Positions 1-64,000 of a DNA stretch of 64,000 nucleotides are shown piece by piece. The position numbers were made by a program, and so were the translations under genes. Source of the DNA: Marinobacter nanhaiticus D15-8W (GTDB taxonomy: Bacteria > Pseudomonadota > Gammaproteobacteria > Pseudomonadales > Oleiphilaceae); NCBI RefSeq assembly GCF_036511935.1, contig NZ_AP028878.1, forward strand, positions 2,170,001 to 2,234,000, read 5' to 3'. Below the pieces are notes generated by a model. It was not told the DNA's origin. It was given only the letters and a program-made list of their open reading frames with translations, and ran no database searches. Position 1 is the first letter of the stretch. Each line of letters starts with the position of its first letter.

Positions 1-612
1 GATGGTGAGTCCGAAGAGCTTCTCGCGGTGGGGGCGCAGGACCTTGGGCAAACGCTGGTCGTGGATATCGTCTTCGGTAATCGGATAGTTGGCTGCCTTT
101 ATACCGTAGTGCAGGGCGAGATACAGACACGTCGGTGTCTTGCCGCTTCGGGAAGCGCCAATCAGGATGATGTCTGCCTCGTCGTAATAGCGTGTGCGTG
201 CACCATCGTCGTTATCCAGAGCGAAATTGACCGCATGGATACGGCGTTCGTAGTTGGATTCGTTGGAGATGGAGTGGGAGCGGCCAACGGAGTAGGAAGA
301 TGAAGCCGCCAGTTCCTGCTCCAGCGGTTGCAGGAAAGTACCGAAGATATCGATCATGAAGCCGTTGGCCTTGGTGATCTCGGCCCGAATCGTGTTGTCG
401 ACGATCGTGTCGAAGACCAGCGGCTTTTCACCATCCAGCTCCGCAGACTTATTAATGCGTTTGACGAGGTTGGCGGCTTTTTCCAGATCGTCAATGTACG
501 GAACGGTAATGCGTTCGAAATGAATTTTCTCAAACTGGGCAAGCAGACTGTTGCCCAAGGCTTCGGCGGTAATACCCGTACCATCGGATATAAAAAAGGC
601 GGTCCGTTTCAT
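1..612 (-). CDS. ppsR: PEP synthase regulatory kinase/pyrophosphorylase PpsR (3' end outside window)
   Basis: Bifunctional DUF299-family regulator that inactivates PEP synthase by ADP-dependent phosphorylation of a threonine next to the catalytic histidine and reactivates it by Pi-dependent dephosphorylation. The reverse strand reads open from ATG at 612 to the window edge, 204 residues of a protein usually near 270, so the C-terminus is missing. It starts [20 protein letters not shown], typical of the family. The P-loop GASRSGKT lies at residues 152-159. It diverges from ppsA, its presumed target. A GGAG sits 13 nt upstream of the ATG, rather far, and a five-codon mini-ORF (609-623) ends on the start codon. 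Confidence 0.93.
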
Positions 613-734
613 GTGAACTGCATGGCTCCGTTTCTTCGTTGTCAGGCAGGGATCCGAGGGAGTCTGGCTCCTTTCGCGCGCTACCGGTGAGAGTAAGGTA
701 ATCTGCCTGCAAGGCCGTCTGTAGGTAGGTTCCC

Positions 735-763
735 TAGGTTATCCTCGCAGGTTACAGTATGAT
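735..763 (+). promoter_or_regulatory. candidate ppsA promoter (-10 TATGAT)
   Basis: TATGAT at 758-763 matches the sigma70 -10 at five of six bases. The hexamer 17 bp upstream (735-740, TAGGTT) is a poor -35, so an activator or another sigma factor may be needed. It lies just upstream of the 20-bp tandem repeats, which would be in the 5' leader. Confidence 0.3.
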
Positions 764-772
764 ACGGCCGGT

Positions 773-832
773 ATTCGAGAGGCTACTGCCAAATTCGAGA
801 GGCTATTGCCAAGTTCGAAAAGCTGCTCGACA
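773..832 (+). repeat. 20-bp tandem direct repeats in ppsA leader
   Basis: Two adjacent 20-bp units (773-792 and 793-812) beginning ATTCGAGAGGCTA differ at a single base. A third, degenerate unit (813-832) begins GTTCGAAAAGCTG. They occupy the leader between the candidate -10 and the ppsA ribosome binding site. This could be a slippage product, repeated regulator sites or RNA structure; sequence alone does not decide. Confidence 0.85.
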
Positions 833-876
833 GGCTACAGCGCCAAATGGGCTCACAGATTTAAGGGAGATGCGCT

Positions 877-3249
877 TTGGAAGATTACATCATCTGGTTT
901 GAAAACCTGGGCATGTCAGATGTCGACCGGGTGGGTGGCAAAAATGCCTCGCTGGGGGAAATGATCAGCAACCTAGCCAACGCCGGTGTGACTGTTCCGG
1001 GTGGTTTCGCCACGACGGCCCATGCGTATCGCGAATTTCTCGCCAAGGACGGTCTGAAGGACCGTATCGATGAAGCGCTCGAAGCGCTGGATATCAATGA
1101 TGTGAACGAGCTGGCTCGGGTCGGTGCCCAGGTTCGCCAGTGGATCAATGACACACCATTCCCTGAATCCCTGGAAAAGGCCCTGGAAGATGCGTATTCG
1201 CAGCTGCAGGCGGGGAATACCAACATGGCGGTAGCGGTCCGCTCCTCGGCCACGGCTGAAGACCTGCCCGATGCGTCCTTTGCCGGCCAGCAGGAAACCT
1301 TCCTCAATATTGTTGGTCTCGACCACGTCAAGCATGCCGTGCGGGAGGTCTTTGCGTCCCTGTTCAACGACCGTGCGATTTCCTACCGGGTCCACCACGG
1401 TTTCGATCACAAGATGGTGGCTCTTTCCGCCGGTATCCAGAAGATGGTGCGCAGTGAGACGGCGGCCAGCGGTGTCATGTTTACCCTGGACACCGAATCC
1501 GGCTTCCAGAATGTCGTCTTCATCACCGCCTCCTATGGCCTGGGTGAAACCGTCGTCCAGGGTGCTGTAAACCCGGACGAATTTTACGTGCACAAGCCGA
1601 CCCTCGAAGCGGGTCGACCGGCGGTCCTGCGTCGTAACCTGGGCAGCAAGGCCATCAAGATGGTCTACGGCAACAGTGCCGAAGCCGGCAAGTCGGTCGA
1701 AACCGTCAAGGTCGAGCAGGATGATCGCAATACCTTCTGTATCAAGGATGCAGAAGTCGAGGATCTGGCCCGTCAGGCCCTGATCATCGAGAAGCATTAC
1801 AAGCGTCCGATGGACATCGAATGGGCGAAGGACGGCGACGATGGCCGTATCTACATCGTCCAGGCCCGCCCGGAAACAGTGAAGAGCCGGGTTGCCGCCA
1901 ACGTCATGGAGCGTTACCTGCTCAAGGAAACCGGCAAGGTCATCGCCGAAGGCCGCAGTATCGGTCACCGGATCGGCAAAGGCCCGGTACGCGTGGTCAC
2001 CAGCATCCAGGAGATGGACCGTGTCCAGGCTGGAGATGTGCTGGTTACGGATATGACCGACCCGGACTGGGAGCCGGTCATGAAGCGTGCGGCGGCTATC
2101 GTAACCGACCGCGGTGGCCGTACCTGTCACGCGGCTATCATTGCTCGTGAACTGGGTATTCCGGCGGTCGTCGGCTGTGGCGATGCCACCGATGTATTGA
2201 AGGAAGGCCAGGAAGTCACCGTATCCTGTGCCGAAGGTGATACCGGTCTGATCTATGAGGGCAGCCTGGATTTCGAACTGCGTGAGAACACGGTCGAGTC
2301 CATGCCGGCCATTCCGTTCAAGATCATGATGAACGTCGGCAACCCGGATCGTGCCTTCGATTTCCAGTCCTTGCCCAACGAAGGCGTAGGACTGGCCCGT
2401 CTGGAGTTCATCATCAACCGTATGATCGGTGTACATCCGAAGGCGCTGCTCAACTTTGACGGCCTGCCCCGCGATATCAAGCAGACGGTGGAGAAGCGGA
2501 TCTCGGGTTACGCGTCACCGGTGGATTTCTATGTCGATAAGCTGGTCGAGGGTATTTCCACCCTGGCTGCCGCCTTCGCCGACAAGAAAGTGATCGTGCG
2601 CCTTTCCGACTTCAAGTCCAACGAATATGCCAACCTGATCGGCGGCACGCTGTATGAGCCGGACGAAGAAAACCCGATGCTTGGCTTCCGTGGCGCGTCT
2701 CGCTATATCTCCGAAACCTTCCGTGACTGCTTCGAACTCGAGTGCCGGGCGTTGAAGAAAGTCCGTGAGGAAATGGGCTTCGAGAACGTGGAAATCATGG
2801 TGCCATTCGTGCGTACCGTGGGTGAGGCCAGTCAGGTCGTTGAGCTGCTTGCCGAGAATGGCCTGAAACGTGGTGAGAACGGCTTGCGTGTCATCATGAT
2901 GTGCGAGCTCCCCGCCAACGCGCTGCTGGCTGATGAGTTCCTTGAGCACTTCGACGGTTTCTCCATCGGCTCCAACGACCTGACCCAGCTTACCCTGGGC
3001 CTGGACAGGGATTCCGGCATCGTTGCGCACCTGTTCGACGAGCGCAACGAAGCGGTCAAGAAGCTGTTGTCCAATGCCATCAAGGCCTGCAGGAAAGCCA
3101 ACAAGTACGTCGGTATCTGCGGCCAGGGCCCCTCCGACCATCCTGACCTGGCCAAGTGGCTGATGGAAGAGGGCATCGACAGCGTTTCCCTGAACCCGGA
3201 CTCAGTGCTCGATACCTGGTTCTTCCTCGCCGACGAAGAGTTGGTCTAA
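877..3249 (+). CDS. ppsA: Phosphoenolpyruvate synthase
   Basis: Makes PEP from pyruvate, ATP and water for gluconeogenesis in the cytoplasm. The 790-residue length is close to E. coli PpsA (792). An N-terminal ATP-binding domain (about 1-330) precedes the swivelling phosphohistidine domain with GGRTCHAAI, giving His418 and the regulatory Thr416, and a C-terminal PEP/pyruvate domain with GSNDLTQ and Cys748 in GICGQGPSD. The start is TTG at 877, seven bases after AAGGGAGA; the ATG at 870 is out of frame. It diverges from ppsR, which should phosphorylate Thr416. A strong hairpin terminator follows, so it is probably monocistronic. Confidence 0.97.
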
Positions 3250-3259
3250 GTCTGACCTG

Positions 3260-3288
3260 AAAAGCCGGTGCTCATCTCACCGGCTTTT
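3260..3288 (+). terminator. Rho-independent terminator of ppsA
   Basis: Perfect 11-bp inverted repeat AAAAGCCGGTG / CACCGGCTTTT with a 7-nt loop starts 11 bases after the ppsA stop. The T-run is the descending arm. Confidence 0.85.
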
Positions 3289-3350
3289 CATTCTGTCTTA
3301 AAGCTTATTGAGCCATACAGCTTCCCCATTCAAGACTGAAGGAGAATGTG

Positions 3351-3836
3351 ATGGATATAGTGACGCCTGACCTGTGCGATGAGTACCCGGAGGTAACGGT
3401 CGTAGAGCCTGGTTTTAACAACTACGGCGGTATCAAGGCGTTTGGCGGCGAGATCGTGACCGTGAAGTGCTTCGAGGACAATTCCGTCGTGAAGGAGCAG
3501 GTCGGTCTTCCGGGTAAAGGCAAAGTTATGGTGGTGGACGGTGGCGGATCGCGTCGCGCAGCGCTACTTGGCGATATGCTGGCTGAGAAGGCCGCGAGCA
3601 ACGGCTGGGCCGGCATTATTATCTACGGCTGTATTCGTGATGTCGACGTGATCGGCGAAACGCAACTGGGCGTCCAGGCTCTGGCGACAATTCCACGTAA
3701 AACCGAGAAGCGGGGCATCGGCGACCTGAATGTACCCGTGACCTTCCATGGCGTCACCTTCAGGCCCGGTCACTACGTCTATGCGGACAACAACGGTATT
3801 ATCGTTTCTGAGAAGCCGCTCTCGACGCCCGCCTGA
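3351..3836 (+). CDS. rraA: RraA-family protein (RNase E activity regulator / possible HMG aldolase)
   Basis: 161 residues, the same length as E. coli RraA, a trimeric protein that binds RNase E and inhibits RNA decay. ATG 3351 is chosen over GTG 3348 because GGAG lies six bases upstream of it. The segment [11 protein letters not shown] leads to YGCIRDVD (Arg96-Asp97). This Arg-Asp pair is typical of class II 4-hydroxy-4-methyl-2-oxoglutarate aldolases, whereas E. coli RraA has Arg-Gln there. The protein could therefore be an aldolase or oxaloacetate decarboxylase, an RNase E regulator, or both. rne lies 4 kb downstream. Family assignment is firm; in vivo role is not. Confidence 0.88.
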
Positions 3837-3847
3837 CTGCGTTCCTT

Positions 3848-3888
3848 GCCCGGTGGTAGCGATGCCCCCGGGCTTATCACTTTTCTTT
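3848..3888 (+). terminator. probable rraA terminator
   Basis: GCCCGG at 3848-3853 pairs with CCGGGC at 3868-3873 across a 14-nt loop, followed by a T-rich stretch (TTATCACTTTTCTTT). The loop is long, so efficiency is uncertain. Confidence 0.45.
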
Positions 3889-3945
3889 CAAGAGCAGCTC
3901 TTCCGGTAATATGTACTGCTCAGGTATCAGGCAGCGGCGCTCCCG

Positions 3946-4248
3946 CTAACGTTTAACTTCCCTGATGGCCGCGCCAATCAGGTAACCGCCCTCGGCGGGT
4001 TCGCAGCGAAGGACTTCGATAACGGTTTCAAACGGTGGGAACTGTTCGTTGGTCGAAGGTAGGAGGGTATGGAGCTGAGTACCTTCAGCAAACGCTGTTT
4101 CCACGAGAACCTGCATACCGGTACCACTCAAATCCTTGCATAGCCCCTTGTGTTGTCTGCCTTCGGCATCGGTGATGGTGATCTCTGTGTTCACCTGCAT
4201 ACGGTGAAAATCCCGTTTTTCTGAAAAATCACGCATTATCGTTGCCAC
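3946..4248 (-). CDS. single-domain PilZ protein (c-di-GMP binding)
   Basis: A 100-residue protein made almost only of a PilZ domain. Both ligand motifs are present: RDFHR (RxxxR, residues 12-16) and DLSGTG (DxSxxG, 39-44), so it should bind cyclic di-GMP. Single-domain PilZ proteins usually act as adaptors controlling motility or exopolysaccharide; nothing nearby names its partner. Start is GTG at 4248, preceded by AGAGG at seven bases; the in-frame ATG at 4236 (residue 5) has no such site. No diguanylate cyclase or phosphodiesterase gene is in the window. Confidence 0.85.
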   Translation of the reverse strand: MATIMRDFSEKRDFHRMQVNTEITITDAEGRQHKGLCKDLSGTGMQVLVETAFAEGTQLHTLLPSTNEQFPPFETVIEVLRCEPAEGGYLIGAAIREVKR

Positions 4249-4444
4249 GGTTATACCTCTTCGGCTTATGTTTTATCTGTTATAAGGCGACAAAGCAGCA
4301 CAGTCAAAGAACTATCCGTAATAAACAAGCGTCGATGCCTGTTATTTAGTGCGTGGGCATCATCAAAGCCACAATATATGGTGCCTGGCGTTGGAGGTAG
4401 GCGTGTTTCAGGAGAAAAATGAAGGGAATGTAAAGAGAGTGGAT

Positions 4445-4450
4445 ATTATA
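4445..4450 (-). promoter_or_regulatory. candidate promoter for the PilZ gene
   Basis: Consensus TATAAT on the reverse strand, about 197 bp upstream of the PilZ start codon. No convincing -35 is seen 17 bp further upstream. The rest of the gap 4249-4444 shows nothing recognisable. Confidence 0.25.
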
Positions 4451-4458
4451 GCGAGCGG

Positions 4459-4498
4459 CATCCCCGGAGAATATGGGGCGTCTGTGTCTCCGGGGATG
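4459..4498 (-). terminator. 12-bp inverted repeat after the SH3-domain gene
   Basis: Perfect arms CATCCCCGGAGA and TCTCCGGGGATG separated by 16 nt, beginning 10 bases beyond the stop of the SH3-domain gene. It probably ends or stabilises that transcript. There is no U-tract on the reverse strand, so it is not a textbook intrinsic terminator. Confidence 0.55.
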
Positions 4499-4507
4499 AG
4501 TACCGTA

Positions 4508-5257
4508 TCAGGCCCAGTTATCTGTCTTGCGGGTTGGCTTCAGCCAGGGCAGGACTACGGCGATCAGAACGCCGGCACCCACCAGCATGGCGCCCAGTAG
4601 CATGAAATCCGACTCCTTCTTGGCTTCCAGGCGCTCGTTCTCCGCAGTGAGGACCTCCACTTCCTTGCGCAGCTGCTGATTACTTTCCTGCAGCTCCCGG
4701 TTGCGACGGTCCAGGGTAAGTGCGTTGGACGATACTTCCTTGATGCGCTCGAGTTCGGTGCTGAGGTTGCCCACCCTCGACTCGAGCGTTTCTTCGGAAG
4801 ACGCCAACTCGTTGCGTTCGGCGCGGAGCGAACTCAGTTGTTCCTGGCTTTGCTTGAGTTCGGCCTCTGCCTGTTCGAGCCTTCGCTGCGCGGCGGATAG
4901 ACGGTCGCGAGCGATGGGTTCTGCCGACAGGTAGCGGGTGAGCACCCAGCCTTCCTGTCCATCGGACGTGCGTACCCTGCTGTATCCCGACGCGTCCTCT
5001 TCCAGCACCTCCAGTCGCGTGCCGGAAGTAAGGCTGTCGAGAATCCGGAATTGGTTACCCGCACCGCTACGCAGCATGATCAGCAGTTCATCATCGACGT
5101 ATCGGGTCTGGGCCAAAACCGGGATCGAAAGCGCTGCCAGTAAGACAGCCACCAGAAGCTTGTTAGGTACGAGTAGCTTGCTCGGTGAAAACAGCTTGTT
5201 CAGTGCGAATGGCTTGTGAATCACAACGAATCGTTCCTGCTTATTTTCCGGACGCAT
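4508..5257 (-). CDS. SH3-domain, coiled-coil, C-terminally anchored envelope protein (YgiM-like)
   Basis: 249 residues matching the SH3-and-anchor (TIGR04211, YgiM-like) architecture. An N-terminal hydrophobic signal is followed by a bacterial SH3 domain (about 50-112, with SGTRLEVLEE and GWVLTRYLS), a long heptad-rich coiled coil (about 115-220), and a C-terminal transmembrane helix (about 222-240) with a basic tail KPTRK. It would lie in the periplasm tethered to the inner membrane; the molecular function of the family is not established. The leader is unusual: residues 17-34 are a threefold hexapeptide repeat ending NKL/SKL/NKL before the hydrophobic core, encoded by an 18-bp repeat. Confidence 0.85.
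   Translation of the reverse strand: MRPENKQERFVVIHKPFALNKLFSPSKLLVPNKLLVAVLLAALSIPVLAQTRYVDDELLIMLRSGAGNQFRILDSLTSGTRLEVLEEDASGYSRVRTSDGQEGWVLTRYLSAEPIARDRLSAAQRRLEQAEAELKQSQEQLSSLRAERNELASSEETLESRVGNLSTELERIKEVSSNALTLDRRNRELQESNQQLRKEVEVLTAENERLEAKKESDFMLLGAMLVGAGVLIAVVLPWLKPTRKTDNWA
5157..5210 (-). repeat. three degenerate 18-bp tandem repeats in signal-peptide coding region
   Basis: Units at 5157-5174, 5175-5192 and 5193-5210 (forward strand) each begin AGCTTGTT or AGCTTGCT, with a partial fourth unit from 5211. They encode FALNKL, FSPSKL and LVPNKL in the N-region of the SH3-domain protein, lengthening it beyond a normal signal peptide. Confidence 0.8.
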
Positions 5258-5457
5258 CCCGGGGTCCTGAATCAGGTCGGCCAGGTCGGGAGAGAGCGAC
5301 CTTTATTGTTCCATCGGAAGGGCGGGCGATGGTGTCCCCCGACGCCGTGTAAGGCTACTTTTCAGAGGCCATGTAAACCGGGAATTCTGTCATAGTTCCC
5401 GACGCGATCAAGCGCCGACTTATTACGATCTGTCAATGCTACGTCGAATGTGTCATA

Positions 5458-5757
5458 TCAAGGTAGCACTGGCTTGAAAGGCTTCACCATCACGCTCGCA
5501 TAGACGCCGGCGGCAACGTAGGGATCATCGTCCGCCCACCGCTGGGCCGCTTCCAGCGACTCGAATTCCGCGACGACCAGACTACCGGTAAAGCCAGCTG
5601 GGCCAGGATCCGGGCTGTCGATCGCCGGATAGGGGCCGGCAAGCATCAGGCGACCTTCTTCCTTGAGTGCCTCAAGCCGCTCAATATGAGCGGGGCGGGC
5701 TTCCTTGCGCAGAGGCAAGCTGTTGTCCACATCCTGACTGATGATGGCGTAGTACAT
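5458..5757 (-). CDS. yciI: YciI-family protein
   Basis: 99 residues, nearly the length of E. coli YciI (98). The YciI/YCII-related fold is recognised from [10 protein letters not shown], His24 in RPAHIERL, the GP at 41-42 and the DDPY segment at 77-80; His24 and a nearby acidic residue form the putative active site of the family. The cellular role is unknown. It is divergent from the PHP-domain gene at 5838, the pairing expected from the yciI-yciV neighbourhood of gammaproteobacteria. The 200-bp gap to the SH3-domain gene holds no feature I can support. Confidence 0.85.
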
Positions 5758-5837
5758 GGCTATCCCTCCGGGGTTGCACTGGCCTGATATCGGGTCGAAG
5801 CGTATCCTGTGCCGTACATTAAAGGGTTAGGCACCAT

Positions 5838-6746
5838 ATGACCATATCTGCAACACAATCTGTCCGAATTGACCTGCATTGTCACAGTACAGCATCTGAT
5901 GGTGCGCTTAGTCCCGGCGATGTTGTCAGGCGTGCAGCGGACAATGGTGTAACCCACCTGGCTCTGACCGACCATGACACGACCGCAGGTTTGCCGGAAG
6001 CGCGGCAGGCCTCACTGGATGTGGGGCTGAGTTTGATCAACGGAATCGAATTGTCCTGCCAGTGGCGCTCCCACACGATTCATATCGTTGGCCTGGGATT
6101 TGATGACGAGGATCCGCAATGGCAAGCGGCCCTAAAAGAACAGGCCGATAATCGTTGGCAGCGAGCCCGCATGATCGAGGAACGCCTGCGTAAGTTGGGT
6201 GTCGACGACCTGCTGACGAAGGCCACCGGGGCTGCCGGTGGCGATGTCCCGGGTCGGCCCCATTTTGCCCGGATACTGATTGACGAGGGTGTAGTAAGGG
6301 ATAACGGCCAGGCGTTCAAACGTTACCTTGGCGCTGGCAAGCCAGGCGATGTAAAAGCGTGCTGGCCTTCACTCGAAGTGGTCACCGGCTGGATACGGAG
6401 TGCTGGCGGTATCGCTGTGGTGGCGCACCCGAAGAAGTACAAGATGACGGCTACCAAGCTGCGGGCACTGATGAAGGATTTTGTCGACGCCGGCGGGCAG
6501 GGCATGGAGGTGCTGACTTCGGGTCAGTCCAGTGGGGATTTGGGGTTTCTGGCGGAGCTATGCCGGCGGGAAGGTTATCTGGCTTCCCAGGGGAGCGATT
6601 TCCACTTCCCTGGTGCGGCTTGGTGTGACCTTGGGCGCTTGCCCGGCGTACTGCCCGAGGGCCTGGAGCCTGTCTGGCGCCATCTGCCAGGGCTCCAGGA
6701 GGCCCTACGCGGGGACGTGAAATTGCAGGTACAGATCAGTCAATGA
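5838..6746 (+). CDS. rnm: PHP-domain 5'-3' exoribonuclease (RNase AM / TrpH)
   Basis: 302-residue PHP phosphoesterase, close to E. coli RNase AM (YciV/TrpH, 293), which trims the 5' ends of rRNA and removes nucleotides from 3'-phosphoadenosine 5'-phosphate-type or RNA substrates. Metal-binding motifs are complete: HCHSTASDG (His14, His16, Asp21), TDHD (44-47), GIEL, VAHPKKY and GSDFHFPG. ATG 5838 is close to the divergent yciI start. The 3' end overlaps the convergent UPF0149 gene by 42 bp, an unusually large tail-to-tail overlap. Confidence 0.9.
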   Translation: MTISATQSVRIDLHCHSTASDGALSPGDVVRRAADNGVTHLALTDHDTTAGLPEARQASLDVGLSLINGIELSCQWRSHTIHIVGLGFDDEDPQWQAALKEQADNRWQRARMIEERLRKLGVDDLLTKATGAAGGDVPGRPHFARILIDEGVVRDNGQAFKRYLGAGKPGDVKACWPSLEVVTGWIRSAGGIAVVAHPKKYKMTATKLRALMKDFVDAGGQGMEVLTSGQSSGDLGFLAELCRREGYLASQGSDFHFPGAAWCDLGRLPGVLPEGLEPVWRHLPGLQEALRGDVKLQVQISQ

Positions 6747-7244
6747 ATCGGGAATGGCATCGGCCATTTCCTGGCTAAGCTTCTCGCTACTGCGCACGCG
6801 CTCGAAGTCCTCGTCCTCGAACAACCCGGACAGGGCCAGCATTGGCAACAGCAGATCCGCGGTTTTCTTTTCGTTCATCTCTAGCCACTCGTCTTCATGC
6901 TGGAGGAAGGTGTCGACGAATCCGGCGCACCAGTTTTCCAGAGCGTTCATCGGATCGCCGTCTTCAGGCTCCGGCAGTTCCAGGGCTTCTCCCCGGTCCA
7001 GCGACACGGTCATCGCTTCGCTCATCTTGCGAACAGCATGATCAAAGGCTTCCGGCACGCCCGAGGAGGGCACTTCGTCCAGCCCGGTGGCAATAAGGAA
7101 CATGGCCTTTGAGTCCAGTTCGTGTGGGCCTACGACGCTGGCGCTGACCACACCATGCAGCCCGAAGAAATCCAGGGCATCGTCGCCCCAGGGGTCGGCG
7201 AACAGGATATCTTCAACGGCTTCGATTTCTTGTGGAGACAGCAT
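6705..7244 (-). CDS. UPF0149 (YecA/YgfB) family protein
   Basis: 179 residues with family hallmarks: LHGVVSASVVGP near the N-terminus and LENWCAGFVDTFLQ in the middle, and a largely acidic, helical composition. The SEC-C metal-binding tail of YecA is absent, so it is closer to YgfB or short UPF0149 members. Biochemical function is unknown. ATG 7244 follows GGGAGAG at ten bases. The coding end overlaps the RNase AM gene on the other strand (6705-6746). Confidence 0.8.
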   Translation of the reverse strand: MLSPQEIEAVEDILFADPWGDDALDFFGLHGVVSASVVGPHELDSKAMFLIATGLDEVPSSGVPEAFDHAVRKMSEAMTVSLDRGEALELPEPEDGDPMNALENWCAGFVDTFLQHEDEWLEMNEKKTADLLLPMLALSGLFEDEDFERVRSSEKLSQEMADAIPDSLTDLYLQFHVPA

Positions 7245-7373
7245 TCTTCAAACTCTCCCGATTGGGCGGCACGACACGATTGGACGCTATTATAGCGACT
7301 GTATCGGCAACACAGTAAGTTTCCGGGTTACCGGATATCAATGGTCTTTTTGCTGGAAATTGTAAGGACGTAG

Positions 7374-7404
7374 AAAAAAGCGGGTGCCCCTAGGGGCACC
7401 CGCT
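7374..7404 (-). terminator. Rho-independent terminator of rne
   Basis: Reverse-strand AGCGGGTGCCCC / GGGGCACCCGCT inverted repeat (12-bp arms around TA) followed by TTTTT, 54 bp beyond the rne stop. Confidence 0.92.
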
Positions 7405-7457
7405 CTATCTAGCGTAGGGCTGCTGGCGTTCAACCGCTGTCGCCAGGGAAGCCTTGT

Positions 7458-10400
7458 CTAGCCCTTCGACGACTTGCTGTCGTCGTTGCTTTGCTTGCCT
7501 TCGGCCTCTTTCTGGGCGGCCAGTTGCCGTTTGCGCACTTCCCGGGGGTCGTTGTAGGCACGACCGGATTCAGTCAACGCAGGCGCGGTGTCCGCTTCGG
7601 ATTTCTCCGAGTCGGGACCTGCCGCTTTTGGGTTTTCCGCCTTGGGCTGGTCCGCACCTTTCTGTTGGGCGGTGTCGACCGCCTCTTTTGGAGCGGAGGA
7701 TGCTTTTGGCGCCTCAGGCCGCTGCTCTGAAGGCTGCTTCTGCGCTTTTGGCTCCTCATCACCCAGTGGCGATTTGGGTACGGAGGCCTCCTTGGGGGCT
7801 GCGGGCTCTTCCTTCGCGGACGGCCCTTTTTTAGCTAAAGGCTCTTCTTTAGATGAAGGCTCTTCTTTAGATGAAGGCTCTTCTTTAGATGAAGGCTCTT
7901 CTTTAGATGAAGGCTCTTCTTTGGCTGAGAGCTCCTTCTTGGCCGAAGGCTCCTGCTTGGCTGAGGGCTCCTGTTTGGCTGAGGGCTCTCCCTGAGCTGC
8001 AGGTTCCTGCTTGGGCGCAGGTGTCTTGCGTGCGGGTGCCTTCTGTTCGGTTTTCGGACTTTCCGCAGCTGGAGCTGACTTGTCGTTAGGCTCGGCTTTA
8101 TCCGACTTTGATTTACCCTTGTCGTCAGGCTGCGACGATTTCGGTGTCTCTGCCGGGGCTTTGGCTTCCCCGTCCTCCTTATCTGACGACGATTTACCTT
8201 GCGCCGCGCTGGTAGGCTTCTCAGTGGCCGGCTTTTCGACCTTTGCTTCGGTTGCCTTGTCTTCCACGGGCGTAGCGGGTGCTGGCTTCTGCTCGGCCTT
8301 GGCCTTGTTCGCCTCACCCGCGCTGTTCTCAGCCGTTCCAGGCTTCGGCGCTTGCGACGCGGACTTTACCTCTTCCTTGGCAGGTTTGGCTGTTTCCGCA
8401 TCAGCCTGCTTTGCATCACCTTTAGGGGTGCTGTCGGCTGGCTTGGCTTCGGCCGGCTTTTGTGTGTCGCCAAGGGCTGCCTGTTCAGGTTTTTCACCCT
8501 GGGTTTCAGGCTTGTTCGCAGGCTTTTGCTCCCGCTTCTGGGCCTCGGCGGACTGTTTATCCTGCTGCTTGTCCGCTGCCGGAGGCTTGCCCGACTTGTC
8601 ATCGGAGCTTGACTCAGCGAGCGGTGCGGCCTCTTTTTTCGAGGACGAGTCGTCGACTTTCGCCGTGTCTGGCTTGTTGGCCTTGCGTTCTTCGCTGCGA
8701 CGCTGAGTCGGTTCTACTGGCGAACCGTCGCGGTTGCGCTGCCGACGCGGGCGACGACGCTTGTTGTCGTCGCCACCTTTACCCTGTTGCTGGCTGTCCT
8801 TGCCTTGTGGGGCGTCTTTAGCCTGCTGAGTATCCTTGCCTTGCTGGCTACGCTTGTCATCACCGCGGTTGTCGCGATTATCCTTGCGCTTGCCGGAACG
8901 GTCGCCACCTTTATTACTATTGTCCCCCTGGCCACCGCGATCACTTCGCGCCTGCTGTTGCTGGTCGCCGCTGCGACGGCCGCGGTTGCGGCGATTGCTG
9001 CCTTCGCTATCGCCCTGGCGGCGGTCGTTCTCACTCTGACGACGATTGTTATTGCCGCCCCGATTGTCGTCGCGAGCAACGCGTGACTTGCGGCGGTCCT
9101 GGCGGCCGCCGTTGGAGTCGCGGCGCTGGGACTGGTTGCGGCCGCTGCTTTCACGCTCACGGCCGGCATCTTCGGCGGATTCTTCATTGAAGAAGGCGGA
9201 AATCTTACGCGACAGACGCTTGAACAGCCCCTCCTCCTGCTGGTCAGCAGGTTGAGGCGGCACTGCTGCTGTCGCCGTCGAAGCGGGTGCGGGTGCTGCC
9301 GGACGAATACTCTTGACGGCCGCTTCTTCGCGCGCAGGCTGTTCCCGGGCGGTCTGGATTTCCGCGGTTTCCTCTTCCTTGAACTCGCTGGCGATTTGAT
9401 AGCTGGTTGTGCGATCGACAGCGCTGACCTCATCGTCACGCACGCGGAGGATTTCGAAGTGCGGCGTATCCATGTGTGGATTGGGCACGACCAGCACGGT
9501 CACTTCCTGGCGGGCTTCGATATCGGCCAGTTGCTTGCGTTTTTCGTTGAGCAGGAACGTCGCCACGGATACCGGTACGATGGCGCGAACTTCGCCGGTC
9601 TTGTCTTTGGCGGACTCTTCGAAGATCAGGCGCATGATGCTCAACGCCAGTGACTCGATACCGCGGATGGTGCCCTGGCCATCACAGCGCGGGCACACTT
9701 CGCTGCGGGTCTCGCCCAGGGAGGGGCGCAGGCGCTGACGGGACATTTCCAGAAGTCCGAAGCGCGAGATTTTGCCCACCTGGACTCGTGCACGATCCAG
9801 TTCCAGGGCTTCGCGGACCTTCTGCTCAACTTCACGCTGGTGTTTGGCCGGCGTCATGTCGATGAAGTCGATGACGATCAGGCCGCCGATATCCCGTAGA
9901 CGAAGCTGGCGTGCGATTTCCTCAGCCGCTTCCAGGTTGGTCTGCAGCGCGGTTTCCTCGATATCCTGGCCTTTCGTGGCGCGAGAGGAGTTGATGTCGA
10001 TGGATACAAGGGCCTCGGTCGGATCGATGACGATCGAACCGCCGGATGGCAGTTTCACTTCGCGCTGGAACGCGGTCTCGATCTGGCCTTCGATCTGATA
10101 GCGACTGAACAGGGGGATCTCATCCTTGTACAGTTTGATCTTGTTTTCGAAGGAAGGCATGACCGCCTGCACGAAGCTCAGCACGTCTTCGTGCACGATC
10201 TCGGAATCGATCAGGACTTCGCCGATGTCCTGGCGGAGATAGTCGCGCACGGCGCGGATAATGACGTTACTTTCCTGGTGGATCAGGAAGGGCGCCTGCC
10301 GACTGCCGGCAGCGTCGGTAATGGCCTGCCAGATCTGGGTCAGGTAGTTCAGGTCCCACTGCAGCTCCTCGGAGCTGCGGCCGATACCCGCGGTGCGCAC

Positions 10401-10904
10401 GATAACGCCCATGTTGCGGGGTACGTCCACGCCACTCATGGCTTCTTTGAGTTGCGCGCGCTCATCGCCTTCGATGCGGCGTGATATGCCGCCGGCACGA
10501 GCGTTGTTGGGCATGAGTACCAGGTAGCGGCCGGCCAGCGAGATGAAGGTGGTGAGTGCGGCACCTTTGTTACCACGCTCTTCCTTATCGACTTGGATAA
10601 TGACTTCCTGACCTTCGGACAGGACATCCTTGATATTGATCTTGCCGTCGATGTCTTTCGGCGACTTCTTGAAGTATTCCTTGGAAATTTCTTTCAGGGG
10701 AAGGAAGCCGTGGCGATCGGCACCGAAGTCCACGAAGGCGGCTTCAAGGCTGGGCTCGATACGGGTGATCTTGCCCTTGTAGATGTTTGATTTCTTCTGT
10801 TCCCGATTGCTCGCTTCGATATCGAGATCGAAAAGTCGTTGACCGTCTACCAATGCAACGCGCAACTCTTCAGGATGTGTTGCATTTATGAGCATTCTTT
10901 TCAT
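7458..10904 (-). CDS. rne: Ribonuclease E
   Basis: 1148-residue endonuclease that starts mRNA decay and matures rRNA and tRNA, scaffold of the degradosome at the inner membrane. Residue numbering matches E. coli: catalytic Asp303 (DINSSRA) and Asp346 (DFIDM), and the zinc link CPRC at Cys404/Cys407; the S1 domain spans about 35-120. [14 protein letters not shown] (559-572) looks like the amphipathic membrane-targeting helix. The tail is disordered: an Arg/Asn/Gln-rich RNA-binding stretch (about 580-740), then a Lys/Glu/Ala/Pro-rich region to the end containing SSKEEP repeats. It is longer than E. coli RNase E (1061). RraA, encoded upstream, may regulate it. Confidence 0.97.
7841..7912 (-). 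repeat. four identical 18-bp tandem repeats inside rne
   Basis: The 18-mer GCTCTTCTTTAGATGAAG (forward strand) occurs four times in exact succession, with degenerate copies on both sides (about 7823-7840 and 7913-7995). Each encodes one SSKEEP hexapeptide near residues 998-1022 of RNase E. Identity at synonymous positions points to recent replication slippage, in contrast to the decayed flanking copies. Confidence 0.95.
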
Positions 10905-11268
10905 GAAGAACGAGTTTCCTGTCAGTTAACGACGGAAACCGGCCAGATTGGCGTTCATCGGCGAGGCAGGATGCTGCTGGCTGCAAATAGGGCAGCCGGA
11001 CACAATCAGGCGGCGACGGAAGACCGTCCACCGTGCCTGAAAAGGCTAACGGCTTGTTTTTCCAGCATATGCAGGGAGTAACCGCAACAACTCAGTGTCA
11101 AATGACGCATGCTATCCAGTTCAAGTTCACACCGGCGCCAAGGTCTCACGTCATATTCGTAAGCTGGACGGCCCGGTCCGGCGTGATTGCAATGATTCTT
11201 CGCGATGTCACCCGCCGGTTTTCCGTGCGGATTGAACACGTCCTACCTCAAACCCTGGGCCCGTTATA
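10905..11268 (-). promoter_or_regulatory. long rne 5' leader with candidate promoter and hairpin
   Basis: The rne-rluC divergent gap holds no gene. A reverse-strand TATAAC (11263-11268) would start rne about 350 nt before its ATG, close to the 361-nt leader of E. coli rne; its -35 is weak. Within the leader GGCTGC/GCAGCC at 10979-10997 forms a 6-bp hairpin with a 7-nt loop. By analogy, the leader may mediate feedback cleavage by RNase E; this is inference. Confidence 0.35.
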
Positions 11269-11358
11269 GGTCAACAGGCGTTGAGGAGGTGCCTTTCTTG
11301 CTCAGCGCGGTGGTCAGGTCTTGTCCGGCCACGGCTTTCAAAGTCTCGACCACCTGCT

Positions 11359-11387
11359 TTCAAAGATTCAAATAGTGTCGGTATACT
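11359..11387 (+). promoter_or_regulatory. sigma70-type promoter for rluC
   Basis: TTCAAA (11359-11364, 4/6) and TATACT (11382-11387, 5/6) are separated by exactly 17 bp. Transcription would start near 11394, upstream of either possible rluC start. Confidence 0.55.
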
Positions 11388-11515
11388 TCGGGCTCGCTTG
11401 AATCAGCCACTCCGATTTTTAAGTGTCGATTCTGAGCATAAAAGCAGGCCGGAACATAGCAGTATTCCTCCGACCCGTCAATCCTGCACAGTTGTACCCG
11501 GAACCACGCAGAACC

Positions 11516-12577
11516 ATGCCCAGGCAAGCCCCAAACAGAAAACGCACCCACGCCGATACGCGCCGCCCCAAGCCCACCGAACGCCGGCGTAGGCCGGAGC
11601 AGGCTGCTGCCGTCAAGCAGGACGCTGCGCCCAAGCCCGGCGTTCGGTGGGTGCGAATCGACGAGGAAGGTGCCGGGCAGCGCCTGGATAACTTCCTCAT
11701 CACGCAATTGAAGGGCGTTCCTCGCAGTGTAGTCTACCGCATCGTCCGCAAGGGAGAGGTGAGGATCAACAAGAAGCGCTGCAAGCCCGACTCCCGGTTG
11801 GCGGCCGGGGATGAGGTGCGCATACCGCCAGTCGTACAGAAGCAAAAGCCGGAGACGCCGGCGCCCAGCGCTCGAGTACGCCGGCTGGTCGAGGGCGCGG
11901 TTATTTTCGAGAACGATCAGCTTATCGTCGTCAACAAGCCCCAAGGTATGGCAGTCCATGGTGGCAGCGGGCTCAGTTTCGGCTTGATCGAGGCCTTGCG
12001 CGCGGCCCGTCCCGACGCCCGTTTCCTGGAGCTGGTGCATCGGTTGGATCGGGATACGTCCGGGCTGATCATGGTGGCCAAGAAACGTTCGGCCTTGCGT
12101 CATCTGCAGGATGAAATTCGCGGCAAACGGGTCACCAAGCTTTACCATACGCTGGTGGCCGGTCACTGGCCTGCCAGCCGTACCGAGATCGACGCGCCGC
12201 TCGAACGATTCGAGTTGCGATCCGGCGAGCGCATGGTCCGCGTCTCGGATGCGGGGAAGGTGGCGCTGACGCGCTTCCAGGTGCTGGAGTTGTTCGATGG
12301 CTACAGCCTGGTCCAGGCTTTCCCGGTTACCGGGCGCACTCACCAGATTCGTGTTCACTGCGCCTTCGGGGGTCATCCGATCGCTGGCGACGACAAGTAT
12401 ATGGATGATGTCAGTTTGAAAGCGTTTCGGGCCCAGGGCGGCCAGCGGCTAATGTTGCACGCCTATGCCCTGGAGCTGGTGTTGCCTGACGGGCAGCAGG
12501 CTCGCTTCGAAGCCCCTTACGAAACCGGATTTGCCGAAACCCTGGAGCGGCTTCGTTTGCGGCGCTCAGGTGGCTGA
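11516..12577 (+). CDS. rluC: 23S rRNA pseudouridine synthase RluC
   Basis: RluA-family enzyme converting U955, U2504 and U2580 (E. coli numbering) of 23S rRNA to pseudouridine. An S4 RNA-binding domain (AGQRLDNFLITQLKGVPRSV) precedes the catalytic domain with HRLDRDTSG; Asp178 (of RLD) is the nucleophile. From ATG 11516 the protein has 353 residues, against 319 in E. coli; the extra is an Arg/Lys/Pro-rich N-terminal tail of about 45 residues. An upstream in-frame GTG at 11423 would add 31 more, but neither start has a good ribosome binding site. It is divergent from rne, as in many gammaproteobacteria. Confidence 0.92.
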   Translation: MPRQAPNRKRTHADTRRPKPTERRRRPEQAAAVKQDAAPKPGVRWVRIDEEGAGQRLDNFLITQLKGVPRSVVYRIVRKGEVRINKKRCKPDSRLAAGDEVRIPPVVQKQKPETPAPSARVRRLVEGAVIFENDQLIVVNKPQGMAVHGGSGLSFGLIEALRAARPDARFLELVHRLDRDTSGLIMVAKKRSALRHLQDEIRGKRVTKLYHTLVAGHWPASRTEIDAPLERFELRSGERMVRVSDAGKVALTRFQVLELFDGYSLVQAFPVTGRTHQIRVHCAFGGHPIAGDDKYMDDVSLKAFRAQGGQRLMLHAYALELVLPDGQQARFEAPYETGFAETLERLRLRRSGG

Positions 12578-12654
12578 GCTCTGGAGTTGTGCGTGAGCCG
12601 CCGATGTTGTGAGCGGCAGGAACCGATTGAAGTCGATATGGAGTCCATTTTTAC

Positions 12655-13305
12655 ATGACCCCCAAAGTAGTCATTTTCGATTGGGATGGAACGCTGATCG
12701 ATTCCGTCGATCACATTGCCGATAGTTTGCACCTGGCGGCCACGGAGCTGGGTTTTCCAGCACGGGAGCGCGAGGCCTACAAGGATATTATCGGCCTGGG
12801 CATCATCGAGGCGTTGCAGAAGCTCTATCCTGGATTGGCCATGGATGAGATCCACGCTATCCGCGAAGGTTACGGGCGGTATTTCTTCAGCAAGCAGACC
12901 ACGCCGCAGAGCGTCTTTCCAGGTGTCGAGGATCTGCTGGACGATCTCGCGGGGGCCCCGTCACATCTGGCGGTGGCCACCGGGAAGAGTCGCCGGGGGC
13001 TCGTTAAAGCGCTCGAAAGCAGTGGTTTGGGATCGCGCTTCGCGACAACGCGCTGTGCTGATGAGACGCGGTCCAAGCCGGACCCCGCCATGCTGATCGA
13101 GATCATCGAGCACTTCGGTATCGAGCCCCGGGAGGCGGTAATGATCGGCGACACCATCTACGACATGGAAATGGCCCAGCGTATCGGCATGCCGGCCATC
13201 GGCGTCGAGTGGGGTGTGCACCCTCGGGCCAGGCTGGAGGCCTATTCGCCTGTGGCCGTTGCCAGCGATATGGCGGCTTTACGTCAGGCGTTGTACCTGG
13301 CCTAG
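12655..13305 (+). CDS. HAD-superfamily phosphatase (phosphoglycolate-phosphatase-like)
   Basis: 216-residue HAD hydrolase of the IA/Gph-like group. Motif I is DWDGTLIDS (Asp9, Asp11), motif II VATGKS, motif III Lys in SKPDPAML, and motif IV GDTIYDM, with a helical cap between motifs I and II. Substrate is not set by sequence; phosphoglycolate or nucleotide monophosphates are typical. It sits between rluC and sppA, as in Pseudomonas, and is likely co-transcribed. GGAG lies 11 bases before ATG 12655. Confidence 0.88.
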   Translation: MTPKVVIFDWDGTLIDSVDHIADSLHLAATELGFPAREREAYKDIIGLGIIEALQKLYPGLAMDEIHAIREGYGRYFFSKQTTPQSVFPGVEDLLDDLAGAPSHLAVATGKSRRGLVKALESSGLGSRFATTRCADETRSKPDPAMLIEIIEHFGIEPREAVMIGDTIYDMEMAQRIGMPAIGVEWGVHPRARLEAYSPVAVASDMAALRQALYLA

Positions 13306-13400
13306 ATCGCGGGCCTGCATGGCGAAAGTTCATCTGGGTCGCGTAGATTTCAACAGAGGCCGGCTAATGGTGTGCCGGTCCGGTGGAGAAGGGAAGAGGT

Positions 13401-14432
13401 ATGTCTGACTGGGATAACGATGGAAAGAACAGCTGGGGCCCCTCCCAGGAACAGCGTCCCGAGCCGAAGGCGGCGCGGGAAGAGCGGCCGCGGCCCGAGA
13501 GCAGCAGGGACTGGAAGTTGATAGAGAAGCTGGTGATGTCCCTGCAGTCCGAGCAGCGCAAGAGCCGGCGTTGGGGGATTTTTTTCAAGGTCTTGACCTT
13601 CGTCTATTTGTTCGCCCTGCTGTTCATGTTCAGGGCGCCGATGGAAAGCGGTCTGGACGCTTCTGCTGGCGCGCATACCGCGTTGATCGAAATTCACGGG
13701 CCGATCGCAGCTGATGAAGAAGCCAATGCCGACAACATCGTCGGCGCCCTGCGGGATGCCTTCGAGGCGCCGGAGGCCAAGGCTATCGTCCTGCGGATCA
13801 ACAGTCCTGGTGGCAGCCCGGTCCAGGCGGGCTATATCAACGATGAAATCGAACGGTTGCGCCAGGTTCATCCGGACAAGAAGGTCTATGCGGTGATCTC
13901 GGATATTGGTGCCTCTGGTGCCTACTATATTGCTGTTGCTGCCGACGAAATCTATGCCGATAAGGCGAGTCTGGTAGGCTCCATCGGGGTCGTTGCCGGC
14001 GGTTTCGGCTTTACCGGCGTTATGGATAAGGTGGGCGTCGACCGCCGGTTGTACACATCGGGCGAGCACAAGGCGTTCCTCGATCCGTTCTCACCGGAAG
14101 AGCCGGAAGAGGTGAAGTTCTGGAACCAGGTGCTCGATACCACGCATCAGCAGTTTATCGAGCAGGTGAAGGAAGGGCGCGGTGATCGCCTGGAAGACAG
14201 CGACGAGCTGTTCAGCGGATTGATATGGACGGGCGAGCAAGCACTCGGCCTGGGTCTGATCGACGGCTTGGGCAGTGCCAGCTACGTCGCCCGGGAAATC
14301 GTTGGCCAGGAAGAGTTGGTCGACTACAGCCACCGCCCATCGCCGTTCAAGCAATTGGTCGACGAACTTGGGGTTTCCGTGGGCAGTGGCGTCGCTAATG
14401 CGCTGATTCAGTCCCGTCTGGAGCTCCGGTAA
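13401..14432 (+). CDS. sppA: Signal peptide peptidase SppA, short (36-kDa) form
   Basis: S49-family membrane serine protease degrading cleaved signal peptides. The 343-residue protein has a hydrophilic N-terminus, one transmembrane helix (about 53-72) and a single protease domain. The Ser/Lys dyad is Ser172 (GASGAYY) and Lys224 (GEHKAFLDPF), 52 residues apart as in the short bacterial forms. ATG 13401 is preferred because GGAGAAGG ends eight bases before it; a GTG at 13383 is also in frame but would bury that site in the coding region. The last 25 bp overlap the convergent maf gene. Confidence 0.93.
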   Translation: MSDWDNDGKNSWGPSQEQRPEPKAAREERPRPESSRDWKLIEKLVMSLQSEQRKSRRWGIFFKVLTFVYLFALLFMFRAPMESGLDASAGAHTALIEIHGPIAADEEANADNIVGALRDAFEAPEAKAIVLRINSPGGSPVQAGYINDEIERLRQVHPDKKVYAVISDIGASGAYYIAVAADEIYADKASLVGSIGVVAGGFGFTGVMDKVGVDRRLYTSGEHKAFLDPFSPEEPEEVKFWNQVLDTTHQQFIEQVKEGRGDRLEDSDELFSGLIWTGEQALGLGLIDGLGSASYVAREIVGQEELVDYSHRPSPFKQLVDELGVSVGSGVANALIQSRLELR

Positions 14433-15025
14433 GCAATAGCCAGGGGGTAGATCTTCTGCTCCCTGAGCAAGTCAATCAGTGCGATGAGGGGCAGGCCGAT
14501 CAGACTGTTGGGGTCGCGCCCCTCGAAGCTCTTGAAAAGGGCGATGCCCAATCCCTCCATGCGAAAGCTCCCCGCACAGTCGTAAGGCTGCTCTACGCTC
14601 AGGTACTGATCGATTTCCTCCTCATCCAGTTCGCGAAAGTTGACGCGGAAGGGCTCGCATACATTCCAGGTGCTGCCGGTATCGGCATCCATGAGTGCCA
14701 GGCCGGTCAGGAAGAGTACCGATTCGCCGCTGCAGGCGGCCAGTTGCTGGCGGGCGCGTTCGTGGTTGCCGGGCTTGGCCAGTAGCGTTCCGTCCGCCAA
14801 TTGCGCTACTTGGTCCGAGCCGATAATCAGGTGGCCCGGGTAACGGTCGGCCAGGGCTGCGGCCTTTTCTTCGGCAAGCCGGACGGCCAGTTCTTCGCCG
14901 GTTTCTCCAGGCTTTGGGGTCTCGTCGATGTCCGGCGACGCGCAGGTAAAGGGAAGGTGTAATCGTTCCAGCAAGGCCTTTCGGTAGGGGGATGATGAGG
15001 CGAGAAGCAGTGGTTTAGTGGTCAC
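14408..15025 (-). CDS. Maf-like nucleotide pyrophosphatase (YceF subfamily)
   Basis: 205-residue Maf/HAM1-fold enzyme that hydrolyses modified nucleoside triphosphates; the YceF branch prefers 7-methyl-GTP. The N-terminal signature LLASSSPYRKALLERL and the catalytic GSDQVAQL are intact. The start is GTG 15025, supported by AAGGAT at seven bases; the reading frame stays open further upstream but that part overlaps the yceD start and promoter. It is the only gene on the reverse strand between rluC and yceD, overlapping sppA by 25 bp at its end. Confidence 0.9.
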   Translation of the reverse strand: MTTKPLLLASSSPYRKALLERLHLPFTCASPDIDETPKPGETGEELAVRLAEEKAAALADRYPGHLIIGSDQVAQLADGTLLAKPGNHERARQQLAACSGESVLFLTGLALMDADTGSTWNVCEPFRVNFRELDEEEIDQYLSVEQPYDCAGSFRMEGLGIALFKSFEGRDPNSLIGLPLIALIDLLREQKIYPLAIAYRSSRRD

Positions 15026-15128
15026 GTTCGATCCTTGGCTGCGTTTTTGCTGAGCATACCGAACCGGGCGCCGGGCTGAAATCCCTGGTGCCGGCCTGGG
15101 TAGTTGCCGAAATAACGCGCAGAACTCT

Positions 15129-15157
15129 TTGACAGGCGCTGGGCAGGGCCCTAAAAT
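15129..15157 (+). promoter_or_regulatory. strong sigma70 promoter for yceD-rpmF-plsX
   Basis: Perfect -35 TTGACA (15129-15134), 17-bp spacer and -10 TAAAAT (15152-15157, 5/6). The predicted start is near 15164, only about three bases before the yceD ATG. Confidence 0.85.
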
Positions 15158-15166
15158 TGCGCGCCT

Positions 15167-15715
15167 ATGTCGAATGCCGAGCTGTCCCGGACCATCGATC
15201 CCAACAAACTGGCCGAGCAAAACGCCAGCCTGGAAGGGGTCATCGCATTGCGCTCGCTCTCCCGTTTCGCAGATATGCTGCTCGAGTCGGATGGCGACGT
15301 CAGTGCCCGTTTGCAGTTTGGAATGGATGCTGAGCGCCGGCGTATCGTCGAAGGTCGTCTGGAGGCGGCAGTCGTTCTCGAATGCCAGCGCTGCATGTCG
15401 CCTTTGCACACGACACTGACCTCCGAATTTGCGTTAGGTCTCGTAGTGGGCGATGAGCAGGCGCGCAATCTACCGAGGGATCTCGAGCCTTTCCTGATCG
15501 AGGATTTCCAGGCGGATCTGTGGCAGATGGTCGAGGATGAGCTACTGCTCGTGGTGCCACCTTATCCCTTGCATGAGAGGGATGAGTGTCCCGCCGCGGA
15601 GACGTTGGAAGCCTTCGAAGAAGCGGGCGACGAAACAGCAGAGCCTGATTCGGAGCAGCGAGAGAATCCGTTCAGCGTGCTGGCGGAGCTCAAAAAGAAA
15701 AAAGACGGTCACTGA
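15167..15715 (+). CDS. yceD: YceD/DUF177 23S rRNA accumulation protein
   Basis: 182-residue DUF177 protein, the usual partner upstream of rpmF; homologues affect 23S rRNA accumulation and ribosome assembly. A conserved CQRC pair appears near residue 75 and a third Cys in HERDECP, consistent with the family's CxxC. No Shine-Dalgarno precedes ATG 15167, and the promoter just upstream predicts an essentially leaderless mRNA. It is followed by rpmF after 101 bp. Confidence 0.92.
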   Translation: MSNAELSRTIDPNKLAEQNASLEGVIALRSLSRFADMLLESDGDVSARLQFGMDAERRRIVEGRLEAAVVLECQRCMSPLHTTLTSEFALGLVVGDEQARNLPRDLEPFLIEDFQADLWQMVEDELLLVVPPYPLHERDECPAAETLEAFEEAGDETAEPDSEQRENPFSVLAELKKKKDGH

Positions 15716-15816
15716 ATAGTCAGACGCTTCGTCTGATTGGCAGTGCGTCACAGACACGGTCGGCAGCCTAACCGGTTTGGCCGGCGATTTGTTATTTTTA
15801 GCCCAGGAGTAAAATC

Positions 15817-15996
15817 ATGGCCGTACAACAGAACCGTAAGACCCGCTCCAAGCGTGGCATGCGTCGTTCTCACGATGCACTGAGCAAGCCTACCCTGTCT
15901 GTGGAATCCACCACGGGTGAAGTGCATCGTCGTCACCACGTGTCTCCCGACGGTTTCTACCGTGGGAAGCAGGTGGTCGAGTCCCGCGACGAGTAA
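15817..15996 (+). CDS. rpmF: 50S ribosomal protein L32
   Basis: 59-residue basic protein beginning [20 protein letters not shown], the L32 signature. The zinc-binding CxxC pairs found in some L32 proteins are absent, so this is the zinc-independent form. CAGGAGT precedes ATG 15817 by six bases. It lies between yceD and plsX, the conserved link between ribosome and lipid genes. Confidence 0.97.
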
Positions 15997-16049
15997 TCGT
16001 CCGGGAGTGGCCGGCTGATTATGGCCACCGACTGTATGAAAGGTAAAGG

Positions 16050-17054
16050 GTGAGCTCTATCACCATTGCCATAGATGCGATGAGCGGTGATCGTGGTGCC
16101 GCCATTGCTGTCTCGGCAGCGCTTGACGCTGTGCGGGAAAACGAAGCCTTGAGTGTCATTCTTGTGGGTCAACAGAGTGAGCTCGAGGCTTCTTTGTCAG
16201 AGCCTCACCCGCGAATCCGGATCGTCGAAGCTGTCGAAGTGGTCCGGATGAACGAGCGCCCCTCCCACGCCCTTAGGCACAAGCAGCATTCATCAATGGC
16301 GGTAGCGCTACGCCTGGTACGCGATGGCGAAGCCCAGGGCTGCGTCAGTGCCGGTAATACCGGCGCGCTGATGGCCTTTGGCCGGTCGCTGCTGCGGATG
16401 TATCCGGGTATCGAGCGACCGGCGATCGTCAAACTGATTCCTTCCTTGCGTGGGCGTTGTCACGTGCTTGATCTGGGCGCCAATGTCGACGCCTCTGCCG
16501 AAAACCTCTACCAATATGCCCTGATGGGCTCGCTCATGGCGGCAGCCGTCAACAACCTGCAGGAGCCGCGGGTGGCGTTACTCAACGTCGGCGAGGAAGA
16601 GATCAAAGGGAACGAGCAGGTTCGGCTCGCCTCCCATATGCTCGCCCAGGCAGAGAACCTTAATTACATCGGGTACGTGGAGGGGAGCGACCTGTTCCGC
16701 GATGTGGCCGATGTGGTGGTTTGTGACGGCTTCGTCGGCAATATTGCGCTGAAAACCGGGGAGGGCGTCGCCAGTATGCTCATGGAGCTGCTGGATCAAA
16801 CCTTTACACGCACGCTATATGGCCGTTTTATCGGCTGGCTGGCTCGCCCTACGCTGACCCGTCTGCTCAAGACTATCGATCCTTCCCGCCACAACGGCGC
16901 CAGCCTGTTGGGCTTGCAAGGTGTCGTCATCAAGAGCCATGGTAATGCCAATGAGCGTGCCATGCTGGCCGCTATCCGACAGGGTTACCGCGAAGTCCGT
17001 CTCGAGGTCCCGCGCAGGATCAACGAGCAGCTTGACGAATTAATGGTCTACTAG
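16050..17054 (+). CDS. plsX: Phosphate acyltransferase PlsX
   Basis: 334 residues. Converts acyl-ACP and phosphate to acyl-phosphate for phospholipid synthesis at the inner membrane. Recognised by IAIDAMSGDRG at the start, NTGALMAFGRSLL, the conserved DLGANVD and CDGFVGNIALKTGEG. Start is GTG 16050 with AAAGG six bases upstream; there is no better ATG. It links L32 to the fab genes. Confidence 0.96.
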   Translation: MSSITIAIDAMSGDRGAAIAVSAALDAVRENEALSVILVGQQSELEASLSEPHPRIRIVEAVEVVRMNERPSHALRHKQHSSMAVALRLVRDGEAQGCVSAGNTGALMAFGRSLLRMYPGIERPAIVKLIPSLRGRCHVLDLGANVDASAENLYQYALMGSLMAAAVNNLQEPRVALLNVGEEEIKGNEQVRLASHMLAQAENLNYIGYVEGSDLFRDVADVVVCDGFVGNIALKTGEGVASMLMELLDQTFTRTLYGRFIGWLARPTLTRLLKTIDPSRHNGASLLGLQGVVIKSHGNANERAMLAAIRQGYREVRLEVPRRINEQLDELMVY

Positions 17055-17188
17055 CGCCTCGATCGGAGCGAATGGCGTTCAGGCCATCCAATAGTCTTAT
17101 TCAGCGTTTGCAACCCGTGTTTTGCAGGGAAAAGGCTTGTACCATTGGCTAATCTTCTCAGAAAGGAAACAGGGGTAGACTGAGCGCC

Positions 17189-18124
17189 ATGAAATCAGCA
17201 TTTCTTTTCCCGGGCCAGGGATCGCAATCGGTAGGCATGCTGGCTGAAGCCGCAGAGACATGGCCGATTGTTGCCCAGACATTTTCGGAAGCCTCCGAGG
17301 TCCTCGGCTTCGATCTTTGGTCTATTTGTCAGAACGGCCCCGAAGACGAGCTCAACTCCACTGCCGTAACCCAGCCAGCGCTCCTTACCGCGAGTGTCGC
17401 TCTCTGGCGCCAGTGGTTCGTAGCTGACGGCCCGCGTCCCGATTTTCTTGCGGGTCACAGCCTTGGCGAATACAGCGCGCTCGTCGCCGCGGAAAGCCTT
17501 AACTTCTTCGACGCGGTGAAGCTGGTCCGTCTGCGCGGTGAGCTGATGCAAAACGCGGTGCCTGCCGGTAAAGGACGTATGGCGGCGGTGCTCGGACTCG
17601 AAGACGATGTCGTCATCGCGGCCTGCGAAGATGCCGCCGAAGGTGAGGTGGTCGCCGCCGTAAACTTCAACTCCCCGGGGCAAGTGGTGATCGCCGGTAA
17701 CGCCTCGGCGGTTGATCGGGCCATCGAGATCTGTAAAGGCAAGGGTGCAAAGCGCGCGCTGCCGCTGCCGGTGAGTGTGCCGTCTCATTGCGATCTCATG
17801 AAACCAGCGGCGGAAGAACTAGCCAAGGCATTGGACGACGTCAAGTTCAACGATGCTGTCATACCGGTCGTGCAGAATGTCAGTGCTGCGCCGGAACAGG
17901 ATAGCGATGCGCTTAAGGACAATCTCCTGCGCCAGCTCTATTCGCCGGTCCAGTGGACCGATTCCGTGCGTTACCTGACGGAAGAGGGCGTTTCGGTGGC
18001 GATCGAGTGCGGTGCGGGCAAGGTGCTTGCAGGTTTGGCGAAGCGCATCGATCGAAATCTGACTACATTTGGAATTGAGAATCCCGATTCGCTGCAAAAA
18101 GCCCTCGATGGATTTTCAAAATAA
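17189..18124 (+). CDS. fabD: Malonyl-CoA:ACP transacylase
   Basis: 311 residues. Loads malonyl groups from CoA onto ACP. FPGQGSQ at residues 7-13, active-site Ser91 in GHSLGEYSALVA and His200 in VPSHCDLM match E. coli Ser92/His201. The upstream gap of 134 bp shows no clear promoter and the ribosome binding site is weak. It is 23 bp upstream of fabG. Confidence 0.97.
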   Translation: MKSAFLFPGQGSQSVGMLAEAAETWPIVAQTFSEASEVLGFDLWSICQNGPEDELNSTAVTQPALLTASVALWRQWFVADGPRPDFLAGHSLGEYSALVAAESLNFFDAVKLVRLRGELMQNAVPAGKGRMAAVLGLEDDVVIAACEDAAEGEVVAAVNFNSPGQVVIAGNASAVDRAIEICKGKGAKRALPLPVSVPSHCDLMKPAAEELAKALDDVKFNDAVIPVVQNVSAAPEQDSDALKDNLLRQLYSPVQWTDSVRYLTEEGVSVAIECGAGKVLAGLAKRIDRNLTTFGIENPDSLQKALDGFSK

Positions 18125-18147
18125 GCGTTTAGGAGAAGGAAAGCGTT

Positions 18148-18891
18148 ATGTCGCTTGAAGGCAAGGTTGCCCTGGTTACTGGAGCCAGCCGTGGCATCGG
18201 ACGCGCGATTGCGCGTACCCTGGCTGCTAAAGGCGCCGAGGTTGTCGGTACCGCGACCACCCAGAACGGAGCGGATGCGATCACCGAAGACTTCCAGTCC
18301 CGTGGTGAGAACGGTTATGGCCTGGTTATGGACGTTGCCGATGCAGAAAGCATCGACGTCGGTCTCAAGACAATCGCCGAGAAATCCGGTGCTCCTCTGA
18401 TCCTGATCAACAACGCCGGTATTACACGGGATAACCTGTTGATGCGGATGAAGGAAGAGGACTGGGACGCGGTGATTGCTACCAATCTCAGTTCGGTCTA
18501 CCGCACCAGCAAGGCAGTCCTTCGTGGTATGGGTAAGGCTCGCTGGGGGCGGATCATCAACATCAGTTCCGTAGTCGCGGGTATGGGCAATCCTGGCCAG
18601 GTGAATTACTGTGCCGCCAAGGCCGGCGTGGAAGGTATGACGCGCAGTCTCGCCAAGGAGATGGCCAACCGTGGTATCACCGTGAACAGTGTTGCACCCG
18701 GTTTTATCGATACGGATATGACGAAGAAACTGGACGATGGCCAGAGGGACGCTATGATGAGTGTCATTCCTGCGGGCCGTCTGGGGGAACCTGAAGAAGT
18801 TGCTGCCGTAGTCGCGTTCCTGGCGTCGCCGGAAGCAGCCTATATTACAGGCGAATCCATTAACGTGAACGGCGGTATGTTCATGGGATAA
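18148..18891 (+). CDS. fabG: 3-oxoacyl-ACP reductase
   Basis: 247-residue short-chain dehydrogenase that reduces beta-ketoacyl-ACP with NADPH. Rossmann motif TGASRGIG, NNAG, catalytic Ser141, Tyr154 and Lys158 (YCAAK) and the C-terminal GGMFMG are typical of FabG. TAGGAGAAGG precedes ATG 18148. Confidence 0.97.
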   Translation: MSLEGKVALVTGASRGIGRAIARTLAAKGAEVVGTATTQNGADAITEDFQSRGENGYGLVMDVADAESIDVGLKTIAEKSGAPLILINNAGITRDNLLMRMKEEDWDAVIATNLSSVYRTSKAVLRGMGKARWGRIINISSVVAGMGNPGQVNYCAAKAGVEGMTRSLAKEMANRGITVNSVAPGFIDTDMTKKLDDGQRDAMMSVIPAGRLGEPEEVAAVVAFLASPEAAYITGESINVNGGMFMG

Positions 18892-18892
18892 T

Positions 18893-18943
18893 GGAGCTGT
18901 TCAGAAGCTCCTGAAGTCTTGTTGTAATCCCTTGAACAACAAG
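18893..18943 (+). other. two tandem hairpins in the fabG-acpP gap
   Basis: GGAGCT/AGCTCC (18893-18911, 7-nt loop) and CTTGTTG/CAACAAG (18918-18943, 12-nt loop) follow the fabG stop. Neither has a U-tract, so they may act as processing or stability elements and not terminators, allowing different fabG and acpP levels. Confidence 0.5.
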
Positions 18944-18963
18944 CCTTTAGCTTCAAACCCTGC

Positions 18964-18992
18964 TTGTTTGCGGGTGGGGATTAAACTAAACT
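18964..18992 (+). promoter_or_regulatory. candidate acpP promoter
   Basis: TTGTTT (18964-18969) and TAAACT (18987-18992) spaced 17 bp, 42 bp upstream of acpP. Matches are only 3/6 and 4/6, but a separate acpP promoter is the norm in E. coli. Confidence 0.35.
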
Positions 18993-19034
18993 GCACGCGA
19001 ATTTGTGCTTGGTTGCGAATTAAGTGAGGAAAAT

Positions 19035-19268
19035 ATGAGTACAGTCGAAGAGCGCGTTAAGAAGATTGTTTGCGAACAGCTGGGCGTGAAGGAGTCTGAA
19101 GTTCAGAGCACATCTTCTTTCGTAGAGGATCTGGGCGCCGATTCACTGGACACCGTTGAGCTGGTCATGGCCCTCGAAGAGGAGTTCGAGACCGAGATTC
19201 CCGACGAAGAAGCTGAAAAGCTCACCAGTGTTCAGGATGCGATCGACTACATTGTCGCGCACACCTGA
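19035..19268 (+). CDS. acpP: Acyl carrier protein
   Basis: 77-residue acidic protein, carrier of growing acyl chains. The phosphopantetheine site is Ser37 in [12 protein letters not shown] 19035 follows GAGGAAA; an in-frame GTG at 19005 lacks support and would add a non-homologous extension. A strong terminator follows. Confidence 0.98.
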
Positions 19269-19295
19269 TACTCAGACAGATTGAAAGCCAAGCAG

Positions 19296-19333
19296 AAGCC
19301 GTCCTTATTCGAGCAATAAAGGGCGGCTTTTTT
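19296..19333 (+). terminator. Rho-independent terminator after acpP
   Basis: AAGCCGTCCTTATT pairs with AATAAAGGGCGGCTT (one wobble, one bulge), loop CGAGC, followed by TTTTTT. Confidence 0.9.
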
Positions 19334-19637
19334 GTTCGCGTCCGCGTGATAGTCTCGGTATTGGCCCAGGCGTCGTCTGGGATATTACAGCTGTCGGACG
19401 TCGGGCTCCCTTCTTCCGCTGGTGCTGCGTTCACAAAGCGTGTCACAAAAGCGTCATTGGGTTTTGCGATAAACCGCTGACGCCTTAAGCTGACTGCCTG
19501 AGCCGGATGTAGCCGTTCTGCGCCCCGTATTGGGTTGATGCTTTACGGAAACGGCAATTAACCAAAGATAGCGTTGCCTGATTTCTGCAAATAATTAAAG
19601 ATCAGACAACAGATGCACAACGATAGGTGAAGGAATA
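19334..19637 (+). other. acpP-fabF spacer, no gene seen
   Basis: About 300 bp between the acpP terminator and fabF. No conserved reading frame or RNA gene was seen. A very weak promoter candidate (TTGCCT at 19574, TAAAGA at 19596) precedes fabF. Since the terminator separates the two genes, a fabF promoter must lie here. Confidence 0.5.
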
Positions 19638-20879
19638 ATGTCTGGACGACGTGTCGTAGTCACCGGTCTCGGTATGGTGTCTCCCGTAGGAAATGACGTG
19701 GCTTCCTCCTGGGAGAGTATCTGTGCCGGCAAGAGCGGTATCGGTCCGATCGATCGGTTCGATGCGGCCGATTTCAATACCCGCATCGGAGGCGCCATCA
19801 AGAACCTGGACCTCGAGCAATACCTCAGCGTGAAAGATGCGCGCAAGATGGATGCTTTCATCCACTACGGTATTGCAGCTGCATCCCAGGCGGTGGCGGA
19901 TAGCGGGCTGGATGGCGAAGATGCCTGTGACCTGGATCGCGTCGGTATCGCGATCGGTTCCGGCATTGGCGGCCTCGAGTTTATCGAAAGGAATGTCCTG
20001 ACGCTGGAGGAAAAGGGCCCGCGTAAGGTTTCGCCTTTCTTCGTGCCGGCGTCCGTCATCAACATGGTTGCCGGCAATGTGGCCATCAAGTTCGGGTTCA
20101 AGGGTCCGAATATCGCGATTACGACGGCCTGCACCACAGGTACCCATAACATCGGCTATGCCGCGCGTACCATCCAGTATGGGGACGCTGACGTGATGCT
20201 GGCCGGTGGTTCTGAAATGGCGACCACGCCCACCGGCGTTGCTGCCTTCGGCGCGGCGAGAGCCCTGTCCACCCGTAACGACGAGCCGGAAAAAGCCAGT
20301 CGTCCCTGGGACAAGGATCGGGATGGATTTGTTTTGAGCGACGGCTCGGGTGTGCTGGTTCTGGAAGAGCTCGAGCATGCCAGGCGCCGTGGCGCGACGA
20401 TCTATGGTGAAGTGATCGGGTTCGGCATGAGTGATGATGCCCACCACATTACGGCGCCTTCTGGTGAGGGCGCCCAGCGCTCCATGCGCAATGCGCTGCG
20501 GGATGCGGGTATCGATCTGGCGGAGATCGGCTACATCAACGCCCATGGCACCTCCACCTCTGTAGGCGATGTGGCGGAAGTGGACGCGGTGAAAGCGGTT
20601 TTCGGCGATCATGCCCGTAAACTGGCGATCTCCAGTACCAAGTCGATGACCGGTCACTTGCTTGGTGCCGCCGGCGCCGTTGAGGCCATCTTCTCGCTGC
20701 TGGCACTTCGGGACGGTATCCTGCCGCCGACCATCAACCTGGACAATCCAGAGGATGGCTGCGACCTGGACTTCGTTCCTCACCAATCCCGCAAGGCTGA
20801 TGTGCATGCGGCCCTTTCCAACTCCTTCGGTTTCGGGGGCACCAACGGCACACTGATCTTCCGCCGCTACGAGAACTGA
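19638..20879 (+). CDS. fabF: 3-oxoacyl-ACP synthase II
   Basis: 413 residues, like E. coli FabF. Condenses malonyl-ACP with acyl-ACP, and in E. coli controls cis-vaccenate synthesis. The Cys-His-His triad is Cys165 (TACTTGTHN), His303 (NAHGTSTS) and His340 ([10 protein letters not shown]). GAAGGAA precedes ATG 19638. Separated from acpP by a terminator, it starts a second unit with pabC, mltG and tmk (gaps of 8, 27 and 20 bp). Confidence 0.97.
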
Positions 20880-20887
20880 TCGGCGTC

Positions 20888-21700
20888 ATGGTCGAGTGTA
20901 TCTGGGCCGACCAGCAATCGCTTCCCGCGGATGATCGTGGCCTCGCTTACGGGGATGGTCTTTTCGAGACCATCCGCGTTCACAGCGATCAGCCGACCCT
21001 GTTTGATTATCATGTCCGACGTTTGTTCCAGGGCGCTGAACGCTTGTCGATCTCCCTGGCGTTCGATGACATTGTCGATACGATACAGGCGGCCGTCGAA
21101 CGCTACGGTAATGCCGATGACTGGATACTCAAGATCATCCTCACCCGCGGCACCGGTGGGCGAGGCTATCGCCCGGATCCAGCGTCCCGGCCGCGAATGA
21201 TTGCGAGTCGTCATGTTCTGCCGCCGGTACCCCAGGCGGGTATCGCGGTCAGCACATCGGAATGCGTGCTTACGGTCGATCCATTGCTGGCGGGGCTGAA
21301 GACGTTGAATCGCCTGCCCCAGGTGCTTGCCAGCCAGTCGATGCCGGACTGGGCGTACGAGGCGCTTATGACCAGTGGCCATGGCGACTACCTGGAAGGC
21401 ACCAAGACCAACCTGTTTGCCCGTCTGGACGACCGATGGGTGACACCACCGGTGGAACAGCTGGCCGTTGCTGGCGTGGCTCGTCAGGCTGTGATCGATT
21501 ATCTGGATTCGGCAGGGGAGCCTATAGACTATCGCGCCATCACGCCTGATGACCTCAGGCACACGGATTTCCAGGGCCTGGCGATTACCAACAGTATTTT
21601 CGGCGCCATTCCGGTCGCGGAAATCGACGGGCTGAGGTTGCCTACGGGTCCCTGCCTTGCCAAAATCCGGTCCTTCCTTGCTGAAGCCCTTGGCTTCTGA
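20888..21700 (+). CDS. pabC: Aminodeoxychorismate lyase
   Basis: 270-residue PLP fold-type IV enzyme releasing pyruvate from aminodeoxychorismate to give p-aminobenzoate for folate. Hallmarks are DRGLAYGDGLFET, the PLP lysine Lys138 in LKTLNRLPQVLA, EGTKTNLFA and the C-terminal TNSIFGAIPV. Its place between fabF and mltG is conserved in gammaproteobacteria. Confidence 0.94.
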   Translation: MVECIWADQQSLPADDRGLAYGDGLFETIRVHSDQPTLFDYHVRRLFQGAERLSISLAFDDIVDTIQAAVERYGNADDWILKIILTRGTGGRGYRPDPASRPRMIASRHVLPPVPQAGIAVSTSECVLTVDPLLAGLKTLNRLPQVLASQSMPDWAYEALMTSGHGDYLEGTKTNLFARLDDRWVTPPVEQLAVAGVARQAVIDYLDSAGEPIDYRAITPDDLRHTDFQGLAITNSIFGAIPVAEIDGLRLPTGPCLAKIRSFLAEALGF

Positions 21701-21727
21701 TTTCGCCTAAACGAACGGTTCCTTATC

Positions 21728-22768
21728 TTGCTTAAACGACTTCTTCTCGTCTCCATTCTCGGGCTCGTCCTGTTGGCCAGTGGCTCAGCGCTCTGGCTGT
21801 GGCAGGGGCTTCAGACACTAAAAGAGCCCGTTGACCTGCCAGAACCCGTGTTGTTCGACGTCGAGCAAGGCAGCGCGTTCAACTGGGTGGCTACCAAACT
21901 GGAGCGTGAGGGCCTTGTCGAGGATGCGTTGTGGCTGAAGATCTGGGGTCGTCTCAACCCTGATCGCAATGTCATCAAGGCAGGAACCTATGAGTTCGTG
22001 CCGCGTGAGACCCCGATAGCGATGGTGGGTAAGATGGTGCGGGGTGATACCAAGACCTGGTCGGTACAGTTCATCGAGGGCTGGCGCTTCAGCGAGCTAC
22101 GGGCGGCGTTGGCGAAGCAGTCGCACCTCGAACACCTTACCAAAGAGCTTACCGACGAAGAGATCATGGCGCGCCTGGGCAAGCCGGAGCAACACCCGGA
22201 AGGACGTTTCTTCCCCGACACCTACGTATATACCGGGAAGGAGACTGACCTGGATATCCTGCGCCGGGCCTACCAGCGTATGGAAGGTATCCTGACCGAA
22301 GAATGGCAGGGCCGCGCAGATGGGCTGCCTTACGAGACGCCGTATGAGGCGCTCATCATGGCGTCCATCGTCGAGAAGGAAACGGGCGTTCCCGACGAAC
22401 GTGGTCAGATAGCCGGCGTTTTTGTCAGGCGGATACAGAAGGGGATGCGGCTACAGACCGATCCGACCGTTATATACGGGTTGGGTGAGGACTATGATGG
22501 CAACATCACGCGCAAACACCTGCGCACCACAACGCCGTACAATACCTATCGTATCTCCGGTTTACCGCCCACGCCGATCGCGTTGCCCGGCCGTGATGCG
22601 ATCCACGCCTCATTGCACCCGCAGCCAGGAACCTCGCTCTATTTCGTCGCCCGCGGCGATGGTTCCCATGTATTCTCCGAGACGTTCAGCGAGCACCAGA
22701 AAGCCGTGCGGGAATACCAGTTGCAACGACGCTCCGATTACCGCTCGTCACCGCAGGCTCAACCGTAG
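21728..22768 (+). CDS. mltG: Endolytic murein transglycosylase MltG
   Basis: 346 residues. Cleaves nascent glycan strands at the inner membrane and is thought to set chain length. A single N-terminal transmembrane helix (about 5-25) precedes the YceG domain, with catalytic Glu216 in ASIVEKETGVP and the downstream RLQTDPTVIYGLG. The start is TTG 21728, because the membrane helix begins at once after it; no good ribosome binding site is visible. Confidence 0.94.
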   Translation: MLKRLLLVSILGLVLLASGSALWLWQGLQTLKEPVDLPEPVLFDVEQGSAFNWVATKLEREGLVEDALWLKIWGRLNPDRNVIKAGTYEFVPRETPIAMVGKMVRGDTKTWSVQFIEGWRFSELRAALAKQSHLEHLTKELTDEEIMARLGKPEQHPEGRFFPDTYVYTGKETDLDILRRAYQRMEGILTEEWQGRADGLPYETPYEALIMASIVEKETGVPDERGQIAGVFVRRIQKGMRLQTDPTVIYGLGEDYDGNITRKHLRTTTPYNTYRISGLPPTPIALPGRDAIHASLHPQPGTSLYFVARGDGSHVFSETFSEHQKAVREYQLQRRSDYRSSPQAQP

Positions 22769-22788
22769 GCGGTCCGGCGAACGCCCCA

Positions 22789-23442
22789 ATGGCAGACTCT
22801 ATGAAACGCGGAAACTTCATTACGTTTGAAGGCACCGAAGGTGTCGGCAAGTCCACCCAGCTCAAGCATGCCGAGAACTGGCTCCGGTCCCACGACATCG
22901 ACGTTGTCGTCACCCGTGAGCCCGGAGGAACGCCGCTGGCCGAGAACATTCGTGAACTGCTGCTGGCTCCGCGGGACGAACAGGTCGTCGACCTCACTGA
23001 GCTGCTACTGATCTTCGCTGCCCGCGCCCAGCACCTGAACACGTTGATCCTGCCGGAGCTCAATGCAGGGCGGTGGGTGCTGTGTGATCGCTTTACCGAT
23101 GCCACCTATGCATACCAGGGCGGGGGGCGCGGGGTGTCACGCAAGCAGATCGCGATCCTGGAAAACCTGGTCCAGGATGCCCTTCGGCCCGATCACGTCA
23201 TCCTGTTGGACGCACCGGTTGAAGTCGGTATGGCGAGGGCAAGGAAACGCGGTGAACTCGATCGCTTCGAGCGTGAGACCGTGGCCTTTTTCGAGCGCAT
23301 CCGCAGCACCTACCGTGAACGGGCAGTTTGCTGGCCTGAACGTTATCACGTGCTCGACGCGGCGCAATCGATCGAGGCGGTCACGGAAAGTCTGTCCAGA
23401 ACCCTGCAATCCATCCTCGACGTCCACGTTGCCGACTCCTGA
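22789..23442 (+). CDS. tmk: Thymidylate kinase
   Basis: 217 residues. Phosphorylates dTMP to dTDP. The P-loop EGTEGVGKST is near residues 14-23, followed by the DR motif in CDRFTDATYAYQGGGRG and the lid RARKRGELDRFE. ATG 22789 or ATG 22801 could be the start; neither has a clear ribosome binding site. In Pseudomonas it is followed by holB, pilZ and tatD; here those are absent. Confidence 0.96.
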   Translation: MADSMKRGNFITFEGTEGVGKSTQLKHAENWLRSHDIDVVVTREPGGTPLAENIRELLLAPRDEQVVDLTELLLIFAARAQHLNTLILPELNAGRWVLCDRFTDATYAYQGGGRGVSRKQIAILENLVQDALRPDHVILLDAPVEVGMARARKRGELDRFERETVAFFERIRSTYRERAVCWPERYHVLDAAQSIEAVTESLSRTLQSILDVHVADS

Positions 23443-23531
23443 CCTCAGCTGACAGTTCATGCCGAACCTGTCTAACGGGTCATTAGATTGTCTGCTACGC
23501 TTTTCAAGTGATCAAAAAATAACCGCATACG

Positions 23532-23555
23532 CATCCGGTCGGCGCAAACCGGATG
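23532..23555 (+). terminator. 8-bp hairpin after tmk
   Basis: CATCCGGT/ACCGGATG, perfect 8-bp arms with an 8-nt loop, 89 bp after tmk. It lacks a U-tract; it may end the fabF-tmk unit or sit in the leader of the DUF2235 gene. Confidence 0.4.
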
Positions 23556-23650
23556 TTCCCTCGCGCGCGAATGCCAATCGTGACCAATGTCGGGCAGCCG
23601 GATTGCTCGCGCACCTTGCAGTCCGTGAAGCGCTTGGAGGAAAGGCAGCC

Positions 23651-24979
23651 ATGTCCAAAGCTATCATCGTCTGCTGTGACGGAACGTGGAACCGGCCGGA
23701 GACCGAAGCCGAAAGGGTGGAGCCGTCCAACATCCTCAAGTGTACGCGAGCCTTGAAGGCGCACTCAGGGCGCCGGGACCAGGTCGTCTACTACGACGAG
23801 GGCATCGGGACTGCAGGTGGCCTGGATCGATGGCTCGGCGGTTTTCTCGGGGTGGGGCTCTCAGCCAATCTCCTGCAGGCCTACCGCTTCATCGCCAATA
23901 ACTGGGCGCCCACTGACGATATATACCTGTTGGGATTCAGTCGGGGGGCGTACACGGTGCGCAGCCTGGCCGGATTCATCCACGTTATGGGGCTGATGGC
24001 CAAGTCAGAGATGCGGCACCTGCCCCAGGCCTACCAGTGGTATCGGGCGGAGCCCGGCCCGGACCGCGACAAGCTGCCCCAGGCCCCCTTGGTCGAGGAA
24101 CTTCGGCAGACGAGTCGGCGTATTCCGGTCCGGTTTCTTGGCGTTTTCGATACGGTTGGGGCCCTGGGGATACCGGTGCCGGGACTGCGGCGGCTGTCGC
24201 GCCCCTGGGTGGGGTTTCACGATACGCAGTTGTGCGACTCGGTATCCTACGCGGTCCAGGCCCTTGCCATCGATGAGCGTCGTGCGCCTTTCCAGCCGGA
24301 TCTCTGGACACATGCCCAGGATGCGAGCGAACAGCAGGTTGAGTCTGTGAACCGACGAACCCTACAGGTCTGGTTGCCCGGTGTGCATAGCGACATAGGC
24401 GGCGGCTACCCGAGCACCGGCCTATCCGACCTGGCGCTTCAGTTCATGATCGCCCAGGCCAACCAGCATGGACTGGAATGGCAACTGGGCAATATCTTTT
24501 CCAGTGATCCGGACGATAGAATCCACGCGCCGCTGAACGACAGCTATAGCCTGGCCTACCGCGCTTTCGGCGAGCATCTGCGACCTATTGGCGGCCTACA
24601 GCGGGAGCAAGCGGGGCTGGAGGTGTCCGTCAGCGAGAAGATCCATATCTCTGCAATGAACCGCCTGGAGGGCGGCGGCATGTTCGATAACCGCCGCAAT
24701 CTCGAGACGGCGCTCGAAGATGGGGCGCCGGTCTTCCATGAGCGGCGTCACCTTAGACTGAAAGTGCCGGAGAGCCTTTCAGTGGCGGACATGCCGGATG
24801 TCGGCGAGGTTTGCACGCTCGTGAATATGTCCGAATCCGGCGCGCGCCTGCACTACAGCGGCAACGGCGCTGTGAGTGAAGGCGCTTCCTTGCGGCTTCG
24901 GCATCCACGCATTGGCGATCGGAAGGCTCGAGTCAAGTGGTGTCTGGGTAATGAGGTTGGTGTCGAATTTGCAGCGTAG
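23651..24979 (+). CDS. DUF2235 alpha/beta hydrolase fused to a C-terminal PilZ domain
   Basis: 442 residues from ATG 23651, chosen because GGAGGAAAGG lies just upstream; the frame is open further back without a ribosome binding site. The DUF2235 domain (1-350) begins with IIVCCDGTWN and carries a complete triad: Ser97 in GFSRGAYTVRS, Asp167 in FDTVGALG and His246 in VHSDIGGGY. DUF2235 includes type VI secretion phospholipases of the Tle1 family. The tail (363-442) is a PilZ domain with RRHLR (365-369) and NMSESG (392-397), both c-di-GMP-contact motifs. Inference: a hydrolase whose activity or location responds to c-di-GMP. No signal peptide, vgrG, PAAR or immunity-like gene is adjacent. Substrate unknown. 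Confidence 0.88.
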   Translation: MSKAIIVCCDGTWNRPETEAERVEPSNILKCTRALKAHSGRRDQVVYYDEGIGTAGGLDRWLGGFLGVGLSANLLQAYRFIANNWAPTDDIYLLGFSRGAYTVRSLAGFIHVMGLMAKSEMRHLPQAYQWYRAEPGPDRDKLPQAPLVEELRQTSRRIPVRFLGVFDTVGALGIPVPGLRRLSRPWVGFHDTQLCDSVSYAVQALAIDERRAPFQPDLWTHAQDASEQQVESVNRRTLQVWLPGVHSDIGGGYPSTGLSDLALQFMIAQANQHGLEWQLGNIFSSDPDDRIHAPLNDSYSLAYRAFGEHLRPIGGLQREQAGLEVSVSEKIHISAMNRLEGGGMFDNRRNLETALEDGAPVFHERRHLRLKVPESLSVADMPDVGEVCTLVNMSESGARLHYSGNGAVSEGASLRLRHPRIGDRKARVKWCLGNEVGVEFAA

Positions 24980-25092
24980 TTAACGGGGGTAGCGAATGGC
25001 AGGATTCGATGCCGGGCACGCGGGGTGGTAGCAACCACACAGGGTCCGGGTGAATCTAGCCTGCGCATGTGTTTAAATAGGCGACAATTCCA

Positions 25093-25905
25093 GTGACGGC
25101 CATATTTCCACCTATGCTCAACGCCCGAGTCCTGAAGCTGCCTGAGAATGCGGCCCAGCATACCCATGAACATCATCAGGTGGTGATCGGTCTGCAGGGA
25201 AACTCGGGGCTCGCGGGGCAGGGTTGGGGCGTCGACCTCGATAACCGCAGGGCCTGCCTGGTGCCCACCGAAACCCGGCACGACTATTTCGGCAACGATA
25301 TCAACCATGTGTTGGTGATCGACCTGGACCGTGCGGCACCCGCCCTGTCCAATCCGCAGCACCATGACTATGATCGTCTGGCTCCTCTGTTCGATCGACC
25401 GCAACACCTGGATATGGATACTCGCTTGCAGAGCCTGATCCATCTGTGTGCATCGGAGTTGAACCAGGCCCCGGAAAATCGTTCCCTGCATGAACATTTT
25501 GCCACCGGCATTGTCCACTGCCTGTCCAATCGCCTGAGCGAGAGATATCGGTTCAGTCGGCGCCGGCCCCAGACTTTTGATGTGGCGGCGATCCGACGTT
25601 ACATCCATGCCCACCTGCACCAAAAGATCACTATCAGGGACCTGGCCAGTGAGGCCTGCCTCAGTGTCAGTCGGTTTCATGAAACCTTTCGTGAGATGAC
25701 TGGCGTCAGCCCTCATCAATATGTCATCCAGGTGCGACTGGAGCAGGCGGTCCGTCTGCTTACGACGACGTCACTGTCAGTATCCGAAATCAGCTACCGA
25801 AGCGGCTTTTCCTCACAGAGCGCCTTTACCAATGCACTCCGAAAACACAAAGGTATGACGCCGGCGAAAATGCGTTTGGAACAGTCAGTTGTGACCGTTG
25901 AGTGA
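25093..25905 (+). CDS. AraC-family transcriptional regulator
   Basis: 270 residues. The N-terminal half (1-165) is a cupin-like sensing domain with a His-rich HTHEHHQVVIG. The C-terminal half (about 170-265) is the double helix-turn-helix, with RDLASEACLSVSRFHETFRE and the second helix SVSEISYRSGFSSQSAFTNA. It lies upstream of putP in the same orientation, like PruR-type activators of proline use, so proline-dependent control of putP is a reasonable guess. GTG 25093 has AGGCG upstream; ATG 25114 is an alternative start. Confidence 0.85.
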   Translation: MTAIFPPMLNARVLKLPENAAQHTHEHHQVVIGLQGNSGLAGQGWGVDLDNRRACLVPTETRHDYFGNDINHVLVIDLDRAAPALSNPQHHDYDRLAPLFDRPQHLDMDTRLQSLIHLCASELNQAPENRSLHEHFATGIVHCLSNRLSERYRFSRRRPQTFDVAAIRRYIHAHLHQKITIRDLASEACLSVSRFHETFREMTGVSPHQYVIQVRLEQAVRLLTTTSLSVSEISYRSGFSSQSAFTNALRKHKGMTPAKMRLEQSVVTVE

Positions 25906-25993
25906 ACTGGGCCGGTGTATAGAGTGAATTCCCGCAGGATTCTGCAAAAAAATCGGAGAATTCTGTAACTCGGGCATCCGTACTAATACTAAC

Positions 25994-26117
25994 CTATACC
26001 GTTCGATGAACTCCCGCCCCTGTAACCGCCAGGGTCGCAGAGCACTCAGTGTTGTCTATAGTGAATGGGGGAGTCGAACGGATAGCCGCCGGAACACGCC
26101 GGCCGTTATTCATCGAA
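25994..26117 (+). promoter_or_regulatory. inverted and alternative repeats upstream of putP
   Basis: Left arm 25994-26015 (CTATACCGTTCGATGAACTCCC) reduced to its core CCGTTCGA...CTCCC pairs with GGGAGTCGAACGGATAG at 26069-26085, leaving an A and a 4-nt bulge. The TTCGATGAA within the left arm also pairs perfectly with TTCATCGAA at 26109-26117, so two pairings are mutually exclusive. Either a set of regulator half-sites or a switching leader is possible. The remaining 25906-26275 gap shows no gene and no convincing promoter. Confidence 0.55.
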
Positions 26118-26275
26118 GTCAAAAAGAATGTGGCAATCAATAAAAATCAGGCAGTCAACAAGAACAACGGCGCACGCACAGGTTTATAACGCCGCTATAT
26201 ATCGCGGGTTAGAAACAACTGTCGCTGTCCCAGTGAGCGGATGTGATCCGACTCGTATAAAACCGGAGGAGTCGT

Positions 26276-27766
26276 ATGGCTAGTGGTGTTTGGATAAGTC
26301 TATTCCTTTACTTTGCGCTAATGATCGTCATCGGTCTTTACGCAATGCGCAGGTCCACGTCTTCTTCGGAAGATTACATGCTGGGTGGGCGCAGGCTCAG
26401 TCCCAAGGTCGCGGCGCTTTCAGCTGGTGCGTCGGATATGAGTGGCTGGCTTCTGCTGGGCCTTCCGGGGGCCTTGTATGCCAGTGGCCTGGCTTCCGCC
26501 TGGATCGGCATCGGTCTGTTTGTCGGTGCGTTTATCAACTGGATAATCGTGGCCCCGAGGCTGCGTGAGCAAACCGTCCACTACGGTAATGCGCTAACCA
26601 TTCCCGCCTTCCTGGCCAACCGTTTCCCCACCAAGGCGCTTCCGCTCAGGACGGTATCGGCTATCGTTATCGTATTGTTCTTCGCGGTCTATACCGCGTC
26701 CGGCCTGGTCGCAGGTGGCAAACTGTTCGAGAGTGCCTTTGCCGAGATCATCAATGTCGGTGGCATGAGCGACTATGCGGTTGGCATTGTCATCACGCTG
26801 GGTGTGGTTCTTGTTTACACCGTGGTCGGGGGCTTCCTGGCGGTGAGCATGACCGATTTCGTCCAGGGTTGTATTATGATGTTGGCCTTGGTCGTCATGC
26901 CTGCCGTGGTGTTGTTTGGCGAAGGTGGCGGCGGGTTTGCCCAGGCATCCCAGACCCTGAATGAAGTCGATCCGACCTTACTCTCCTGGACGGAGGGGCT
27001 TACCTTCATCGGCTTCCTCTCTGCAGTGACCTGGGGCCTCGGCTATTTCGGCCAGCCCCACATCATTGTTCGCTTCATGGCGATACGTTCGATAAAGGAT
27101 GTTCCCACTGCCCGAAACATCGGCATGTCATGGATGGCCATCTCGCTGATCGGTGCCATCGCCCTGGGTGTATTTGGCCGTGCCTATGCGGTTCGTAACG
27201 GGCTCGACGTGGAAGACCCCGAGACGATCTTTATTGTCCTTTCAGAGCTGCTCTTCCATCCGCTAATTACCGGCTTCCTGTATGCAGCGCTCCTGGCGGC
27301 CGTCATGAGTACCATCTCAAGTCAATTGCTGGTGTCGTCTTCTTCGCTGACCGAGGATTTCTATCGCCTGTTCCTGCGTAAGGAAGCCACGGACCGGGAG
27401 TGTGTCAATGTTGGCCGGGCATGCGTGGTCCTGGTCGGTCTTGTCGCCGCTGTTATCGCCTCTGATCCGGAATCCCAGGTCCTTGGGCTGGTCAGTAATG
27501 CCTGGGCGGGTTTCGGTTCCGCATTTGGCCCGTTGATCATCCTCTCGCTCATGTGGAGCCGGATGAACGGCGCCGGTGCTGTAGCCGGCCTCATCGCAGG
27601 CTCTGTGACGGTCATTATCTGGATCGCCCTGGGTTGGAACTCCAGCTTCATGGGTGGCCCGGGCGTTTACGAGATTATCCCAGGCTTCATCGTCTCTTGG
27701 ATCGCCATCGTGGTTGTCAGCCTCGCGACGGCCGATGCCAGTGAGTATCAGCCGATCCAGCGGTAA
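26276..27766 (+). CDS. putP: Sodium/proline symporter
   Basis: 496-residue SSS-family symporter with about 13 membrane segments, importing proline with Na+ for osmoprotection or as a nutrient. Typical motifs include SAGASDMSGWLLLGLPGALY near residue 45-65 and GYFGQPHIIVRFMA in the middle. ATG 26276 is preceded by CCGGAGGAG. No putA is nearby, so the transporter may serve osmotic stress here, in keeping with ectD. A terminator follows. Confidence 0.92.
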   Translation: MASGVWISLFLYFALMIVIGLYAMRRSTSSSEDYMLGGRRLSPKVAALSAGASDMSGWLLLGLPGALYASGLASAWIGIGLFVGAFINWIIVAPRLREQTVHYGNALTIPAFLANRFPTKALPLRTVSAIVIVLFFAVYTASGLVAGGKLFESAFAEIINVGGMSDYAVGIVITLGVVLVYTVVGGFLAVSMTDFVQGCIMMLALVVMPAVVLFGEGGGGFAQASQTLNEVDPTLLSWTEGLTFIGFLSAVTWGLGYFGQPHIIVRFMAIRSIKDVPTARNIGMSWMAISLIGAIALGVFGRAYAVRNGLDVEDPETIFIVLSELLFHPLITGFLYAALLAAVMSTISSQLLVSSSSLTEDFYRLFLRKEATDRECVNVGRACVVLVGLVAAVIASDPESQVLGLVSNAWAGFGSAFGPLIILSLMWSRMNGAGAVAGLIAGSVTVIIWIALGWNSSFMGGPGVYEIIPGFIVSWIAIVVVSLATADASEYQPIQR

Positions 27767-27820
27767 TAACCGGTGGCGCGTTGCGCCCAATGGTTGCTTA
27801 AAAACTGACGAGCAGTAAAA

Positions 27821-27848
27821 GAAAGGGGCTCCTTCGGCAGCCCCTTTC
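27821..27848 (+). terminator. putP terminator
   Basis: GAAAGGGGCT/AGCCCCTTTC perfect 10-bp arms with an 8-nt loop, 54 bp after putP. The following GCGTTTG is a poor U-tract. Confidence 0.75.
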
Positions 27849-27962
27849 GCGTTTGATAAGAACGTTTGACCGACGACAGAGTCGGCCCCAAAGCATCTAC
27901 TTATGTCTTATCCGCCAAACATGGCGCCCCTTCCGGTTTGTGGCTATCCTCATTTGCTGTGA

Positions 27963-27985
27963 TGTTGAATCACCTGGATCCAACA
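27963..27985 (+). promoter_or_regulatory. palindromic operator-like site before the TRAP genes
   Basis: TGTTGAATC and GATCCAACA form a 9-bp inverted repeat (8/9 matching) with a 5-nt spacer, about 84 bp before the TAXI gene. The size and symmetry fit a dimeric repressor site. No matching regulator gene is in the immediate area. The rest of 27849-28068 shows nothing else. Confidence 0.4.
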
Positions 27986-28068
27986 GCGCGACCTCTCGAT
28001 TCCAAATCGCCTGAACAATAAAACGCAGACAATAACAACGCTGTCGACAAAGGAGGCACGGGAAGACC

Positions 28069-29091
28069 ATGGATAAGCGCCAGTTTATCAAAACCGCCAT
28101 CAGCGTGGCTGCAGCGGCCGTACTCGGTTTCAATGGACCCGCCTACGCCGAGGAAAGTAACCAGAAAAGCAATTACGTCATGGGCACTGCAACCACGGGT
28201 GGTACCTACTACCCGGTAGGTGTGGCCCTGTCCACACTGATCAAGGTGAAGCTGGAGCCCTCCACCGGTATTTCCGTTTCCGCGATCAGCTCGGCCGGCT
28301 CTGGCGAGAACCTAAAACTGATGGATGAAGGCCAGGCGCAGTTCGGCATTCTCCAGGGGCTCTATGGCGCGTGGGCATGGAAGGGGACCGGTCCGGTACC
28401 CAAGGCCTACAAGAACCTGCGTTCGGTCTCGATGCTGTGGCAGAACGTCGAGCACTTCGTCGTTCGCAGCGGGCTGGCTGAAAGCGGCACCATGTCGGAC
28501 ATGGAAAACCTTTACGGAGAGACATTCTCTATCGGTGCCCGCAACTCCGGTACAGAAGGCTCTGGCCGTTACATCCTGGGTGCACTGGACATCGATCTGG
28601 ACAAGATCGAGATGGCTTACCTGGGTTACGGCCCCAGTGCCGACGCGTTGCAGAACGGTAACATCGATGGCATGAACATTCCCGCGGGCGTGCCGGCCTC
28701 TGCCGTTACCCGCGCCTATGCCAACATGGGCGGCGATATCACCACGCTCGATGTAACGGATGAACAACTAAAGCAGATCAACAGCGAGTTCGAGCTGTGG
28801 TCGCCGTATACCATCCCTGCAGAGACTTATCCCAACCAGGCCAAACCGATCAATACGATTGCACAGCCGAATATCCTGGCCGTGCGGGCAGATCTGCCGG
28901 AGGAGGACGTCTACCAGATCGTCAAGACGATGTACGCCAACCTGCCGTTCCTGAACAATATCCACCCGGCGACCAAGGCAATGGCCCTGGAGAAGGCCAT
29001 TGCCGGATTGCCGATGCCGCTACACCCCGGCGCTGCTCGTTTCTATCGGGAAAAGGGTCTGGAGATTCCGGATAGGCTGATCGCCAAGTAA
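28069..29091 (+). CDS. TAXI-family TRAP transporter substrate-binding protein
   Basis: 340 residues, periplasmic. Signal peptide MDKRQFIKTAISVAAAAVLG ends with AYA at 25-27, cleavage expected before Glu28. MGTATTGGTYYPVG and ISSAGSGENLKLMDEGQAQFG are TAXI hallmarks. TAXI systems bind organic acids such as glutamate or 2-oxoglutarate, but the ligand here cannot be read from sequence. It lies upstream of the fused permease, with an intercistronic hairpin between. AGGAGG precedes ATG 28069 by about 13 bases. Confidence 0.92.
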   Translation: MDKRQFIKTAISVAAAAVLGFNGPAYAEESNQKSNYVMGTATTGGTYYPVGVALSTLIKVKLEPSTGISVSAISSAGSGENLKLMDEGQAQFGILQGLYGAWAWKGTGPVPKAYKNLRSVSMLWQNVEHFVVRSGLAESGTMSDMENLYGETFSIGARNSGTEGSGRYILGALDIDLDKIEMAYLGYGPSADALQNGNIDGMNIPAGVPASAVTRAYANMGGDITTLDVTDEQLKQINSEFELWSPYTIPAETYPNQAKPINTIAQPNILAVRADLPEEDVYQIVKTMYANLPFLNNIHPATKAMALEKAIAGLPMPLHPGAARFYREKGLEIPDRLIAK

Positions 29092-29117
29092 TGCTGGACA
29101 TTCCTTCCACCTGAAAC

Positions 29118-29142
29118 CGGGGCCGGCAACTTGCTGGCCCCG
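29118..29142 (+). other. intercistronic hairpin between TAXI receptor and permease
   Basis: CGGGGCC/GGCCCCG with one G-U pair and an inner GC/GC gives a 10-bp stem with loop AACTT, followed by TTCTGCTT. It may terminate some transcripts or protect the 3' end of the receptor mRNA, so that receptor exceeds permease. Confidence 0.7.
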
Positions 29143-29160
29143 TTCTGCTTGGGGTTTCCT

Positions 29161-31338
29161 GTGAGTAAGACTGAGCAAACGTCTGCTGGTACCAACAACG
29201 ATAACCCGGATAACAGCGCGGCCCTGGAAAAGATCCGGGATGAGAGCAGTACCGAGGCACCCGAACGCCTTGAGCATCCTGTTATCGGCCGCAGTATTTT
29301 CCTTTTGGCGATTGTCATCGCCGTAAGTCATCTCTACTTCAATACCTTCTCCACCCTGTCAGAACTCTGGACCTCCGCACTTCACTTCGGCCTGTTCGGT
29401 CTATTGTGCGCGCTGGCCATGCCGATGGTCCGCAGCACGACACCATCAACCCAGCGCTGGGTCTTTGGCGTCGACCTGTTCCTGGGGCTTGCTGCCCTGG
29501 GTTGTGCTCTATACCTGATCGGTTTCGAAGACGCCCTTTACGCGCGGGGCGTTACCTTTTCCACCATGGACTGGGTCGTATCGATTACGGCCGTCGTGCT
29601 GATTCTCGAATTCGCCCGCCGCACCACCGGCTGGTTTATACCGGTCTTGTGCATTGTCTCGCTCACCTACGTGGCTTGGTGGGGCAAGTATGTCGAAGGT
29701 TTGTTCAATTTCCCCGGACTGAGTTGGGAGACGGTGTTGTTTCGCTCCTATATGGGCGGGCAGGGGATGCTGGGTTCAATCGCCCGGATATCATGGACCT
29801 ACGTCTTTATGTTCATCCTGTTCGGCGCGTTTCTGGTCAAGTCGGGCGCCGGGGATTTCATTATCGACCTGGCCCGCTGCGCCGCCGGGCGATTTGTCGG
29901 CGGGCCAGGGTTTGTCGCGGTGTTTTCTTCTGGGTTGATGGGGTCGGTCTCCGGTTCGAGTGTGGCCAATACGGTGTCCACCGGTGTGATCACGATTCCG
30001 TTGATGCGAAAGGCCGGGTTCCCCGCCCGCTTTGCGGCGGGTGTCGAGGCTGCGGCCTCGACCGGTGGCCAACTCATGCCGCCGGTGATGGGCGCGGGGG
30101 CGTTTATCATGGCGTCCTACACCCAAGTGTCTTACCTGACGATCATCGGCGTGGCGGCCTTGCCGGCGCTGCTATATTTCCTGTCCGTGGCCATGTTCGT
30201 ACGCATCGAAGCCAAGCGCAGCCACGCAGTGAAGCTAGAGGATGAGTACACGCCAACCCTAAAGGAAGTACTCAAGGACGGGTGGCATTACCTCTTGCCT
30301 CTTGTCGTTCTGATAGCGGCGTTGGTCTACGGCTTCACCCCCACCTATGCGGCGGGTATCGCGATCCTGTCGGTGGTGGCTGCGTCCTGGCTGTCGTCCA
30401 AGCCTATGAAGCCGAAGGATATCCTCGACGCCATGGCGCTGGGTACGCGCAACATTATCACCACCGCCATCCTGCTGATTACGGTCGGGCTCATCGTGAT
30501 GGTGGTTTCGACCACAGGCATCGGCAATACCTTCTCGCTAATGATTGCTGACTGGGCGGGCGGCAGCCTATTAGTGACGATTATCCTGGTAGCACTGGCC
30601 TCGCTGATCCTCGGCATGGGGCTGCCGGTCACTGCGGCCTATATCGTGTTGGCGACTCTGTCAGCACCCGCCATCTACAACCTCATTGCCCAGAGCCAGC
30701 TGCTGGACCTGATGAACAGCGGCAACCTGCCGGAACAGGCCAAAGCCGTATTCATGCTAGCGGCGCCGGACCAGGTTCAGTTACTGAACGCGCCCATGGA
30801 TAAGGCGACGGCGTTGCAAATGCTGGCTGCGGTGCCTGACACGTTCAGTTCGCAGTTGCTGGAGCAGGCGCTGTCGCCCCATGCGATTACTATGGCGCTG
30901 GTGTCGGCGCACATGATCATCTTCTGGCTCTCGCAGGATTCCAACGTTACACCGCCAGTGTGCCTAACCGCATTTGCCGCCGCAGCCATCGCCGGCACAC
31001 CGCAGATGCGTACTGGCTTTACGGCCTGGAAGCTGGCGAAGGGTCTATACATCGTGCCTTTGCTCTTTGCTTACTCGCCGCTGATTTCCGGCGATTTCGA
31101 AGAGATGCTTCGCGTCTTCATTTTCGGTCTTTTCGGTATCTATGCCATTATTGCCGGCCTCGAGGGCTTTCTGGAACATCGTCTCGGCTGGTCGTTACGG
31201 TTACTGATGTTTCCGGTGGGTGCGCTGATGCTCTGGCCGCACGGCATGCTCTGGATTGACGGCGCCGGGCTTGTGGTTTTCCTGGTTCTACTGGTCTGGA
31301 GTAGCCGCAAGGGGAGGGTAGCGCCCGCCACCGTATAG
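29161..31338 (+). CDS. TRAP transporter 4TM/12TM fused permease (DctQM type)
   Basis: 725 residues from GTG 29161; a frame-open TTG at 29131 lies inside the hairpin and is unlikely. A hydrophilic N-terminus (about 1-40) precedes a small DctQ-like membrane part (about 45-200) and the large DctM transport domain, with GLMGSVSGSSVANTVSTG and GLPVTAAYIVLATLSAP as conserved transport motifs. It forms the membrane part of the TAXI-TRAP system driven by Na+ or H+. It is followed by the TauE/SafE gene after 47 bp. Confidence 0.9.
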   Translation: MSKTEQTSAGTNNDNPDNSAALEKIRDESSTEAPERLEHPVIGRSIFLLAIVIAVSHLYFNTFSTLSELWTSALHFGLFGLLCALAMPMVRSTTPSTQRWVFGVDLFLGLAALGCALYLIGFEDALYARGVTFSTMDWVVSITAVVLILEFARRTTGWFIPVLCIVSLTYVAWWGKYVEGLFNFPGLSWETVLFRSYMGGQGMLGSIARISWTYVFMFILFGAFLVKSGAGDFIIDLARCAAGRFVGGPGFVAVFSSGLMGSVSGSSVANTVSTGVITIPLMRKAGFPARFAAGVEAAASTGGQLMPPVMGAGAFIMASYTQVSYLTIIGVAALPALLYFLSVAMFVRIEAKRSHAVKLEDEYTPTLKEVLKDGWHYLLPLVVLIAALVYGFTPTYAAGIAILSVVAASWLSSKPMKPKDILDAMALGTRNIITTAILLITVGLIVMVVSTTGIGNTFSLMIADWAGGSLLVTIILVALASLILGMGLPVTAAYIVLATLSAPAIYNLIAQSQLLDLMNSGNLPEQAKAVFMLAAPDQVQLLNAPMDKATALQMLAAVPDTFSSQLLEQALSPHAITMALVSAHMIIFWLSQDSNVTPPVCLTAFAAAAIAGTPQMRTGFTAWKLAKGLYIVPLLFAYSPLISGDFEEMLRVFIFGLFGIYAIIAGLEGFLEHRLGWSLRLLMFPVGALMLWPHGMLWIDGAGLVVFLVLLVWSSRKGRVAPATV

Positions 31339-31385
31339 CCCGGACAGCCCCAAAGGGATAGCCTGAGAAGGAGGAATACCGGCGA

Positions 31386-32132
31386 ATGACTGTAGTAGAG
31401 ATCGGAGCGCTGGTGCTCCTCGGCGGTGTGGCGGGGTTTATCAATGTGTTGTCCGCGGGTGGCTCGATGCTGACCCTACCGCTGCTGATGTTCCTCGGGT
31501 TGCCACCGCAGGTGGCAAACGGTACCAACCGGGTGGCCATTACCCTGCAAAGCGTCACGGCGGTCGGCAGTTTCTTCCGCGGTGGTCATGGCAACCTGGG
31601 CGTCAGCCTCCGGCTGGCGATTCCAGCGATACTGGGCTCGTTGCTGGGGGCCTGGATTGCCACCTGGATTTCCCGGGAGGTCTTCGAATTCGTGCTCGTG
31701 GCAGCCATGATCGGCGCCTCGGCCTTTATGCTCCTGCCCCAACCTCAACTGGATACCCGACCATTGACGCCGGATCGGCTTGGGCCGGTTATCTATCTGG
31801 CGATGTTCCTGATCGGCCTGTACGGAGGCTTTATCCAGGTAGGCGTGGGCGCGCTGTTTATTGTCGTACTCTACCGTATGCTCAGGATCGACCTGCGCCA
31901 GGTCAACGTCTTCAAGGTCGCAATCATCCTGCTGTATACCCTGCCGGCGCTGGCGATATTCGCAATCAATGATCAGGTGTGGTGGGGCACTGGCCTGTTG
32001 CTGGCCACCGGCAATATCACTGGCGCCATGCTGGCGGTTAAAGTCAATATGGGTCCGAAAGGCGCCCAATGGATCAAGTGGCTGACGCTGGTCATGGTCG
32101 CCGCCATTCTGGTCAGACTGATTTTCTATTGA
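31386..32132 (+). CDS. TauE/SafE-family membrane exporter
   Basis: 248-residue membrane protein with about eight helices, two-repeat TauE/SafE architecture: GGVAGFINVLSAGGSMLTLP in the first half and GLYGGFIQVGVGALF in the second. Members export sulfite, sulfoacetate or related anions, or exchange organic acids. The TRAP neighbour suggests that the operon handles a small organic or sulfonated acid and expels a by-product; this is inference. GGAGG lies about 13 bases before ATG 31386. Confidence 0.85.
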   Translation: MTVVEIGALVLLGGVAGFINVLSAGGSMLTLPLLMFLGLPPQVANGTNRVAITLQSVTAVGSFFRGGHGNLGVSLRLAIPAILGSLLGAWIATWISREVFEFVLVAAMIGASAFMLLPQPQLDTRPLTPDRLGPVIYLAMFLIGLYGGFIQVGVGALFIVVLYRMLRIDLRQVNVFKVAIILLYTLPALAIFAINDQVWWGTGLLLATGNITGAMLAVKVNMGPKGAQWIKWLTLVMVAAILVRLIFY

Positions 32133-32273
32133 TGTCTGGTTTCCGCTCGTATGTTGTTGGTGTAAGGATCGGGTAGCGCTGCTGCCTGGCTGATGACGCT
32201 GGATAGCGCAAGAGCGGCGCTATGCTGAACGAAGGTGCTTGTGCTGCAAGCGAATAGCAAGGGAGACGACACC

Positions 32274-33266
32274 GTGAAAGCGATGGTTATCGAACAGTTC
32301 GGCGAACCTGATGTTTTTGTTGAGCGGGAGGTGGAAACACCGGAGCCCCAGTCGGGCCAGGTCCGTATCCGGGTCGTCGCCTCCAGCGCCAATCCGATCG
32401 AGACCAAGATCCGTTCCGGTTTCGTTCGCTCCGGCCCGGAGATGCCCGCGATCCTGAACGGCGACGTGGCGGGCATCGTGGACAAGGTCGGCCCTGGTGT
32501 TACGCGTTTCGCCGAGGGCGATGAGGTCTTCGGCTGTGCGGGCGGTGTCCGAGGCTGGCAGGGAGCACTGGCGGATTTCATGATCGCCGATGAACGAGTG
32601 CTGGCCAAACGGACGGCGAAGATCAAGTTGCCGTTGGAGCAATGCGCTGCCTTGCCGCTGGTCTTCCTCACGGCCTGGACCGCGCTGGCGGATCGCGGCG
32701 GCCTCAAGGCCGGTGAGTTTGCGTTGATTCACGCGGGTACGGGGGGCGTTGGCCATGCGGCGATCCAGATTGCCCGGCATCTGGGCGCTCGGGTTGCGAC
32801 AACGGTTTCCTCGGAAGAGAAAGCCGAACTGGCCCAATCGCTTGGCGCGGAGGATATTATTTTCTACCGAGACGAGGCGGTGGACCATTACGTCACACGT
32901 CTGACGGGTGGCAGCGGCTTCGACCTGGTATTCGACACCGTGGGCGGAGAAAACCTTGACCGCTCGATTGAAGCAACAGGCGTTTCACGTCGGCTCTGTT
33001 CGATCAATACCCGGTCGACACATGACCTGTCTCAACTGCACGCAAAGAACCTCTCGCTTCACGTGATCTTCCGGTCGGTGCCGCTACTGCACGGTATTGG
33101 TATGGACGATCAGCCACGCCTGCTGGACAACCTCACGCAGATGCTTGAGGAGGATGCCGTCAGGCCGCTGATCGACTCGCAGACCTTTGCATTCACCGAC
33201 GTTGCCGAGGCTCATCGGAGACTGGAAAAGGGTCAGGCACTCGGCAAGATCCTGCTGGTGAGATGA
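32274..33266 (+). CDS. NADPH:quinone oxidoreductase-like MDR protein
   Basis: 330-residue medium-chain dehydrogenase/reductase of the zinc-independent quinone oxidoreductase group. The nucleotide fold has HAGTGGVGHAAIQIARHLGA (about 145-165). The catalytic zinc ligands of alcohol dehydrogenases are not evident. GTG 32274 follows GGGAG at seven bases; a GTG at 32235 has no such site. It stands alone, 147 bp before nuoA. Substrate unknown. Confidence 0.82.
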   Translation: MKAMVIEQFGEPDVFVEREVETPEPQSGQVRIRVVASSANPIETKIRSGFVRSGPEMPAILNGDVAGIVDKVGPGVTRFAEGDEVFGCAGGVRGWQGALADFMIADERVLAKRTAKIKLPLEQCAALPLVFLTAWTALADRGGLKAGEFALIHAGTGGVGHAAIQIARHLGARVATTVSSEEKAELAQSLGAEDIIFYRDEAVDHYVTRLTGGSGFDLVFDTVGGENLDRSIEATGVSRRLCSINTRSTHDLSQLHAKNLSLHVIFRSVPLLHGIGMDDQPRLLDNLTQMLEEDAVRPLIDSQTFAFTDVAEAHRRLEKGQALGKILLVR

Positions 33267-33413
33267 CCGAACGTTAATCCCTCGTTGATGAATAAACCGT
33301 CAAGCTGGTTCGCATCCTGCTGATTTGCCTGTTAGTCTTTGGTTCGAGGACCTTGGGAACATGAACTGAGGTCCGGACCCACATGGACTGGCGGGTTACC
33401 TTCGGTGGAAATT

Positions 33414-33827
33414 ATGGATCAGCCTGTAACTGCGGTGATCGCTGAATACTGGGCCATCGGACTCTTCATTTTTGCGGTTCTGGCTCTGTGTGCCTTTATG
33501 ATCGGCGCGTCCATGCTATTGGGCGGCCGCAGTCGCGGGCGCAGCAAAGACATTCCCTTCGAATCCGGCGTTATCGGCACGGGCAGTGCCAGGCAGCGCT
33601 TTTCCGTCAAGTTCTATCTGGTTGCGATGCTGTTCGTGATCTTCGATATCGAAGCCGTCTTCCTTTTTGCCTGGGCGGTGTCCGTGCGTGAAGTCGGCTG
33701 GGTTGGTTTCTGGGGCGCCGCAATTTTTATTTTCGTCCTGTTGGCCGGTCTGCTTTACGACAGCCGGGTTGGCGCTCTGGATTGGGCGCCAAAAGGCCGC
33801 AAACCGTCAACGAGCAGGTCGCGATGA
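33414..33827 (+). CDS. nuoA: NADH-quinone oxidoreductase subunit A
   Basis: 137 residues, three transmembrane helices, small membrane subunit near the quinone site. [20 protein letters not shown] and [15 protein letters not shown] are diagnostic. ATG 33414, with GGTGGA upstream, is preferred to an earlier GTG at 33339 that would add a hydrophilic non-homologous extension. First gene of the nuo operon; the promoter should lie in 33267-33413 but I see no clear one. Confidence 0.95.
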
Positions 33828-33926
33828 ACATTTGTTGCTGAACACCGGTCCGCTAGGCCGTTACGATCAACCATAAAGATAAAAGCAGTAGGGAGTCTGG
33901 AAGTTACCGATTGAGGGAGGAAGCAC

Positions 33927-34607
33927 ATGTCATACACCCTGACACGGGCTGATGACGCTGTGGCCGCGGAAACCGACCATTATCCGCTCGGCCAACGCCG
34001 CAAAGTAGAGGACCCCATCAAGCGTCAGCTTGAACGCAATGTCTTCACCGGCAAGCTTGAGGAGGTGCTCAACTCGGCGGTGAACTGGGGCCGGAAGAAC
34101 TCCCTCTGGCCCTACAATTTCGGACTCTCCTGCTGTTACGTGGAAATGACCACGGCCTTCACGGCGCCCCACGATATCGCCCGGTTCGGCTCCGAGGTCA
34201 TCCGTGCCTCCCCGCGTCAGGCGGATTTCATGGTGATTGCGGGTACCTGTTTCATCAAGATGGCACCGGTGATCCAGCAGCTCTACGACCAGATGCTCGA
34301 ACCCAAGTGGGTTATTTCCATGGGTTCCTGCGCAAATTCCGGCGGCATGTACGATATTTATTCAGTAGTGCAGGGCGTGGATAAGTTCCTGCCTGTCGAT
34401 GTTTATGTGCCCGGTTGCCCGCCGCGGCCTGAGGCGTTCCTGCAAGGCTTGCAACTGCTGCGGGACTCCATCGGCGAAGAGCGGCGGCCCCTGTCCTGGG
34501 TTGTGGGGGATCAGGGGGTCTACAGGGCGGATATGCCGTCACAACGTTTGAAGCACAGGGATCGCCGCATACAGGCGACGGAGTTACGTAGTCCCGACAG
34601 CCTATAG
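33927..34607 (+). CDS. nuoB: NADH-quinone oxidoreductase subunit B
   Basis: 226 residues. Carries cluster N2, the last iron-sulfur centre before quinone, on Cys69, Cys70 (GLSCCYVEM), Cys135 (GSCANSGG) and Cys164 (VPGCPPRPE). GAGGGAGGAAGCAC precedes ATG 33927. Confidence 0.97.
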
Positions 34608-34685
34608 CTTTCGACCTTTGAAGGACGTCGATAGCGACCTCGACACTGGCAGTTCCTGGTCATCCATCCTCGGTAGAGGCCGACT

Positions 34686-36470
34686 ATGAGCGTTGCTACT
34701 CCCGCGAGAGGGCAAGCGGACAATGAAGCCGTGAGCGATCCGGTGCTGGAATCGTTGCGGCAGCACTTCGGCGAAACACTATTCGTCGAACAGGCCGCGC
34801 TGACGGGCATGCCCGTAGTGTGGGTGCCGCATGAGCACCTTATCGATACGCTGACCTTCCTGCGAGATATGGACGGTCCGTTCTCGATGCTGTTCGACCT
34901 GTCCGCGATTGACGAGCGCTTGCGGGGACAGCGTTCCGGCCTGCCGCCTTCTGACTTTACGGTTTTCTACCACCTGCTTTCCGTCGACCGTAACAGGGAT
35001 ATCCTGCTGAAGGTTGCGCTCACGGAAGATGATCTTTCGGTGCCCACGAGTGTTTCCGTATTCCCGAACGCCAACTGGTACGAGCGGGAAGTGTGGGACA
35101 TGTTCGGCATAAGCTTCGCTGGCCATCCTCACCTTACGCGTATCCTCATGCCGCCCACCTGGCACGGGCATCCGCTACGCAAGGACTACCCGGCCCGGGC
35201 GACGGAGTTCGACCCCTACACCCTGACCGTTGAGGGGCAGGACACCGAACAGCACGCCCTGCAGTTTGATCCCGAGTCCTGGGGCATGAAGCGTGAGCGC
35301 AACGGCGCCGAATTCATGTTCCTCAATCTTGGACCCAACCATCCTTCGGCCCATGGCGCCTTCCGTATCGTGCTACAGCTTGACGGCGAGGAGATCGTCG
35401 ACTGCGTACCGGACATTGGCTACCACCACCGGGGTGCGGAGAAGATGGGCGAGCGCCAGTCCTGGCACAGTTTCATTCCCTACACCGATCGGGTGGATTA
35501 CACCGGCGGTGTGATGAACAACTTGCCGTACATATTGGCGGTCGAGAAACTGGCGGGTATCGAGGTGACGGATCGGGCCAAGACCATGCGGGTCATGCTG
35601 GCAGAGATGTTCCGTATCACCAGTCATCTTCTGTTCCTGGGGACCTACCTGCAGGACCTGGGCGCGATGTCGCCGGTGTTCTTCACCTTCAGCGATCGCC
35701 AGCGTGCCTACAAGGTCATCGAGGGTATTACCGGTTTCCGTATGCATCCGGCGTTCTTCCGGATCGGCGGGCTAGCCCAGGATCTGCCCAAGGGATGGGA
35801 AGGGCTGGTCCAGGAATTCCTCGACTGGATGCCCAAGCGCCTACGGGAGTATGAGCGAGCGATGATGGACAACATCCTGGTTCGTGAGCGTACCCGCAAC
35901 GTCGCCGCGTTCAATACCGAGGAAGCCCTCGCCTGGGGCGTCACCGGTCCCAATCTGCGGGCGACCGGCTGTGATTACGATTTACGTAAACAGCGGCCAT
36001 ATTCCGGCTACGAGAATTTCGAGTTCGAGATTCCCCTGGGTAAGAACGGTGATGTCTTTGATCGGGGCCAGTTGCGTATCGACGAGATGCGTCAGAGCCT
36101 GCGCATTATCCAGCAATGCGTCGACCACATGCCGGCCGGGGATTACAAGGCCGATCACCCGCTGACCACACCGCCTCCGCGGGAGCGCATGCTGCAGCAT
36201 ATCGAGACGCTGATCACCCATTTCCTGCAGGTTTCCTGGGGCCCCGTGCTCAAGCCCAACGAATCCTGCCAACTGGTTGAGGCAACCAAAGGCATCAATA
36301 GCTATTACCTGACCAGCGATGGCAACACGACGAGTTACCGGACCCGTATCCGTACGCCCAGCTTCCCGCATTTGCAGCAGATACCGGCGCTGTTCCGGGG
36401 CGGCTTCGTGCCGGATTTGATCGCCCACCTGGGCAGCATTGATTTTGTCATGGCAGACGTGGACCGCTGA
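34686..36470 (+). CDS. nuoCD: NADH-quinone oxidoreductase fused subunits C and D
   Basis: 594 residues, peripheral arm. The N-terminal C domain (about 1-180, with [18 protein letters not shown]) is joined to the 49-kDa D domain (about 200-594, with [14 protein letters not shown] and [15 protein letters not shown]) that forms the quinone pocket. Fusion is as in E. coli (596) and Pseudomonas. Its stop overlaps the nuoE ATG by one base. Confidence 0.97.
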
Positions 36471-36994
36471 TGAAAACCGAAGAGACGCCCTCCAACGCAG
36501 TCACCATCGCCACCGACGGCCACGGATTCGTATTGCACGGCGATGACCTCGAGGCCATCCGCCACGAACGCGATCATTACGAACAGGCCCAGGCAGCCTG
36601 CATCGAGGCGCTGAAGATCGTCCAGCGTCGTCATGGTTGGGTTCCCGACGGTGCGATTCCGGCCATTGCCGACGCGTTGGGAGTTACGCCGGCTTCGGTC
36701 GAGGGGGTGGCGACCTTTTACAGTCTGGTCTTCCGGCAGCCGGTGGGTCGGCATGTCATCCTCGTATGTGACAGCAGCTCCTGCTTCCTGACGGATTACG
36801 AGGCCCTGCGGGAAGCATTGTCACAGCGGTTAGGCATTGATTTCGGCCAAACCACCGACGATGGCCGGTTCACCTTGCTACCGGTCTGCTGTCTCGGGGC
36901 CTGCGATCGCGGGCCTGCCTTGATGATCGATGATGACACCTACGGGCCCGTCCACCCGGACGATGTGGACGTGCTCCTGGAGGCTTATTCATGA
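36470..36994 (+). CDS. nuoE: NADH-quinone oxidoreductase subunit E
   Basis: 174-residue thioredoxin-like subunit holding the 2Fe-2S cluster N1a, with Cys in CDSSSCFL and [26 protein letters not shown] and [14 protein letters not shown] are typical. It overlaps nuoCD by one base and nuoF by four (ATGA), so translation is coupled. Confidence 0.96.
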
Positions 36995-38361
36995 GTCGAG
37001 ATCTGCCCCGGCTTCGCTACCACAGCCAGCTTCGCCAGTCGGCCCACGAGCGGCGGGAGGAGACCCATCCGTTGACTTGGCGTATGCGTGACGACGGACA
37101 GCCGGTCTTCCTCGAGGAGTATTCAAAAAAGGATGGCTATGCTGCGGTAAAGCACGTGCTGAACGAGCTGAGCGGCAAGGATGTCATCGAGCAGATGAAG
37201 ACAGCCAACGTGCGCGGCCGTGGCGGTGCCGGTTTCTCCGCAGGGGTGAAGTGGAGCCTGACCATGCAGGGCGGCGATTTGCCTCGGGGTTACCTGGTCT
37301 GCAATGCGGACGAGATGGAACCGGGCACCTTCAAGGACCGCCTGATCATGGAGCAGATGCCGCACCTGCTGATCGAGGGCATGATCCTGGGTGCCTACGC
37401 CAACAACTCGCGGTTCGGCTACATCTTCCTTCGCGGTGAGTACGTGGAATCGGCCCGCGCATTGCAGCGCGCCATCGAAGAGGCCCGTGCCGCCGGTTGG
37501 TTGGGGGACAATATCGCCGGCAGTGGTTTCGATTTCGATATCGCCCTGCATACCGGTGCCGGACGCTATATCTGCGGTGAGGAAACAGCGCTCATCAATT
37601 CCCTGGAAGGCAAGCGCGCCAATCCCAGGGCAAAGCCGCCGTTCCCCGGCCAATCCGGTGCGTGGGGTAAGCCCACAGTCGTCAACAACGTCGAAACCCT
37701 GTGCAACACCCCGGCCGTCATGCGTCACGGTGCGGAATGGTTCCAGGGCATTTCCGGGGATTTAAGCGATGACGGCGGCACCAAGCTCTACGGGGTTTCG
37801 GGCAGGGTGAAGCGTACCGGCCTCTGGGAACTGCCTATAGGAACACCCGGTGAAGAAATCATGGACCTGGCCGGCGGCGTCGTCGAAGGCCAATCCCTCA
37901 AGGCATGGCTGCCCGGTGGTGGCAGCACCGGCTTCCTGTTGCCCGAACACCTGAAGCTGGGACTCGACTTCGACACCATTGGCAAGGAGGGCAGCCGCCT
38001 GGGCACCGGTTTGCTGACGGTCGTGACCGACCAGCAAAGCATGGTATCGCTGATGCGGAATCTCGAAGCTTTCTTCGCCCGCGAATCCTGCGGCTGGTGT
38101 ACCCCGTGTCGCGACGGTCTGCCCTGGACGGTGAAGATCCTCCAGGCCCTGGAGCGTGGAGAAGGGGAAGAGGGAGACATTGAGTTGTTAGAAAAACTGG
38201 CGGACGATCAGGGCCCCGGCAAGACCTTCTGCGCGCACGCGCCTGGCGCCGCCATGCCGCTATCCAGCGCAATCAAGTATTTCCGTGACGAATTCGAGGC
38301 TGGCGTTAGCCATCCGAGGCGGGAAGCACACGCGGATCCGATACCGGTAGGCGAGGTGTAA
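36991..38361 (+). CDS. nuoF: NADH-quinone oxidoreductase subunit F (NADH-binding)
   Basis: 456 residues. Binds NADH, FMN and cluster N3. [14 protein letters not shown] is the NADH/FMN glycine-rich motif; [19 protein letters not shown] follows; the N3 ligands lie in [11 protein letters not shown] and [10 protein letters not shown]. Overlaps nuoE by four bases. Confidence 0.97.
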
Positions 38362-38365
38362 GCGT

Positions 38366-41140
38366 ATGGCGACGATCCATGTGGACGGCAATTCCTACAC
38401 GGTCGACGGCGCGGATAATCTGCTGCATGCCTGCCTGTCGCTGGGACTGGATATTCCATACTTCTGCTGGCACCCGGCCATGGGGAGCGTTGGGGCGTGC
38501 CGCCAGTGTGCGGTAAAGCAATACAAGGACGAGGAAGACGATAAGGGCATGCTGGTGATGGCGTGCATGGCGCCCTCGTCGGATGGGACACGTATTTCCA
38601 TCGATGATGACGAAGCGCGAGAATTCCGTGCCAGCGTCATCGAGTGGCTGATGATCAACCATCCCCATGATTGTCCAGTCTGCGAGGAAGGTGGGCACTG
38701 CCACCTGCAGGATATGACGGTAATGACCGGTCATGACCGCCGTCGTTACCGATTCCGCAAGCGCACCCATCGTAACCAGTACCTCGGGCCGTTTATCGCC
38801 CACGAAATGAATCGCTGTATTACCTGCTACCGCTGTACCCGTTTCTACAACGACTATGCCGGCGGCACCGATCTGGGCGCGTTTGGCGCAAACAGTAATA
38901 TCTACTTCGGGCGCTACGAAGAGGGTACGCTGGAGAGTCCATTTTCCGGCAACCTGACGGAAGTCTGTCCTACCGGCGTCTTCACCGACCAGACCCACAG
39001 CCAGCGTTATACCCGCAAGTGGGACATGCAGTTCGGCCCAAGTGTGTGCCACCAATGTTCGGTGGGTTGCAATATCTCTCCGGGCGAGCGGTATGGCGAC
39101 ATTCGCCGGATCGAGAACCGCTACCACGGCGAGATCAATCGCTTCTTTCTATGCGATCGCGGGCGCTTCGGCTACGGCTACGTCAACCGTAACGACCGTC
39201 CAGTCGAACCGGCGTGGCGTGGCGACGGGCAGGGCTCAGCGGTCAGCTTGTCGGTAGACGCCGCGCTTGATCGCGGAAGTGATTTGCTTCGCGATGCGCG
39301 CCGGGTCATCGGCATCGGTTCTCCAAGGGCCAGCCTGGAAAGTAACCATCAGCTGCGTGAACTGGTCGGTGCCGACAATTTCTCTACCGGCATTGCCTCC
39401 AGCGAATGGACTTGCATCCAGCAGATGGCGGAGCTTTCGTTGTCCACCGGCCTGCCTACGCCGACCCTGCGGGAAGTCGAAGAACACGATGCCGTATTGG
39501 TCCTGGGTGAGGACCTGATCCAGAGCGCTGCGCGTGTGGGGCTTTCCGTGCGTCAGGCCATCCTGGGCCGCCGGGGCGAGCACGCCGGCAGTCGCGGCAT
39601 TCCGACCTGGAACGCCGAAGCGATCAAGACGCTCGGCCAGGACAGTCGCTACCCGCTCTATTCACTATATCCGGCCAGCACGGGTCTGGACGGTATCGCC
39701 ATGCCGGTACCGCAATTGGATCCCGAGGCTATTGCCCGAGTCGGTCATGCCGTTGCCCATTGCATCGATGATGCCTCACCCGCGGTACCGGACCTCGAAG
39801 CCGAAGACCGGGACTTGGCGAATGAAATCGCTGCAGCCTTGTTGAAAGCCAGCCGTCCGCTGGTCGTCAGTGGCAGCTCTATGGAATCCCCAGCCATCCT
39901 GGACGCGGCAGGCAACATAGCCCGCGCGCTGGCTCGTCGTGCCTGTAATGGTGGATTTATGCTGGTGCGCCGGGAAGCAAACAGTACGGGGCTTGGATTG
40001 ATGGGTGGGCAGACCCTTGACTGGGCGCTGGAGGAACTGACGGAACAGCGCGCCGATGCGGTGGTGATCCTGGAAAACGATCTTTATCAGCGTCTGCCCA
40101 GCAGCCTTGTGGAGAAGGCCTTGGGTCAGGCCAGAACCGTCATCGTGCTGGACCATCAGAGTACCGACACACTGAATCAAGCGCATCTGTCCTTGCCGGC
40201 GTCGAGCTTTGCCGAGGCGGATGGCACACTGGTTAATATGGAAGGCCGCGCGCAGCGTTTCTTCCAGGTCTACGACCCGGGCTATATCCGTCCGGAAACC
40301 AGGATTCGCGAAAGCTGGCGTTGGCTGCATGCGCTCAAATGCGGCCTGCAGCGCCAGATGGTTACGGAGATCAACCTGGATCAGGTGACGGTGGCGTGCG
40401 CCGAACACAACCCGGGTTTGGCACAGATAGTCTACGCGGCGCCGGGATCGAGCTACCGGGTCCGTGGCACCAAGCTGGCTCGGGAGCCGCATCGCTATAG
40501 CGGCCGCACCTCGATGCGCGCGCATCTGAATGTCAGCGAACCACGGGCACCGCAGGATGTGGACACGCCGTTCACATTCTCCATGGAGGGATACAACGGC
40601 TTCGACCGCCCCCGGGATACCGTGGCCTTCGCCTGGGCTCCGGGCTGGAACTCGCCCCAGGCTTGGAACAAGTTTACCGACGAGGTGGGCGGCCATCTTA
40701 GTGCCGGCGACCCCGGCGTGCGCCTGGTGGAGCCGGTACCCGGTATTTACCGCTACAGTGATTCTGTTCCGGCAGCGTTTGCCTCGCAGGAAGGTGAGTG
40801 GCGCGTCATAGTTCTGCCGCGGCTGTTCGGCGGTGATGAGACCTCGGCCCGTGCGGAACCGATTCAGGAGCGCGCCGGACGTGCGGAGCTGATCCTCTCC
40901 GAGCGGGATGCCCAGCTACTCGGTGTGTCCCCGGGAGACTCTCTCAAAATGGCACTGAATGGGTCTGAGCGAACCTTCCCGGTTCACATTGAGGCTGGCT
41001 TTCCGTCAGGGATGGTGGGCTTACCCGCCGGCGCAGGAACGGACTTCGCCAACGGTAGTTGGGCTAGCCTCAGCCTGGCCGGGTCGGATCCGGTGATGTC
41101 GGACCAGCCAGCGGCTGATGGTGGGGAGGCACGCCCATGA
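38366..41140 (+). CDS. nuoG: NADH-quinone oxidoreductase subunit G
   Basis: 924 residues, the largest peripheral subunit. The N-terminal ferredoxin part holds N1b ([15 protein letters not shown]) plus N5/N4 ligands ([26 protein letters not shown]); the extra cluster N7 ligands CHQCSVGC with a later FFLCDRGRF are present as in E. coli. A molybdopterin-oxidoreductase-like domain without cofactor follows. Overlaps nuoH by four bases. Confidence 0.96.
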
Positions 41141-42129
41141 GCTGGTTGACGCCAGAGCTGCTCGCTATCCTCTACGCCATGTTCCAGGCTGTGGTGATCC
41201 TGTTGGGCGCCGTGCTGCTCGGGGCGGTCATGACGGTGATCGAGCGCCGTCTGCTGGGGCTCTGGCAGGATCGTTATGGTCCCAACCGAGTGGGGCCTTT
41301 CGGTTCGATGCAATTGGTCGCCGACATGATCAAGATCTTCTTCAAGGAAGACTGGATTCCGCCGTTTGCCGATCGCAAGCTGTTCGTGCTGGCACCGGCA
41401 ATCGCCATGGCCTCGCTGCTGCTGTCGTTCATGATCATCCCGATTACGCCGGGCTGGGGTGTGGCCGACCTCAATATCGGCCTACTGTTCTTCTTCGCGA
41501 TGGCGGGCATCAACGTCTACGCGGTACTGTTCGGCGGCTGGTCCAGCGGCAACAAGTACGCGCTGATCGGCGCCATGCGGGCGTCGGCCCAGACCCTGTC
41601 CTATGAGGTGTTCATGGGGCTCGCCCTGATGGGCGTGGTGGCCCTTGCCGGCACCTTCAATATGCGCGATATCGTCCAGGCCCAGGAAGGGCTGTGGTAC
41701 ATCATCCCGCAGTTCTTCGGCTTCTGTACCTTCCTGATCGCGGGTATTGCGGTAACCCACCGCCATCCCTTCGACCAACCGGAAGCGGAGCAGGAGCTGG
41801 CAGACGGCTATCACATCGAATACTCAAGCATGAAGTTCGGCATGTTCTTCATCGGCGAGTACGTGGGCATGGTGCTGGTGTCCGCGCTGATCGTGACGCT
41901 CTTCTTTGGCGGTTGGCACGGCCCCTGGCTGCCACCGATCATCTGGTTTGCGCTCAAGACGGGCTTTTTCCTGATGGTATTCGTGTTGCTGCGGGCCGCG
42001 CTGCCACGGCCGCGGTACGACCGGGTCATGAGCTTTGGCTGGAAGGTTTGCCTGCCGCTGACGCTGATCAATTTGCTGGTAACCGGTGCGGTGATCCTGC
42101 TGGATACACCGGCCGCGGGAGGAAGCTGA
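41137..42129 (+). CDS. nuoH: NADH-quinone oxidoreductase subunit H
   Basis: 330 residues, about eight membrane helices, roof of the quinone cavity. [21 protein letters not shown] and [16 protein letters not shown] loops and [18 protein letters not shown] are characteristic. ATG overlaps the nuoG stop; the stop overlaps the nuoI ATG by one base. Confidence 0.97.
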
Positions 42130-42671
42130 TGACACCCAGACAGCTGATAACCGGAACCTGGTCGCAACTGAAGACCATGGGCATCATCTTCATGCATTCG
42201 TTCCGCAAACGGGAGACGGTGAACTATCCGGAGGAGCAGGTTGACCTGCCACCACGCTATCGTGGCCGTATCGTGCTGACCCGCGACCCGGATGGTGAGG
42301 AGCGGTGCGTCGCCTGCAATCTCTGCGCGGTGGCCTGTCCGGTGGACTGCATCGCGTTGCAGAAAGGAGAACATGAAGATGGCCGCTGGTATCCGGAGTT
42401 CTTCCGCATCAACTTCTCCCGCTGCATCTTCTGCGGCATGTGCGAGGAAGCCTGCCCCACATCCGCCATCCAGCTCACGCCGGATTTCGAGATGAGCGAG
42501 TATGACCGCCAGGAGCTGGTCTACGAGAAGGAAGACCTGTTGATCAACGGGCCCGGCAAGGACCATGACTATCACTTCTACAAGGTGGCCGGGCTGTCGA
42601 TTGCGGGTAAGGACAAAGGCAAGGCCCAGAACGAACAGGAACCCATAGACGTGAAGACGTTGTTGCCCTGA
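42129..42671 (+). CDS. nuoI: NADH-quinone oxidoreductase subunit I
   Basis: 180 residues, same as E. coli. Two 4Fe-4S motifs (N6a, N6b): [15 protein letters not shown] and [18 protein letters not shown] 42129 overlaps the nuoH stop. A frame open further upstream lies inside nuoH and is ignored. The 88-bp gap to nuoJ includes a small TCGGG/CCCGA hairpin. Confidence 0.97.
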
Positions 42672-42759
42672 CTCGGTCGGGGCCACAGCCAGCCCGAGAG
42701 CAGGAAAGAAGAGCAACGGTTAAGAACAGCACTAGGAAGAGGAGCGGGGAAGAGCGACG

Positions 42760-43290
42760 ATGGAACTGGCCTTTTACCTCAGTGGACTCGTGGCCGTATT
42801 GGCCACGCTGGGCGTAATCAGCGGCACCAACGCCGTGCATGCCCTGTTGTACCTGATTGTCTCGCTGATCGCCGTGGCCATGGTGTACTTCGCCCTGGGC
42901 GCGCCATTTGCCGGGGCCCTGGAGATTATCGTGTATGCCGGGGCGATCATGGTGCTGTTCGTGTTCGTCGTGATGATCCTCAACCTGGGCGAGGGCGCGG
43001 CCGAGCAAGAGCGGCTCTGGCTCAAGGCTGGAACCTGGTTCGGGCCCTCTGTACTTGCGTTGGTCCTGCTGGGTGTTTTGGTCTACAGCCTGTGGCAGGG
43101 CGATGCGGGCCGTGTGATCGAAGGTGAGACACTGACCGCCAAAGCTGTGGGTACGACGCTGTTCGGACCCTGGCTGCTGGTGGTCGAGCTGGCTGCGATG
43201 CTGTTGCTGGCAGCACTGGTGACAGCGTCCCATGTAGGCCGCATGTGGCCCGCCAAACCGAATGACAAAGGCAGGGGAGGCGATCAATGA
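42760..43290 (+). CDS. nuoJ: NADH-quinone oxidoreductase subunit J
   Basis: 176 residues, five membrane helices, containing the conserved [18 protein letters not shown] helix that changes shape during turnover. ATG 42760 follows a purine-rich AGGAGCGGGGAAGAG. Overlaps nuoK by four bases. Confidence 0.95.
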
Positions 43291-43595
43291 GCGGTGTGCC
43301 CATGGAGCACGGCCTGATCCTGGCGGCCATCCTGTTTGCGCTCGGACTGGCCGGACTGATGTTCCGGCGCAATATGGTTTTCGTGCTGATGAGCCTGGAG
43401 ATCATGCTTAACGCAGCGGGTCTGGCCTTTATCGTCGCCGGCACCGCCTGGCAACAGCCCGAGGGTCAGGCCATGTTCCTGCTGGTCATCACGCTGGCGG
43501 CCGCGGAAGCCAGCGTTGGCTTGGCCTTGCTGATCCAGCTCTACCAGCGCTTCAGGACCCTCGATACGGATAAAGCAAGCGGGATGCGCGGATGA
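43287..43595 (+). CDS. nuoK: NADH-quinone oxidoreductase subunit K
   Basis: 102 residues, three helices, MrpC-like. The helix-2 glutamate in [16 protein letters not shown] and a second one in [14 protein letters not shown] are the conserved proton-pathway acids. Overlaps both neighbours by four bases. Confidence 0.96.
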
Positions 43596-45463
43596 CGGAT
43601 TTATCGACATCACTCTTGCCCTGGACCTTTCTGTTGCCCCTGATCGGCATGCTGATCCTGGCATTTTCACATGGGCGTCTGGGCGACCGGCCCAGCGCTT
43701 TCGTCGGGGTTGCCAGCGTCGGGCTGGCCGCCATCGTGACCGCTGTCATCGGGTTCGAATTCCTGGTGGGCGATCGCGAGCCGCAGTCCATAACGCTCTG
43801 GACCTGGATCTCGGTCGGGGACTTCACGCCCACCATCGGCCTCGCACTTGATGGGCTTTCGCTGACGATGCTGGGGGTGATCACCGGTGTCGGTTTCCTC
43901 ATCCATCTCTTCGCCGCCTGGTACATGCACGGCGATGAGGGCATTACGCGCTTCTTTGCCTACATGAACCTGTTCGTGTTCAGTATGGTGCTGCTGGTGC
44001 TGGGCGATAACCTGCTGCTGCTATTCCTGGGCTGGGAAGGGGTTGGCCTGTGCAGTTACCTGCTGATTGGCTACTACTACCGGGACTCGGCCAACGGGGC
44101 GGCGGCCTTCAAGGCGTTTATCGTGACGCGGATTGGCGACGTGTTCCTGGCGATCGGGATGTTCCTGCTATTCAGCCAGGTGGGTACGCTGAACATTGAA
44201 GAGATCCTGCGTACGGCGCCCGAACTCTGGGCGCGCGGGGATACCACCGTGGAGATTGCCGCCTTGCTGGTTCTCGGTGGTGCCCTCGGCAAGTCCGCGC
44301 AACTACCCCTGCATACCTGGCTGGCCGATGCCATGGCTGGTCCCACGCCGGTCTCCGCGCTGATCCATGCCGCGACCATGGTCACCGCGGGTGTCTACCT
44401 GATTGCCAGATTGCATGGGTTGTTCGACCTTGCTCCTGCTGCCCAGTACCTGGTCGGTCTCATTGGGGCGCTGACACTTCTTATGGCAGGCTTTGCTGCC
44501 CTGGCGCAGACCGACATCAAGCGGGTGCTGGCCTATTCCACCATGAGTCAGATCGGCTATATGTTCCTTGCGCTCGGGGTAGGTGCCTACGACGCCGCTA
44601 TCTTTCACCTGGAAACGCACGCCTTTTTCAAGGCGTTGTTGTTCCTATCGGCGGGCGCGGTCATTGTCAGTTGTCACCATGAACAGGATATACGCCGCCT
44701 CGGCGGTCTCTGGCGCCGCCTGCCCCTGGCCTACGCGGGGTTCGTACTCGGGGGATCCGCCCTGGTGGCCTTGCCGCTAGTGAGTGCGGGTTTCTTCAGC
44801 AAGGACGAAATTCTGTGGCAAGAATTCGCTTCGGGTCAGACGGGATTGCTTCTTGCTGGCCTGGCTGGGGCCTTCTTGACGTCCATCTACACGCTGCGCT
44901 TGATCATTGGCATCTTCCATGGTGCCGAAGGCAGCGACAAAGCCCGGCATGCCGAGCCTGGCCGTGGGCTACAGCATGGTCTGCCCATTGTCGTCCTGGG
45001 TGTTCTTTCGACGTTCCTGGGAGGATTGATCACACCTCCGCTGGAAGGTGTTCTGCCGGCAGGACCAGGGGCCCAGAGCGACTCCGGACATGTCACCTTG
45101 GAGCTCCTTGCCGCCGCCACCTCCCTTGCGGGCGTTGGTGTTGGTCTCTGGCTTTTCCTGAATCGCAGGCAGTGGCTGGACCGTCGTGTATCGAAGGGCT
45201 GGCCTGCGCAGTTGTGGACGTACTGGAACCATGCCTGGGGATTCGACTGGCTGTTCGATCGCACGTTAGTGCGGCCATACCAGGCCATGGTGCGCTGGAT
45301 GCGAAATGACCTGGTCGACCGCCTCATGGGACTGGTCGCAGCCGTCGTCCGGGTTTTCAACGCCGGCCTGGTGCTGACCCAGACCGGGCGCCTGCGCACC
45401 TATGCCACGTCGATGGCCTTGGGAGCGACCCTGGTCCTATTGGTTTTGGCGCTGAATTACTGA
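43592..45463 (+). CDS. nuoL: NADH-quinone oxidoreductase subunit L
   Basis: 623-residue antiporter-like proton-pumping subunit, MrpA-related, distal in the membrane arm. [46 protein letters not shown] and the lateral helix region near the C-terminus (about 530-600) are seen. Overlaps nuoK by four bases. Confidence 0.97.
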
Positions 45464-45550
45464 CACAAAGGGAGAGTGTATGACGCCAGGACGAGAGGCG
45501 ATGGCGCATCGGTTGATCAATGCAGGCCCTGGGAGGGAGAACTCGACACC

Positions 45551-47101
45551 ATGGTGTTGATCTGGCTGATCCTGATTCCGTTTATCGGTGGCCTGCTGTG
45601 TTGGCAGGCTGACCAATGGGGCGAGAAGGTGCCGCGCTGGATTGCGCTGGCAACCATGACGCTGGTATTCGTCACGACGCTGGTACTCTGGTGGCACGGC
45701 GACTACCGGTTGCCAGCTGCGGAGGGGGGCGACGCCGCCATCCGCTGGGCCATGGAATACCGCGTCCCCTGGATACCGCGCTTTGGTATCGATATCCACC
45801 TGGCCCTCGATGGCCTCTCGCTGATCCTGATCGCCTTAACAGGGCTATTGGGCATGCTGGCGGTGATCTGCTCCTGGAAGGAGATCTCCCAGCGGATCGG
45901 CTTTTTCCACCTGAACCTGCTCTTCATCCTCGCGGGTGTTGTCGGGGTCTTCCTGGCCATCGACCTGTTCCTGTTTTTCTTCTTCTGGGAAATGATGCTG
46001 GTGCCCATGTACTTCCTGATCGCGCTCTGGGGACATAGCGGGTCGGAGGGCAAGACCCGCATCCGGGCGGCGATGAAGTTCTTCATCTATACCCAGGCGA
46101 GCGGGCTGCTGATGCTGGTGTCCATCCTGGCCCTGGTGTTTATGCACCACGCCAATACCGGCGAGTACTCCTTCGCCTATGCCGATCTGTTGCAGACGCC
46201 GCTATCCGAACCCATGGCCATGTTGCTGATGCTCGGCTTTTTCGTGGCGTTTGCGGTCAAGCTGCCGGTGGTGCCGTTCCACGGCTGGTTGCCGGATGCC
46301 CATGCCCAGGCGCCCACGGCCGGCAGTGTGGATCTGGCGGGCATCCTGCTGAAAACCGCCGCCTATGGGATGCTGCGTTTCGCGCTGCCGCTGTTTCCCG
46401 AAGCGTCGCAGACTTTTGCGCCCGTTGCGATGGCGCTGGGTGTGGTGGGCGTGTTCTACGGGGCATTGCTTGCCTGCGGCCAGCAGGATATCAAGCGCCT
46501 TATTGCCTACACGTCGATCTCCCATATGGGTTTCGTGATCATCGGCATCTACTCCGGCTCCCAACTTGCTCTGCAGGGCGTGGTGGTGCTCATGGTGGCT
46601 CATGCGTTCTCAGCGGCCGGCCTTTTCATACTCAGTGGCCAGTTGTTCGAGCGCCTACATACCCGCGATATGCGCAAGATGGGCGGTTTGTGGGGCCGTT
46701 TCGAGAGTCTCCCCGGTTTCTCCCTGTGCTTTGTTGCGGCTTCGTTGGGTATGCCCGGGACGGCCAATTTCATCGGCGAGTTCATGGTGCTTTTCGGGAC
46801 TTTCCCCGTTGCCCCGACCGTAGTGGTACTGGCCAGCATCGGTCTTGTGCTGGCAGCAATCTATTCACTGATCCTGATGCAACGGGTGCATTTCGGTCCT
46901 TCGCAGGGGGAGGGGCAGTTCCGCGGTCTGGACTGGCGTGAATATTCCATGATGTCCGGTTTGCTGGCCCTGGTTTTGCTGTTCGGCCTCTATCCACAAC
47001 CGCTGTTGGACACGACCAGCGCGGTCATGGTTGAAGTGCAGCAGGTGTTCGCTGCGGGTGCCGAAGTGGGTACGGTCCATTGGTTCAAGGGAGGGCAATG
47101 A
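45551..47101 (+). CDS. nuoM: NADH-quinone oxidoreductase subunit M
   Basis: 516-residue antiporter-like subunit, MrpD-related. FFFWEMMLVPMYFLIALWG, FHGWLPDAHAQAPTAGSVDL and QQDIKRLIAYTSISHMGFV are diagnostic. ATG 45551 begins a membrane helix and has GGGAG upstream; the earlier in-frame GTG 45476 would add an unlikely hydrophilic leader. Confidence 0.96.
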   Translation: MVLIWLILIPFIGGLLCWQADQWGEKVPRWIALATMTLVFVTTLVLWWHGDYRLPAAEGGDAAIRWAMEYRVPWIPRFGIDIHLALDGLSLILIALTGLLGMLAVICSWKEISQRIGFFHLNLLFILAGVVGVFLAIDLFLFFFFWEMMLVPMYFLIALWGHSGSEGKTRIRAAMKFFIYTQASGLLMLVSILALVFMHHANTGEYSFAYADLLQTPLSEPMAMLLMLGFFVAFAVKLPVVPFHGWLPDAHAQAPTAGSVDLAGILLKTAAYGMLRFALPLFPEASQTFAPVAMALGVVGVFYGALLACGQQDIKRLIAYTSISHMGFVIIGIYSGSQLALQGVVVLMVAHAFSAAGLFILSGQLFERLHTRDMRKMGGLWGRFESLPGFSLCFVAASLGMPGTANFIGEFMVLFGTFPVAPTVVVLASIGLVLAAIYSLILMQRVHFGPSQGEGQFRGLDWREYSMMSGLLALVLLFGLYPQPLLDTTSAVMVEVQQVFAAGAEVGTVHWFKGGQ

Positions 47102-48543
47102 TGCTGACGAAAGCCGACATCTTTGCCCTGACGCCCGTGATCCTCGTCTGCGCAACCGCGATAACGGTGATGCTGGGGATTGCGTGGCGCCGCCACCATG
47201 CCGCCACGTTCCTGGTTTCTGTCCTGGGGCTGAACCTGGCTCTGGTCTCGGTGATCGCGGTGTGGCTGATGGGTACGGTCGAGACGCCGCTGCTGGTGTT
47301 CGACGGCCTGGCCATCTTTGGCATGGCGGTCGTGCTGGTTTCCTCCCTGGCCTGCGCCACTTTCGCCCATGGCTACCTGGAAGGCTATCCAGGGCCAAAG
47401 GAGGAGTTCTACCTGCTGCTGCTCTGTGCTGCTGCCGGCGGTATGGTGCTGGTGGCCAGCCGTCACCTGGCGACTATCTTCTTCGGCCTTGAACTGCTCT
47501 CCATGCCGCTTTACGGCATGTTGGCGTACACCTTTCGGGATGAACGTTCCCTTGAGGCGGGGATCAAGTACCTGATCCTGTCCGCGGCCGGAACAGCCTT
47601 CCTGCTGTTCGGTATGGCCTTGCTCTACGCCGAGACCGGCGCGCTGGATATTGCGACCATTGGCGCCCGGCTGGCGAGTACGCAAGGTGTCTGGGCTATT
47701 GCAGGTGCAGGGCTGATGCTGGTGGGGCTCGGCTTCAAGCTTTCGTTCGTACCTTTCCATCTCTGGACGCCGGACGTCTACCAGGGCGGGCCTGGACCTT
47801 CGGCTACCTTCCTGGCTACGGCAAGCAAGGCGGCCGTGTTCATTGTTTTCCTGCGTATCGTGATGGAGGTGCCGGTGTTCCACGAAACCGGACCCCACCT
47901 GATCCTGACGGTACTGGCATTGATTACGATGCTGGTGGGCAACATTTTGGCTTTGCTCCAGCCCAACCTGAAACGCCTCTTGGGGTATTCCTCCATCGCT
48001 CACTTCGGCTATCTGCTGGTTGTGCTGGTGGTGGCTGATGGGCTTGCTGTGGAGACGGCGGGCATCTACCTGGTGACCTACCTGGTCACGACGCTGGGCG
48101 CTTTCGGCGTCGTGACGGTGCTCTCCAGTCCCTATAGTGGTGAAGATGCTTCGGCCCTGCATCACTACCGCGGGCTGTTCTGGCGACGGCCGTATCTGGC
48201 GGCGGTGTTGACCGTGTCCCTGCTTTCTCTCGCGGGCATTCCATTTACCGCCGGCTTCATCGGCAAGTTCTATATCGTCGCGCTCGCCGTCGAGGCCGGG
48301 CGCTGGTGGTTGGTTGGCGGTATCCTTGCGGGCAGTGCCATCGGGCTTTACTACTACCTGCGCGTCCTGGTTACCCTGTACCTCGTAGAGCCGGGCATGC
48401 AGCGTAGAGATGCCCCTCACGATTGGGCTATTCGTGCCGGGGGGCTGGTGACCCTGGGCCTGGCGTTGCTGGTGATCCTGTTAGGTGTATACCCGACACC
48501 GGCGATCGACTGGATGGCCGATATCGCGGTGGCGGGTCAGTAA
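47098..48543 (+). CDS. nuoN: NADH-quinone oxidoreductase subunit N
   Basis: 481 residues (E. coli 485), third antiporter-like subunit. GLELLSMPLYGMLAYTF, FHLWTPDVYQGGPGPSATF and LAGIPFTAGFIGKFY are hallmarks. ATG 47098 gives a four-base overlap with nuoM and AAGGGAGG just before it. Last nuo gene; the next gene starts 13 bp later. Confidence 0.97.
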   Translation: MMLTKADIFALTPVILVCATAITVMLGIAWRRHHAATFLVSVLGLNLALVSVIAVWLMGTVETPLLVFDGLAIFGMAVVLVSSLACATFAHGYLEGYPGPKEEFYLLLLCAAAGGMVLVASRHLATIFFGLELLSMPLYGMLAYTFRDERSLEAGIKYLILSAAGTAFLLFGMALLYAETGALDIATIGARLASTQGVWAIAGAGLMLVGLGFKLSFVPFHLWTPDVYQGGPGPSATFLATASKAAVFIVFLRIVMEVPVFHETGPHLILTVLALITMLVGNILALLQPNLKRLLGYSSIAHFGYLLVVLVVADGLAVETAGIYLVTYLVTTLGAFGVVTVLSSPYSGEDASALHHYRGLFWRRPYLAAVLTVSLLSLAGIPFTAGFIGKFYIVALAVEAGRWWLVGGILAGSAIGLYYYLRVLVTLYLVEPGMQRRDAPHDWAIRAGGLVTLGLALLVILLGVYPTPAIDWMADIAVAGQ

Positions 48544-48556
48544 GAAAGGAGAACCT

Positions 48557-49600
48557 GTGATCAGTCTGAGCCCGGACAACTGGTCTGTCGGCGTCGCCGT
48601 AGGTGTTTTCTGCGCCTGCGCACTGGTGATCGGCGTCTTGGGTACGCGGCTCACCCGGGTCGTGGACCAACTTGCGGACCGGCTCGGGATTGGCGAGGCG
48701 CTTGCGGGCGCGGTGATCCTGGGGGCCGCGACATCGCTTTCCGGTTCCGTCCTTTCGGTAACTGCGGCCTGGCGGGGGCATCCGGAACTGGCTATCAGTA
48801 ATGCGATGGGCGGCATCGCTGTACAGACGCTCTTCCTGGCCCTGGCTGACTTGGTCTACCGGCGTGCAAACCTGGAGCATGCCGCGGCTTCGGTGCCCAA
48901 CATGCTGCAGAATGCGCTGCTGATAGCGCTCCTTTCGCTGATCCTGTTTGCACCGCTATCGCCGAATGTCACGATCTGGGGGGTGCATCCGATAACACCG
49001 ATCCTGTTTGGCATGTATATCTACGGTATCTGGTTAGTCAGGAATGCCCGCCTGGAACCCATGTGGCGTCCATCGTTCACCCAGGAGACGCGACAGGACG
49101 TGCCGGATGACGTCAACCAGATGCCGCCGTTGCCTCGGCTGGGTATCGAGTTTGCGGTACTGACAAGTGGACTTGCGATTGCCGGGTTCCTGCTCGAGCC
49201 GACAGCAAACAAGATTGCGTCGGCTTCCGGGCTCTCGCTCACTGCGGTGGGCGTTCTGTTCACGGCAGTCAGTACATCCATTCCTGAGCTGGTGACGTCG
49301 ATTGCGGCCGTGCGAAGGGGCGCGCTGACTCTGGCGATTGGCGGCATTATTGGCGGCAACGCCTTCGACACGCTTTTCATGGCGGCGTCTGACGTGGCGT
49401 ACAGAGATGGTTCCATTTACCACGCCATGCGCGACTCGTCGCAATTCTGGGTGGCGCTGACGTTGTTGATGTGTGGCATCCTGATGATGGGACTGATCCG
49501 CCGGCAAGAGCAGGGCATTGCCCGTATCGGCTCTGAAAGTTTTGCAATAATCGTGCTTTACGTGGTCGGGGTTTGCCTTATGTTGTTGGCGGGTGGTTGA
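48557..49600 (+). CDS. divergent CaCA-type cation exchanger family protein
   Basis: 347 residues with two inverted membrane halves, as in Na+/Ca2+ exchangers. The second alpha repeat is canonical (STSIPELVTSIAAVRRG, Glu244, followed by GGIIGGNAFDTLF). The first is degraded: GAATSLSGSVLSV has Ser62-Gly63 in place of Pro-Glu, and the usual GN...GSN becomes SNAMGGIAVQ. The transported ion is therefore uncertain. GTG 48557 has AAAGGAG upstream; the earlier in-frame starts lie inside nuoN. The 13-bp gap suggests co-transcription with nuo. Confidence 0.8.
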   Translation: MISLSPDNWSVGVAVGVFCACALVIGVLGTRLTRVVDQLADRLGIGEALAGAVILGAATSLSGSVLSVTAAWRGHPELAISNAMGGIAVQTLFLALADLVYRRANLEHAAASVPNMLQNALLIALLSLILFAPLSPNVTIWGVHPITPILFGMYIYGIWLVRNARLEPMWRPSFTQETRQDVPDDVNQMPPLPRLGIEFAVLTSGLAIAGFLLEPTANKIASASGLSLTAVGVLFTAVSTSIPELVTSIAAVRRGALTLAIGGIIGGNAFDTLFMAASDVAYRDGSIYHAMRDSSQFWVALTLLMCGILMMGLIRRQEQGIARIGSESFAIIVLYVVGVCLMLLAGG

Positions 49601-49840
49601 GTTAAGCGGTTATGGTTCACATAGAGTAGATAAGAGAAGCGTGTATGGAAGCTTAGGAAAAACGCCGGAACTGTTTAAACGCTTCCAGATGCACGTGTTC
49701 TTGTCCCGCGAAAGGCCGAAGGAACAGCCAAGACGTCGGGCCCCTTCCTGCTCCGTAACCGGTGGGCGGAGCAAATGCCCGGAGCTCAGTCCGGACGGCC
49801 GAAATTTTGATGCATTGCAGAGAAATTGAGGTTATCCGCT

Positions 49841-50806
49841 ATGACCCACGAAACAAACCCTTACCCTTCGCGATTAAAAGAAGATCAGGGCATCGATCCC
49901 TTTGTTCGTCTTGATCCGGTCGTACATTCCCGTAATCAGTGGCGCTGGGATGGACCGCTGGATGAAATGTCACTTTCGAGATATGAGCGAGACGGCTTTC
50001 TTTGGTTTGAAGGGTTCTTTTCCCAGGAGCGCATGCAGCCTTTCTTCGACGAGCTGAAGGAGATGGCTGAGGATAAGAAACTCATGGAATCGCAGCAGAT
50101 CATCAAAGACCCCGAGTCGGGAGAGATTCGGTCTGTTTTCGCGATGCACGAAATTTCCGATCATTTCAACCGACTCACCCGGGACCCTCGTATACTGGGA
50201 ATGGTGCGTCAGCTGCTGGGCAGTGAAGTTTATATTCACCAGTCGCGCATCAATGACAAATTCGGCTTTCAGGGAAGCGGTTTCGACTGGCATTCGGATT
50301 TCGAAACCTGGCATTCCGAAGACGGTATGCCGCGCATGCGGGCGGTAAGTGCATCGCTCATGCTTACCGACAATAATGAGTTCAACGGCCCGCTGATGCT
50401 GATTCCGGGATCACATCATTACTTCGTACCCTGCATAGGCGAAACGCCAGACATGAACTGGACGGATTCCCTGAAGGCACAGCGCCTCGGTGTTCCTGAT
50501 CAGGATTCCCTCGCCATGTTGGCTGAACGTGGAGGGATACAGGCTCCGAAAGGACCGGCAGGGTCGCTACTCCTGTTCGAATGCAATACCCTGCATGCGT
50601 CCAACAAAAACATGTCGCCATGGCCGCGGTCTAACCTGTTCTTCGTCTACAACAGCGTAGAGAATCAGTTGGAAGAACCATACGCCGCACCAAACCCACG
50701 TCCGGAATTTCTGGGTGCCCGTGAAAACACCGATCCGCTAACGATGCATGATGATTTCCCTGAGCTGGCGGGGCAGGGAGTCAGCCCACTCAAGTTCAGA
50801 GGCTAA
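49841..50806 (+). CDS. ectD: Ectoine hydroxylase
   Basis: 321-residue Fe(II)/2-oxoglutarate dioxygenase converting ectoine to 5-hydroxyectoine, a compatible solute. The EctD signature around WHSDFETWHSEDGMPRMRA gives iron ligands His151 and Asp153; His252 lies in CNTLHASN. ATG 49841 has GAGG at 11 bases. No ectABC is next to it, so ectoine must be made elsewhere or imported. The 240-bp gap upstream (49601-49840) contains no gene I can support. It overlaps convergent ychJ by four bases. Confidence 0.95.
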   Translation: MTHETNPYPSRLKEDQGIDPFVRLDPVVHSRNQWRWDGPLDEMSLSRYERDGFLWFEGFFSQERMQPFFDELKEMAEDKKLMESQQIIKDPESGEIRSVFAMHEISDHFNRLTRDPRILGMVRQLLGSEVYIHQSRINDKFGFQGSGFDWHSDFETWHSEDGMPRMRAVSASLMLTDNNEFNGPLMLIPGSHHYFVPCIGETPDMNWTDSLKAQRLGVPDQDSLAMLAERGGIQAPKGPAGSLLLFECNTLHASNKNMSPWPRSNLFFVYNSVENQLEEPYAAPNPRPEFLGARENTDPLTMHDDFPELAGQGVSPLKFRG

Positions 50807-51276
50807 TCAAGGACGTTACTCTCTCGGTTGAGACAGCATGCCTTGTACTTGCGACCGCTCCCGCACGGGCAGCGGTCGTTGCGGCTCGGCTTGAACGTTC
50901 CCTGGCGAGGGGTTCCACTAACGTAGAGCCACTGATTCTCTTCGCGGACAAAGTCTGAGTTTTCCTCCAGGTAACCCCATCGCCCCATCTCGCGATACAT
51001 GGCGCGAAAATGTACATTCCCTTTATTGCCCGTTTCCGATGCGTCGAGTATCTGCAAAGTCGTCCAGTTCGGTGAGCCCTGGAGGTCGAGATCCGAAGGG
51101 CGTGTCGTTGGGTGCCAGGTTTGCAGCAGATAGCCGATCTTGTGCATCACGAAAGCGGTGAAGCGCGATCGCATCAGGGATTCGGGTGACGGCGCGGATT
51201 TGCCATCGTGAAACGGCTTGCAGCATTCTGCATAGGACAGCTGGCTACCGCAGGGACAGAGAAGAGCGGTACTCAT
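50803..51276 (-). CDS. ychJ: YchJ-family SEC-C motif protein
   Basis: 157 residues (UPF0225). A Cys cluster at the N-terminus (CPCGSQLSYAECCKPFH) and a full SEC-C zinc motif at the C-terminus (CPCGSGRKYKACC) flank a central NTF2-like YchJ domain. The function is unknown; the metal motifs resemble the SecA tail and suggest protein or ribosome binding. Convergent with ectD, four-base overlap. Confidence 0.88.
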   Translation of the reverse strand: MSTALLCPCGSQLSYAECCKPFHDGKSAPSPESLMRSRFTAFVMHKIGYLLQTWHPTTRPSDLDLQGSPNWTTLQILDASETGNKGNVHFRAMYREMGRWGYLEENSDFVREENQWLYVSGTPRQGTFKPSRNDRCPCGSGRKYKACCLNRESNVLD

Positions 51277-51303
51277 AAGTAACTTCGGAACGGTTAGAAG
51301 ACC

Positions 51304-51333
51304 AAAAAAAACGCCAGCTGCGAGAGCTGGCGT
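51304..51333 (-). terminator. acnB Rho-independent terminator
   Basis: ACGCCAGCT/AGCTGGCGT with a 5-nt loop followed on the reverse strand by TTTTTTT, 37 bp after the acnB stop. Confidence 0.93.
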
Positions 51334-51369
51334 CTTCCGGGCATAGCCCTTGGAGTATCCAGTCGGGGC

Positions 51370-53964
51370 TTAGGCTACGGAAGCCTTGGCCGCCTTGCTG
51401 GTGTAGTTCTCCATCTGGTCGAAGTTCAGGTACTTGTAGATGTCCTTGGACATGCTGTTCAGGTCCTTGGCGTACTCCATGTACTCCGCCGGCGTCGGCA
51501 GTTTGCCGAGAACCGCGCCCACAGCCGCCAGTTCCGCAGAAGTCAGGTACACGTTGGCACCATCGCCCAGGCGGTTCGGGAAGTTACGGGTGGAGGTGGA
51601 CAGTACCGTGGACTTGGCCGCGACACGAGCCTGGTTGCCCATGCACAGGGAGCAGCCCGGCATTTCGGTGCGTACACCGGCAGTGCCGTAGGTGTTGAAG
51701 TAGCCTTCTTCCATCAGCTGCGCCTGGTCCATCTTGGTCGGCGGCGACATCCACAGGCGGGTGCTCAGCGGGCCCTTGTGCTGTTCCAGCAGCTTGCCGG
51801 CGGCACGGAAGTGACCGATGTTGGTCATGCACGAACCGATGAACACTTCGTCCACCTTGTCGCCGGCCACTTCGGACAGGACCTTGGCATCGTCCGGGTC
51901 GTTCGGGCAGCAGACGATCGGCTCCTTGATATCGGCCAGGTCGATCTCGATGACGTGTGAGTATTCCGCGTCCTTGTCGGCACGCATGAGGCTTGGGTTC
52001 GCCAGCCACTCTTCCATCTTCTTGGCGCGACGCTCAAGCGTACGCGGGTCGCCGTAGCCTTCGGCGATCATCCAGCGCAGCATGACGATGTTGGAGCGCA
52101 GGTACTCGGCAACGGAGTCTTCGGACAGGTTGATGGTACAGCCGGCTGCAGAGCGCTCGGCGGAGGCGTCAGACAGCTCGAACGCCTGCTCGACGGTCAG
52201 GTGCTCCAGACCCTCGATCTCGAGGATACGGCCAGAGAACTCGTTGATCTTGCCTTTCTTCTCGACGGTCAGCAGGCCTTGCTTGATACCATACAGCGGG
52301 ATCGCATGAACCAAGTCACGCAGGGTGATACCCGGCTGCATTTCACCCTTGAAGCGAACCAGAACAGACTCAGGCATATCCAGCGGCATAACGCCAGTTG
52401 CTGCCGCAAAGGCCACCAGGCCGGAACCCGCCGGGAAGGAGATACCCATCGGGAAACGGGTGTGGGAGTCACCGCCGGTGCCCACGGTGTCCGGCAGCAG
52501 CATGCGGTTCAGCCAGGAGTGGATGATGCCGTCACCCGGACGCAGGGCAACACCGCCGCGGGTCTGGATGAAGTCCGGCATGGTGTGCTGCATCTCCACG
52601 TCAACCGGCTTGGGATAAGCGGCGGTGTGACAGAAGGACTGCATCACCAGGTCGGACTGGAAGCCCAGGCAGGCCAGGTCTTTCAGTTCGTCACGGGTCA
52701 TGGGGCCGGTGGTGTCCTGGGAGCCTACAGTGGTCATTTCCGGCTCGCAGTAGGTGCCTGGGCGAACGCCTTGGCCCTCTTCCAGGCCGCAGGCCTTGCC
52801 GACCATCTTCTGGGCCAGGGTGAAGCCCTTGGTGCCCGCTTCCGGATCTTTCGGCAGACGGAAAATGTCAGTGGCGCCCAGTCCAAGCGCTTCGCGAGCC
52901 TTGTTGGTCAGACCGCGGCCGATGATCAGCGGGATACGGCCGCCTGCCTGGACTTCGTCGAGGATCACTTCGGACTTGAAACCGAACTCGGAGATAGTCT
53001 CGCCGGCCTCGTTCAGGATCTTGCCTTCGTACGGGCGGATGTCGATGACGTCGCCCATGTTCATGTCGTCTACCGGGGCCTCGAATACAAGGGCGCCAGC
53101 GTCTTCCATGGTGTTGAAGAAGATCGGCGCAACCTTGTTACCTATACAGACACCGCCGGCACGCTTGTTGGGCACGCCAGGAATGTCTTCACCGAAGAAC
53201 CAGAGTACGGAGTTGGTTGCGGACTTACGTGAGGAACCGGTGCCGACCACGTCGCCAACGAAGGCAACCGGCAGACCCTTGCTCTTGATCTCATCGATCT
53301 GGGTCATCGGGCCGGTGGTACCCGGATCTTCCGGGGTCAGGCCGTCGCGGGGCATCTTGTAGGCGGCACGGGCGTGCAGCGGGATGTCCGGGCGGGACCA
53401 GGCATCCGGGGCCGGGGAAAGGTCATCGGTGTTGGTTTCGCCAGTCACCTTAAACACGACCATTTTCATGCTTTCAGGCACTTTCTTCTTGCCGGTGAAC
53501 CACTCGGCATTGGCCCAGGATTCCATGACGTCCTTGGCGACGGCGTTGCCGGCGTCCATCTTTTCCTTCACGTCGTTGAAGGCGTCGAACATCAGCAGCG
53601 TTTTCTTCAGCTTCTCGCCGGCCAGCTTGGCCAGGTCGGCGTTGTCCAGCAGCTCGACCAGCGTGGCAATGTTGTAACCACCCTGCATCATACCCAGCAG
53701 CTCAACGGCTTTTTCCTTGCTGATCAGTGGGGAGTTTGCTTCATCCTTGACGACTGCAGTGAGGAATGCGGCCTTGACGTAGGCAGCCTCGTCAACACCT
53801 GGCGGAATACGGTTTTCCAGCAGGTAAACCAGTTCTTCTTCTTCACCGGCCGGCGGGTTCTTCAGCAGCTCGACCAATGCAGCAGTTTGCTCGGCATTCA
53901 GGGGCTTGGGGGGAATACCCAGTGCCGCGCGCTCTTCGACGTGTTTACGGTATTCTTCTAACAC
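51370..53964 (-). CDS. acnB: Bifunctional aconitate hydratase 2 / 2-methylisocitrate dehydratase
   Basis: 864 residues (E. coli 865). Isomerises citrate and isocitrate in the TCA cycle; the apo-form of AcnB binds mRNA in E. coli. The HEAT-like domain (1-160) comes first, as is normal for AcnB. The 4Fe-4S ligands are Cys712 (SCMTNIGHF), Cys771 and Cys774 (GCSLCMGNQ). GTG 53964 gives the homologous start [14 protein letters not shown], with GAGGG at eight bases; the frame stays open 13 codons further. Its leader contains two long inverted repeats. Confidence 0.97.
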
Positions 53965-53999
53965 GGTAAGACCCTCATCAGTTAGGATGCCCCGCAGTG

Positions 54000-54099
54000 T
54001 CAAAAGGAGGCACTGAATAAATAGATTACGTAACCTTCCTGGCGGTGCTTGGCATCGATGGGGAAGGGCAAGTTACTTATTCAGTGGCTCCTTTTTGAG
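54000..54099 (-). repeat. 100-bp element with 21/22-bp terminal inverted repeats in acnB leader
   Basis: TCAAAAGGAGGCACTGAATAA (54000-54020, given here in two parts: TCAAAAGGAGG, CACTGAATAA) is matched in inverse by TTATTCAGTGG plus CTCCTTTTTGA at 54078-54099, with one mismatch and one indel. The arms enclose about 57 bp. In the acnB mRNA this forms a long stem ending 36 nt before the GTG, and its arms contain CCUCC and GGAG, complementary to and like a ribosome binding site. Confidence 0.85.
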
Positions 54100-54117
54100 C
54101 AGGGATTATTGGTGACT

Positions 54118-54139
54118 GGGGAATCGTCGTTGGTTCCCC
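54118..54139. other. small hairpin between the two long inverted repeats
   Basis: GGGGAA/TTCCCC, 6-bp arms with a 10-nt loop, between the two larger elements of the acnB-miaE gap. Confidence 0.6.
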
Positions 54140-54144
54140 GATAT

Positions 54145-54258
54145 GTGTCCCGTCTGGCTAATTCATTCATCTACTGGCAGGCGCCCCAGTAACGCAATAC
54201 TGACAGGCGCTTGCGGCGCGGACCCAGCAATAGTCAATGAATTAGCCCGACAGGACAC
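54145..54258 (-). repeat. 114-bp element with 23-bp terminal inverted repeats in acnB leader
   Basis: GTGTCCCGTCTGGCTAATTC followed by ATT at 54145-54167 is matched in inverse by AATGAATTAGCC then CGACAGGACAC at 54236-54258, 21 of 23 positions. The inner 12 bp are perfect. No target-site duplication is seen. It is adjacent to, but different in sequence from, the 54000-54099 element. Confidence 0.85.
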
Positions 54259-54273
54259 CGAGTTCGGGCGGCA

Positions 54274-54302
54274 ATTCTAGCGGAAATCCCTGACGAAGTT
54301 AA
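54274..54302 (-). promoter_or_regulatory. candidate acnB promoter
   Basis: Reverse strand TTAACT (54297-54302, 4/6), 17-bp spacer, TAGAAT (54274-54279, 5/6). Transcription from about 54267 would give a 300-nt acnB leader that includes both inverted repeats. Confidence 0.45.
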
Positions 54303-54380
54303 GTTGTACAAATGGCGAGCATGTGGTTGGTCATGATGCCTGCGGCCATCCGCCGACGCAGCCGGATTGATCGAATCGTG

Positions 54381-54386
54381 TATAAT
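54381..54386 (+). promoter_or_regulatory. miaE promoter -10
   Basis: Consensus TATAAT, 43 bp before the miaE ATG. The -35 region is not clear. Confidence 0.5.
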
Positions 54387-54429
54387 GCGCGGCCATTGAT
54401 AGAGACGTACCGGAACCGATTTAACCCGT

Positions 54430-55038
54430 ATGCAAGCCGCTCTCGATAATATCCATAGCTTCCTGCCATGCCGCACGCCCCGGCAGTGGATCGAAAACGC
54501 ACTGGCTAACCAGGACCTGCTGCTGATCGATCACGCCCATTGCGAAAAAAAAGCAGCGTCTACTGCACTAAGCCTGATGTATCGCTACGTGGATTATTCC
54601 GATCTGCTGAACAAAATGTCGCGCCTTGCCAGGGAAGAGTTGCGGCATTTCGAGCAGGTGCTGGCGATCATGAAAAAACGAGGTGTCGAGTACGGCCACC
54701 TCACGCCAGCACGCTATGCGGCGGAACTGCGTAAGGAAGTAAGAACCGAGGATCCCGGGCGCCTGGTTGATGTGCTGATCGTTGGCGCCATCATTGAGGC
54801 ACGTTCCTGTGAACGCTTTGCCGCCTTGGCACCGCATCTGGACGCTGATCTGGAAAAGTTCTACACCAGCCTGCTCAAATCAGAGGCGCGGCATTATCAG
54901 GATTACCTGAAATTGGCGGAGAGGGCAGCTGGCGAATCGATCGACGACCGTATTGCGGCATTTCTGGCTATCGAGCAAGGTTTGATCGAAAAGCCGGATG
55001 TCGAGTTTCGTTTCCATAGTGGTCCGGTTGCCAACTGA
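54430..55038 (+). CDS. miaE: tRNA-(ms2io6A)-hydroxylase
   Basis: 202-residue diiron monooxygenase hydroxylating the isopentenyl group of ms2i6A37 in tRNA. Iron-ligand motifs are the Glu of CEKKAAS, EELRHFEQV, EARSCERF and SEARHYQDY. The ribosome binding site is weak. Convergent with the LysR gene, with a repeat element between the two 3' ends. Confidence 0.93.
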   Translation: MQAALDNIHSFLPCRTPRQWIENALANQDLLLIDHAHCEKKAASTALSLMYRYVDYSDLLNKMSRLAREELRHFEQVLAIMKKRGVEYGHLTPARYAAELRKEVRTEDPGRLVDVLIVGAIIEARSCERFAALAPHLDADLEKFYTSLLKSEARHYQDYLKLAERAAGESIDDRIAAFLAIEQGLIEKPDVEFRFHSGPVAN

Positions 55039-55080
55039 GTCAGCGGTTGCTCTGCCTAACGCTACCTACCGGATCCTTAT

Positions 55081-55176
55081 TGGATTGATGCGCATCGGCT
55101 TCGCCTCAGCGCATCCTACGTTGCCGCATGCTCCCGCGTAGGATGTGGTGAGCGCAAGTGAACCGAATCATTCCGG
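55081..55176. repeat. inverted pair of REP-like elements
   Basis: The first copy holds GATGCGC/GCGCATC (55087-55093, 55109-55115) and ends CATCCTACG; the second (55137-55176) begins CGTAGGATG in inverse orientation, with GAGCGCAAGTGAACC inside. This CGTAGGATG...GCGAAGC form is typical of dispersed intergenic REP elements in proteobacteria. It lies between the convergent miaE and LysR genes, the usual place. Confidence 0.75.
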
Positions 55177-55188
55177 CCACTACTTCGC

Positions 55189-56076
55189 TCAACTCCAAAG
55201 CTCCTGGCACAACGCCATCCAGCGTCCAATGCCCGCGCTACGATACTTCTGACGGTGCAATATAAAGTAGAACTGCCGATCGAATCGTCGGTAATCCGGC
55301 ACGGCGAGAGGTATCAGGCTGCCGCGGCGGAAGGCGTCGGCCAGGCAGACCCGGGACAGGCAGCCGATGCCCAGGTTGGCCTCTACGGCGCGCTTGATCG
55401 CTTCGGTGTGCTCAAGTTCCAGCAGGATATTCAGGTCGGGCAGGATGCCGTGCATACCGCGCTCGAAAGTCTGTCGGGTGCCCGAACCGGTTTCCCGCAT
55501 GATCCACGTAGCGGCCTTCAGGTCTTCATCGTCCAGGTCGCCTTTGTCGGCATAGGGGTGCTCGGGGGAGCAAAAGACGACCAGTTCGTCCGGGCGCCAG
55601 GGAATGACTTCCAGTTCGTCGGATTGCAGCTCGCCCTCAATCAGCCCGATGTCCAGTTCGAAGTCCTTCACCCGGCGCGCCACGGTTTGCGTATTGGCCA
55701 CCTCAAGAGAAACCTTGGCGTGGGGTTGGGCGCGCATGTAGCGGGCCATGACGCCAACGGCCAGGTAGTTTCCGATTGTGAGAGTAGCCCCAACCTTGAG
55801 AGCGCCCACTTCAGTGTGCTGGTCGAGTGCCAGCTCCAGTTCCCGTCCCTGCGAGAGCAGGGCCTCTACTTGGGGGCGAAATAGCCTGCCCAGCTCGTTC
55901 AGTTGTAAGCGTTTTCCGATACGATCGAACAATTGGATATCGAATTGGGATTCCAGTTCTTTCAGGGCGCTGCTCGCGGCGGACTGCGACATGGCCAGGG
56001 ATTCCGCGGCCCGCGTGATGTTCTGGGTATTAGCCGCGGCCAGGAAAACTTCGAGTTGGCGAAAGGTGTAACGCAT
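55189..56076 (-). CDS. finR: LysR-family regulator, FinR-like
   Basis: 295 residues: N-terminal winged helix (RQLEVFLAAANTQNITRAAE then MSQSAASSALKELE, about 1-60) and a periplasmic-binding-like effector domain. It is divergent from fpr with a 124-bp gap, as finR is in Pseudomonas, where it activates fpr under redox or salt stress. The assignment to FinR rests on this position and on family resemblance. Confidence 0.8.
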   Translation of the reverse strand: MRYTFRQLEVFLAAANTQNITRAAESLAMSQSAASSALKELESQFDIQLFDRIGKRLQLNELGRLFRPQVEALLSQGRELELALDQHTEVGALKVGATLTIGNYLAVGVMARYMRAQPHAKVSLEVANTQTVARRVKDFELDIGLIEGELQSDELEVIPWRPDELVVFCSPEHPYADKGDLDDEDLKAATWIMRETGSGTRQTFERGMHGILPDLNILLELEHTEAIKRAVEANLGIGCLSRVCLADAFRRGSLIPLAVPDYRRFDRQFYFILHRQKYRSAGIGRWMALCQELWS

Positions 56077-56080
56077 TATC

Positions 56081-56132
56081 GAGTAAACCGAATAAGGTTA
56101 TGAAAATATCCCATTTTGTCGATAGGTTACTC
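56081..56132. promoter_or_regulatory. inverted repeat in finR-fpr gap
   Basis: GAGTAAACC (56081-56089) and GGTTACTC (56125-56132) form an imperfect inverted repeat, and TATCGA/TCGATA flank it at 56077 and 56119. It is a candidate binding region for the LysR regulator; only spacing and symmetry support this. Confidence 0.35.
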
Positions 56133-56200
56133 TTGGGGTAAGCTGTGCTCAACTTTTAAACTTTTGAACCTATTAAACAGCTGCGTCAGGAAAGATCGTT

Positions 56201-56971
56201 ATGAGCAATATGAATCGCGAAACTGTAACGAGCGTGCGTCATTGGAACGACACGCTGTTCAGCTTTACGACCAGCCGGGACCCTGGTTTTCGCTTCAAGA
56301 ACGGTCATTTCATCATGATTGGTCTGGAGCAAGAGGGTAAGCCGCTAATGCGCGCCTATAGTATTGCGAGCGCCAATTATGAAGAGGAGCTGGAGTTCTT
56401 CTCGATCAAGGTGCAGGACGGCCCGCTCACTTCCAAGCTGCAGAAGATTCAGGTCGGTGATGAGATCCTCGTCAGCCGCAAGCCGACCGGTACTTTGGTG
56501 GTGGATCACTTGCTGCCTGGTCGCAACCTTTACCTGATCAGCACCGGTACCGGCCTTGCGCCTTTCCTGAGCATCATCAAGGACCCGGAGGTCTATGAGC
56601 GCTTCGACAAGGTGATCCTGACCCACGGTGTTCGCCATGTGTCCGAGCTGGCCTATCAGGATGAGATTACCAGCCTGCCGGACAACGAATACTTCGGCGA
56701 AATGGTCGATGGCAAGCTGCTGTACTATCCGACGGTGACCCGGGAAGAATTCCGCAATCAGGGGCGTCTGACCGATCTCATGGAAAGCGGCAAGTTGATG
56801 GAAGATCTGGGCCTGCCCGCCTTCAACAAAGAAGACGACCGTTTCATGATTTGCGGCAGCCCCAGCATGCTCAAAGACACCTGTGCCATTCTGGACGCTC
56901 AGGGCTTCCAGGAAGCACGTCATGGCGATTTGGGCCACTACGTTATCGAACGGGCATTTGTCGAGCGTTAA
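56201..56971 (+). CDS. fpr: Ferredoxin/flavodoxin-NADP+ reductase
   Basis: 256-residue FAD enzyme passing electrons between NADPH and ferredoxin or flavodoxin, used in oxidative stress and iron-sulfur repair. FAD motif RAYSIAS, NADP motif STGTGLAPFLSI, and ICGSPSML are seen. The tail ends FVER, with an extension after the aromatic residue, as in the bacterial (Azotobacter-type) class. AGGAAAG precedes ATG 56201. A terminator follows. Confidence 0.95.
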   Translation: MSNMNRETVTSVRHWNDTLFSFTTSRDPGFRFKNGHFIMIGLEQEGKPLMRAYSIASANYEEELEFFSIKVQDGPLTSKLQKIQVGDEILVSRKPTGTLVVDHLLPGRNLYLISTGTGLAPFLSIIKDPEVYERFDKVILTHGVRHVSELAYQDEITSLPDNEYFGEMVDGKLLYYPTVTREEFRNQGRLTDLMESGKLMEDLGLPAFNKEDDRFMICGSPSMLKDTCAILDAQGFQEARHGDLGHYVIERAFVER

Positions 56972-57015
56972 AGTGCGCCAAGCCGATTGAGTGGTATACA
57001 AGGGTGAGGTGCATA

Positions 57016-57049
57016 AGAAAGGGACCTGACGGTCCCTTTCTGCGTTTTT
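57016..57049 (+). terminator. fpr Rho-independent terminator
   Basis: AGAAAGGGACC/GGTCCCTTTCT, perfect 11-bp arms with loop TGAC, then GCGTTTTT. It lies between the convergent fpr and lpxH and may serve both. Confidence 0.88.
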
Positions 57050-57071
57050 GGGGTTTTGCTTGTTAAGAGAA

Positions 57072-57800
57072 CTAGCGAAAAGCTTCCTTCTTTAGCTCGG
57101 GCGGCTGGTTTTCGTCAGCCTCTATCCACCAGACGTGCGAATCCCAGTCGCCTAGCACGAAGCGTTCTGCAGGCTCGCCGGCGACCGTGTGGTCGTGGAT
57201 GGCTGGTCGGTGCGTATGGCCATGGATCAGGCGCTTCACGCCATATTCCTCCATGACGCGCACAACTTCATCCGGGGTGACGTCCATGATGAATTCCTGC
57301 TTGCCCTGGTTCTTGGCCATGCTCATCTGGCGCAACTGGCGGGCCACGAGTTGGCGGTCTTCCAGCGGGCGCTTCAGGAACATCGCCTGCCACTGCTTAT
57401 TGCGCATATTGGCGCGGAACTTCTGGTACTCCACATCGGCGGTGCACAGACTGTCGCCATGCATCAGCAGGGTGGGGGTGCCGTAGAGGTCCACCACGGT
57501 GGGATCATCGAGCAGGGTGCCACCGATACGGTTGCAATAGTCCTCGCCAATCAGGAAATCCCGGTTGCCGTGCATCAGGTAGAGCGTCACACCGGCGTCG
57601 GTCACCTTGCGCAGTGCACCGGCTACTTCCTCCTGCAGCGGCGTGCGTTCGTCGTCGCCGATCCAGGCCTCGAAGAAGTCGCCCAAAATATAGAGGGCGT
57701 TGGCATGCATTGCCTTGGCTTCGAGAAAGCCTAGGAAGGCGTCGGTAATATCCCGACGCGATTCCTCAAGATGCAGGTCAGAGATGAAGAGCGTGCTCAC
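57072..57800 (-). CDS. lpxH: UDP-2,3-diacylglucosamine diphosphatase
   Basis: 242 residues. Hydrolyses UDP-diacylglucosamine to lipid X in lipid A synthesis at the inner membrane. The calcineurin-like metal motifs are complete: DLH (Asp8, His10), [11 protein letters not shown] (Asp41), GNRD (Asn79), HGD (His114) and HGHTH (His193, His195, His197). Start GTG 57800 overlaps the ppiB stop by four bases, so it is translated after ppiB. Confidence 0.96.
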
Positions 57801-58306
57801 GCCGCGCCTCCATCCTCCAGCACTTCAGCGGATTCGATCACCACGTCCTCGGCCGGTACATCCTGGTGGCCCTGGCGCATGGTGGTGCGGATACTGCGGA
57901 TGCTGTTGACCGTGTCCATACCTTCGACCACCTTGCCGAACACGCAGTAGCCCCAGCCTTCGGAAGTTTCCGCCGTATGGTCCAAAAAGCCGTTGTTCTC
58001 GACGTTGATAAAGAACTGCGCCGTGGCGGAATGCGGGTCCATGGTGCGGGCCATCGCGACGGTGCCGATCATGTTGCTCAAACCATTGTTGGCTTCATTG
58101 CGGATCGACGCGCCGGTCTTGCGCGGAACCATGCCGGGCTCGAAGCCGCCACCCTGGATCATGAAGTTGCTGATGACGCGGTGAAAGATCAGGCCGTCAT
58201 AGAAGCCTTCGCGCACGTATTGCTCGAAGTTCGCGGCCGTTTTCGGTGCTTTGTCGTGGTCCAGTTCGATCTTGATATCACCGTGATTGGTTTTCAGCAG
58301 AATCAT
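57797..58306 (-). CDS. ppiB: Cytoplasmic peptidyl-prolyl cis-trans isomerase B (cyclophilin)
   Basis: 169 residues with no signal peptide (E. coli PpiB 164). [15 protein letters not shown] holds the catalytic Arg, and [18 protein letters not shown] and the Phe/Trp segment are conserved. First gene of a ppiB-lpxH pair, divergent from glnS, as in Pseudomonas. Confidence 0.95.
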
Positions 58307-58434
58307 TAGGGGTTCCTGTGTTCGTCACTCGGTCGGATAGGTCTTCGGGTGGTGGAAATCACCCGAAACGGTTTCTTCATAAAATTGTACGCGAGCATTC
58401 ACGCGGATGCATGAGATACGGCCTCATCTATGCG

Positions 58435-58440
58435 TATAAT
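58435..58440 (+). promoter_or_regulatory. glnS promoter -10
   Basis: Consensus TATAAT 33 bp before the glnS ATG; no convincing -35. An ATGAG/CTCAT hairpin (58411-58427) overlaps the -35 region. Confidence 0.5.
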
Positions 58441-58473
58441 AGCCGTTTTCCATCGACCACCAGATGAGTATGT

Positions 58474-60150
58474 ATGAGCGCAGAATCCCGAAAAGCCAAC
58501 AACTTTATCCGTAACCTGATCGAAGAAAGCATTGCCAGCGGTCAGCATCAGGGCAAGGTGGTAACCCGGTTTCCGCCCGAGCCCAACGGATACCTGCACA
58601 TTGGCCACGCCAAGTCCATTTGCCTGAATTTCGGTATTGCCGAAACCTTTGGCGGCGACTGTACCCTGCGCTTTGACGATACTAACCCTGAGAAGGAATC
58701 CCAGGAATACATCGATGCCATCACCCGCGATGTGAAGTGGCTGGGTGGCGACTGGACCGGTGATGTCCGCTATGCATCCGACTACTTCGATGCCATCTAT
58801 GACTTCGCCGTGGAGTTGATAGAGAAAGGGCTGGCCTATGTCTGTGCATTGAACGCCGACGAGATGGCCGAGTACCGGGGCACCCTGACTGAGCCGGGTC
58901 GCAACAGCCCCTACCGTGATCGCCCGGTAGAGGAAAACCTTAAGCTCTTTCGCGAAATGCGCGACGGCAAGCATGAAGGTGGTTCGCTGGTGCTGCGCGC
59001 CAAGATCGATATGGCCTCGCCCAACATTAATTTGCGGGACCCGATCCTCTACCGCATCCGTTTCGCCTCGCACCACCAGACTGGCGACAAGTGGTGCATC
59101 TACCCGATGTATGACTTCACCCATCCAATTTCCGATGCCATGGAAGGAATTACCCATTCCCTGTGCACGCTGGAGTTCGAGGATCACCGTCCGCTCTATG
59201 ACTGGGTGATCGACAATATTTCCGCACCCTGCAAGCCCCGCCAGATCGAGTTCGCGCGGTTGAACCTGAACTACACCATCACCAGCAAGCGCAAACTCAA
59301 GCGCCTGGTGGACGAAGGGTTTGTGGAAAGCTGGGACGACCCGCGAATGCCGACCATCTCTGGCATGCGTCGCCGAGGGTTTACGCCACAATCGATCCGC
59401 AACTTCTGCGACATGGTGGGTGTCAGCAAGGCCGGCGGCACGGTCGACCTGGGTATGCTCGAGCATGCGATTCGAGAGGACCTGAACGCCCGCGCACCGC
59501 GTGCCATGTGTGTGATGCGTCCGCTGAAAGTGACACTGACCAATTATCCGGAAGGGCAGTCTGAGTCACTTACGTTGCCGGTACATCCACAGGATCCGGA
59601 CATGGGCTCCCGGGAGGCGCCCTGGACACGGACGCTTTATATCGACCGTGAGGATTTCGCGGAAGAGCCTCCGCGCAAATGGAAGCGTCTGGCCCCGAAC
59701 CAGGCCGTTCGCCTGCGCGGTGGTTACGTGATGACTTGTCGCGAAGTCGTTCGTGACGATAGTGGCGAGATCGTCGAGCTCAGGTGCGAGTATGATCCGG
59801 CGACCCTGGGTGTAAATCCTGAAGGGTACAAGCCCAATGGCGTCATCCACTGGGTGTCCGCCGACGAGAGCGTGGACGCCGACGTCTATCTTTATGACAG
59901 GCTGTTCAACCATGAGGCGCCGGACAGTGACAAGAGCGTCGACTTCGTCACCCATATCAACAGCGAGAACCTGATCGTCAAGACCGGAGCCCGCGTTGAA
60001 AAGAGTCTGGCGCAGCCGCGCAACGATATTCCGTACCAGTTCGAGCGCGAAGGCTATTTTTTCCTGGACGAAGCTCGTTCAACGGCAGAGAAGCCGGTGT
60101 TCAACCGTACCGTCACCTTGCGTGACTCCTGGGCGAAGGCCCAGAAGTAA
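58474..60150 (+). CDS. glnS: Glutaminyl-tRNA synthetase
   Basis: 558 residues (E. coli 554), class I synthetase. HIGH is at 42-45 in YLHIGHAKS and the second signature is TSKR at 270-273 ([14 protein letters not shown]). The C-terminal beta-barrel anticodon domain starts near 340. Ribosome binding site is weak; several ATGs lie close together at 58464-58476. Confidence 0.96.
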
Positions 60151-60212
60151 AACGCATCCCGACAGCGCGAGTTTCAAAGGATTCGGACCCAACAGATTTG
60201 GACCCAGAAAAC

Positions 60213-61595
60213 GTGATTCAACTATACAACACCCTGACACAGAAGAAGGAAGCGCTTAAAACCCTGGAACCGGGCAAGGTGCGCATGTACGTCTGCGGCA
60301 TGACGGTCTACGACTTCTGTCACTTGGGGCACGCGCGGGTGCTGGTGGCTTTCGATGTGATTACCCGTTATCTGCGTCACCGCGGTTACGAGGTCACTTA
60401 TGTGCGCAATATCACCGACGTGGACGATAAGATCCTGCGCCGGGCGGATGAGAATGGCGAGGCCTTCACCGCCCTGACGGAACGCATGATCGACGCCATG
60501 CATGAAGATGAGCGGGCCCTGGGCGTAATCGCCCCGGATCAGGAGCCTCGCGCGACCGGTCATATGGACGGCATGCTGCGCATGATCCAGACCCTGATCG
60601 ACAAGGGCTTTGCCTATGCGGCCGATAATGGCGATGTCTATTTTGCGGTCGAGCAGTTCGAGGGGTATGGCAAGCTTTCCAAGAAGAAGCTCGATGACCT
60701 GATTGCCGGTGCGCGCGTCGACGTGTCCGAGGTAAAGCGCAGCCCTGCGGATTTTGCCCTCTGGAAAGCCGCAAAAGCCGGCGAAGTAAGCTGGGATTCG
60801 CCTTGGGGCAAGGGGCGCCCGGGCTGGCATATCGAGTGCTCTGCCATGTCCACCTGCTGCCTGGGCAATACCTTTGATATCCATGGCGGCGGTCCGGACC
60901 TGCTGTTCCCGCACCACGAAAACGAAATCGCCCAGTCGGAAGCGGCCACCGGTCAGCCTTTCGTCAACTACTGGATGCACGCGGGCGCAGTGCGGGTAAA
61001 TAAGGAGAAGATGTCCAAGTCGCTGGGCAACTTCTTCACCATCCGCGAGATCCTCGAAAAGTACCCGGCGGAGGTCGTGCGTTACTTCCTGGTGTCGAGT
61101 CACTACCGCAGCCAGGTCGATTACTCTGAGGACAACCTGGCGGAAGCTTCCAGTGCGTTGACGCGTCTTTATCAGGCGTTGCGTGGCCTGGCGCCAGCAG
61201 CTGATGTGCCCGAGACCGAGTTTGACCAGCAATTTCGGGAGGCCATGGATGACGACTTCAATACTGCGGGTGCCAATACCGTGCTGCATGCGGTCGCCTC
61301 TGAAATCAACCGGCTGCGCCGCAACGGAGACGAGCATGAGGCCGCCCGCCTGGCAGGTGTGATGGTGCGTCTGGGCGATGTCCTGGGTTTACTGCAGCAG
61401 AATCCGGAAGCTTTCTTCCAGACGGGAAGTGCGGATGGTCCGACGGCCGACGAGATCGAGGCGCAGATTGAAGCCCGGGCCGAAGCGCGGCGCAACCGGG
61501 ATTTCGCTGAAGCTGATCGGATTCGTGACACGCTGGCGGAGCAGGGCGTGATCCTGGACGATGCCCGGGAAGGCACTACTTGGCGTCGTGTATGA
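60213..61595 (+). CDS. cysS: Cysteinyl-tRNA synthetase
   Basis: 460 residues (E. coli 461). HLGH at 37-40, KMSKS at 266-270 and zinc ligands Cys28 (MYVCGMT), Cys in HIECSAMS and His/Glu in HHENE. GTG 60213 is chosen because it gives E. coli numbering for Cys28 and KMSKS; TTG 60198 is an alternative. It follows glnS by 62 bp. The usual next gene folD is absent; glcB follows. Confidence 0.95.
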
Positions 61596-61622
61596 ATTCA
61601 TCCGTATTTTCACGTAGACTAT

Positions 61623-61640
61623 CGCGCTCCGAAAAGCGCG
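61623..61640 (+). other. hairpin after cysS
   Basis: CGCGCT/AGCGCG, 6-bp arms, 6-nt loop, 27 bp after cysS. No U-tract; possible 3'-end structure. Confidence 0.35.
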
Positions 61641-61753
61641 TTCGCTGCTCCGATGGAGAGGTGAACATATAAAAGAAGGGAGGTGGACCGGGTAGCGTCC
61701 AGAACTCCGCGCTCGGATACCACAGAATACAGCAACCCACTGAGGCGATAACG

Positions 61754-63934
61754 ATGACAGAACGCGTCCAAGTCGGCGGCCTACAGGTCGCTAAAGTCTT
61801 GTACGACTTTGTGAACAACGAAGCGATTCCGGGCACCGGCGTCGATGCTGACAAATTCTGGGCGGAATTTGACACCATCATTCACGAGCTGGCTCCGCGG
61901 AACAAGGCGCTGCTGGCCAAGCGCGACGACATCCAGGCAAAGATGGATGGTTGGTACACCGAGCGCAAGGGCCAGCCGATCAATCTGGACGAATATAAGG
62001 CGTTTCTGAAAGAGATCGGTTACCTCGTCGACGAACCGGCTGACTTCAACGTCACCACGTCCAACGTCGATCCCGAAATCGCCACCATGGCTGGCCCGCA
62101 GCTGGTCGTACCGGTGATGAATGCCCGTTTTGCGCTGAACGCGGCCAATGCCCGCTGGGGCAGCCTTTATGACGCGCTTTACGGTACCGATGTCATCTCC
62201 GAAGAGGGTGGTGCTGATAAAGGTCCTGGCTACAACCCGGTACGTGGCGCCAAGGTCATCGAGTATGCGCGCAATATGCTGGACGAGTCCGCTCCGCTGG
62301 CAAGTGGCAGCCATAAGGATGCTGCCAAGTATCTGGTCGAGGACGGCAAGCTGGTCGTGAGGCTGCATGAGGGCCAAGCTGTCGGCCTGAAAGACGAGTC
62401 TGCCTTCGTCGGCTATTCCGGCGCGGCCGGTGAGCCCACTGGGATCCTGCTGGTCAAGAACGGTATGCACTTCGAGATCCAGATCGATGCGACCCATCCG
62501 ATCGGCAAGGATGATGGTGCTCACGTGAAGGATGTCCTGATGGAGTCGGCGCTGACGACCATCATGGATTGCGAAGACTCCGTGGCTGCCGTTGATGCGG
62601 AAGACAAGACTGTGGTCTACCGCAACTGGTTGGGCCTGATGAAAGGCGACCTGCAAGAAACCTTCGAGAAAGGCGGTAGCCAGGTTACCCGTAAGATGCA
62701 TGGTGACCGCACGTACACTGCGCCAGACGGCAGCGAGCTGAGTCTCAAAGGCCGCAGTCTGATGCTGGTGCGCAATGTCGGCCATCTGATGACCATCAAT
62801 GCGATCCTGGACAAGGACGGCAACGAAATTCCAGAAGGTTTGATGGACGGCCTGCTGACTTCCCTGGTCGCCATTCACGATCTCAAGGGCAATGGCCCAT
62901 TCCAGAACTCCACCAAGGGCAGCGTATTCATCGTCAAGCCGAAGATGCATGGTCCGGAGGAAGTGGCGTTCACCAACGAATTCTTTGGCCGCGTGGAAGA
63001 CGCGCTGGGTCTGCCGCGCTACACGCTGAAAGTCGGTATCATGGACGAAGAGCGCCGCACGACGGTGAACCTGAAGTCCTGCATTGAAGCCGCCAAAGAA
63101 CGTTGTATCTTTATCAACACTGGCTTCCTTGACCGCACCGGTGACGAGATCCATACCTCCATGGAAGCAGGTCCGATCATCCGCAAGGGTGAGATCAAAT
63201 CCGCCGCGTGGATCCAGGCCTATGAGCAGTGGAACGTGGATATCGGTCTTGAATCAGGCCTGAAAGGCGTTGCCCAGATCGGTAAGGGTATGTGGGCCAT
63301 GCCGGACATGATGGCGGCAATGATGGACGCCAAGATTGGCCACCCGAAAGCGGGCGCCAACACAGCTTGGGTCCCGTCGCCGACCGCGGCCACACTTCAC
63401 GCATTGCATTACCACAAGGTCAACGTGGCCGAGGTTCAGGAGCAGTTGGCCAAGCGTGAGCGCGCGAGTCTCGATGACATCCTGACCGTTCCGCTCATGA
63501 AGGATCCGAAGGCGCTGTCCGCGGACGAGATCCAGCAGGAGCTGGATAACAATGCTCAGGGTATCCTTGGCTATGTGGTGCGCTGGATCGACCAGGGTGT
63601 TGGCTGCTCCAAGGTGCCTGACATCAATGATGTGGGCCTGATGGAAGACCGCGCGACCCTGCGTATCTCATCACAGCACATCTGCAACTGGCTCTATCAC
63701 GGCATCTGCACTGAAGAGCAGGTCATGGAGACCATGAAGCGCATGGCGACCGTTGTCGATCGTCAGAATGAGAAGGATCCCAGCTACCGTGCCATGGCGC
63801 CGAACTATGACGACAGCGTCGCGTTCCAGGCGGCAGTCGATTTGGTGCTGAAGGGTCGCTCGCAGCCGAACGGCTACACCGAGCCGTTGTTGCACGCCTA
63901 TCGCCTGAAGGCGAAAGCCAAGTACGGTCAGTAA
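61754..63934 (+). CDS. glcB: Malate synthase G
   Basis: 726 residues (E. coli 723). Condenses glyoxylate with acetyl-CoA to malate in the glyoxylate pathway. The catalytic Asp632 is in [11 protein letters not shown], Cys618 in GCSKVPD, Arg340 in VRNVGHL, and the Mg-binding Glu region is [14 protein letters not shown] 61754 follows GAGGCGATAACG. A strong terminator follows; no glc operon or isocitrate lyase is adjacent. Confidence 0.97.
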
Positions 63935-63944
63935 GCGACCGGCC

Positions 63945-63977
63945 ACAAAAAAACCCGCTTCGTGCGGGTTTTTTTGT
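63945..63977 (+). terminator. glcB Rho-independent terminator
   Basis: ACAAAAAAACCCGC/GCGGGTTTTTTTGT, perfect 14-bp arms with loop TTCGT; symmetrical, so it could work in both directions. Confidence 0.95.
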
Positions 63978-64000
63978 ATCTGCCGGGCGTGTAAAAACAG

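Follow-up and report, generated by a model that had tools for sequence, protein, structure and literature searches.

The product of a single gene in Marinobacter nanhaiticus D15-8W combines a Tle1-like (DUF2235) catalytic domain with a C-terminal PilZ domain. The gene lies at 23651..24979 (+; 442 aa plus stop) of the window, the 64,000-nucleotide stretch NZ_AP028878.1 2,170,001-2,234,000, at 2.19 Mb of the genome. We propose that this fusion protein is a cytoplasmic Tle1-like serine hydrolase that breaks acyl esters in lipids of the producing cell and is under c-di-GMP control through the PilZ domain, a reading to which we assign a probability of about 0.55. The data show the gene, the folds of its domains in a model, the conservation of triad and motifs, and the gene context; that the protein stays in the cytoplasm, binds c-di-GMP, is catalytically active and acts on lipids is inferred, as is the direction in which it would be controlled. 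Taken together, sequence, model and conservation make a hydrolase that c-di-GMP gates or targets the natural reading.

One reading frame for hydrolase and PilZ domain

The initial annotation had described one frame joining DUF2235 and a full Ser97-Asp167-His246 triad to a PilZ domain with both ligand motifs. Pfam and the alignments confirm this description, with PF09994 and PF07238 both above cut-off in the one 442-aa protein. The fusion is also conserved among the homologues collected: the C-terminal domain is found in 68 of 118 aligned relatives, a share that is no population estimate, since these are drawn from the best 120 of 6395 relatives by full-length score, a ranking in which fused forms are over-represented. 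The 118-row alignment (query included) holds rows of at least 340 aa, with P0008 and P0113 left out. A second alignment of 71 rows is restricted to those of at least 410 aa, three of which (P0056, P0102 and P0117) have no PilZ part. For the structural model and the genome searches, the underlying alignment contained 42 of the 120, hand-picked for having the C-terminal part.

The longest frame in the ORF list starts at 23459. Considering that all six genomes of the genus carry the full-length fusion, aligning across residues 1-442, and that three of them have an ORF of exactly 442 aa, the start codon is likely to be at 23651. In the protein thus read, residues 3-10 already form the first strand, so a signal peptide is unlikely.

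The Tle1-like catalytic domain

The catalytic domain (PF09994, T6SS_Tle1-like_cat, formerly DUF2235) occupies residues 3-269 (23657..24457, +) and matches the full profile 1-287 with 273.4 bits against a cut-off of 27. The predicted nucleophile Ser97 (codon 23939..23941, +) lies in a GFSRGA motif aligned with that of Tle1/TleB and is present in 71/71 rows. Asp167 (24149..24151, +) aligns with the FDTV motif of TleB and is aspartate in 70 rows and glutamate in one, while His246 (24386..24388, +), aligned with the GVHSD motif of TleB, is invariant in all 71. The three residues correspond to Ser240-Asp280-His347 of TleB, a solved member of the family, and the triad is kept in 117 of the 118 rows of the larger alignment. 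A search of NCBIfam with the fusion protein gave a single lipase match, below threshold, and a search of viral_contigs found one relative with 39% identity across residues 3-270.

It is noted that many relatives have the catalytic domain in unfused form (50/118 aligned rows). Since they do, and since the match falls short of a full-length fusion in 43 of the 62 matching genomes of the family sample described below, the catalytic domain can apparently work without PilZ, which counts against control by c-di-GMP.

The PilZ domain and its ligand motifs

The PilZ domain (PF07238) covers residues 365-440 (24743..24970, +). With 25.1 bits it is only narrowly above the cut-off of 22.5, and the approximately 80 C-terminal residues do score as PilZ, as had been predicted. 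The RxxxR motif, R365-R369 (RRHLR; 24743..24757, +), sits right at the junction of the linker and the PilZ barrel, and both arginines are present in 68/68 fused rows. The [DN]xSxxG motif at residues 392-397 (NMSESG; 24824..24841, +) is found in strict form in 51 and in relaxed form in 65 of these 68 rows. In the remaining 17 the strict form is absent, the serine being replaced in part of the family, and position 392 of the D15-8W protein is N rather than D. It is a rule of PilZ proteins that the residue preceding RxxxR sets monomeric versus dimeric c-di-GMP binding. This residue is E364 in the fusion; the column holds R in 29 and E in 25 of 71 relatives.

These features bear on whether the domain still binds its ligand. 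A PilZ that has lost c-di-GMP binding, and whose role is now purely structural or in protein binding, could account for the narrow Pfam score, the imperfect second motif and the asparagine at 392. However, the RxxxR arginines are invariant, the motif as printed in one passage of the literature, [D/N]xSxxG, admits N (PMC11800159), and the PilZ part is strongly conserved inside the genus, so we consider this explanation improbable.

In structure comparison the PilZ fold of the modelled fusion protein matches PilZ-c-di-GMP complexes. The PilZ domain was modelled within the full protein, and the VIA-align list barely tests the model outside residues 1-276, although PilZ rows appear in it. A sequence search of PDB chains returned no PilZ chain at E up to 1 or 0.1, only Tle1-type and unrelated chains. 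The modelled fold also matches MapZ bound to CheR1 (5xly), a PilZ protein that acts through partner binding. This match would suit targeting rather than allostery, with PilZ recruiting a constitutively active hydrolase to a partner or membrane site at high c-di-GMP, and a variable linker resembling a tether would suit it as well. Against this are the absence of a conserved partner gene adjoining the fusion across genera and the position of RxxxR directly at the domain junction, as a hinge would have it. Recruitment of this kind appears unlikely to us, though it is the least improbable of the rivals to direct control by c-di-GMP.

Conservation, distribution and history

Mean identity over the 15 pairs of six congeners is 72.1% for residues 1-340, 50.3% for the linker at residues 341-360 (24671..24730, +) and 85.5% for residues 361-442. 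Identities were used as the measure of selection in place of dN/dS, as dS is either saturated or undefined, with usable values for 14, 12 and 6 of the 15 pairs. Within the genus the PilZ part is thus better conserved than the catalytic part, which is most simply explained if the sensor part has a function of its own. The fast-evolving linker gives no hint of a rigid, finely tuned coupling between the two domains.

In a sample of the family, which like the other distribution samples includes the genome of D15-8W itself, 62 of the 121 genomes have a match (E up to 1e-40). The match is full-length in 19 of them; in the other 43 it stops before or inside the PilZ part, or crosses stops. For the wider samples at most four candidates were scored per genome, so that the counts are lower bounds: at least 9 of 390 genomes of the order (E up to 1e-130, all full-length), at least 35 of 369 of the class (E up to 1e-60, two of these full-length) and at least 2 of 398 of the phylum (E up to 1e-130). 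The fused rows come from, among others, Marinobacter, Hahella, Allohahella, Rheinheimera, Spartinivicinus and a Gemmatimonadales MAG, and loci matched by their C-terminus also occur in Zooshikella, Thiohalomonas, strain HdN1 and a Desulfuromonadaceae MAG. A quick tree built from the catalytic part requires two changes of the fused/unfused label, of which the starred branches force one; a single origin of the fusion is possible.

Gene surroundings

The fusion gene is preceded by tmk (thymidylate kinase; 22789..23442, +; PF02223, 158.8 bits) and followed by a gene for an AraC-type regulator (25093..25905, +; PF12833, 83.2 bits). The order in the window is fab genes and mltG (both by eye), tmk, the fusion, the AraC regulator and transporters (by eye). 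In the four congeners fetched at length (L125, L126, L127 and L144), the fusion has ORFs of the fab cluster upstream and of the AraC cluster c12 downstream in every case, with the mltG cluster called in three and tmk in one. It should be mentioned that ORFs were called with a simple longest-first script that misses genes, tmk being called in the window and in only one of the four congeners. With this calling, no cluster of neighbouring ORFs is common across genera in 33 stretches. The comparison included 20 hand-picked stretches and 12 of the 80 loci matched by their C-terminus; L132 and L044 are the same contig, as judged from length and gene order.

A regular neighbour does appear in six Hahella-type genomes, where, among ORFs of at least 90 aa, the one closest to the fusion on one side encodes a GGDEF protein. 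It lies on the same strand, 90-95 bases downstream, in four (L129, L182, L183 and L184) and is divergent from the fusion in two (L128 and L181). Pfam confirms the domain in L128 and L129, and the other four rest on a GGEEF motif. Considering that one of these genomes (G033) has 67 GGDEF matches, a chance GGDEF neighbour is estimated at about 1-2% per gene, and adjacency in a single lineage among about a dozen is a weak sign. It is consistent with control by c-di-GMP and does not decide the question. In a motif scan, GGDEF was present in 4 of the 22 fused stretches (the L132/L044 contig counted once). The 10 unfused stretches had no true GGDEF, an SGGQL in a 71-aa ORF being discounted. The EAL motif pattern was absent from both the 22 fused and the 10 unfused stretches.

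Genes related to lipids also lie near some copies: an acyl-CoA synthetase gene in L134, and WS/DGAT and acyl-CoA dehydrogenase genes in L049. Further copies lie near genes for an AidB-type protein (L040) and a patatin (L132), and an acyl-CoA synthetase gene stands beside the unfused copy of L142. Chosen by eye and without a background rate, these neighbours are a pointer to the substrate only. As a separate observation, a tandem array of three ORFs (703-731 aa) that resemble one another and look like receptors by eye occupies L131:713-7321 (+), directly upstream of the only fused copy found in genus g13.

The genome of D15-8W is rich in c-di-GMP signalling, with 68 GGDEF and 13 PilZ matches. 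The window itself contains another PilZ-domain stretch at 3955-4221 (-; 108-aa frame, 45.3 bits), and one PilZ match of the genome (L009) is a 92-aa frame with a TGA inside.

The position after tmk is the one in which holB-pilZ is found in other gammaproteobacteria. The fusion does occupy it, as the initial annotation had remarked, but this says little on function. In D15-8W, holB (195.3 bits) and a gene for a 116-aa PilZ protein (60.4 bits) stand together at L177:7546-9072 (-), at about 2.916 Mb, approximately 0.72 Mb from tmk and next to ORFs that do not look like tmk. The PilZ protein adjoining holB has neither ligand motif by eye, whereas the fused PilZ has RxxxR and NxSxxG. With the pair standing elsewhere and its PilZ lacking the motifs, a holB-pilZ origin is unsupported, and the fused PilZ need not derive from that gene.

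Type VI secretion and phage defence

The catalytic family is that of Tle1/TleB and parts of a type VI system are present in the genome, so that the fusion could be an effector that kills competitors, with PilZ regulating its loading or activity. Models for VipB/TssC, VgrG and PAAR run over the genome gave one VipB match at 5.16 Mb, three VgrG matches (0.32, 4.90 and 5.14 Mb) and PAAR, also at 5.14 Mb, and no match within 1.8 Mb of the fusion, in agreement with the earlier remark that no VgrG/PAAR gene is nearby. The nearest VgrG is approximately 1.9 Mb away, and PAAR and TssC are approximately 2.9 Mb away. No immunity-like gene is kept beside the fusion across genera in the 33 stretches with simple ORF calling, PADLOC gives no match, and a cytoplasmic signal domain would be of no use in the periplasm of a target cell. 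The effector reading, very improbable in our judgement, was rejected because the VipB/TssC, VgrG and PAAR matches lie at a distance.

A second Tle1-like protein of the same genome (L178:6978-9607, -; 0.64 Mb; 677 aa; PF09994, 86.6 bits) is more effector-like than the fusion, though it is also far from the VgrG genes found. Its gene shares 4 bases with a 199-aa ORF that looks like a lipoprotein, with which it possibly forms an effector-immunity pair, and a kinase-domain ORF lies upstream. The initial annotation had held a housekeeping lipid role and an antibacterial one equally likely. Because no VipB/TssC, VgrG or PAAR match falls within 1.8 Mb, no neighbour is shared across genera and a more effector-like protein of the family exists, the balance shifts in the direction of the housekeeping role, and the antibacterial role loses ground.

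A CBASS-like anti-phage effector, in which c-di-GMP or a related nucleotide would trigger membrane damage, would follow the logic of the phospholipase CapV, which is activated by cGAMP according to a passage of PMC7288161. A PADLOC scan at E up to 0.1 matched no family, and the defence reading was rejected. The gene is moreover present in six of six genomes of the genus, beside fab genes in four of four congeners, unlike a mobile defence island. We regard such a role as the least probable of all.

Proposed mechanism

In the reading that we prefer, c-di-GMP would bind R365 and R369 at the linker-barrel junction jointly with N392xSxxG397. The junction would then rearrange, and PilZ would shift on the variable linker relative to the hydrolase. 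The hydrolase may be switched on at high c-di-GMP; this direction is a guess by analogy with BcsA, whose PilZ domain is described in a section of PMC7288161 as relieving autoinhibition upon c-di-GMP. Speaking against c-di-GMP control are the second motif, not strict in 17/68, the narrow Pfam PilZ score and the lack of a neighbour common across genera.

The larger picture, which we put forward tentatively and at somewhat less than even odds, is an old fusion retained across several genera, in which c-di-GMP would directly switch a self-directed lipid hydrolase that remodels membrane or storage lipids. It is known that c-di-GMP controls polysaccharide synthesis, motility and more. If the proposal is true, the switch between motile and sessile life would be tied to lipid turnover within one protein. 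The Tle1 fold, treated as an injected toxin in the relevant section of PMC12421835, would then also be regulated inside the producing cell.

Comparison with known systems

Both domains are known. As far as our searches go, a path leading from the second messenger to the hydrolysis of lipids would be new in the case of c-di-GMP: no description of a PilZ-enzyme fusion through which c-di-GMP directly controls lipid hydrolysis was found in the open literature searched, nor one of a DUF2235-PilZ fusion in a search that covered mostly titles and abstracts and excluded subscription papers and preprints.

The fusion shares its catalytic domain and triad order with the type VI phospholipase effectors Tle1/TleB (PF09994), of which TleB is stated in a passage of PMC12421835 to cut at sn-1 and sn-2. 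These effectors have different C-terminal parts and, according to the same passage, adjoin VgrG and immunity genes, whereas the fusion has PilZ and none of these nearby. Members of the same bacterial family also have short DUF2235 proteins of about 346 aa that are not fused. These share the catalytic domain (282.6 bits in L137), but are without the PilZ part and stand in other genomic places. The c-di-GMP-binding proteins PA0012, Alg44, YcgR and BcsA have the PilZ fold and the RxxxR and [DN]xSxxG motifs in common with the fusion; unlike in the fusion, none of the c-di-GMP-binding PilZ proteins among the structure matches listed is joined to a Tle1-like hydrolase. CapV-type CBASS phospholipases, in the part of PMC7288161 that treats them, are lipid hydrolases switched by a cyclic dinucleotide, which for the fusion is a proposal. 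They have a patatin fold, respond to cGAMP and serve in defence, whereas the fusion has a Tle1-like fold, a PilZ domain and no defence match. The N-acyl amino acid synthase-PilZ fusions Nas343 and Nas354, as outlined in a portion of PMC4897644, are a precedent for an enzyme followed by a C-terminal PilZ domain, as here. These proteins are acyltransferases with a putative role for PilZ, whereas the D15-8W fusion is a predicted hydrolase.
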